A DNA stretch of 37,439 nucleotides from Thermoplasmata archaeon (GTDB lineage: Archaea > Thermoplasmatota > Thermoplasmata > Thermoplasmatales > ARK-15): assembly GCA_023261745.1 (NCBI GenBank), contig JAGDXR010000064.1, positions 1 through 37,439 on the forward strand, read 5' to 3'. The position numbers and the translations under genes are program-made. The notes under the pieces were generated by a model, which was not told the DNA's origin, made no database searches, and saw only the letters and a list, made by a program, of their open reading frames with translations. Each line of letters begins with the position of its first letter. Position 1 is the first letter of the stretch. Positions 1-37,439 of the stretch are shown here, in pieces.

Positions 1-7
1 TCTATAG

Positions 8-127
8 GTCGGAAATCTCGACAAACTTCTATTCACCTTTGTTTCAAGGTACTGTGTCGAGACGTAAAAATGGTCAACCTATTTAGCGACCTCGAAGGTC
101 AAGGAGGATGTCGACCACTTTTCCGAC
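8..127. other. Nested inverted-repeat element (structured RNA or mobile-element end), truncated by the window edge
   Basis: GTCGGAAA 8-15 pairs with TTTCCGAC 120-127; TCTCGACA 16-23 with TGTCGAGA 55-62 (inner ACCTT/AAGGT); GACCT-CGA-AGGTC hairpin inside GGTC...GACC. Locally more GC-rich than its surroundings. Confidence 0.45.
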
Positions 128-263
128 TCTCACAATAACATCATTTTATCATGGTCAAAAAGCCTTTTTCATGACACATATATATAGGAAATTATTTTGG
201 GATATCACATGCATAATTTTCATCTGTAAAATATAAATAAAATCAAAATTTTAACAGGAAAAG

Positions 264-272
264 TTTTTTAAA
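264..272 (+). promoter_or_regulatory. Archaeal TATA-like element for the downstream ncRNA
   Basis: TTTTTTAAA centred about 25 nt upstream of the first base of the structured RNA (293). Confidence 0.5.
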
Positions 273-292
273 TGTAATGAAAATAAAATATT

Positions 293-487
293 GTTTCCGT
301 AAAGGAAGCGGCACCTAAAGGTGAAGTGCCGAGACGGCGGAAACGTACAGAATGGTCCTGGGCCACACAGGGATTGTGGTGTGTCACCACACATATGTGA
401 ACATGTGTCCAGCAGGATCATTCATAGCCCCGGCATGGGTCAGACTGCCCGAAAATGAAGGTTTGTTGTTAATGCCGGGGCAAATAA
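293..487 (+). ncRNA. Putative three-hairpin H/ACA box guide sRNA
   Basis: Hairpin 1: GTTTCCG 293-299/CGGAAAC 338-344, upper stem GGCAC 310-314/GTGCC 326-330, ACA at 347-349. Hairpin 2: GAATGGTCCTG 350-360/CAGGATCATTC 413-423, upper stem ACACA 365-369/TGTGT 404-408, apical TGTGGTG/CACCACA, ATA at 424-426. Hairpin 3: GCCCCGGCAT 427-436/ATGCCGGGGC 472-481, upper stem CAGAC 441-445/GTTTG 461-465, AAA at 482-484. Upper stem to ANA spacing is 16, 15 and 16 nt; each has TGAA on the 3' side of the loop or internal loop. Confidence 0.72.
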
Positions 488-604
488 TTATTTAAGATGT
501 TTTATTTTAAAATTGTTTAAAAATAAAAAGAAAAAAGTATAAAGGCTAATTTCATAATAATGTTTGAAAAACATTAAACCTTTAATTTAATGGAGGGTTT
601 ATTG

Positions 605-805
605 ATGAACAGATGTATAATATGTGGTGCGCCCATTCGTGAAGGAACGTCCATGTACTGTGTGGACTGCATTTACGAAATTAAACGTGTAAGATTGAAG
701 GATGAAGAAACGCTGGAAGATTTTATAGGAAAGATGAAGGATAAATATACAGAACAGAAATCTCATGAAAATGTTGCAAAATTAGAGAGGTGGTTTGAGT
801 TATGA
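605..805 (+). CDS. Small zinc-ribbon protein
   Basis: Two CxxC pairs (CIICG, CVDC). Track start 590, but GGAGGG at 592-597 fits a Shine-Dalgarno for ATG 605. 4-nt overlap with the next gene. Confidence 0.7.
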   Translation: MNRCIICGAPIREGTSMYCVDCIYEIKRVRLKDEETLEDFIGKMKDKYTEQKSHENVAKLERWFEL

Positions 806-1947
806 AAATTGAAGAGATGGTTGTAAAGGACGTGATGAGCGAGAATCCAATATATGTGGAAGAAACAGAATTGCTTTCCAGGGTAATAGCAAAGATGAAG
901 GAACATCAGATACATGAATTACCAGTTGTGGATTCAAAAAAGAGGGTTGTTGGATATATTGATTTTGAGCATCTTATAAAGAGAAAGAACATACCAATAA
1001 CATCTAAGGTATCCACCGTAATGATAAAACCTCCGAGGATAATATACAGCACACCTGTTGTTGATGCAATCAAAACAATGGCACAGAACGGGTTGAGATC
1101 CATTCCTGTTACAGATGAAAGTGATATTCTCATTGGTCTGGCAACAAGGACAGATTTCACAAGGGCCCTTTTAAATTCCGAATCATTTTCTTCAAAGCCT
1201 GTTGATGATCTCATGGTTGAGAATCCAGTAGCTGTGCTGGAAGATACAACAATATATGAAGCACTTGAAAAAATGAGAAAACTGGATGAAATGAGTATTC
1301 CAGTGGTTGACGACCATAATCATCTTAAAGGAATGGTTCACATAAGGGACATATCCAGGGTGATATGGAGGGAAAAGGAAAGGCCAACTTTAGGAGATAT
1401 GCACGGTGAAAAGGTTAAACAGACTTTTCTCGTTAAGGATTTTCTTTCTCCACCTGTAAATGTTGAAAAGGGAAGTAAAATTAAGGAGGCGATAAAAACA
1501 ATGCTTGATCTGAAATCCCATGTGATTGCCATTACCGATCCGGAGAGTATTTTGGTAGGGATACTGACACAGAGGGATCTTCTAGAACACTTTGCAAGCA
1601 CAAAGGCAGAGGATGTGGCCGTGGTCCAGATAACTGGGATTTCGGAGGGAGATGCAGTCCTTCTGGATTCTATGTATTCCATCATTGAAAGGGATATCAA
1701 GAAAATGGCAAAGTTTGAAAATTTCAAACCTGTTTCACTGACAATCCATATAGAAGAACATGTATCCAAGACATCTGATATTGTATATGTTGTGAGAGCT
1801 AAACTCATTACTGAAAAAAAGGTATTTTACTATACGGATCAGGATGCGAATCTGCTTGCGCTTGTGGACAGAATTATGGATTCACTCCACAGAATAGTGA
1901 GAAAGGAAAAGGAGAAGGAAAAGGAAATGAGGAGATACATGCCGTGA
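802..1947 (+). CDS. Four-CBS-domain protein with C-terminal HPF/RaiA-like domain
   Basis: CBS repeats (VKDVMSENPIYV, VDDLMVENPVAV, VKDFLSPPVNV and others), then a tail SLTIHIEEH...YVVRAKL...ANLLALVDRIMDSLHRIVRKEKEKEKE resembling the ribosome hibernation factor fold. Confidence 0.8.
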   Translation: MKIEEMVVKDVMSENPIYVEETELLSRVIAKMKEHQIHELPVVDSKKRVVGYIDFEHLIKRKNIPITSKVSTVMIKPPRIIYSTPVVDAIKTMAQNGLRSIPVTDESDILIGLATRTDFTRALLNSESFSSKPVDDLMVENPVAVLEDTTIYEALEKMRKLDEMSIPVVDDHNHLKGMVHIRDISRVIWREKERPTLGDMHGEKVKQTFLVKDFLSPPVNVEKGSKIKEAIKTMLDLKSHVIAITDPESILVGILTQRDLLEHFASTKAEDVAVVQITGISEGDAVLLDSMYSIIERDIKKMAKFENFKPVSLTIHIEEHVSKTSDIVYVVRAKLITEKKVFYYTDQDANLLALVDRIMDSLHRIVRKEKEKEKEMRRYMP

Positions 1948-1957
1948 AGTGATTGCT

Positions 1958-3340
1958 ATGGACATTGAAAAATATTTATCAAATCTGGAAAAGGAATCGA
2001 GATACGGAGAAATAAGAATTATGAAAACGAAAATAAATTCATTGACATACAAGAATGGAATACTTGTTGGAATTGAAACATCGGATGTCGAAGGTATTGC
2101 AATAAGGGTTCTCAATAACAATTTTTCATTTGTAACAACAAACAGCATTCATGAATCCGACATAAAAAGGGCTGTAGAAAGAGCCATAAGAATTTCAAAG
2201 ATGAAGGAAAAAAGGAACGTTTTATTATCTCACGAGAAATCTATTAAGGATGATTACAGGGTAGATGAAAAGAAGAAGATTGAAGATTTTCAACTAGAAG
2301 AAAAAATTTCTCTTCTTTCAGATATAGATAAAAAGCTGATGGAAAATAACCTTCAGATGAGAATTCTGAATATTAAGGATAAGATTCAGGAAATTGAATT
2401 TGCAAACACTGAGGGTACAATGATCCATGGAATCATACCTAACATATACTATTTTTATTATGTGGGTGCATTGGAGAATGGAAATTTTGAACAGGTTTCA
2501 AGGGAATACGGAATGACAGGGGGATATGAATTTGTTAATGAAATGAATATAATGGACAGAACAGTTGATGAATCGAAAAAACTCCTGAAAATACTGAAAG
2601 CAAAAAAAATCCCGGAGGGAAAAATGGATGTTATTGTAGGGCCGGAAGTATCAGGAATCGTGGCACATGAATCGTCAGGGCATCCCATGGAGGCAGATAG
2701 AGTTTCCGGTAGGGAGGGTGCCCAGGCAGGTGAATCTTTTGTTAAATTTGACAGCCTTGGAAAAAGGGTTGGAAGCGATGTGGTAAATGTGATAGATGAT
2801 CCCACAATAGAAAAAAGCTTCGGGTACATGAAATATGATTTTGAGGGTGTCAAGACCAGAAAAAAATATCTTTATAAAAATGGGATTATAAATGAATTCC
2901 TTCTGAACAGGGAATATGCCGGGATGCTTGGACTGGAGAGCAATGGATCTGCAAGGTCATCCTCATGGAATCTTGAACCCATAATAAGGATGAGCAATAC
3001 ATACATTGAACCGGGAAATTATTCACTAGAAGAAATGATCAAGGATGTTAAATATGGTATACTGATGAATTCATTTACGGAGTGGAACATAGATGACATA
3101 AGGTACAATGAAAAGTATGTCGGAAGGGAAGCGTACCTTATAGAAAATGGTGAAATCAAGGATCCTGTAAGAAGGCCTGTTATAGAGACAACTACAACCA
3201 AGTTCTACTCCTCTGTTGATGCAGTGTCAAAGGATCTTGAGTTCTTTGCCGGCACGTGCGGAAAGGGGGATCCGATGCAGGGTGTGGATGTCTGGATGGG
3301 AGGGCCTTACGTAAGGCTCAGAGACATGTACATAAGGTGA
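1958..3340 (+). CDS. tldD: TldD-type metalloprotease
   Basis: HEXXXH motif HESSGHPMEADR; family hallmarks including GTCGKGDPMQGVDVWMGGP. Start 1949 (GTG) or 1958 (ATG). Confidence 0.88.
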   Translation: MDIEKYLSNLEKESRYGEIRIMKTKINSLTYKNGILVGIETSDVEGIAIRVLNNNFSFVTTNSIHESDIKRAVERAIRISKMKEKRNVLLSHEKSIKDDYRVDEKKKIEDFQLEEKISLLSDIDKKLMENNLQMRILNIKDKIQEIEFANTEGTMIHGIIPNIYYFYYVGALENGNFEQVSREYGMTGGYEFVNEMNIMDRTVDESKKLLKILKAKKIPEGKMDVIVGPEVSGIVAHESSGHPMEADRVSGREGAQAGESFVKFDSLGKRVGSDVVNVIDDPTIEKSFGYMKYDFEGVKTRKKYLYKNGIINEFLLNREYAGMLGLESNGSARSSSWNLEPIIRMSNTYIEPGNYSLEEMIKDVKYGILMNSFTEWNIDDIRYNEKYVGREAYLIENGEIKDPVRRPVIETTTTKFYSSVDAVSKDLEFFAGTCGKGDPMQGVDVWMGGPYVRLRDMYIR

Positions 3341-3345
3341 TTGCC

Positions 3346-4659
3346 ATGATAGATACAGAAGATATTGTTAATATGTCATTAAAGAAGGGAGCTGATGAAG
3401 TGGTTGTTTCATATGTAGAATCCGACACAAAACAGATTAAGTTCTCAAATAATAAGATAGACATTGAGATGAATTATCTGACAAAAAACATATACCTTTT
3501 CCTAACAAAGGGAAAAAAGGTTCTCTTTACGGAAATACAGAAGGAAAATGATCTTTCCTCAAAACTGGACAAACTTTTAAAAATACTGGACAGAATGCCA
3601 GTAAACGATGATTACAATGGAATAAATCCTAAAAAGCAAACTTATGCTGAACACCAGTATGATGGAAATCTGGAGAATATAGGCGATCTATCATATTTTG
3701 CTAAACTTGCAATAGACGGTGCAATGGAAAGAGGTGTTACCAGGGTTTCAGGCATTATATATCATACAACGACAGATATTCTTCTCTCCACCAATTACAA
3801 TACTGCTGCTGACAGAAATATATCCATGAACTATTCTGTAAGGGCTTTCAACGAATTTGGGTATCCAGGACAGATGGCATTCCACACATCGGATCACAGG
3901 GATCTTTCAACCAGAGGTCCAGATTCCATAGCACAGGATGCGGCAGATTTTGCGATGTTGGTAGGTGAAGCAAAGTCCGGAAATTCTGGAAATTTTGATG
4001 TTCTTTTCCATCCACTCTGTTTTGGTTCGCTTGTAAGTTACAGCATATATATGGCAAATGCATTTATTGCGGATACGGGTATGAGTATATTTGCCGATAA
4101 ACTAGGTCAGAAGGTGGGTTCGGAAAAAATGACTTTGTTTGATGATCCGACCTATACAGGAGGAGCCGGATTCCGGCTTTTTGATGATGAGGCAAGCAGA
4201 ACCAGAAAGACTACTGTTATAGAGAAGGGTATTCTGAAGAATTATCTCCATAACCATTCCACTGCTAGGAAATACAATACCGAAACAACCGGGAATGCCG
4301 GACTTGTTGTTCCAAAGGCCTTCCAGCCCGTGATGGAGAATGGAGAAAGGTCATATGCAGACATTCTTTCAGATATGAAAAAGGGTTTATTCATTGTCAA
4401 TACATGGTATACGAGGTTCCAGGATGTTAGAAACGGAGACTTCTCCACAATACCGAGAGACGGCATATTCTACATTGAGAATGGCGAAATAGTTGAGGGA
4501 TGGAATGGAATCAGGATATCAGACAACATGCTCAGGATATTTTCAAATATTGAAGAAGTAAGCAGTGAAACTGAAAAGGTAGCATGGTGGGATGAGGTGA
4601 TTCCATCAATCCTGCCCTATGTGCTTGTTAAAGATGTCAAAATAACAAAAAGTTATTGA
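3346..4659 (+). CDS. TldE/PmbA-like protein
   Basis: PmbA/TldE-like sequence following tldD; track start 3256 lies inside tldD, ATG 3346 follows its stop. Confidence 0.8.
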   Translation: MIDTEDIVNMSLKKGADEVVVSYVESDTKQIKFSNNKIDIEMNYLTKNIYLFLTKGKKVLFTEIQKENDLSSKLDKLLKILDRMPVNDDYNGINPKKQTYAEHQYDGNLENIGDLSYFAKLAIDGAMERGVTRVSGIIYHTTTDILLSTNYNTAADRNISMNYSVRAFNEFGYPGQMAFHTSDHRDLSTRGPDSIAQDAADFAMLVGEAKSGNSGNFDVLFHPLCFGSLVSYSIYMANAFIADTGMSIFADKLGQKVGSEKMTLFDDPTYTGGAGFRLFDDEASRTRKTTVIEKGILKNYLHNHSTARKYNTETTGNAGLVVPKAFQPVMENGERSYADILSDMKKGLFIVNTWYTRFQDVRNGDFSTIPRDGIFYIENGEIVEGWNGIRISDNMLRIFSNIEEVSSETEKVAWWDEVIPSILPYVLVKDVKITKSY

Positions 4660-4664
4660 AATTT

Positions 4665-5264
4665 TTATATTTTATTTTTTCCTGAAAATCTTTTACATAC
4701 CAGATATGTTTCCCTGCTGCCTTTTCTTGAAGCAGGTGGTGTTGTAAATACACAGAAATCAAAATATTTTTCAATTCCCTTCCTGAAATTTTCTAGATCC
4801 TGGCCTTTGAATATCTTTATTATCAGGCTTCCACCCTCGCCCAGGAATTTTAATGAAATGTCAAAGACACGCCTGGCCATATCAATGGATATTGAATGGT
4901 CTATCTCCTTTATGCCTGATATTTTAGGTGACATGTCTGACATTATTATATCGAATTGTTTTATGTTCATATTTTCCATTTCCTTTTCTATCTGATATAT
5001 GGTTTCGTCATTGAAAATGTCCCCCCTTATTTTTACAACATCCTCTATCCTTATATTATTGATATCCACCGAAAAAACAGTTCCATCGATGACCATTTCC
5101 TTTGCATACTGTGACCAGCTTCCAGGAGAAGCCCCGAGGTCCAGGACGTTCATACCTTTTTTAAATATGTAAAACTTTTCATCTATGAATTTAAGCTTGT
5201 ATATGGCCCGAGATCTGTAATTTTCCTTTTTTGCCTTTTGATAATAATAGTCCTGCCTTTTCAT
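4665..5264 (-). CDS. rlmE: FtsJ/RlmE-family RNA 2'-O-methyltransferase
   Basis: DYYYQKAKKENYRSRAIYKL, LDLGASPGSWSQYA, MSDMSPKISG motifs. Confidence 0.9.
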   Translation of the reverse strand: MKRQDYYYQKAKKENYRSRAIYKLKFIDEKFYIFKKGMNVLDLGASPGSWSQYAKEMVIDGTVFSVDINNIRIEDVVKIRGDIFNDETIYQIEKEMENMNIKQFDIIMSDMSPKISGIKEIDHSISIDMARRVFDISLKFLGEGGSLIIKIFKGQDLENFRKGIEKYFDFCVFTTPPASRKGSRETYLVCKRFSGKNKI

Positions 5265-5269
5265 TTATT

Positions 5270-5671
5270 TTACCATCTTCCACCTTCCGTATCAAGGAAT
5301 ATCTTATAATCTTCAGGATTCATCAGTTCCTTGAGTTCTTCAGGATTTTCAATTTCGATTTCGATCAACCATGCATTGTAAGGTTCATTGTTGATCATTT
5401 CCGGTTTATCCATCACCTGCTGGTTTCTGTTAATAACCTTGCCAGAAATGGGGGCATATATATCCTCAACCGCCTTTACACTCTCAATAACGCCAAAACT
5501 CTTACCTTTTGTTAAATGTGTGCCTACCGCAGGCAGCTCAACATAAACAATATCTGTAAGTTGTTTCTGTGCATAATCGGAAACTCCAACCTTGGCATTT
5601 TTACCTTCAACCAATACCCATTCATGTGTCTGTGAATATAACATACGATTATCAATCTCCATATTGATCAC
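5270..5671 (-). CDS. gcvH: Glycine cleavage system H protein
   Basis: Lipoyl motif ESVKAVEDIYAPISGKV; GcvH-like throughout. Confidence 0.93.
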   Translation of the reverse strand: MINMEIDNRMLYSQTHEWVLVEGKNAKVGVSDYAQKQLTDIVYVELPAVGTHLTKGKSFGVIESVKAVEDIYAPISGKVINRNQQVMDKPEMINNEPYNAWLIEIEIENPEELKELMNPEDYKIFLDTEGGRW

Positions 5672-5733
5672 TTATGAGGATAATGCAATTTAATCAAAAA
5701 AAGTTTATGGTATTGTTCCTATTATTATAATTC

Positions 5734-6252
5734 ATGAGATGTTTCATCGCCATCAAATTTGATCCTGGTGAAATGATCATAAATATGATGGAAGATCTAA
5801 AAAACAATTTTAAGGTAAAACTGGTGGAAAGGGAAAATATCCATGCAACAATAAAATTTCTCGGTGAAATAGATGAAAAAATGCTCGATATGATAATAAA
5901 AAAAATGGAGGAGATAAAATTCTCAAGATTCAGTGCAAAACTTACAGGTATGGGGGCATTTCCAAATGAGAGAAGAGCAAGGGTTATATGGATAGGAATA
6001 AAATCGGATGAATTTCTCCAACTGGGGAATAGAATAAATGATATTCTTAAGAACATAGGGGAAAACAATTTTTCGCCTCATCTCACGGTGGCAAGGTTAA
6101 AGGAATCATCCGATGTTTCTGATTTTATAAAAAATTACAGGAATACCTTTTTCGGTGAATATGATATATCATCATTTTCATTGTTCAAAAGCACACTGAC
6201 CCCCGCAGGCCCAATATATACAGAATTAAAAAGATTTAAGGCAGAAAATTAG
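5734..6252 (+). CDS. thpR: RNA 2',3'-cyclic phosphodiesterase (LigT/ThpR)
   Basis: Paired HxT motifs HATIKFLGE and HLTVARLK. Confidence 0.9.
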   Translation: MRCFIAIKFDPGEMIINMMEDLKNNFKVKLVERENIHATIKFLGEIDEKMLDMIIKKMEEIKFSRFSAKLTGMGAFPNERRARVIWIGIKSDEFLQLGNRINDILKNIGENNFSPHLTVARLKESSDVSDFIKNYRNTFFGEYDISSFSLFKSTLTPAGPIYTELKRFKAEN

Positions 6253-6527
6253 GACTTTGCCTGTTCTCCCTTTTCTGATCTGGAAGAGAGGGATACATAA
6301 TCAGGGAATTTCTTCAGTATTACAATAGTACCAACGGCCTTTACCCACCTGTATGGAACAAGAATCGATACTCCATCCTCAACAAGCAGCGGATTCGGTT
6401 TAGGGAGATAGAGACCATATGCCAACTGGCCATCGATGTCCAGCGAAACATCCTCTATCTTTCCAAGGTAATATCCCTTGTCAGTATAAACATCCAAACC
6501 TATGAGCTCTGTAATTTCTGTCAGCAT
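6249..6527 (-). CDS. PRC-barrel domain protein
   Basis: GLDVYTDKGYYLGKIEDVSLDIDG; convergent 4-nt overlap with thpR. Confidence 0.8.
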   Translation of the reverse strand: MLTEITELIGLDVYTDKGYYLGKIEDVSLDIDGQLAYGLYLPKPNPLLVEDGVSILVPYRWVKAVGTIVILKKFPDYVSLSSRSEKGEQAKS

Positions 6528-6562
6528 ATCAAATCCCGTCCATATAATCTATAAATTAATAT

Positions 6563-7144
6563 TTAATCTTTTTTGAATTTTCTTACTGATTCAATAAAAT
6601 TTCTGAATATATCATATCCATATTCTGTATTTTCAACTTCAGGGTGAAACTGAACACCATATATGGGTCTGTTTTTATGCCTGAAAGCCTGTATTTTACA
6701 GTTTTCCGAATATGCAAGGTGTATGAAATCTTCAGGCAGTTCCTTTACCTCATCATTGTGAGATTCCCATGCCACAAATTTTTCGGGTATGTTCATAAAC
6801 AAATCATCCTTTTCCAGAACCTTTATTTCTGCCTTTCCAAATTCTGGCACCAATGCCGGACCTACCTTTCCGTTAAAATGCATTGCAATGTACTGTGCAC
6901 CTACACAGATTCCAAGGACAGGTATTCCCATATCTATGTATTCTCCCTGTCTTCCAAGCATTTCAGCTTCATATGAAATGGACGGAGCTCCTCCTGAGAG
7001 AACTAGTGCATCCACACCTTCATCCATTATGGCAGAAATCTCCGTGTTGTTTGAAATTATTTTTGTTTCTACACCTAGATATTTCAATACCCTGTATTCC
7101 CTGTGAGTCCACTGACCACCGTTATCCACAACATATATTTTCAT
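6563..7144 (-). CDS. guaAA: GMP synthase glutamine amidotransferase subunit
   Basis: Class I amidotransferase: GICVGAQYIA, GVQFHPEVENTEYG; short stand-alone form. Confidence 0.9.
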   Translation of the reverse strand: MKIYVVDNGGQWTHREYRVLKYLGVETKIISNNTEISAIMDEGVDALVLSGGAPSISYEAEMLGRQGEYIDMGIPVLGICVGAQYIAMHFNGKVGPALVPEFGKAEIKVLEKDDLFMNIPEKFVAWESHNDEVKELPEDFIHLAYSENCKIQAFRHKNRPIYGVQFHPEVENTEYGYDIFRNFIESVRKFKKD

Positions 7145-7177
7145 TGAAAAAGATAAGGTTAAAAGGTTTAAAAATTT

Positions 7178-8809
7178 TCAGAATAAACCCACTATCGTCC
7201 CGTCTTCAAGGAGATCAATCTTGTATGCAGCTGGTTCCTTTGACAATCCTGGCATCCGCATAATTTCGCCAAGTATGGGAACCACGAAGTTGGCTCCTGC
7301 AGAGATCTTGATTTCCCTCACAGTTACGGTGAAGTCCCTTGGAACATTGAGTGCCTTTGGATCATCAGATATTGATGACTGTGTTTTTGCCATGCACACA
7401 AATGCATTATCCATGCCAATCTTTTTAATTGTCCTGAGATCTTCTTCGGCATCCTTGGTGAATATGACACCCTTTGCACCGTATATGTTTCTGGCAACCT
7501 TTTCAATCTTGACTTCCACGGGATCGTTTATATCATATGTATAATTTATCTCTGGATCAGGATTGGAATCTGCTTTCTGCATGACTTTCCTGGCAAGATC
7601 CTCCCCACCTTCACCTCCTCTGGCAAAGACCTCTGATAGTGACCATGTGATCCTATCCACTGAGAGCAGATCCTCAAGCGCTGATATTTCCTTTTCTGTG
7701 TCCTTAGGAAACCTGTTGATTGCTACCGTTGGATCTATTCCAAACTTTCTCATGTTATTTACATGGAATTTGAGATTTTCATATCCCTTTTTCATGGCCT
7801 CGACATTTTCTTCGTCTGTGTTCTTTGCCCCACCATGGTACTTCATTGCCCTTATTGATGCAACAACCACTACGGCATTCGGCCTGAAATTACCCACCCT
7901 GGTAACTATATTGAAGAATTTTTCGGCCCCTAAATCAGACCCAAATCCAGCCTCGGTTACAAAATAATCCGAAAGTGATAGCCCAATCTTATCTGCCAGA
8001 ATGCTGTTTGTTCCATGTGCAATGTTTCCAAATGGACCAATGTGAACAAATGCAGGGGTGTTTTCTGCGGTCTGAACCAGGTTTGGTTTTAGAGCATTTT
8101 TCAGCAATGCTGCCATTGCTCCAGATGCTCTTATATCCCTGGCTGTAACCGGTTTTCTGTCCCTCGTAAAACCTGCAATTATTCTTGAAATTCTATTCTT
8201 GAGGTCCTGATAATTTTCACTCAAGGCCATTATTGCCATAATTTCGCTTGCCGGAACGATGTCAAACCCATCTTCATACATGATTCCGTTTCCCTTGCCC
8301 AAACCTACAATAATCTGCCTTAGAGCCCTGTCATTCATGTCTATTGTCCTTCTCCATATAACCTTTCTTGAATCTATATGCGGTTCAAGATCATAGTATA
8401 TATGATTATTTACCATGGCCGAAAGGAGGTTATGGGCAGATGATATTGCATGAAAATCACCGGTGAAATGAAGATTTATTTCTTCCATGGGCTGAACTGT
8501 TGATTTTCCACCACCGGTTGCACCGCCCTTTACACCAAATACAGGCCCAAGAGATGGTTCCCTAAGAGCCAGAATGCTTTTTCTGCCAAGCCTGTTTATT
8601 GCCATGGAGAGACCAATGGATGTTGTTGTTTTTCCCTCCCCTGCAGGTGTCGGAGTCATGGCTGTTACAAGTATCATCTTTCCAGTTCTCTTTTTCAAAT
8701 CCTTCATTATCCCAAGATTTATCTTTGCCATATAGTTACCATACTGTTCCACGTATTCTCTGTTTATGCCTGCCATATCGGCTATATCCAGAATATTCTT
8801 CAGACTCAT
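7178..8809 (-). CDS. fhs: Formate-tetrahydrofolate ligase
   Basis: TPTPAGEGKTTTSIGL, LREPSLGPVFGVKGGATGGGKSTVQPMEEINLHFTGDFHAI. Confidence 0.97.
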   Translation of the reverse strand: MSLKNILDIADMAGINREYVEQYGNYMAKINLGIMKDLKKRTGKMILVTAMTPTPAGEGKTTTSIGLSMAINRLGRKSILALREPSLGPVFGVKGGATGGGKSTVQPMEEINLHFTGDFHAISSAHNLLSAMVNNHIYYDLEPHIDSRKVIWRRTIDMNDRALRQIIVGLGKGNGIMYEDGFDIVPASEIMAIMALSENYQDLKNRISRIIAGFTRDRKPVTARDIRASGAMAALLKNALKPNLVQTAENTPAFVHIGPFGNIAHGTNSILADKIGLSLSDYFVTEAGFGSDLGAEKFFNIVTRVGNFRPNAVVVVASIRAMKYHGGAKNTDEENVEAMKKGYENLKFHVNNMRKFGIDPTVAINRFPKDTEKEISALEDLLSVDRITWSLSEVFARGGEGGEDLARKVMQKADSNPDPEINYTYDINDPVEVKIEKVARNIYGAKGVIFTKDAEEDLRTIKKIGMDNAFVCMAKTQSSISDDPKALNVPRDFTVTVREIKISAGANFVVPILGEIMRMPGLSKEPAAYKIDLLEDGTIVGLF

Positions 8810-10335
8810 GATATCACCTCTAACGTTATTTTATTAACATATTCGAGAATTTCATCAGCCTCTTTTTTCATTCTTTCAATATTAGATTTCATATTCTCAA
8901 CAAAATCCCTGTCCTGTATGGATTTCAGGTTTATCATAACATTCATTATTGCACCCATCATTGCTGAGTGTGCAAAATATGCTGAACATGCTCCATCAGT
9001 AATGGCATTCCTGTTTCCCTTTTCCGTAACAACCTTGGAAAGTTTCAAAACTTCAAGACATAACTGGGCAGTATTCATAGGAACTATGCTTGCCTTCTTT
9101 GTTGCTTCCTCAATTTTATTCTTTCTCAATTTTTCCAGTTCCGGCGTGTTCTTTGGAAGCTTGAGTGCCTCCATTATTTCATTGAATGCCTTTTCATCAT
9201 CTTCCATGAGTTTCATCAATTTACTCCTCAATATATTTGCTTCCCTCACAATATTTTTCATTTCTTCTTCATATTCTGCATACCTCTTTTTACCAATGGT
9301 TAGGTTTGCGACCATTGATGATAATGCAGCGGCAACACTTCCTACCAGTGCACTTGCGGCGCCTCCGCCCGGAGCCGGAGATGGAGATGCCAGCTCATCC
9401 AGAAACTGGTTAATACCCTTATCATTTCCGAGCATCCCCTTTTTAAGTAGTTTATATTCTAGGATTTGGTCATTCCTGAAATTTTCCAGACGTAGATAAT
9501 GGTTCATTGTCCTCCTCAACGCATCAATGGGAATCATTCCCACAATCTCTGAATTGGATATGAGAACACCTCTTCTCCGTGCTTCAAGTTTTACCAGTTC
9601 AAATGCCTTGTAAATTCCGGTTTGCTTATAGTTTACAAGGTTCATGGAAACCTGAACCTGATTTTTATCCTTCAGCTCAAATCCCAGTGCCCTGACATTT
9701 TTAAGGCCACCTGACCTTTCCCTGACTGATCTCGCAATCTTTCTGGCAATTTCTATGTCTTCTGTCCTTAGATCTACATTAAATGCAATGAGAAATTCCC
9801 TTGCCCCGATTATTGTTGCTCCTGCCCTTCCTATTTCCTGTGGCCCGTAATCAGGTTTCCACTTTTCTTCCTTTATATGTTCTTTAAGTTGCTCATACTG
9901 AAACTTTTCATTCCTTATGTTTGGAAGATCCTTCCTATCAGGCCTTTTTGCAGCATATTCATAAAGATATACGGGGATCTTCAATTCATTTCCCACCCTC
10001 TCCCCCAGTTGATTTGCCAGCTCAACACATTCTTCCATTGTTGTCTCAAACAGGGGTATAAATGGTATTACGTCAGATGCTCCAAACCTGGGATGGGCAC
10101 CCTTGTGATTATCCATGTCTATGAGCTCAGATGCCCTCTTAATACCACGGAACGCAGCTTCTACTGCATATTCAATTGGTGATACAAATGTGATAACACT
10201 TCTATTATGATCAGGGTCCATCTCTATGTCAAGAATCATTACTTCCGAACGGAATGTTATGCTATTTACTATTTCATCAACAACTTCCTTTCTTCTTCCT
10301 TCACTGAAATTTGGGACACATTCAATAAGTTTCAT
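8806..10335 (-). CDS. ftcD: Glutamate formimidoyltransferase fused to formimidoyl-THF cyclodeaminase
   Basis: N-terminal LIECVPNFSEGRR; C-terminal SPSPAPGGGAASALVGSVAAALSSMVANLT. 4-nt overlap with fhs. Confidence 0.95.
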   Translation of the reverse strand: MKLIECVPNFSEGRRKEVVDEIVNSITFRSEVMILDIEMDPDHNRSVITFVSPIEYAVEAAFRGIKRASELIDMDNHKGAHPRFGASDVIPFIPLFETTMEECVELANQLGERVGNELKIPVYLYEYAAKRPDRKDLPNIRNEKFQYEQLKEHIKEEKWKPDYGPQEIGRAGATIIGAREFLIAFNVDLRTEDIEIARKIARSVRERSGGLKNVRALGFELKDKNQVQVSMNLVNYKQTGIYKAFELVKLEARRRGVLISNSEIVGMIPIDALRRTMNHYLRLENFRNDQILEYKLLKKGMLGNDKGINQFLDELASPSPAPGGGAASALVGSVAAALSSMVANLTIGKKRYAEYEEEMKNIVREANILRSKLMKLMEDDEKAFNEIMEALKLPKNTPELEKLRKNKIEEATKKASIVPMNTAQLCLEVLKLSKVVTEKGNRNAITDGACSAYFAHSAMMGAIMNVMINLKSIQDRDFVENMKSNIERMKKEADEILEYVNKITLEVIS

Positions 10336-10394
10336 TAAAAAACGTAATTGATTGAATGAATAAAAATCTATTTTTATTTAAAAAATTTAAAAAA

Positions 10395-11120
10395 TTAGCC
10401 CTCAATTCTTGGTGCAAGCAGAAACATTCCCTCTCCCTTATCAGATGCAAATGTGAATTCAATCTTTACAGGATAATCTGTTCCAACATATACCTTAACA
10501 TTTTCAGATGAGAGAGTCTTCATGAATCTCAGCAGATAATCAACAGGATATACACTCTTTGCCTCTGATGTTACATTGAATTCCTTTAGATTCTCCTTGG
10601 GAATGTTTAATTTTGTCTGATCCTCCTCTCCAGTTGAATATAGCATGAATTCATCCATTGTCACATGCAATGTTATGTTATCTGATATGCTTTCCGCAAC
10701 CTTCAAACCGTCAAGAAATTCTTCGGTGGATATTACAACATAATTTGAAAGGTTTATTTGTGGAACCTTTGGAACGGTTATGCTTGATGGATCGATAGTT
10801 GACATCGTCCTTGTCAGATAATTAAGATTGATTGTAATTTTACTGTCCTCCTTGATGAGTTCAACAATATCGGACGTTTTTGCTGCCTTAAGAAAATCCT
10901 TGAATTTTTCCAGATCTATTCCTATTTCTGTATCATCTGGAACATCATATTCCCTGAAATCCTCTTTTTTCATTTTTAATGTTATCATGGCCACATGTGC
11001 AGGATCAACAACCTTTATCTGCAACCCTGTTTTTGAAAATTCAAATTTAGCTTCAGAAACCATTGTTAATAGGATATCAATAATTTCTTTCAGGTCCTTT
11101 ACATCGATTTTAATGTTCAT
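10395..11120 (-). CDS. pcn: DNA polymerase sliding clamp (PCNA)
   Basis: PCNA-like sequence ending TFASDKGEGMFLLAPRIEG. Track gives start 11129; ATG near 11120 is likely. Confidence 0.93.
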   Translation of the reverse strand: MNIKIDVKDLKEIIDILLTMVSEAKFEFSKTGLQIKVVDPAHVAMITLKMKKEDFREYDVPDDTEIGIDLEKFKDFLKAAKTSDIVELIKEDSKITINLNYLTRTMSTIDPSSITVPKVPQINLSNYVVISTEEFLDGLKVAESISDNITLHVTMDEFMLYSTGEEDQTKLNIPKENLKEFNVTSEAKSVYPVDYLLRFMKTLSSENVKVYVGTDYPVKIEFTFASDKGEGMFLLAPRIEG

Positions 11121-11315
11121 TACCATCACTTTTTTAATAATCTAAAAACAATATATAAAATCTTTTTTCCTTACTTTTATATTATTCAGCAATTTATAAT
11201 TTTTATATTTATATATAATGAAATCAATATTTCAAAAATATATAGATCATTATGAAATTAACTTTTTTCAGAGAAAAACGAAAAGATTAATTTTTTTATT
11301 AACATTCAAGGGTTC

Positions 11316-11687
11316 ATGGATGTTAGATGTAGAAAACATATGAAAACATTCATTCCAGGAGAGGAACACTCTGCAAAGCATGTCAGTTCTGGAAATATGA
11401 CGGTTTTATCGACACCTTCACTTATTGGTTTTGTGGAGAATGCTTCAAGGGAAATTGCAGAAGAAAATCTTACTGAGGAGTTCACAAGCGTAGGTACCAT
11501 GATCAACATTAAACATATCAGAGCAAGTAAAATAGGTCAGGGCATCGACGTTCACATAATACTTCTGAATTCAGAAAATGGAAGGTTCACGTTTTATTTC
11601 GAAGCATTTTCAAATGGAAAGAAAATAGCAAGTGGAACGCACGAACGGGCAATTGTAAACAAGACAGATTTTCTGAAAAATCTATGA
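11316..11687 (+). CDS. Hotdog-fold thioesterase (FlK-like)
   Basis: VLSTPSLIGFVENASREI...TSVGTMINIKHI...GTHERAIV. Confidence 0.75.
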   Translation: MDVRCRKHMKTFIPGEEHSAKHVSSGNMTVLSTPSLIGFVENASREIAEENLTEEFTSVGTMINIKHIRASKIGQGIDVHIILLNSENGRFTFYFEAFSNGKKIASGTHERAIVNKTDFLKNL

Positions 11688-12469
11688 ATATTCTCAGAGA
11701 ATCATTTTTTATTTTTGACAGCATTTCATTTGCAAAGCAGAGATCACTGAAAAGAAGGGGCATTGTAAACTGGGATGATCTGTACATCAATGGAAAAAAC
11801 CATTTTTCAGATAAAAGATGGGAAGGAATAGAAAGAGAGGTAAAAATATGCATTGAAAATTATAAAAACAAAAATCTGAATTTTTTTAAAACGTTCCTGG
11901 ATGAGAAGTATCATTTTCTTCTGCTTGATGATTTCTCTGATTATGCGATATTTCTTGACATTGAAACAACAGGAATACGCGAGAATAATGAGATAACAAT
12001 GATTGGAATATCCGATAATCATAAGAGGTACAGAGTATTTCTAAAGGATATCAATCTCAATGAAAATAATATTGGGGAAATACTGAAAAGATATCCCATT
12101 GTTGTAACGTTTTTCGGAAAGAATTTTGATATTCCATTTATCAGGAAAAATTTCCCCGGACTTGCAGATATAATAGATTCGCTCATAAACATTGATCTGT
12201 ATTATTTAAGTAAAATGGTTGGATTCAAGGGTGGACTCAAAAGGATTGAAAAACAGGTAGGCATATTGAGGGAAAAGGAAATTGATGGCATGTACGGGTA
12301 TGATGCAGTACTTTTATGGAAAGACTATCTGAATGGAAACAAAGATTCTATGATTAAACTGATAAGATATAACAGGGCCGATGTGATTAATCTTGTCGAT
12401 ATTTCCGAATACATGCTTGAAATTTTCTATGAAATGTATATCAAAAACCTTCGATACCCCTATCCCTGA
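11684..12469 (+). CDS. RNase H-like (DEDD) exonuclease domain protein
   Basis: FLDIETTGI, VTFFGKNFDIPFIRK, RYNRADVINL motifs. Confidence 0.78.
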   Translation: MNILRESFFIFDSISFAKQRSLKRRGIVNWDDLYINGKNHFSDKRWEGIEREVKICIENYKNKNLNFFKTFLDEKYHFLLLDDFSDYAIFLDIETTGIRENNEITMIGISDNHKRYRVFLKDINLNENNIGEILKRYPIVVTFFGKNFDIPFIRKNFPGLADIIDSLINIDLYYLSKMVGFKGGLKRIEKQVGILREKEIDGMYGYDAVLLWKDYLNGNKDSMIKLIRYNRADVINLVDISEYMLEIFYEMYIKNLRYPYP

Positions 12470-13013
12470 AATTGTTGAACATTGAGGGATCAAGGACCTC
12501 AAACCCCTGGTTCATGAATGCTTCATCAAATCGGTGGTCGGGTGTAAGAAGATATACATAATTTATATTTTTCAATTCAACATACCTGCCTATTTTTCTT
12601 CTTATTTCCCTGCTGTTATAATATTCTATGCATTCCTTATATATCTGCAGCTGTCTGAGGGTTTCCCCGAAGCTCTTTATTTTGCTTTTTATCTCTATTA
12701 CAAACTTAAGATTGAATTCACCGCTTATTCTCTGTTTTGGGAATTCATAAAAATAATGGATATTGATAACATCGTCGGGATAATATCTTTTGCATAGTGA
12801 TACTTCCCCCTTAATCTCCGAATCCAGTATCCTGAAATTTGCAACGAGATTGGAATTTTTCAATTTTTCATTTACCATGCTTACAAATTTATTGTAGTTT
12901 GAAATAAGGCTTATATTGATAGAATCGTGTATTTCATTGAAATCCTCGGAATCAGAGAATCTTGGACCCTTCATTGTTTCCTTTATTGTGATATTATATT
13001 TATTATATTTCAT
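12441..13013 (-). CDS. Uncharacterised protein, possible PD-(D/E)XK nuclease
   Basis: FVIEIKSKIKSFGETLRQLQIYKECIE contains ExK followed by a Q-containing helix; 29-nt convergent overlap with the upstream gene. Confidence 0.45.
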   Translation of the reverse strand: MKYNKYNITIKETMKGPRFSDSEDFNEIHDSINISLISNYNKFVSMVNEKLKNSNLVANFRILDSEIKGEVSLCKRYYPDDVINIHYFYEFPKQRISGEFNLKFVIEIKSKIKSFGETLRQLQIYKECIEYYNSREIRRKIGRYVELKNINYVYLLTPDHRFDEAFMNQGFEVLDPSMFNNFRDRGIEGF

Positions 13014-13062
13014 TTATCATCGATATTTAAAATTTTAAATAGTTAGGGTTTATCTTGTCTTC

Positions 13063-13302
13063 ATGGTTAAGGTAAAGATTTACATTGAATATAAGGAAGG
13101 CGTTGAGGATCCAGAGGCGCTCACTGTAAAAAAATCCCTATCCCTTCTTGGATTTGAAGGTATCAACAGTGTAAAAATTTCAAAGGTATATGAAATGGAA
13201 ATTGAGGGAAATAAGAATAGTGCAAGGAAAAAGGCAGTGGAAATATGTGAAAAACTCCTTGCAAATCCTGTAATTCACAGATATGAGGTGAATGTGGATT
13301 GA
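13063..13302 (+). CDS. purS: Phosphoribosylformylglycinamidine synthase subunit PurS
   Basis: PurS-like 79 aa, immediately upstream of purL. Confidence 0.92.
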   Translation: MVKVKIYIEYKEGVEDPEALTVKKSLSLLGFEGINSVKISKVYEMEIEGNKNSARKKAVEICEKLLANPVIHRYEVNVD

Positions 13303-15617
13303 CAGATTTTTATGAAAGGGTTGATAAAAGATTTCCTGTATTTTTGATAAAAATTAGAGATATGAATATTAAAGAACTTCAAAAGCTCAGCCGGGATCTC
13401 GGGCTTTCATTGAACAGGGATGAGATGATTAGGATCAGATCATATTTCAGATCCTTAGACAGAGACCCAACTGATGTCGAGATACAGGCCATTGCCCAAG
13501 CATGGAGTGAACATTGTTGCTATAAAAGTTCGAAACATGTATTGAAAAAATATATAATAGGAATTGATTCCCCAAAAGTATTTCTTACGGGTGAAGATGC
13601 TGGTGTTGTCGAACTTGATAATGATCATGTTTACGTATTCAAAATGGAAAGTCACAACCACCCAAGCGCAGTAGAACCTTATGGTGGTGCAGCCACGGGA
13701 GTGGGGGGTATAATAAGGGATGTGCTTTGCATGGGAGCAAAACCAATTGCACTGGTTGATTCCCTCTTCTTTGGAAATTTTGACTATCCTGAAAAAAGGC
13801 TACCAAAAGGTATGAAAAATCCAAGATTCATATTCAACGGTGTCATTTCCGGCATCAGGGATTATGGAAATAGAGTGGGTATTCCTACGGTTTCCGGAAT
13901 TACATATTTTGATCCAGGATATGCAACGAATGTCCTTGTAAATGTTGGATGTGTGGGAGTCTGTAGAAAGGAAAATGTGATAAGGAGTATGGTAAATAAA
14001 CCGGGTGTGAACCTTGTACTGGTCGGTGGAAAGACCGGCAGAGATGGCATTCACGGTGTCAATTTTGCAAGCAGGTCATTCAGGAGTGGGGAAAAAGTAG
14101 AGAAGACTGCGGTTCAGCTTGGAAATCCTATCATAAAAGAACCTCTCATACATGCAGTTCTTGAAAGTGTTGATAAAAAACTTATACATGGAATGAAAGA
14201 CCTCGGAGGTGGAGGGCTCTCAAGTGTAGTAGGTGAGATGGTTCTGGCAGGAAATGTTGGGGCTGAGGTTCACCTGGAAATGATACCCCTCAAAGAAAGG
14301 GACATGGCCCCATGGGAAATATGGATAAGTGAATCCCAGGAAAGGATGATGCTGGCGGTTGAAGATGATAAATTGAAGGAACTTCTTGAAATATTCGATA
14401 TCTGGGATGTGGATGCTACGGTCATAGGAAAGACCATTGAAGATGAGAAATTGATTCTTTATTACAGGGATCTGAAGGTTATGGATCTGGACACGCATTT
14501 CATAACTTCAGGACCGGTTTATTGCAGACCATATAGAATTGAATATCCAGGAATGAAATCATACCAGACAATCCCGCCTGAGCCAGATTACAAAAAACTC
14601 TTCAGAAATATTTTATCCAGTCCAAATGTAACAAATAAATCCTACATAATAAGGCAGTATGATCATGAGGTTAAAGGGAGTACAGTATTAAAACCGTTAA
14701 CCGGAAAACTCGGTCTGGAAACCCATTCCAATTCATCTGTAATAAAACCATTTGAAAATAAGAATGTTGGTCTGGCGATAACATCAACATCAAATCCAAG
14801 AACCATGAAAATAGATCCATACAGGGGTTCAAAGGGTATTGTGGATGAAGCCATCAGGAACCTTGTATCATCAAATGCTGTTCCTCATTCGCTTGCAGAT
14901 AATCTAAACTTTGGGAATCCAGAGGATCCATCAGTTATGGGCCAATTGTATGAGGCTGCAAGAGGACTGGGTGAAATAGCGAGATATTTTGATTTACCCT
15001 ATGTTTCTGGAAATGTAAGCCTGTATAACCAGACAAATAGAAAATCAATTCCACCAACGCCGACACTGATGGGTATAGGGGTTGTTAAGGACATAAAAAG
15101 TGTTGTAACAGTTGACATTAAAAAGGAGAATTCAGTATTATATCAGATAAATCCGACATTTTCAGAAATGGGTGGTTCATTGTATTATGATATGTATGAA
15201 TATGAAAGTTCAGTGGTTCCTGATGTAAATGCCGATATGTTGAAAAAGGCCATGGAAAATTTGCTCAGTGCAATGGAAAAGGGTTTGATTCTCTCCTGTC
15301 ATGACATTTCGGATGGGGGGCTGGCCATAAGTCTTTCTGAAATGGCCATTGGTGCAGATATTGGTATGGATATCAATCTGGCCGATATCCAGAATATAAG
15401 GACAGACTTTAAATTATTTTCAGAATCAAATTCAAGGTGGGTTGTTGAAATTGATCAGAAAAAAGAAAAGGAATTCCTGAAAATCATGGAAGGAACTTAT
15501 GTGATCAGACTGGGGTACACAGGTGGTAGAGAACTGACAGTAAAGGATGGGGATAGAAAGATATTAAGCATGGATCTGGAAGATATAAGGAATATCTGGA
15601 ACACGGTTCCAAGGTGA
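13299..15617 (+). CDS. purL: Phosphoribosylformylglycinamidine synthase subunit PurL
   Basis: AQAWSEHCCYKSSK, MESHNHPSAVEPYGGAATGVGGIIRD, MKDLGGGGLSS, SCHDISDGGLA. Start may be TTG 13299 or a downstream ATG. Confidence 0.97.
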   Translation: MTDFYERVDKRFPVFLIKIRDMNIKELQKLSRDLGLSLNRDEMIRIRSYFRSLDRDPTDVEIQAIAQAWSEHCCYKSSKHVLKKYIIGIDSPKVFLTGEDAGVVELDNDHVYVFKMESHNHPSAVEPYGGAATGVGGIIRDVLCMGAKPIALVDSLFFGNFDYPEKRLPKGMKNPRFIFNGVISGIRDYGNRVGIPTVSGITYFDPGYATNVLVNVGCVGVCRKENVIRSMVNKPGVNLVLVGGKTGRDGIHGVNFASRSFRSGEKVEKTAVQLGNPIIKEPLIHAVLESVDKKLIHGMKDLGGGGLSSVVGEMVLAGNVGAEVHLEMIPLKERDMAPWEIWISESQERMMLAVEDDKLKELLEIFDIWDVDATVIGKTIEDEKLILYYRDLKVMDLDTHFITSGPVYCRPYRIEYPGMKSYQTIPPEPDYKKLFRNILSSPNVTNKSYIIRQYDHEVKGSTVLKPLTGKLGLETHSNSSVIKPFENKNVGLAITSTSNPRTMKIDPYRGSKGIVDEAIRNLVSSNAVPHSLADNLNFGNPEDPSVMGQLYEAARGLGEIARYFDLPYVSGNVSLYNQTNRKSIPPTPTLMGIGVVKDIKSVVTVDIKKENSVLYQINPTFSEMGGSLYYDMYEYESSVVPDVNADMLKKAMENLLSAMEKGLILSCHDISDGGLAISLSEMAIGADIGMDINLADIQNIRTDFKLFSESNSRWVVEIDQKKEKEFLKIMEGTYVIRLGYTGGRELTVKDGDRKILSMDLEDIRNIWNTVPR

Positions 15618-16427
15618 TTGAATATGAAAACTGAAGATATCAGGATTGCATTGCTGAGAATAGAGGGCACAAACTGTGAAGATGAATCTTTAAATGCCCT
15701 GAAATCCATGGGCGCAAGGCCGGAACACGTTCATCTGAATGAACTGATAAGGAAAAAAAGGAATCTGGAAGATTACCAGATGCTATTCATTCCGGGCGGT
15801 TTTTCTGCTGGAGATTATATAAGGGCGGGTATAATATTTGCTGCAAGAATAAAGGCAACAATAAAAAATGATCTTTTAAAATTCATTGAAGATGAAAAGA
15901 TAGTTCTTGGAGTATGCAACGGTTTTCAGGTTCTCACGGAACTCGGTATACTCCCCGGAATAGAAAATCTCTGGGAAGAACATCCAGGTGCAGTCCTTGC
16001 ACCCAATATATCAAATAAATTTGAATGCAGGTGGATATATCTTAAAAAAGAAAGGAGTGTTTGCCCGTTCAATGAAACGCTTCCTGATAAGGTTTTCAGC
16101 ATGCCAATAGCTCATGCAGAGGGAAGGTTCATGCTCCCTGAAAACAGGGAAAAATATCTGCTGGAAAAAATGATAGATAATGGCCAGATTGCATTCAGAT
16201 ATGTGGATAGGGAAGGAAATTTTGAGGGATATCCATGGAATCCAAACGGATCACTTTATAACATTGCGGGATTATGCAACATGACTGGAAACGTAATTGG
16301 TATGATGCCTCATCCTGAAAGGGCATTCTTTGATTTCCAAAATCTTGAATTCTGGAGAGGGAACAGTGAGACCCCGGGTAGATATATATTTGAAGGTATA
16401 TTGAAACACATATCAAGGAAATTCTGA
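15618..16427 (+). CDS. purQ: Phosphoribosylformylglycinamidine synthase subunit PurQ
   Basis: IPGGFSAGDYIRAG, LGVCNGFQVLTELG, MMPHPERAF. Confidence 0.96.
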   Translation: MNMKTEDIRIALLRIEGTNCEDESLNALKSMGARPEHVHLNELIRKKRNLEDYQMLFIPGGFSAGDYIRAGIIFAARIKATIKNDLLKFIEDEKIVLGVCNGFQVLTELGILPGIENLWEEHPGAVLAPNISNKFECRWIYLKKERSVCPFNETLPDKVFSMPIAHAEGRFMLPENREKYLLEKMIDNGQIAFRYVDREGNFEGYPWNPNGSLYNIAGLCNMTGNVIGMMPHPERAFFDFQNLEFWRGNSETPGRYIFEGILKHISRKF

Positions 16428-16466
16428 TTTCAAAATATTAATATGTGTATGGATTATAGGTATTAA

Positions 16467-17912
16467 ATGGCATATACCTTCCCTCTGGAAAAATTTGCTA
16501 AAAAGAAAAATTACAGATGGTATATTTTAAGTGTGGTATTAATAGGGGCATTCATGTCGGCCCTGGATCTTAATTTGATGTATATAATAAATCCAACGCT
16601 TCAAAAAGTTTTTCATCAGCCCCTTTACATTGTTGAATGGGCTTCCCTGGCATATCAGTTAACCCTTACTGCACTTCTACCGGTTATAGGTAGAATCTCC
16701 GATATAAAAGGGAGAAAAAAATTCTACAACACGGGTTTTGTTATATTCATAATAGGCTCAGGTATGGTCGGTGTTGGGCTTTCAATGACATGGGTTATAG
16801 GATGGAGGGTTATACAATCTATAGGAGCAGCTTTTTTGCAGAGCAACAGCATTGCAATAATCTCGGCAAATTTTCCTGGTAATGAAAGGGGCAGGGCGAT
16901 AGGCATACAGGGGGCTGTACAGGCTATAGGTATGTCGATAGGACCATCATTCGGAGGTTTTATTGTTCAAAATGTAGGCTGGAATTTTGCATTCTACATA
17001 AATGTACCTGTTGGTATTATTGGGACAATCCTTGCACTTCTTATACTTCCGGAATCCAGAACGGAGGGTAAAAAAGAAAAAATCGATTACATTGGTGCAT
17101 CATTATTTACGGGATTTCTGATAATATTTCTGTATAATTTTTCAATGAGTTCACAGTCTGGATATTCGCCAATACAACTATACCTTCTTTATGCTGTTTT
17201 TATAATACTGTTAATTGTATTCATTATACATGGTTTGAGAAATGAATACTGCATAATTGATTTCTCTCTTTTCAGGAATCTTGAATATGTTACAGGAAAT
17301 ATTACAGGATTGCTTTCGTACCTGATCATCGGTGCATCACTTTTCATGCTGCCCTACTATCTTGAATACGTTTTAAATTTTAAGGAGATGTTTGCAGGTA
17401 CCATTATAATTACTGTTCCTGTATTTATGGGGATAGGCACTCCTCTGAGCGGGTTTATTGCTGACAAGATAGGGTACTACAAACCCAGCGTTACCGGATT
17501 TTTCCTGATAATAATAGGAACCGTCTTGTTATCCTTCAGTTCCCAGGGAAGCAGCATTCTTTACATTTTAATATCCCTTTCAATTCTTGGTTTCGGTATG
17601 GGTCTTTTCACAGCACCCAATAACAGCTCAGTTATGAGCATTTCACCTCCGGGAAAGCTTAGCCTCGTGGGTGGTTTCCTGAACATGATGAGAAGCCTTG
17701 GAAATATATTCGGCATTGCAATTGCCACATTCATATTCGAACTTTATGCACATGAATCTGTTATAGGTAAAACGGTCCAGAAGTCTCTTATATTTATTGG
17801 ATACCACAATGTTATGATGGCAATGTTTGTCATATCAATCATCGGATTTGTATTAACATTGGTAAGAAGGACATCCGGTAAGGGAAGGATCATACACCTT
17901 CCAGAAGTTTAA
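16467..17912 (+). CDS. MFS transporter, DHA2/EmrB-QacA type
   Basis: Many hydrophobic segments; GRISDIKGRKKFY motif; FMSALDLNLMYIINPTLQ. Confidence 0.88.
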   Translation: MAYTFPLEKFAKKKNYRWYILSVVLIGAFMSALDLNLMYIINPTLQKVFHQPLYIVEWASLAYQLTLTALLPVIGRISDIKGRKKFYNTGFVIFIIGSGMVGVGLSMTWVIGWRVIQSIGAAFLQSNSIAIISANFPGNERGRAIGIQGAVQAIGMSIGPSFGGFIVQNVGWNFAFYINVPVGIIGTILALLILPESRTEGKKEKIDYIGASLFTGFLIIFLYNFSMSSQSGYSPIQLYLLYAVFIILLIVFIIHGLRNEYCIIDFSLFRNLEYVTGNITGLLSYLIIGASLFMLPYYLEYVLNFKEMFAGTIIITVPVFMGIGTPLSGFIADKIGYYKPSVTGFFLIIIGTVLLSFSSQGSSILYILISLSILGFGMGLFTAPNNSSVMSISPPGKLSLVGGFLNMMRSLGNIFGIAIATFIFELYAHESVIGKTVQKSLIFIGYHNVMMAMFVISIIGFVLTLVRRTSGKGRIIHLPEV

Positions 17913-17915
17913 TTT

Positions 17916-18212
17916 CTATTCTATTTTTGAATCATCCACAATCTCAATCACATAACCATTGATAAGTGCATCAACAACTTTGGCCCTGGCCCTCATAACA
18001 TCGGACCACAAAGTTTTTCTTGATATTCCAAGTTTTTCTGCAGCCTCTTCCTGCGTGAGGTTATCCATATCAACGAGCTTCAGGGCCTGCAGTTCCGAAT
18101 AGAAAAGGAGAACCTTTCCTTTTGGTGGTGAATTTGCAGGTATGAATATCTGTGAATAGGGAGAAATGTTTATCCATCTCCTACCCCTTCTTCTACCTCG
18201 CCAGGGCATCAT
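17916..18212 (-). CDS. DUF134-type HTH protein
   Basis: LKLVDMDNLTQEEAAEKLGISRKTLWSDVMRARAKVVDALING helix-turn-helix. Confidence 0.8.
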   Translation of the reverse strand: MMPWRGRRRGRRWINISPYSQIFIPANSPPKGKVLLFYSELQALKLVDMDNLTQEEAAEKLGISRKTLWSDVMRARAKVVDALINGYVIEIVDDSKIE

Positions 18213-18245
18213 GATTTTACATTATTAATATAAATATTTATAATT

Positions 18246-18884
18246 TTATCTTTGAAGAAATGATATGAATATGAAATAAATTACAATTACTGAATAAAGG
18301 ATTGTTTCCATTATTCCAATGCTCTTTATTTTTCTGAATTTGAAATATGAAAGACGAAAAATTGATATGATGAAAATGTGAGTAAAAATTATTGAAAGAG
18401 CAAATGGTATGAGATTGTATAATGAATAAGAAAATTTCTTTTTAATGAAAGATTTCACAGCAAATTCTGCACCATAAAGATATAGAAACAATAATATGGA
18501 ATTTTCAGTAAAGTTGATTCCTGAGAAATGAAGAGATAAAAATACCATAAAAACCTGACCCGATAATCCTGTCAATGTTACCAGATAATTGCTGTATCTC
18601 TTATGTTTAAATAAATAGGATATAAAAAATAGGAGATATGGAATGATTATATAACAATAAAGTATAATGGAAAACACTGAAAATATGATACCCACAAAAA
18701 TTAAAATATCTGATGTTTTATCCATTTCTTTTAAATTTAAGTCAAACAAAGCAAGACCTGCAAAAACAGGAATCCAGAATATTATTAAAGAAAGATTTAA
18801 TTTAATGTTTAATGAATAGATCATCACGATTAAAAAGCTTAAGGAAGTTGTAATCCACCCACCATATTCCCTTGATATTTTCAT
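18246..18884 (-). CDS. Uncharacterised multi-pass membrane protein
   Basis: 212 aa ORF with several hydrophobic helices. Confidence 0.6.
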   Translation of the reverse strand: MKISREYGGWITTSLSFLIVMIYSLNIKLNLSLIIFWIPVFAGLALFDLNLKEMDKTSDILIFVGIIFSVFSIILYCYIIIPYLLFFISYLFKHKRYSNYLVTLTGLSGQVFMVFLSLHFSGINFTENSILLFLYLYGAEFAVKSFIKKKFSYSLYNLIPFALSIIFTHIFIISIFRLSYFKFRKIKSIGIMETILYSVIVIYFIFISFLQR

Positions 18885-19000
18885 TTTTATTCAGAATAGA
18901 ATCGGGTTAAAAATTATTTTTCATGCCCATTTCTTAGATATTTCTTGCTAAAGCTTCGGAGTTTGTTGCTGGTCTTTTCATCACCCTGAGTGGAGGTTCA

Positions 19001-19295
19001 TTAAACAGCAACATTTGGCTGGCTTTGACATTTAATACTCATATATAAAGAATACTTCGATGTTCCTTGAGGCATTCGATTTGCTTTAAATTCAAAACCA
19101 CAGTTTTTGTATATGAATACTGAACCGTGCCTGTTATTTTTATCTATATATTTACACCTTGAGCATCTCTGTGATGTATGTTTCGTATTTATATATACTA
19201 CAATCTTACCTGTATCCTCTGCCTTGTATTCTATTAACATTTACAGTTCTTCTGGTGAACATGATCAAGGTATTTTCCTGAATTTTCTGCCCTGA
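19001..19295 (-). pseudogene. IS200/IS605-family TnpB, C-terminal remnant
   Basis: IEYKAEDTGKIVVYINTKHTSQRCSRCKYIDKNNRHGSVFIYKNCGFEF is the TnpB zinc ribbon with one Cys changed to Tyr; NASRNIEV is recovered in a shifted frame at 19053-19076 before the frame returns to LYMSIKCQSQPNVAV. Confidence 0.85.
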
Positions 19296-19335
19296 CCATT
19301 CTGTATCATTCAATAAAATATAATGTTCAGAAAAA

Positions 19336-19345
19336 TTTATAAATA
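19336..19345 (+). promoter_or_regulatory. TATA box of the pilin gene (probably leaderless)
   Basis: TTTATAAATA centred about 27 nt upstream of ATG 19367. Confidence 0.5.
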
Positions 19346-19366
19346 ATTATTAAGATAATTTAAAAC

Positions 19367-19936
19367 ATGAAAATACTATACAGAAGAAAGGAAAAAGGGG
19401 TAAGTGCTGTTATTGGTACCATTCTGATGGTCGCAATTACCGTCGTAGCCGCAGCTGCTGTATTTACATACATTTCAGGATTTTTCTCATCCAACCCCAA
19501 CAAACCATCGTCTCTTTTACTCAGTGAATCAACGAACTATGCTCCAAACATGGTATGGGTCTGGGCAAACTTCACCGTAACACAGGGATCAGTTAATGTT
19601 CCGTTCATAGTTGAGATTGTTAATAAAACCACCGGGCAGATGCTCTATTCTATAATAATAAGTAGCATAAATGTAACAGGACCACCAAAAGGTAAGCCAG
19701 GATATGAAATTCCATTCAAGGTTACAGGCGTAACACCATATGCCACAGCATACATAAATATATATGACAACAACCAGAATGGAAAACTTGATACGGGCGA
19801 TGCATTTGATATCGGGTTCTATGCAGTATCTGTGAAAGGAGCAGCACCATCGTTACATACAAACATACTTGATCAGTGGGAAGTACAGATAATTTACAAC
19901 GGACAGCCACTCTACCAGTACCAGTTTGATTTCTAA
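19367..19936 (+). CDS. Archaeal type IV pilin-like protein
   Basis: Class III signal peptide: RRKEKGVSAVIGTILMVAITVVAAAAVFTYISG. Confidence 0.85.
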   Translation: MKILYRRKEKGVSAVIGTILMVAITVVAAAAVFTYISGFFSSNPNKPSSLLLSESTNYAPNMVWVWANFTVTQGSVNVPFIVEIVNKTTGQMLYSIIISSINVTGPPKGKPGYEIPFKVTGVTPYATAYINIYDNNQNGKLDTGDAFDIGFYAVSVKGAAPSLHTNILDQWEVQIIYNGQPLYQYQFDF

Positions 19937-19939
19937 AAT

Positions 19940-19972
19940 AATAAAAATTTTTAAAAAATTTTAATTTTTATT
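19940..19972. terminator. AT-rich inverted repeat, possible bidirectional terminator
   Basis: AATAAAAATT 19940-19949 and AATTTTTATT 19963-19972 between the convergent pilin and porB genes. Confidence 0.45.
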
Positions 19973-20854
19973 TTCAAATTTTGCCCACCATTCATCCACC
20001 ATTTTCTGTATTTCCTTTATTTTTTCGGGATTCTGGAAAAGATGTCTGAACCTTCCCTGGGGCTTGAAGTATTCCTCAACAGGCTTTCTCTGCTTTGGCA
20101 CGTATGTTAATTTCATTTTTAAAAAGTCACCATTTTCAATTTCCCACAGGGGAAAAATACCCGTCTCCGTTGCAAGTCTCATTATTTCCACTGTTTTGGA
20201 TGGATCATGTCTCCAGCCCGTTGTACAGCTGGATATGGCATGTATGAACTTGGGACCCTTTATTTTAAGGGCCTTTTCTATTTTCATCTTCATGTCTGGC
20301 AGGAATGCAGGGTTTACGGTTGCAACATAAGGTATTTTGTGTGCTGCCATTATCTCCGCAATTGGCTTTTTAAATTCGTTCTTTCCTATTATATTGTATG
20401 GACCTACCTGTGATGTTGTTGTCCATGCACCAAAGGGTGTCGATGAGGATCTCTGAATTCCTGTGTTCATATATGCCTCATTATCATACATCACATAAAG
20501 AATATCATGACCTCTCTCTGCCATGCCACTGAGGCTCTGTAAACCAATGTCAGATGTCCCTCCATCTCCTCCAAATATTATTATATTCGTTCCTTCCCTT
20601 TTTCCCTGGGCCTTCAATGCCGCATCTATTCCACTTGCAACAGCACTGGCATTTTCAAATGCAACATGAATCCATGGCAACCTCCATGATGAGTGGGGAT
20701 AAGGTGTTGAAAACACTTCAAGACATCCCGTTGCATTGACAATTATAGTATTGGGTCCTGCTATTTTAAGAACCCACTTTACTATTATCGGTGCAGCACA
20801 TCCTGCACATGCTCTGTGACCGGGTGCAAAAAATTCCTGATTTTCGTAATTCAT
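19961..20854 (-). CDS. porB: 2-oxoacid (pyruvate):ferredoxin oxidoreductase beta subunit
   Basis: GHRACAGCAAPIIVKW, GDGGTSDIGLQSLSG (TPP-binding). Confidence 0.93.
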   Translation of the reverse strand: MNYENQEFFAPGHRACAGCAAPIIVKWVLKIAGPNTIIVNATGCLEVFSTPYPHSSWRLPWIHVAFENASAVASGIDAALKAQGKREGTNIIIFGGDGGTSDIGLQSLSGMAERGHDILYVMYDNEAYMNTGIQRSSSTPFGAWTTTSQVGPYNIIGKNEFKKPIAEIMAAHKIPYVATVNPAFLPDMKMKIEKALKIKGPKFIHAISSCTTGWRHDPSKTVEIMRLATETGIFPLWEIENGDFLKMKLTYVPKQRKPVEEYFKPQGRFRHLFQNPEKIKEIQKMVDEWWAKFENKN

Positions 20855-22050
20855 AATGGTCCCTCCACTTCATAAACTGCATCTTCATCCACATTTATCC
20901 ACTGTATTTCCTTTACACCCCTATTTTCAGCTTCCTTTGCCCTGTTATAAATTTCTATATAATCCTCCACCCTGATGTCTCTGCCTCCAAGGCCAAGAAT
21001 GAAGTTCAGTATCTTTGGTTTTTTCTCAATGTTATTGTAAGATGCAACAAGTTCCGTGAAAATTGCTCCTGCAAAACCTATTGATATATTTCTGTCAACA
21101 ACCGCAACAATTCTGGCATTTTTTGTTATTTCCACTAGCTCCTCTTTCGGAAATGGCCTGAATACAGATAACTTTATTAGACCTACCTTTTCCCCCTTTT
21201 CTCTGAGTTTTCTTATCGCTTCCCTTGCGGTACCTGTCATTGATCCCATAGAAATTAAAAGTATATCGGCATCTTCATTCATGAACCCAGAAACTTTCCT
21301 GTATTCCCTTCCAAATATATTTTTGAATTCTTCAAATGCTTCATCTATGACCTTTTTAGAATGTTCCATTGCTACAAACTGTGAATACCTGAATTCCATG
21401 TAATGCTCTGGAAATACAAATGCACCAAACGTTGATGGCTGGGAAGGATTCAACGTCGGATATTTCTGTTCTGGAGGCCCAAGATATTTTTCAACCAGAG
21501 ATTCATCCGGAACATCCACAGGTTCCATCGTGTGCGTTAAAACGAATGCATCCATACCCATCATGGCCGGTAGAAGAACCCTTTTATCCTCTGCAACCCT
21601 GAATGCTATTAAAGATAGGTCAAGGGCTTCCTGATTATTTTCAGCATAGAACTGTAGCCATCCAGAATCCCTCTGGGCTATAGTATCTTGCTGTTCAGCC
21701 CATATGTTCACAGGAGCTGACAGCGCCCTGTTTCCTATTGCCATGACAATGGGCAACCTCATTCCACTTGCTATGAATAAAACTTCGTGCATCAAGGCAA
21801 GTCCCTGACTCGCAGTTGCTGTCATGGTTCTTGCACCTGTAGCTGCAGCCCCTATAGCTGCAGAAAGTGCAGAATGCTCACTCTCTACTGGTATGAATTC
21901 AGCCTTCATTTCCCCATTTGAAATAAGTTCTGACACCTTTTCAGGAAACAGCGTTGATGGAGTTATGGGATATGCTGGAATTACCTGTACCTTTGCAACC
22001 TTGGCCGCATATGCAGTTGCCTCATTTCCCTTTAACATCATCATGACCAT
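20851..22050 (-). CDS. porA: 2-oxoacid (pyruvate):ferredoxin oxidoreductase alpha subunit
   Basis: GNEATAYAAKVAKVQVIPAYPITPSTLFPEKVSEL, ESEHSALSAAIGAAATGARTMTATASQGLALMHE. Confidence 0.94.
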   Translation of the reverse strand: MVMMMLKGNEATAYAAKVAKVQVIPAYPITPSTLFPEKVSELISNGEMKAEFIPVESEHSALSAAIGAAATGARTMTATASQGLALMHEVLFIASGMRLPIVMAIGNRALSAPVNIWAEQQDTIAQRDSGWLQFYAENNQEALDLSLIAFRVAEDKRVLLPAMMGMDAFVLTHTMEPVDVPDESLVEKYLGPPEQKYPTLNPSQPSTFGAFVFPEHYMEFRYSQFVAMEHSKKVIDEAFEEFKNIFGREYRKVSGFMNEDADILLISMGSMTGTAREAIRKLREKGEKVGLIKLSVFRPFPKEELVEITKNARIVAVVDRNISIGFAGAIFTELVASYNNIEKKPKILNFILGLGGRDIRVEDYIEIYNRAKEAENRGVKEIQWINVDEDAVYEVEGPL

Positions 22051-22051
22051 C

Positions 22052-22354
22052 TTATTTCTCCTCCCTTACAAAATCAATTGCCTTTGTCGGGCATTCATTG
22101 ACGCATATCCCGCAACCCTTGCAATACCTGTAATTTATTACAGGAATCTCCATCTTAACAAGTTTTGGATTCGCTACCGGATAATTTTCTCCTGGCTGTT
22201 TCTCGATTGCTGGCTCCGGACAGTAGTTCCAGCATATCATGCACCTTATGCATTTTTCATATTTTATCACAGGTTTAAATGTTCTCCATGATCCTGTCTC
22301 CTCAAGTGCAGTGCTTCCCGGTTCAGTAATAACTACACCTCTTGTAATTTTCAT
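22052..22354 (-). CDS. porD: 2-oxoacid:ferredoxin oxidoreductase delta subunit (2x[4Fe-4S])
   Basis: CIRCMICWNYCPE and CKGCGICVNECP. Confidence 0.93.
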   Translation of the reverse strand: MKITRGVVITEPGSTALEETGSWRTFKPVIKYEKCIRCMICWNYCPEPAIEKQPGENYPVANPKLVKMEIPVINYRYCKGCGICVNECPTKAIDFVREEK

Positions 22355-22357
22355 TTT

Positions 22358-22909
22358 TTACCACCCCAAAACAGTTCTTTTATATGATTCATAAGCAGCG
22401 TTAGCATTTTCCTCGGCCTTGGCCGGGGCTGAATCCCTTATGGCCTTGGATATGGAATCGATCTTTACATTCCCAACAGCCTTTGAATATGCACCTAAGA
22501 TCGCCGTATTCACAATGGGTGAAGATTTGGAACCAAGTCCAAATTCCACGGCCACTTCTGTTGCATCAACTACGGCAACCTTAAAATCTTTATAATTGAA
22601 ATCGGAAGGTTTTTTCTGCGTGTTGAGAATCAGATAGCCTCCCTTTTTCAATCCCCTGGTCACATCGAGATCCTTCATCAGTGATGTGTCCAGAACCACA
22701 ACGGCATCGGGATTGTATATGTACATCTTAATGTCTATTTTTTTATTATCTATCCTTGTATACGCTTCGACCGGAGCACCTCTCCTTTCAACACCAAAAA
22801 ATGGAAATGACTGTACATCATTGCCCTCGTAAAATGCGGCTGTGGCAAGAATATTTGCAGCAGTCACTGCACCCTGACCTCCCCTTCCATGAAACCTTAT
22901 TTCGAACAT
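22358..22909 (-). CDS. porG: 2-oxoacid:ferredoxin oxidoreductase gamma subunit
   Basis: [27 protein letters not shown]. Confidence 0.93.
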
Positions 22910-22993
22910 AGTGTTCTGTAATTCCTAACATAAATTTAAAGCTTTGTTATTTTTATTCTTTAATTTATATTCATTAATCACCTCACTGAAAAG

Positions 22994-23034
22994 TATATAT
23001 AATAAAAATTTATTGAGCATATCACAAAGGAGGT
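22994..23034 (+). promoter_or_regulatory. alba promoter and Shine-Dalgarno
   Basis: TATATAT 22994-23000; AAAGGAGGT 23026-23034 upstream of ATG 23041. Confidence 0.55.
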
Positions 23035-23040
23035 CTAATT

Positions 23041-23328
23041 ATGGCAGAGAATAAAACAGAAGAAAACGTGGTATTTATAGGGAAAAAACCAACAATGAAC
23101 TATGTGATTGCAGTTGTAACACAGTTTAACAACGGAGCAAAGAGCGTTGTCCTGAAGGCAAGAGGAAAAGCAATAAAGAAGGCCGTCGATGTCGAGGAAG
23201 TCGTAAGAAACAGGTTCCTGAACAATTTAAACATAAACTATATAGTGGCCTTATCTACAGAGAAAATTAAAACCGATGACGGCAAGGAAAGCAACGTTTC
23301 ATCAATTGAGATAACCCTTAAGAGATAA
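23041..23328 (+). CDS. albA: DNA/RNA-binding protein Alba
   Basis: [20 protein letters not shown]...[25 protein letters not shown]. Confidence 0.96.
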
Positions 23329-23346
23329 AGGGGAAATCCCCTTTTT
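23327..23346 (+). terminator. Hairpin plus T-tract after alba
   Basis: AAAGGGG-AAAT-CCCCTTT, 7-bp stem ending in TTTTT. Confidence 0.6.
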
Positions 23347-23366
23347 AAATTTATTTGGTGACATGT

Positions 23367-23528
23367 ATGAAGAAGTTATTTGATGTTGAAATTATTAAGG
23401 ATGGAGATCTGTTTATTGCCAGAATAACTATGCCAGATGGAGACACAAATACCATAGAAAGTGAGGATATTGAGGAATTGTTGGATCACCTGAATTCGGA
23501 ACTGGAAGATAAATTTTCAAATATCTAA
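23367..23528 (+). CDS. Small acidic hypothetical protein, 53 aa (absent from the ORF track)
   Basis: MKKLFDVEIIKDGDLFIARITMPDGDTNTIESEDIEELLDHLNSELEDKFSNI, closed by TAA; GGTGA upstream. Confidence 0.6.
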   Translation: MKKLFDVEIIKDGDLFIARITMPDGDTNTIESEDIEELLDHLNSELEDKFSNI

Positions 23529-23638
23529 AATTAAAATTATTTGAGATTTAAATAAATATCAATTTCAATCCATTTTAAGGATTTTTCATTTAAAAAATTG
23601 ATATTAATTTCACGGCTCGATTCATTCTTAATATATAT

Positions 23639-24580
23639 TTAATCAAGTATTCTTTTAACAAGATCTTCCGGATTATAAAAAAGTATATCTTCATAATTCT
23701 GTCCTGTTCCTAAAAAAATTACTGGTTTTTTCAAGACATAAGTAAGACTTATCGTTCCACCACCTTTGGCATCTGCATCTACCTTTGTAAGGATTACGGC
23801 ATCAAAACCTATCTCCCTTTCAAAAACCAATGCCTGTTCTATGATGTCATTACCTGCAAGTGAATCCCCCACAAATACGGTTAGATTTGGCTTTGCAACC
23901 CTCTTAATCTTCTTCATTTCTTCCAATAGATTTCTATTTGTTTGCATCCTTCCTGCAGTATCTATTATTACCACGTGCTTTCCTCTTGCCCTAGCGTGCT
24001 CTATGGCATCGTATGCGACACTAGCAGGATCAGATCCTGCTTGATGCTTTATGAGTGTAACATTAAGGTTTTTGGAATGATGTTCAAGCTGATCGATAGC
24101 ACCGGCCCTGAACGTATCTGATGCTGATATTACAACAGAAAAATTGTTTTTTATTAGAAGATTTGCCAGTTTTGCTATGCTTGTAGTTTTACCTGTTCCG
24201 TTGACGCCCAGAAACATTATAACATATGGCTTTGATGAATTTTTAACATTCTCCAATATATCAATTTTGCCAACATTGAGGATCTCTAACAATGTTTCCT
24301 TTAAAATGGAATCTATAAGCTTTTCAATGTCTGTACCAAATTTCACCTTTTTGTTGGTAAACTTTTCCTTTATTTTATTTTTTATTTCTTCAGCAACATC
24401 ATATGCCACGTCACTTTCAAGAAGAGACATTTCCAGATCATTCAAAATTTCATCCAGTTTTCTTTCATTTATTTTCTTTCCAAAACCCTCCGTAAATACC
24501 TCTTCCTGAATTATTTCCTTCTGATCTTCCTCAACCTTTTTCTTAAAAATGTTAAATTTTTCCTTAAGCCCCTTGAACAT
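23639..24580 (-). CDS. ftsY: Signal recognition particle receptor FtsY
   Basis: GVNGTGKTTSIAKLA, DTFRAGAIDQLEHHSK, DTAGRMQTNRNLLEEMKKI, TKVDADAKGG. Confidence 0.96.
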   Translation of the reverse strand: MFKGLKEKFNIFKKKVEEDQKEIIQEEVFTEGFGKKINERKLDEILNDLEMSLLESDVAYDVAEEIKNKIKEKFTNKKVKFGTDIEKLIDSILKETLLEILNVGKIDILENVKNSSKPYVIMFLGVNGTGKTTSIAKLANLLIKNNFSVVISASDTFRAGAIDQLEHHSKNLNVTLIKHQAGSDPASVAYDAIEHARARGKHVVIIDTAGRMQTNRNLLEEMKKIKRVAKPNLTVFVGDSLAGNDIIEQALVFEREIGFDAVILTKVDADAKGGGTISLTYVLKKPVIFLGTGQNYEDILFYNPEDLVKRILD

Positions 24581-25004
24581 TCTTGTTCCTTCCAGTCATC
24601 TCAGAATAAATCCTTTCCAGTTTATCCTGAACTGCATTGTACTGGTTGCTTAATTTTTTAAGTTCATCCATTGCCTTATTTTCAACAGATTTAAGATCAT
24701 TAATCCTATCATTGAGTATTTCTATTGCCCTTTTAATGTCATACTCCACATAAATATCAGAACCTATCCTTATAAGTGTACTTTTCAGCTGAGTTGTCCT
24801 TAAAGATATGTATGTTGATGAACCCGCATCCATATAGATATCATTTTCTTCTGAACTGGAATATCCATTCAATGTTTCAATGGTACCGTTATGTTCATCA
24901 ATCTGCTCCTTAATTATCTCCAGCTGGAGGTTTAAACCCTCTATCTGTTTCTTCAGTATTTCCGACGCCTCTATGAGCTGATTCAAGATTTTATCATTTT
25001 CCAT
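24564..25004 (-). CDS. pfdA: Prefoldin alpha subunit
   Basis: Coiled-coil protein in the conserved LX-pfdA-ftsY order. Confidence 0.85.
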   Translation of the reverse strand: MENDKILNQLIEASEILKKQIEGLNLQLEIIKEQIDEHNGTIETLNGYSSSEENDIYMDAGSSTYISLRTTQLKSTLIRIGSDIYVEYDIKRAIEILNDRINDLKSVENKAMDELKKLSNQYNAVQDKLERIYSEMTGRNKNVQGA

Positions 25005-25236
25005 TTATTTCACCCTTTTTTAAATGATATAAAACAACCGGATTCTTAGCATTTTCTGGATCCAGAACATCCACCTTTTCTATTTTTAATTCCCTTCTCT
25101 TTTTTCCATAATTACTTCCTAGGAGACAGTAAAATCTTTCCAGGGCGTCATCCTTATCCTTTGCAACTATTTCCTTGTTAATCTGTATATATTTCTTCCC
25201 ATTCTTCATGTATCCCTCAACTCTGTATGAAATCAT
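24994..25236 (-). CDS. rplX: Ribosomal protein L18a/LX
   Basis: YRVEGYMKNGKKYIQINKEIVAKDKDDALERFYCLLGSNYGKKRRELKIEKV; context. Confidence 0.85.
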   Translation of the reverse strand: MISYRVEGYMKNGKKYIQINKEIVAKDKDDALERFYCLLGSNYGKKRRELKIEKVDVLDPENAKNPVVLYHLKKGEINGK

Positions 25237-26480
25237 TTTTTATCGCCTCCGGAAAATTTTGCCTTTGATGATTTTAATGCCGCAAGACCCGGCATACTTT
25301 CTCCCGATAAGAAACTTATAAGCGCACCTCCACCTGTGCTCACATGGGTAAACCTCTTTTCAATATCAAGCTTTGATATCACGGAAATCGTGTGACCACC
25401 TCCGGCTACTTTAAATGCCTGGGTTTCTGCCACAGTTTTGAATATTTCGACCGTTCCGAGTGAAAAGTCAGGAATTTCGTATACTCCCATCGGACCGTTT
25501 AATATAATTGATTTAGCATTTTCAATTTCCTTTCTGAAAATTTCGATTGTGTTCATTCCTATGTCAAATATTGGATATTCTATCGGCAACTCATCTATAT
25601 TAACTTCATACCTTTTGTTTTCTTTATTTATCGCAAAATCTACTGGAAGAATTATCATGTCAGCATACCTTTCATAAATTTCCTTTGATAGATTTACGAG
25701 ATTTTCATAATCAGGCAATTCCTTCTTCAGAAAATCTATGTTGATTTTACCAATATTGATACCCTTTGCAACTAGAATTAAATTTGCAACCAGACCCCCC
25801 GCTATTAATTTATCCACTGTGCCCTTTTCAAAAAAGTTCTTTGCTACCTTAAGAGAATCATCCACCTTTGCACCCGCAAGGATAGCTAGTTTTGGTCTGG
25901 TATTATCATTCAGAAATTTTGATAACATTGATATTTCTTTATCCATTAAAAGCCCTGCAACATTTGGGATATCTTCTGAAAAGCCGACAAGCGTGGTCTG
26001 TGGCCTGTGAATCGCAGCAAATGCATCATTTATAAAGTAATCAAATAGCGGTGAGAGTTTTTTTACGATGTGTGACTTCCTCTGGATACTTATGGGTTCC
26101 TCAGCAAGAACGACATCTTCTGAGTAAAAACGTGTATTTTCAAGTAATAATATTTCCCCATCTTTCATTTTTCTGATCTTTTCGATAACAAAATTTTCAA
26201 AAAGACCATCAACGTATTCCACCGGCCTTCTAAGAAGCCTTGACAGAACATCTGCATGATTTTTTGTAGTTGTAAAGTCCTTTTTACCTGGTCTGCTTTG
26301 ATGGGCCAGTATGACCACCTTGGCACCGGATAATCTTTTAATTGTATCCAGATGGGCAAGAAACCTGGAAACATCGGTTATTTCACCTGTTTCAGTATTA
26401 ATTGGAGAATTTAAATCCAATCTTAATAAAACCCTTTTACCGGAAAAATCAAAATCTTCCATAGTAAAATAATCTTTCAT
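25233..26480 (-). CDS. pgk: Phosphoglycerate kinase
   Basis: KRVLLRLDLNSPI, ILAHQSRPG, ILNGPMGVYE, THVSTGGGALISFLSG. Confidence 0.96.
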   Translation of the reverse strand: MKDYFTMEDFDFSGKRVLLRLDLNSPINTETGEITDVSRFLAHLDTIKRLSGAKVVILAHQSRPGKKDFTTTKNHADVLSRLLRRPVEYVDGLFENFVIEKIRKMKDGEILLLENTRFYSEDVVLAEEPISIQRKSHIVKKLSPLFDYFINDAFAAIHRPQTTLVGFSEDIPNVAGLLMDKEISMLSKFLNDNTRPKLAILAGAKVDDSLKVAKNFFEKGTVDKLIAGGLVANLILVAKGINIGKINIDFLKKELPDYENLVNLSKEIYERYADMIILPVDFAINKENKRYEVNIDELPIEYPIFDIGMNTIEIFRKEIENAKSIILNGPMGVYEIPDFSLGTVEIFKTVAETQAFKVAGGGHTISVISKLDIEKRFTHVSTGGGALISFLSGESMPGLAALKSSKAKFSGGDKK

Positions 26481-26819
26481 GATTAGAGAAATTGCAATAT
26501 CATTAAAATTTTTTTCTTTTTTAATATTTTATTGTGTAATAATTATATAATAAAATATTTCCATTTACTTTTATATTTTTGTCTTTAGCTTAATAATCTT
26601 TTTTCCTTTAACTTTTACTATTAAAAATATTAAGGACAATGATGCTAAATCAATAATCACTGCAATTACACATCCTCCATAACAAACTATTTGAATTTGA
26701 TATAATTGTCAAGGAAGTCTTTGATCTAAAAGTTAGTAATTTGTTTATATTCTCCCATTAAAAGTAATAGTTATTGATGATGTTTAAAATGTATCAGTTA
26801 TTCCTTCCTGAGACCTGGA

Positions 26820-27045
26820 GACCGTCTCTCTCCTCATGAATGGATTTTCATTTAAATGCAACGATTGCCTTTTTGAGTTTACTTTGACATGTGAACTGAT
26901 ATTCATTATCGCTTTTGGAAAATATTCCATATCATTTCTGTAGAGGTTTAATGAATATATCCATTCTCATTGCTGGGAACATTCTTTCGAATAAATGTTT
27001 ATAAGGATTTAGATTTGTTCCATAAAATGGGAATCAATTTCAGGA
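26820..27045 (-). pseudogene. Decayed ORF, possibly a transposase relic
   Basis: Minus-strand frame FPFYGTNLNPYKHLFERMFPAMRMDIFIKPLQK*YGIFSKSDNEYQFTCQSKLKKAIVAFK*KSIHEERDG: protein-like across two internal TGA stops. Confidence 0.35.
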
Positions 27046-27120
27046 TAACATTTTTAATCAAACTTTTAAAAATATTTATATATTAGAAGTATATAAATAA
27101 TATATATAGGGTGTTGAGGG

Positions 27121-27417
27121 ATGGTTGAAAAATTTCAGGAACCGCTTGTACTACCAAACTTTATTTATAAGATATGGTTTACAAGGATTAAGGATAAACT
27201 GGATGTTGAAATTGATTATGACATACTTCAAATTTTGATTAAGACATATTACACAAGAAGTACATGGAAATGGCAGAGAGCATATAATAACATCAAAAAG
27301 ATATTCAACAAGAAGGGGTTTAATGACCGACAATCAGAGGAATATACAAAGATGATAATCAGGATATTTGATAATTATGGAACAAAATACCGAACAGATG
27401 AAATTGAGGAAATATGA
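27121..27417 (+). CDS. Hypothetical protein (98 aa)
   Basis: TATA-rich upstream sequence, ATG after TTGAGGG; overlaps the next gene. Confidence 0.55.
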   Translation: MVEKFQEPLVLPNFIYKIWFTRIKDKLDVEIDYDILQILIKTYYTRSTWKWQRAYNNIKKIFNKKGFNDRQSEEYTKMIIRIFDNYGTKYRTDEIEEI

Positions 27418-28006
27418 ATTAATAAAAGTACTGTCAAATTTGGAAAATCAAAATAAAAGAAATGTTTATTTTGAACAGTATTCAACGGATGTTGATATTG
27501 CTGTAGATATTCTTTATACGGCATTTAAAGACATAGTTGGCAGGGATGTTGCGGATTTTGGTTGTGGTAACGGGATATTTTCCATAGGTCTATCCATTAT
27601 GAATGCCAAAAAAGTTTACTGTGTTGAGATGAATAACATTATAGAAATAGCCAGAAAGAATGCAAATAATTTAAATTTACAGAACATTGAATTCCTGAAA
27701 ATTGATGTAGAAAAATTCGATTTAAATGTTGACACCGTAATAATGAATCCACCTTTTGGATACAGAAACAGGGGTCTGGATATGAAATTTTTCAATTCGG
27801 CTATGAAAAATTCAGACAACATATACTTTCTGTATACTTCAAGGGGAGAAGATCATCTGAAAAAAGTATTTGGGAATTACATGATGAAAGATTTTTCCAT
27901 TTACAGAATAAAAAATTATAAATTGATGATTCCATTTTCTTATGCATTTCATGAAAAAGTTAAAAAATATATTGATGTATCACTGTATTTGGCGAAGGTG
28001 ATTTGA
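27377..28006 (+). CDS. METTL5-like N6-adenine RNA methyltransferase
   Basis: ADFGCGNGIFSIGL and NPPFGYRNRGLDMKF; ATG 27377 preferred over TTG 27368. Confidence 0.8.
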   Translation: MEQNTEQMKLRKYELIKVLSNLENQNKRNVYFEQYSTDVDIAVDILYTAFKDIVGRDVADFGCGNGIFSIGLSIMNAKKVYCVEMNNIIEIARKNANNLNLQNIEFLKIDVEKFDLNVDTVIMNPPFGYRNRGLDMKFFNSAMKNSDNIYFLYTSRGEDHLKKVFGNYMMKDFSIYRIKNYKLMIPFSYAFHEKVKKYIDVSLYLAKVI

Positions 28007-28636
28007 GTGGAAGGAAAGTTTGTTGTGCCAGGGGAATACATTGGAAACATAGAGGAATACATACCGGGTCATAATGTAATGGAAGAAAATGGAAAACTGT
28101 ATTCCAAAGTTGTTGGAATTGCAAAAATAGACAAGGAAAATATGACAGTCAGCATTAGGCCACTGAATCCAGTACCTGAACTGAAGCCAAGGCAGATTGT
28201 TTATGGTGTGGTGAATGAGCTATATTCTGATTTTGTGCTGGTATCCGTCATGTGGATTGAAAACGAAAGAAGACAGATAGTAGGTTCAAAACAGGATGGG
28301 GTTATTCACATATCCAAGGTTTCACAGGATTATGTTGAAGATATAGGAAAAATGTTCAGAATAGGGGATATAGTAAGGGCAAGGGTAATAAAATCAAAAC
28401 CATCCCTTCATTTATCTACATCAGAACCGGAACTTGGTGTTATAAAAGCATTATGTATGAAATGCAGAAGTCCATTAATAAGAAAAGAAAAGGTTCTTTA
28501 CTGCGAGAAGTGCAATAGAATAGAAACCAGGAAGATATCAACATTATATGGAAATATTAAAATAAAACTTTTAGATAGAGATAATGGAGAGAAAAAGGAT
28601 GAACAGAAAGAACAGGGAACTGGAAAGAATCAATGA
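28007..28636 (+). CDS. csl4: Exosome RNA-binding subunit Csl4
   Basis: VVPGEYIGNIEEYIPGHNV, S1-like GVIHISKVS, C-terminal zinc ribbon CMKCRSPL...CEKCNR. Confidence 0.93.
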   Translation: MEGKFVVPGEYIGNIEEYIPGHNVMEENGKLYSKVVGIAKIDKENMTVSIRPLNPVPELKPRQIVYGVVNELYSDFVLVSVMWIENERRQIVGSKQDGVIHISKVSQDYVEDIGKMFRIGDIVRARVIKSKPSLHLSTSEPELGVIKALCMKCRSPLIRKEKVLYCEKCNRIETRKISTLYGNIKIKLLDRDNGEKKDEQKEQGTGKNQ

Positions 28637-28754
28637 AGAAATTAAAAGGTTGAGAGAAGAGTTGGATGAAGTAAAAACCATGATGTATGGATTGGTACAG
28701 ATGGTATTTGATGATGACGAAGATGATGATAAGAATGTTTATCCAAATACGTGA
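28599..28754 (+). CDS. Small coiled-coil protein with acidic tail, 51 aa (absent from the ORF track)
   Basis: MNRKNRELERINEEIKRLREELDEVKTMMYGLVQMVFDDDEDDDKNVYPNT; overlaps the csl4 3' end, just upstream of LSm. Confidence 0.65.
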   Translation: MNRKNRELERINEEIKRLREELDEVKTMMYGLVQMVFDDDEDDDKNVYPNT

Positions 28755-28764
28755 GGTGAATTAA

Positions 28765-28980
28765 ATGGCAATGCCAATGAAGGTTATTGAGGATATGTTA
28801 AATAAAAGAATATCAATTCTGATGAAAGACAACAGGGTACTTGAAGGAGTCCTTGTGGGGTATGATGAATACATGAATATAATAATCAAGGAAACCGAAG
28901 AAAAGATGAATGATTCCATTAAAAAACTTGGTCTTGTTGTTGTTAGAGGTAGCAATATCCTGAGAATTGCAACTGTGTGA
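28765..28980 (+). CDS. Sm-like archaeal RNA-binding protein (LSm)
   Basis: Sm1 VLEGVLVGYDEYMNIIIKETEE and Sm2 VVVRGSNILRI. Confidence 0.93.
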   Translation: MAMPMKVIEDMLNKRISILMKDNRVLEGVLVGYDEYMNIIIKETEEKMNDSIKKLGLVVVRGSNILRIATV

Positions 28981-31058
28981 ATATGGTAAGATGTAAGGAT
29001 TGTGGCGGAGAGATTGACGAGAATACTTTCATTTGCAAGAAATGTGGAAGAAAATATACAAGAGAGGAATATGAGGAATTACTGGCTAAAGAAATTCTAA
29101 ATCAATTTTTTGATGAAAACAGTATAAACATAATAGACAATATAAATAAAAACATAATGGAATTGGAAGATTCAATTTCTAAAAGTAATGAAAATATCAC
29201 AGATTCATTGCAGGATCTGGATATTGATATAAAATCGATGAATTTTGAAGAGGCTCAGAAAAAGATAAATGAAAAAAATGAAATTTTGAAAAGGAACATA
29301 GAGGATTTGAAAAAAAGGTCACAGGATCTGGAAAACATTAAAAAAGAAATGAATTTTACGTTTAAAAACATACTTGATAAAATTGCCATGGTACTTGATC
29401 TTAAAAATGCCAACAATATCATAAAGGTTCTGTTGGATTATTCAGACAGGATCGCAAATTTAAACAATAAAATAAATGAACTCAATAAGGAATTAATAAA
29501 ATTAAAATCCATTTTTGAACAGATAATGAAGGAATTGAATTCAAATTCAATGGAAGAGATACCTCAGAAAATATTGGAACTAAAAAGAGAGAATAACATT
29601 TTAAAACTTGAAATTGAATCTCTGGAGAATAGATTGAAAGTTCAAAAGGATATTTGGGAGGACTGGGTAAAGAATCAGGAAGAAAAGATAGGAAAGGTAG
29701 CCGATGAGGAATCAAGGTTAAAGGAGATGGAAGTTGAACTTGAAAAAACCTCAAAGGAACTTTCACTGAAGGAACAGGAATTAAAAAATTTGTATAGCAT
29801 GAATAATGGTACTGTTTCAACACTTGAACTGGAATCACTGAAGCAGGAAAATGAATCTTTAAAAAATGAAGTTTCAAGATTAATGAATCTGGTAAACGCA
29901 CTTGCCGAAGGGAGCAAGTCAAAGGATGAAATAATAAAATCCAGTGAATTTGAAAAAATAAAGGCAGAAAACGAGCATTTGAAAACACAGATGGCCGCCA
30001 TGGAACAAGCCATGAACGATCTTAAGAAAACTCTAAAATTCAAGGATGAAGAATTTGCAAGAAGGGAACAGGATTTACAGTACAGGGAAAAGAAGATGCA
30101 GGAACAGATTAAGCAGCTGGAATCGCAAAAACTGGAACTGGAGGAACTGAAAAAATTGGAGGCTGAACATAAAATACAGGATCTGGCTGAATTAATAAAG
30201 CAGAAAGAACAGGAACTTAAGGTAAAGGAAAAATATCTTAGGGAAATGGAAGCCGAGCTGGAGGCAAAGGAAAAAGGTTTAATAGACAAGGAACTGGCCA
30301 TGGCACAGGAAGAGGTCTCCACTGAAATAAAGGAAGAGAAAATTAAAACGGGTACAAGGAGGCTGGATGATCTTTTATATGGAGGATTCCCCATAGGTTC
30401 GAACATAATTATCTATGGTCCTGCATATACTGGAAAGGAAGTACTGATCTATTCTTTCCTTGCCGAGGGTATTAGAAAGGGTGTACCTGCAATTATTATA
30501 CTAATAGACAAAACAGTAGACATATTTGAAAAAGAGATTAAGTTTATTTTACCTGCATGGGATTCATTTATCGAAAAGGGGTTTGTAAAATATATTGATG
30601 CATATTCCAAATCCATAGGTGAAAAGACTGAGAGAAAAGATGTTGTATACGTTGATTCACAGACAGATTTGCAGAAGATTTCCGAAATTGTTGATAATCT
30701 GGCATCTGAGATTAAAAAGAATTACAAATATTACAGGCTTGCATTCATAAGCATTTCAACTGTTCTCACATTTGCTGAAGCGCAAACAGTTGTTAGATTT
30801 TTACAGCCTTTTACAACGAAAAGAAAAAAGGAGAATGCGGTAAGTTTATATCTTCTTGAAAAGGGTCTCCATGAGGAAAACACCATACAGATGGTATCTT
30901 ATTTGATGGACGGCATGATAGAATTCAAGATAGAGGGGGGTAAGGTATATCTGCAGGTTAAGGGTATAACGGAAGTTCAGAGCAGGGCTTGGATAGAGGT
31001 TACACCATCCAACAGTGGCCTTATAATAGGTTCATTCACGTTGGGACATATAAGATGA
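28977..31058 (+). CDS. Zinc-ribbon/coiled-coil protein with C-terminal RecA/KaiC-like domain
   Basis: CKDCGGEI...CKKCGRKYTREEYEEL; long Glu/Lys/Leu-rich coiled coil; GTRRLDDLLYGGFPIGSNIIIYGPAYTGKEVLIYSFLAEG. Confidence 0.8.
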   Translation: MNMVRCKDCGGEIDENTFICKKCGRKYTREEYEELLAKEILNQFFDENSINIIDNINKNIMELEDSISKSNENITDSLQDLDIDIKSMNFEEAQKKINEKNEILKRNIEDLKKRSQDLENIKKEMNFTFKNILDKIAMVLDLKNANNIIKVLLDYSDRIANLNNKINELNKELIKLKSIFEQIMKELNSNSMEEIPQKILELKRENNILKLEIESLENRLKVQKDIWEDWVKNQEEKIGKVADEESRLKEMEVELEKTSKELSLKEQELKNLYSMNNGTVSTLELESLKQENESLKNEVSRLMNLVNALAEGSKSKDEIIKSSEFEKIKAENEHLKTQMAAMEQAMNDLKKTLKFKDEEFARREQDLQYREKKMQEQIKQLESQKLELEELKKLEAEHKIQDLAELIKQKEQELKVKEKYLREMEAELEAKEKGLIDKELAMAQEEVSTEIKEEKIKTGTRRLDDLLYGGFPIGSNIIIYGPAYTGKEVLIYSFLAEGIRKGVPAIIILIDKTVDIFEKEIKFILPAWDSFIEKGFVKYIDAYSKSIGEKTERKDVVYVDSQTDLQKISEIVDNLASEIKKNYKYYRLAFISISTVLTFAEAQTVVRFLQPFTTKRKKENAVSLYLLEKGLHEENTIQMVSYLMDGMIEFKIEGGKVYLQVKGITEVQSRAWIEVTPSNSGLIIGSFTLGHIR

Positions 31059-31465
31059 TCAAAACCGCATATTATTTGAAATTAAGAGATACCTGGATGA
31101 TAAAAAATTTTATTTTAAAGCTGAGGCAAAGAAATATAGAATTCATTTATTTTATAGAAAACAATACCGTGGCAATTTATACTGAAAAAGATCTTGATAA
31201 CATTGATAAAATAAGGAAAATATATTTTTTTGATGATTTTAAGGATTTGGGAGATTTTTTTGAAAATTTCAGAGATATTACATTTGCTGTCAGATCGAAA
31301 TTCAGATCAAACATGATAAATCCAATGGTGGGGGAGATAATAATCAAAAGAAACGAGCATGTTAAGGTTGATCTGAAAAGTCCAGATATCACAGTTGTTA
31401 TATCGAAATTTAGAGGAAAAAATTTTTTTTATCTGGAACATAATGATGTTCATGGATCTCAATGA
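31055..31465 (+). CDS. Uncharacterised protein, possibly THUMP-like
   Basis: ATGA overlap with the preceding stop; VGEIIIKRNEHVKVDLKSPDITVVISKFRGKNFFYLE resembles a THUMP C-terminus. The track start at 30989 lies inside the upstream CDS. Confidence 0.5.
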   Translation: MIKTAYYLKLRDTWMIKNFILKLRQRNIEFIYFIENNTVAIYTEKDLDNIDKIRKIYFFDDFKDLGDFFENFRDITFAVRSKFRSNMINPMVGEIIIKRNEHVKVDLKSPDITVVISKFRGKNFFYLEHNDVHGSQ

Positions 31466-32171
31466 CATATTGAATGATAACATTCACGGTTCCGAATTTC
31501 TTGCACATAATCTAATTGATATTCTGATGAATTCAGTTGATGGAAATTACGATTTTGAAAAACTGATTGAAAAAAAGGGCATGATGGGTGAAATTCTCAA
31601 TATTATATATTTATACAGATATTATGGCAAGGATCTGTTAAGTATATTTAGAAATAGATTGAAAATTTCTAAAGATTTAATAAGGATGAATTCAGAAAAT
31701 ATTCTAAAAAATAAGAAAATAGGTGTTATAAGCTATTCTTCAACGGTTTTTTATGCGATTTTAAACAGTAAAATAAAATACGTCAATGTACTTGAATCAA
31801 ATCCGGGAGGAGAGGGAAAACATTTTTTCAATGATATTAAGGATAAAATAGATGCGAATCTTTTCAGGGACAGTGATTTAGAAGAACTGGTAAAGGATTC
31901 TGATATTCTCATCTCGGGTCTGGACATATTCAATAGAAGATATTTTGCCAATAAAATATTAACTTATGAATTTTTTAAAACTAGCAGGAATTTCAGAAAG
32001 ATGAACATCGTTTTAACGAGCACGCTGAAATATTTTCCATGGAATGTTAAATTGAATGACCTTTATGAATGGATTCAATGGAAGGATATTGATTTTCTGA
32101 TAACAGAAAAGGGAATATTTTCATCCTCTTCTATTTCCATGTTTTGCAGGATTTCTTGGCCTCCCGTATAA
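31443..32171 (+). CDS. Divergent eIF2B/ribose-1,5-bisphosphate isomerase-like protein
   Basis: GVISYSSTVFYAIL, VLESNPGGEGKHFF, ILISGLDIFNRRYFANKILTYEF align in order with eIF2B-alpha family motifs. Confidence 0.6.
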   Translation: MMFMDLNDILNDNIHGSEFLAHNLIDILMNSVDGNYDFEKLIEKKGMMGEILNIIYLYRYYGKDLLSIFRNRLKISKDLIRMNSENILKNKKIGVISYSSTVFYAILNSKIKYVNVLESNPGGEGKHFFNDIKDKIDANLFRDSDLEELVKDSDILISGLDIFNRRYFANKILTYEFFKTSRNFRKMNIVLTSTLKYFPWNVKLNDLYEWIQWKDIDFLITEKGIFSSSSISMFCRISWPPV

Positions 32172-32549
32172 AAGTTCAGTTTCTGCCCTTCTGTAATATG
32201 AATTCAATTCTTCTACCGATCTTATATTATTTTTCAGGATTTTCATGATAAGATTCCTAAAATCAACGTTGCATTTTATTCCCATTGATTTCATGTTTGT
32301 AATTAAATCATTGAATAGCCTTTTACCCCTCTCGTCCCAGTCTATCATGATTATTATTTCCTTATAGATAGATATTTCCTGTACAAATTCTCCAATATTT
32401 TTACCCTGATTGTATATTATTATTTTACCCTTTAATCCGATTTCCCTCAAAGACAGCATATCCCTTCTGCCTTCAACAAGAACCGGTATATGTTCATTGG
32501 ATTCTTTCAGTGATTCGATTATTTCAATGAAAAATTCTTCACGTCTCAT
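32121..32549 (-). CDS. TOPRIM-domain small primase-like protein
   Basis: IPVLVEGRRDMLSLREIGLKGKIIIYNQG and IIIMIDWDERGKRL. Confidence 0.75.
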   Translation of the reverse strand: MRREEFFIEIIESLKESNEHIPVLVEGRRDMLSLREIGLKGKIIIYNQGKNIGEFVQEISIYKEIIIMIDWDERGKRLFNDLITNMKSMGIKCNVDFRNLIMKILKNNIRSVEELNSYYRRAETELLYGRPRNPAKHGNRRG

Positions 32550-33262
32550 AATTCCTTTTCAAGTATGAATATCATTTTGGATGATTCTCCATCCACATAT
32601 CCCGATAGATCGTAATCACCATAAAGATTTTTTATTTCAAAACCGGAATCTTTGAAAATTTGTCTGTATGAATCAAGATCCTCTGGAAAGAGAATTAAAT
32701 CTGCGGATTCCCTTCTGTAATTTCCATTTTCAAATATGTCATATATATATATCAATTTCAATCTTTTCATATCCCTGGAATATTCGGGAATGAAAAACCT
32801 CCATATGTCAAGGTTTTCAGAATATTTATGATCACCGAAATACATGATGAATTCTTCAAGTTCTGGAGGGGGAAGTGTATCAATTATTATGATTCCATCA
32901 TCATTGAGCATTTTATCTGAATTTTTAAGTATATTTTCCTTTTCAAAACTGTCAAAAAGCAATATTGAATTCAGGGGTATTATAACTGTATCGTATTTTT
33001 TATTCAGGACTGTTGACCTGACATCTCCAACATAACATCTTGCACCCTTTTTTGAAGCTTCATCAATCATCCTTTCATTTATATCTATTCCTTCTATTTC
33101 AAAAATTTCTGATAGTGGCACGGTTATCCTTCCAGTCCCGCACATGAGTTCAAGTATATTTCCCCTGCATGTCTTTAAATAAAAATCTATATCCCCCCTG
33201 AAATCCCCGTATAAAAAATCGTAATAGTTTTCCTCTATTTCATATATATTTTTTCTTTGCAT
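32546..33262 (-). CDS. Class I SAM-dependent methyltransferase
   Basis: YDFLYGDFRGDIDFYLK, ILELMCGTGRITVPLSE, IEGIDINERMIDEA. Confidence 0.85.
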   Translation of the reverse strand: MQRKNIYEIEENYYDFLYGDFRGDIDFYLKTCRGNILELMCGTGRITVPLSEIFEIEGIDINERMIDEASKKGARCYVGDVRSTVLNKKYDTVIIPLNSILLFDSFEKENILKNSDKMLNDDGIIIIDTLPPPELEEFIMYFGDHKYSENLDIWRFFIPEYSRDMKRLKLIYIYDIFENGNYRRESADLILFPEDLDSYRQIFKDSGFEIKNLYGDYDLSGYVDGESSKMIFILEKEL

Positions 33263-33267
33263 GATGA

Positions 33268-33756
33268 TCAGAGTTTATAACCAATTTTTCTTAAAAATTC
33301 TTTTCTTTCTCTTTTATCATTATCAGTTTCAATACCTGTGGGGGATTTGCCATCCATTACGCCTATTACTGCCCTTGAATCATTCTCACTGAAAACAACA
33401 ATTTTCATGTCATTTGAAGATGCGGCGTATATGCATGTTACTTCACCTATATTCTTCAGGGCGTTCATGATATTTATGGGGTAGCAATTCCTTATAATTA
33501 AAACGAATATATGTCCAGCACCTATATTCATGGCATTTTCTACCGCATATTTAATGAGAGTATCATTATTGCCTTCATATCTTACAAGCCTTTTACCAGA
33601 GGCCTCATTGAATGCAAAACCGAATTCGATTCCGAGACATGAAGATTTAAGCGCCTCATATACATCTTCAACCGTTTTTATAAAATGGCTCTGACCGATT
33701 ATTACGTTATCATTTTCATTATCTTTTTTGATTTCCACCGTGTATATGTTGGGCAT
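33268..33756 (-). CDS. Adenosine-specific kinase (COG1839-like)
   Basis: [77 protein letters not shown]. Confidence 0.85.
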   Translation of the reverse strand: [162 protein letters not shown]

Positions 33757-33824
33757 AATCTTTCATTCATTCATAAATATAAAACCTTTCGCTTCATTTT
33801 ATATATACATTCATTTTATCTTTT

Positions 33825-34577
33825 ATGATGAGACTCATTGGGCTTTATGATCCAGAAAATAGGAGGGTACATGTTGTGTCCTTAACGGATAAAATGGAAT
33901 TCATACCTACCCTTGGAATGATCAATACATCAAGATTCAAAAATTTAAGTTATGGTGACACTATAGAAATATTTGGACTGAAATTTTATATTGTAAAACC
34001 TTCATTGTATGATATTATAAACATGGTTCAGAAAAGAACACAGACCGTAAATTTTAAAGATATTGGAAAAATAATATCACTGTTAGGTTTAAAACATGAT
34101 TCAGACGTTGTTGAAATAGGTGTGGGGTCCGGTCACATGACTTTATCGATTCTTTATTATCTCAATGATGGGAAATTAACCAGCTATGACATTTCTGAAA
34201 ACAGCATAAAATATGTAGAAGAAATTGTCAACATGTTGGGACTCAATAAAAACTGGATTCCAAAGGTTAATGATATAAGAAATGGAATAGATGAAAGGGA
34301 TATCGATTCAATTTTCATTGATATTCCAGAACCATGGACATCCATAAAAAATATTTACGATTCATTAAAGGCCGGAGGAATTCTTGTTGCATACATACCA
34401 AACTTAACTCAGGTAAAGGAAATGAAATTGAATATGGAGAAAGCAGGATTTGTGGATATACAGATAACAGAAACAATTGAGAGAAAATGGTTTATCGGGG
34501 ATGTTGAAATGAGACCTGAATTTACAGGACTCTTACATACATCATTTATTGTTCATGGAAGACGTCTCCATAAATGA
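33825..34577 (+). CDS. trmI: tRNA (adenine-N1)-methyltransferase TrmI
   Basis: DVVEIGVGSGHMTLSILYYL, DSIFIDIPEPWTSIKNIYDSLKAGGILVAYIPNLTQV. Confidence 0.9.
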   Translation: MMRLIGLYDPENRRVHVVSLTDKMEFIPTLGMINTSRFKNLSYGDTIEIFGLKFYIVKPSLYDIINMVQKRTQTVNFKDIGKIISLLGLKHDSDVVEIGVGSGHMTLSILYYLNDGKLTSYDISENSIKYVEEIVNMLGLNKNWIPKVNDIRNGIDERDIDSIFIDIPEPWTSIKNIYDSLKAGGILVAYIPNLTQVKEMKLNMEKAGFVDIQITETIERKWFIGDVEMRPEFTGLLHTSFIVHGRRLHK

Positions 34578-34776
34578 TCATGAATGATATTTCAAGTGCC
34601 ATCAGAAGATCATCAACTGTTCTCCAGAGGCTTTTCAGATCATTACTTTCCATTTCAAATTCAATTCCATTTTTAAAAATATTTGATTTAACATATCCAC
34701 GATTTTCGATTTCTATCGACTTTAAAAGTTTTTCCGGGGAATCGATTTCAATTTTAATTTTTGCTTCGTTCACCAT
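34546..34776 (-). CDS. KEOPS complex Pcc1-like subunit
   Basis: 76 aa; GIEFEMESNDLKSLWRTVDDLLMALEIS; 32-nt convergent overlap with trmI. Confidence 0.7.
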   Translation of the reverse strand: MVNEAKIKIEIDSPEKLLKSIEIENRGYVKSNIFKNGIEFEMESNDLKSLWRTVDDLLMALEISFMIIYGDVFHEQ

Positions 34777-34824
34777 AAAATCTGAAAATATATATTTATG
34801 AATTACATTAATATTTCGATCATT

Positions 34825-35319
34825 ATGTCAAAGATAAAAGCCATTAATGATGTGTCCGATTTAATAGCAGTTTTTCATGCCTCAGATTCAGAGGTGAAAA
34901 GGAACGTATTTTCGGAACTTTCAAAGGGATGGGTAACGGAGGAAGATATAAAAAACAAATATGGAGAAGAGGGCCTGAAATCTCTGAAATATTTTGAGAG
35001 AATTAAATTCGTAGAAACACAGTGGACACTTACAAAGGATGGAAAAAGGAGCATAGCCTACAGAACATATTATGATACGGTGCAGGTCAACATTACGGTA
35101 CCGATATCCGATATGCCAGAAATAATATATGCATCAACTATGCCTGATGAAAAGGTAAAGGAATACGAAAACAGGATCTTTGAGATCATGGGTTCCAGAA
35201 AATCCATTTTCATTGGTGATGTTCAGAATGCTCTTGGAATAAGCATGATATTGTTGAAAGGTATAATAAAGAGAAGTGAATTCCTTGATATAAAGGGTCA
35301 TAATATAGAGAGGGATTAA
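34825..35319 (+). CDS. Winged-helix/ArsR-like regulator
   Basis: LIAVFHASDSEVKRNVFSELSKGWVTEEDIKNKYG...TLTKDGKRS; AATATATATTTATG suggests a leaderless start at ATG 34825 rather than 34798. Confidence 0.65.
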   Translation: MSKIKAINDVSDLIAVFHASDSEVKRNVFSELSKGWVTEEDIKNKYGEEGLKSLKYFERIKFVETQWTLTKDGKRSIAYRTYYDTVQVNITVPISDMPEIIYASTMPDEKVKEYENRIFEIMGSRKSIFIGDVQNALGISMILLKGIIKRSEFLDIKGHNIERD

Positions 35320-37353
<2,034 letters not shown>

Positions 37354-37439
37354 AAATTATAAATTATATTTAAAACCACAACTTTTTATAGAAAAGTTAG
37401 GGGTTTGGGGGAAGCAGTAAAACTCAGTTATTCAGGGAG

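Follow-up and report, generated by a model that had tools for sequence, protein, structure and literature searches.

Positions 293–484 on the forward strand of the window (the whole 37,439-nt stretch of Thermoplasmata DNA that was analyzed) form three adjoining hairpins. Every one of them carries a pocket, an ANA box and either a K-loop or a K-turn. We read this region, with a probability of about 0.93, as the gene for a ~190-nt three-motif H/ACA sRNA of the HgcG/Pab40 lineage that guides 23S rRNA pseudouridylation at U2511, U2554 and U1915 (E. coli-equivalent numbering). The computed basis is a conserved structure, an H/ACA layout, guide complementarity and a Cbf5 gene, which is found in the window's own genome bin as a 292-aa open frame (contig G000:C24, 325.6 bits). 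Transcription, RNP assembly and modification by the window RNA are predicted from its sequence. In the proposed mechanism, L7Ae would bind each hairpin at its K-loop or K-turn, and Cbf5–Nop10–Gar1 would bind the lower stem together with the ANA box. Both strands of the pocket would pair with 23S rRNA, one on either side of a single uridine, which Cbf5 would turn into pseudouridine: U2511 in motif 1, U2554 in motif 2 and U1915 in motif 3.

The ANA boxes are ACA at 347–349, ATA at 424–426 and AAA at 482–484, and every hairpin loop has a UGA on its 3′ side (322–324, 398–400 and 456–458). The three back-to-back hairpins of the original prediction are present, with ANA boxes at the sites it gives. 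The three-hairpin region folds to −78.9 kcal/mol (z = −4.56), a stability reached by none of 200 shuffles; folded singly, motifs 1, 2 and 3 give z = −2.97, −2.32 and −3.31, respectively. The TATA-like box of the original prediction, some 25 nt ahead of motif 1, is found as TTTTTTAAAT at 264–273 (forward strand); by its sequence it is a putative promoter element, and TTTAAA-like boxes also precede motif 1 in several relatives. A T-rich stretch at 498–516 on the same strand is, from its composition, a possible archaeal terminator. Upstream of position 590 no ORF reaches 60 aa, and no tRNA was found in the window. The contig end at 1–290, ~290 bases devoid of ORFs, contains repeated GTCGA/TCGAC-like stretches and is possibly part of another non-coding element.

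According to the published geometry of archaeal H/ACA RNAs, ten stacked layers lie between the pocket and the K-turn, with 14–15 nt to the box (PMC4652768). All three motifs fit a ten-layer GA stem, capped by a K-turn or K-loop, with 14–15 nt to the ANA box, within the ~14–16 nt from upper stem to box expected of an H/ACA hairpin with an internal pocket. This amends the previously stated upper-stem-to-box distance of 15–16 nt to about 14–15 nt. The pockets listed earlier exist, but their boundaries shift by 1–3 nt because the ten-layer rule fixes them at new positions. The GA stem of motif 1 has G·A at layer 9 in 11 of 12 genomes and A·G at layer 10 in all 12; in the window, U·A replaces the first G·A. 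Read by hand, the GA stem of motif 2 has ten layers with one 3′ bulge, and that of motif 3 in the window has ten layers with one bulged U.

Motif 1 (293–349), supported by the fold and by upper-stem covariation, consists of a lower stem (293–299/338–344), a K-loop hairpin and the ACA box. Its 5′ guide UAAAGGAA (300–307) pairs with UUCCU 3′ of the target, and its 3′ guide is GACGG (333–337), replaced in most relatives by GACGAC, which pairs with GUCGUC. Motif 2 (350–426), supported by the fold, a covariance model and covariation, has a lower stem (350–359/414–423) and a K-turn with a C-stem above the AUA box. Together with U359, its 5′ guide GGGC (360–363) forms UGGGC, which pairs with GCCCA of the A-loop stem, and CAGC of its 3′ guide CAGCA (410–414) pairs with GCUG 5′ of U2554. 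A conserved pyrimidine mismatch, Y364 opposite Y409, separates this pocket from the stem. Motif 3 (427–484) rests on the fold, covariation and the HgcG match, and comprises a lower stem (427–436/472–481), a K-loop and the AAA box. Its 5′ guide GGGUCA (437–442) is a perfect complement of helix 69 UGACCC, and GUUA of its 3′ guide GUUAA (468–472) pairs with UAAC 5′ of U1915. All of these elements lie on the forward strand.

HgcG (RF00064), the three-motif H/ACA RNA known as Pab40 or Pf7, gives the only Rfam hit of note within the window's first 3 kb, at 237–489 (51.5 bits, E = 2e-12). This match falls below the curated gathering cut-off of 77 bits, and no Rfam family passes its gathering threshold in the window. 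Since Rfam misses the guide RNA at this threshold, Thermoplasmatales genomes are left unannotated for it. The window RNA shares with HgcG/Pab40/Pf7 its three adjoining H/ACA motifs in identical order and the motif 3 guide core GGGUYA/GUUA with its helix 69 target (PMC4652768). The guides of motifs 1 and 2 differ from the Rfam consensus: motif 1 has GACGG here and GACGAC in relatives versus GCGAC in the family, and motif 2 has CAGC versus AACCC. The difference shown from Pab40.1 and Pab40.2 is one of guides; their targets, P. abyssi positions 2588 and 1932, stand in that species' numbering and may or may not differ from those of motifs 1 and 2. Outgroup Thermoplasmata still carry the AACCC of the HgcG consensus in motif 2, which supports common descent. 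The window RNA is therefore an uncatalogued relative of the known HgcG/Pab40 type.

A blastn search with the window finds a single partial relative within the family, upstream of a zinc-ribbon gene in another genus (G001). RF00064 reaches 5 of 101 genomes, with four relatives in the order scoring 32–65 bits; we therefore built a dedicated covariance model of motifs 2 and 3. Of 117 genomes of the order, 81 have a match to this model, always as a single copy, and these matches cover 30 of the 33 genera. In a wider sample of the class it matches 131 of 300 genomes (59 of 91 genera), more weakly outside the order. One 17.7-bit match (L010) and the motif 2 half of another (L078) look spurious. Several near-complete genomes of one genus, g9 (G012, G018, G030 and G033 among them), give no match to the model, which may reflect loss or strong divergence of the guide RNA.

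Across 67 homologues, 92.2% of the paired cells of motifs 2 and 3 are complementary and both sides change in 31 of 33 pairs. Covariation scores 0.729, whereas shuffled controls reach 0.217 and slid controls at most 0.133; the alignment was fitted to the covariance model, and the gap to the controls is nonetheless very large. In the upper stem of motif 1, 70 of 72 cells from 12 genomes are paired, with compensatory changes (shuffled mean 34, maximum 53). The HgcG match (E = 2e-12) and covariation far above controls place the three-hairpin structure well beyond chance. The proposed check of covariation across Thermoplasmatales thus comes out strongly, and the H/ACA interpretation gains from it, from a best Rfam family that is itself an H/ACA RNA and from the unique conserved 23S uridine found for each pocket.

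Targets, which the original prediction left unnamed, were read from the 23S genes of relatives because no 16S or 23S rRNA was found in the window's own genome bin. We scored every 23S uridine in 15–18 genomes against 200 permuted guides. Motif 1 selects U2511 (mean pairing 20.9; next column 8.6; best permuted guide 14.1), motif 2 the A-loop U2554 (22.9; 15.0; 19.1) and motif 3 the helix 69 U1915 (24.8; 8.8; 21.2). For each motif, none of the 200 permuted guides equals the real score. Two-sided complementarity surrounds an unpaired UN in motifs 1 and 3, and in motif 2 only an unpaired UNN. E. coli numbering comes from an alignment, anchored at 1915, to a 23S sequence of bacterial origin that is catalogued as E. 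coli; in it, 2449, 2457, 2503, 2504, 2552 and 2580 land at their expected places. This record (NZ_AP027616.1) is a 2.9-kb circular 'E. coli plasmid' with the 23S rRNA as its sole annotation and a sequence not typical of E. coli. It is probably an assembly artefact and, being partly unlike genuine E. coli, was used for numbering only.

That motif 2 needs three unpaired target nucleotides in place of two weighs against this assignment. With the earlier pocket, or with a two-nucleotide gap, motif 2 gave nothing above the permuted guides. Of the three scores, that of motif 2 is the least independent, because the UNN gap was picked after viewing the data. A third unpaired target residue has been described for Pa19 and Hvo2 (PMC4652768). 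Motif 2 might instead serve another uridine, either the adjacent U2555 or U2586. The second of these has been suggested for hairpin HP1 of Haloferax (Psi2621), which is described as the homologue of Pf7 stem II (PMC2584109). Families f4 and f5 have an A at position 2555 and yet keep the guide, which indicates U2554 rather than U2555 as the site. The outgroup guide AACCC does pair with GGGUU before U2586. Within the order, however, the guide is CAG(A/C), 2586 is not among its best columns and two-sided pairing is best at 2554, so we consider either substitute site improbable and retain U2554.

In the order, the A-loop stem reads GGGGCUG[U] and the motif 2 guide CAG; outside it, in the five families with a 23S sequence (f8, f11, f14, f17 and f21), the stem reads GGGGUUG[U] and the guide CAAC or CAA. 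By this comparison, the guide (CAA to CAG) and its target (UUG to CUG) appear to have changed together between other Thermoplasmata and Thermoplasmatales. We give the change moderate weight, because it is probably one evolutionary step rather than many and because the outgroup guide can pair ahead of U2586 as well. On balance we lean, by a narrow measure, towards an ancient HgcG-lineage RNA in which two of the three pockets were rewritten in Thermoplasmatales, so that it guides 2511, 2554 and 1915, with a UNN gap in the middle motif and a guide that changed with the A-loop stem.

Motif 1 is unevenly retained. It lies beside motifs 2 and 3 in the inspected genomes of families f1, f3 and f5 and most of f6, and no motif 1 adjoins them in the inspected f4 genomes (L022, L023, L032 and L037). 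The f4 23S rRNA retains the 2511-equivalent U although motif 1 is gone from the locus. In two f1 genomes (G001 and G002) the 3′ guide keeps only three contiguous target pairs, and in f6 the 5′ guide pairs weakly. This patchiness, together with the non-standard three-nucleotide gap of motif 2, would suit an H/ACA RNA in which motif 3 alone still guides while motifs 1 and 2 are kept for stability or as rRNA chaperones. Such a reduced role seems unlikely to us: in motifs 1 and 2 alike, the guides find unique conserved targets with scores above those of every permuted guide, and in motif 2 the guide changes along with its target.

Three working guides would connect this RNA to sites that are modified in yeast. 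The helix 69 site, 1915, has been reported as the uridine guided by Pab40.3/Pf7 stem III, by Af4.3 from Archaeoglobus and by Haloferax Hvo2/HP2 (PMC4652768, PMC2584109), all of them equivalents of motif 3. In Haloferax, the two hairpins lie far apart and a stem I homologue is missing (PMC2584109), in contrast to the three adjoining hairpins of the window RNA. In yeast numbering, 2552 corresponds to 2921 and 1915 to 2258 (PMC2584109), and 25S Psi2880, Psi2923 and Psi2258 are made by snR34, snR10 and snR191, respectively (PMC8307265). From these equivalences and this list, 2511 equates with Psi2880, 2554 with Psi2923 and 1915 with Psi2258. If the assignment is true, one archaeal RNA serves three functional-center pseudouridines, each of which has its own snoRNA in yeast; the likeness is one of guided position, and sequence homology is not claimed. 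In the open literature searched, no H/ACA guides are named for this order of acidophilic archaea, which would thereby gain a conserved H/ACA gene with named targets at sites pseudouridylated in yeast, and also an example of a guide that changes in step with its rRNA target.

The surroundings of the gene bear on a different account, in which the hairpins would be a riboswitch or 5′ leader belonging to the zinc-ribbon gene downstream, or else an array of terminators. The zinc-ribbon gene also follows the RNA in the second genus of the family (G001). In other families, unrelated genes adjoin the RNA, and throughout the order both the H/ACA geometry and the complementarity to rRNA are conserved, which makes a leader or terminator highly improbable. 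The guide RNA remains our reading of this locus. Farther downstream, the frame at 802–1944 (forward strand) encodes four CBS stretches and, after them, a sequence weakly matching S30AE (ribosome hibernation; E = 5.6e-4, just below the cut-off); its product is possibly a CBS–HPF fusion encoded near the guide RNA. A contig scan with this CBS protein as the query returned only unrelated Glycomyces. Genes for formate–tetrahydrofolate ligase and formiminotransferase-cyclodeaminase lie side by side at 7181–10335 on the reverse strand.
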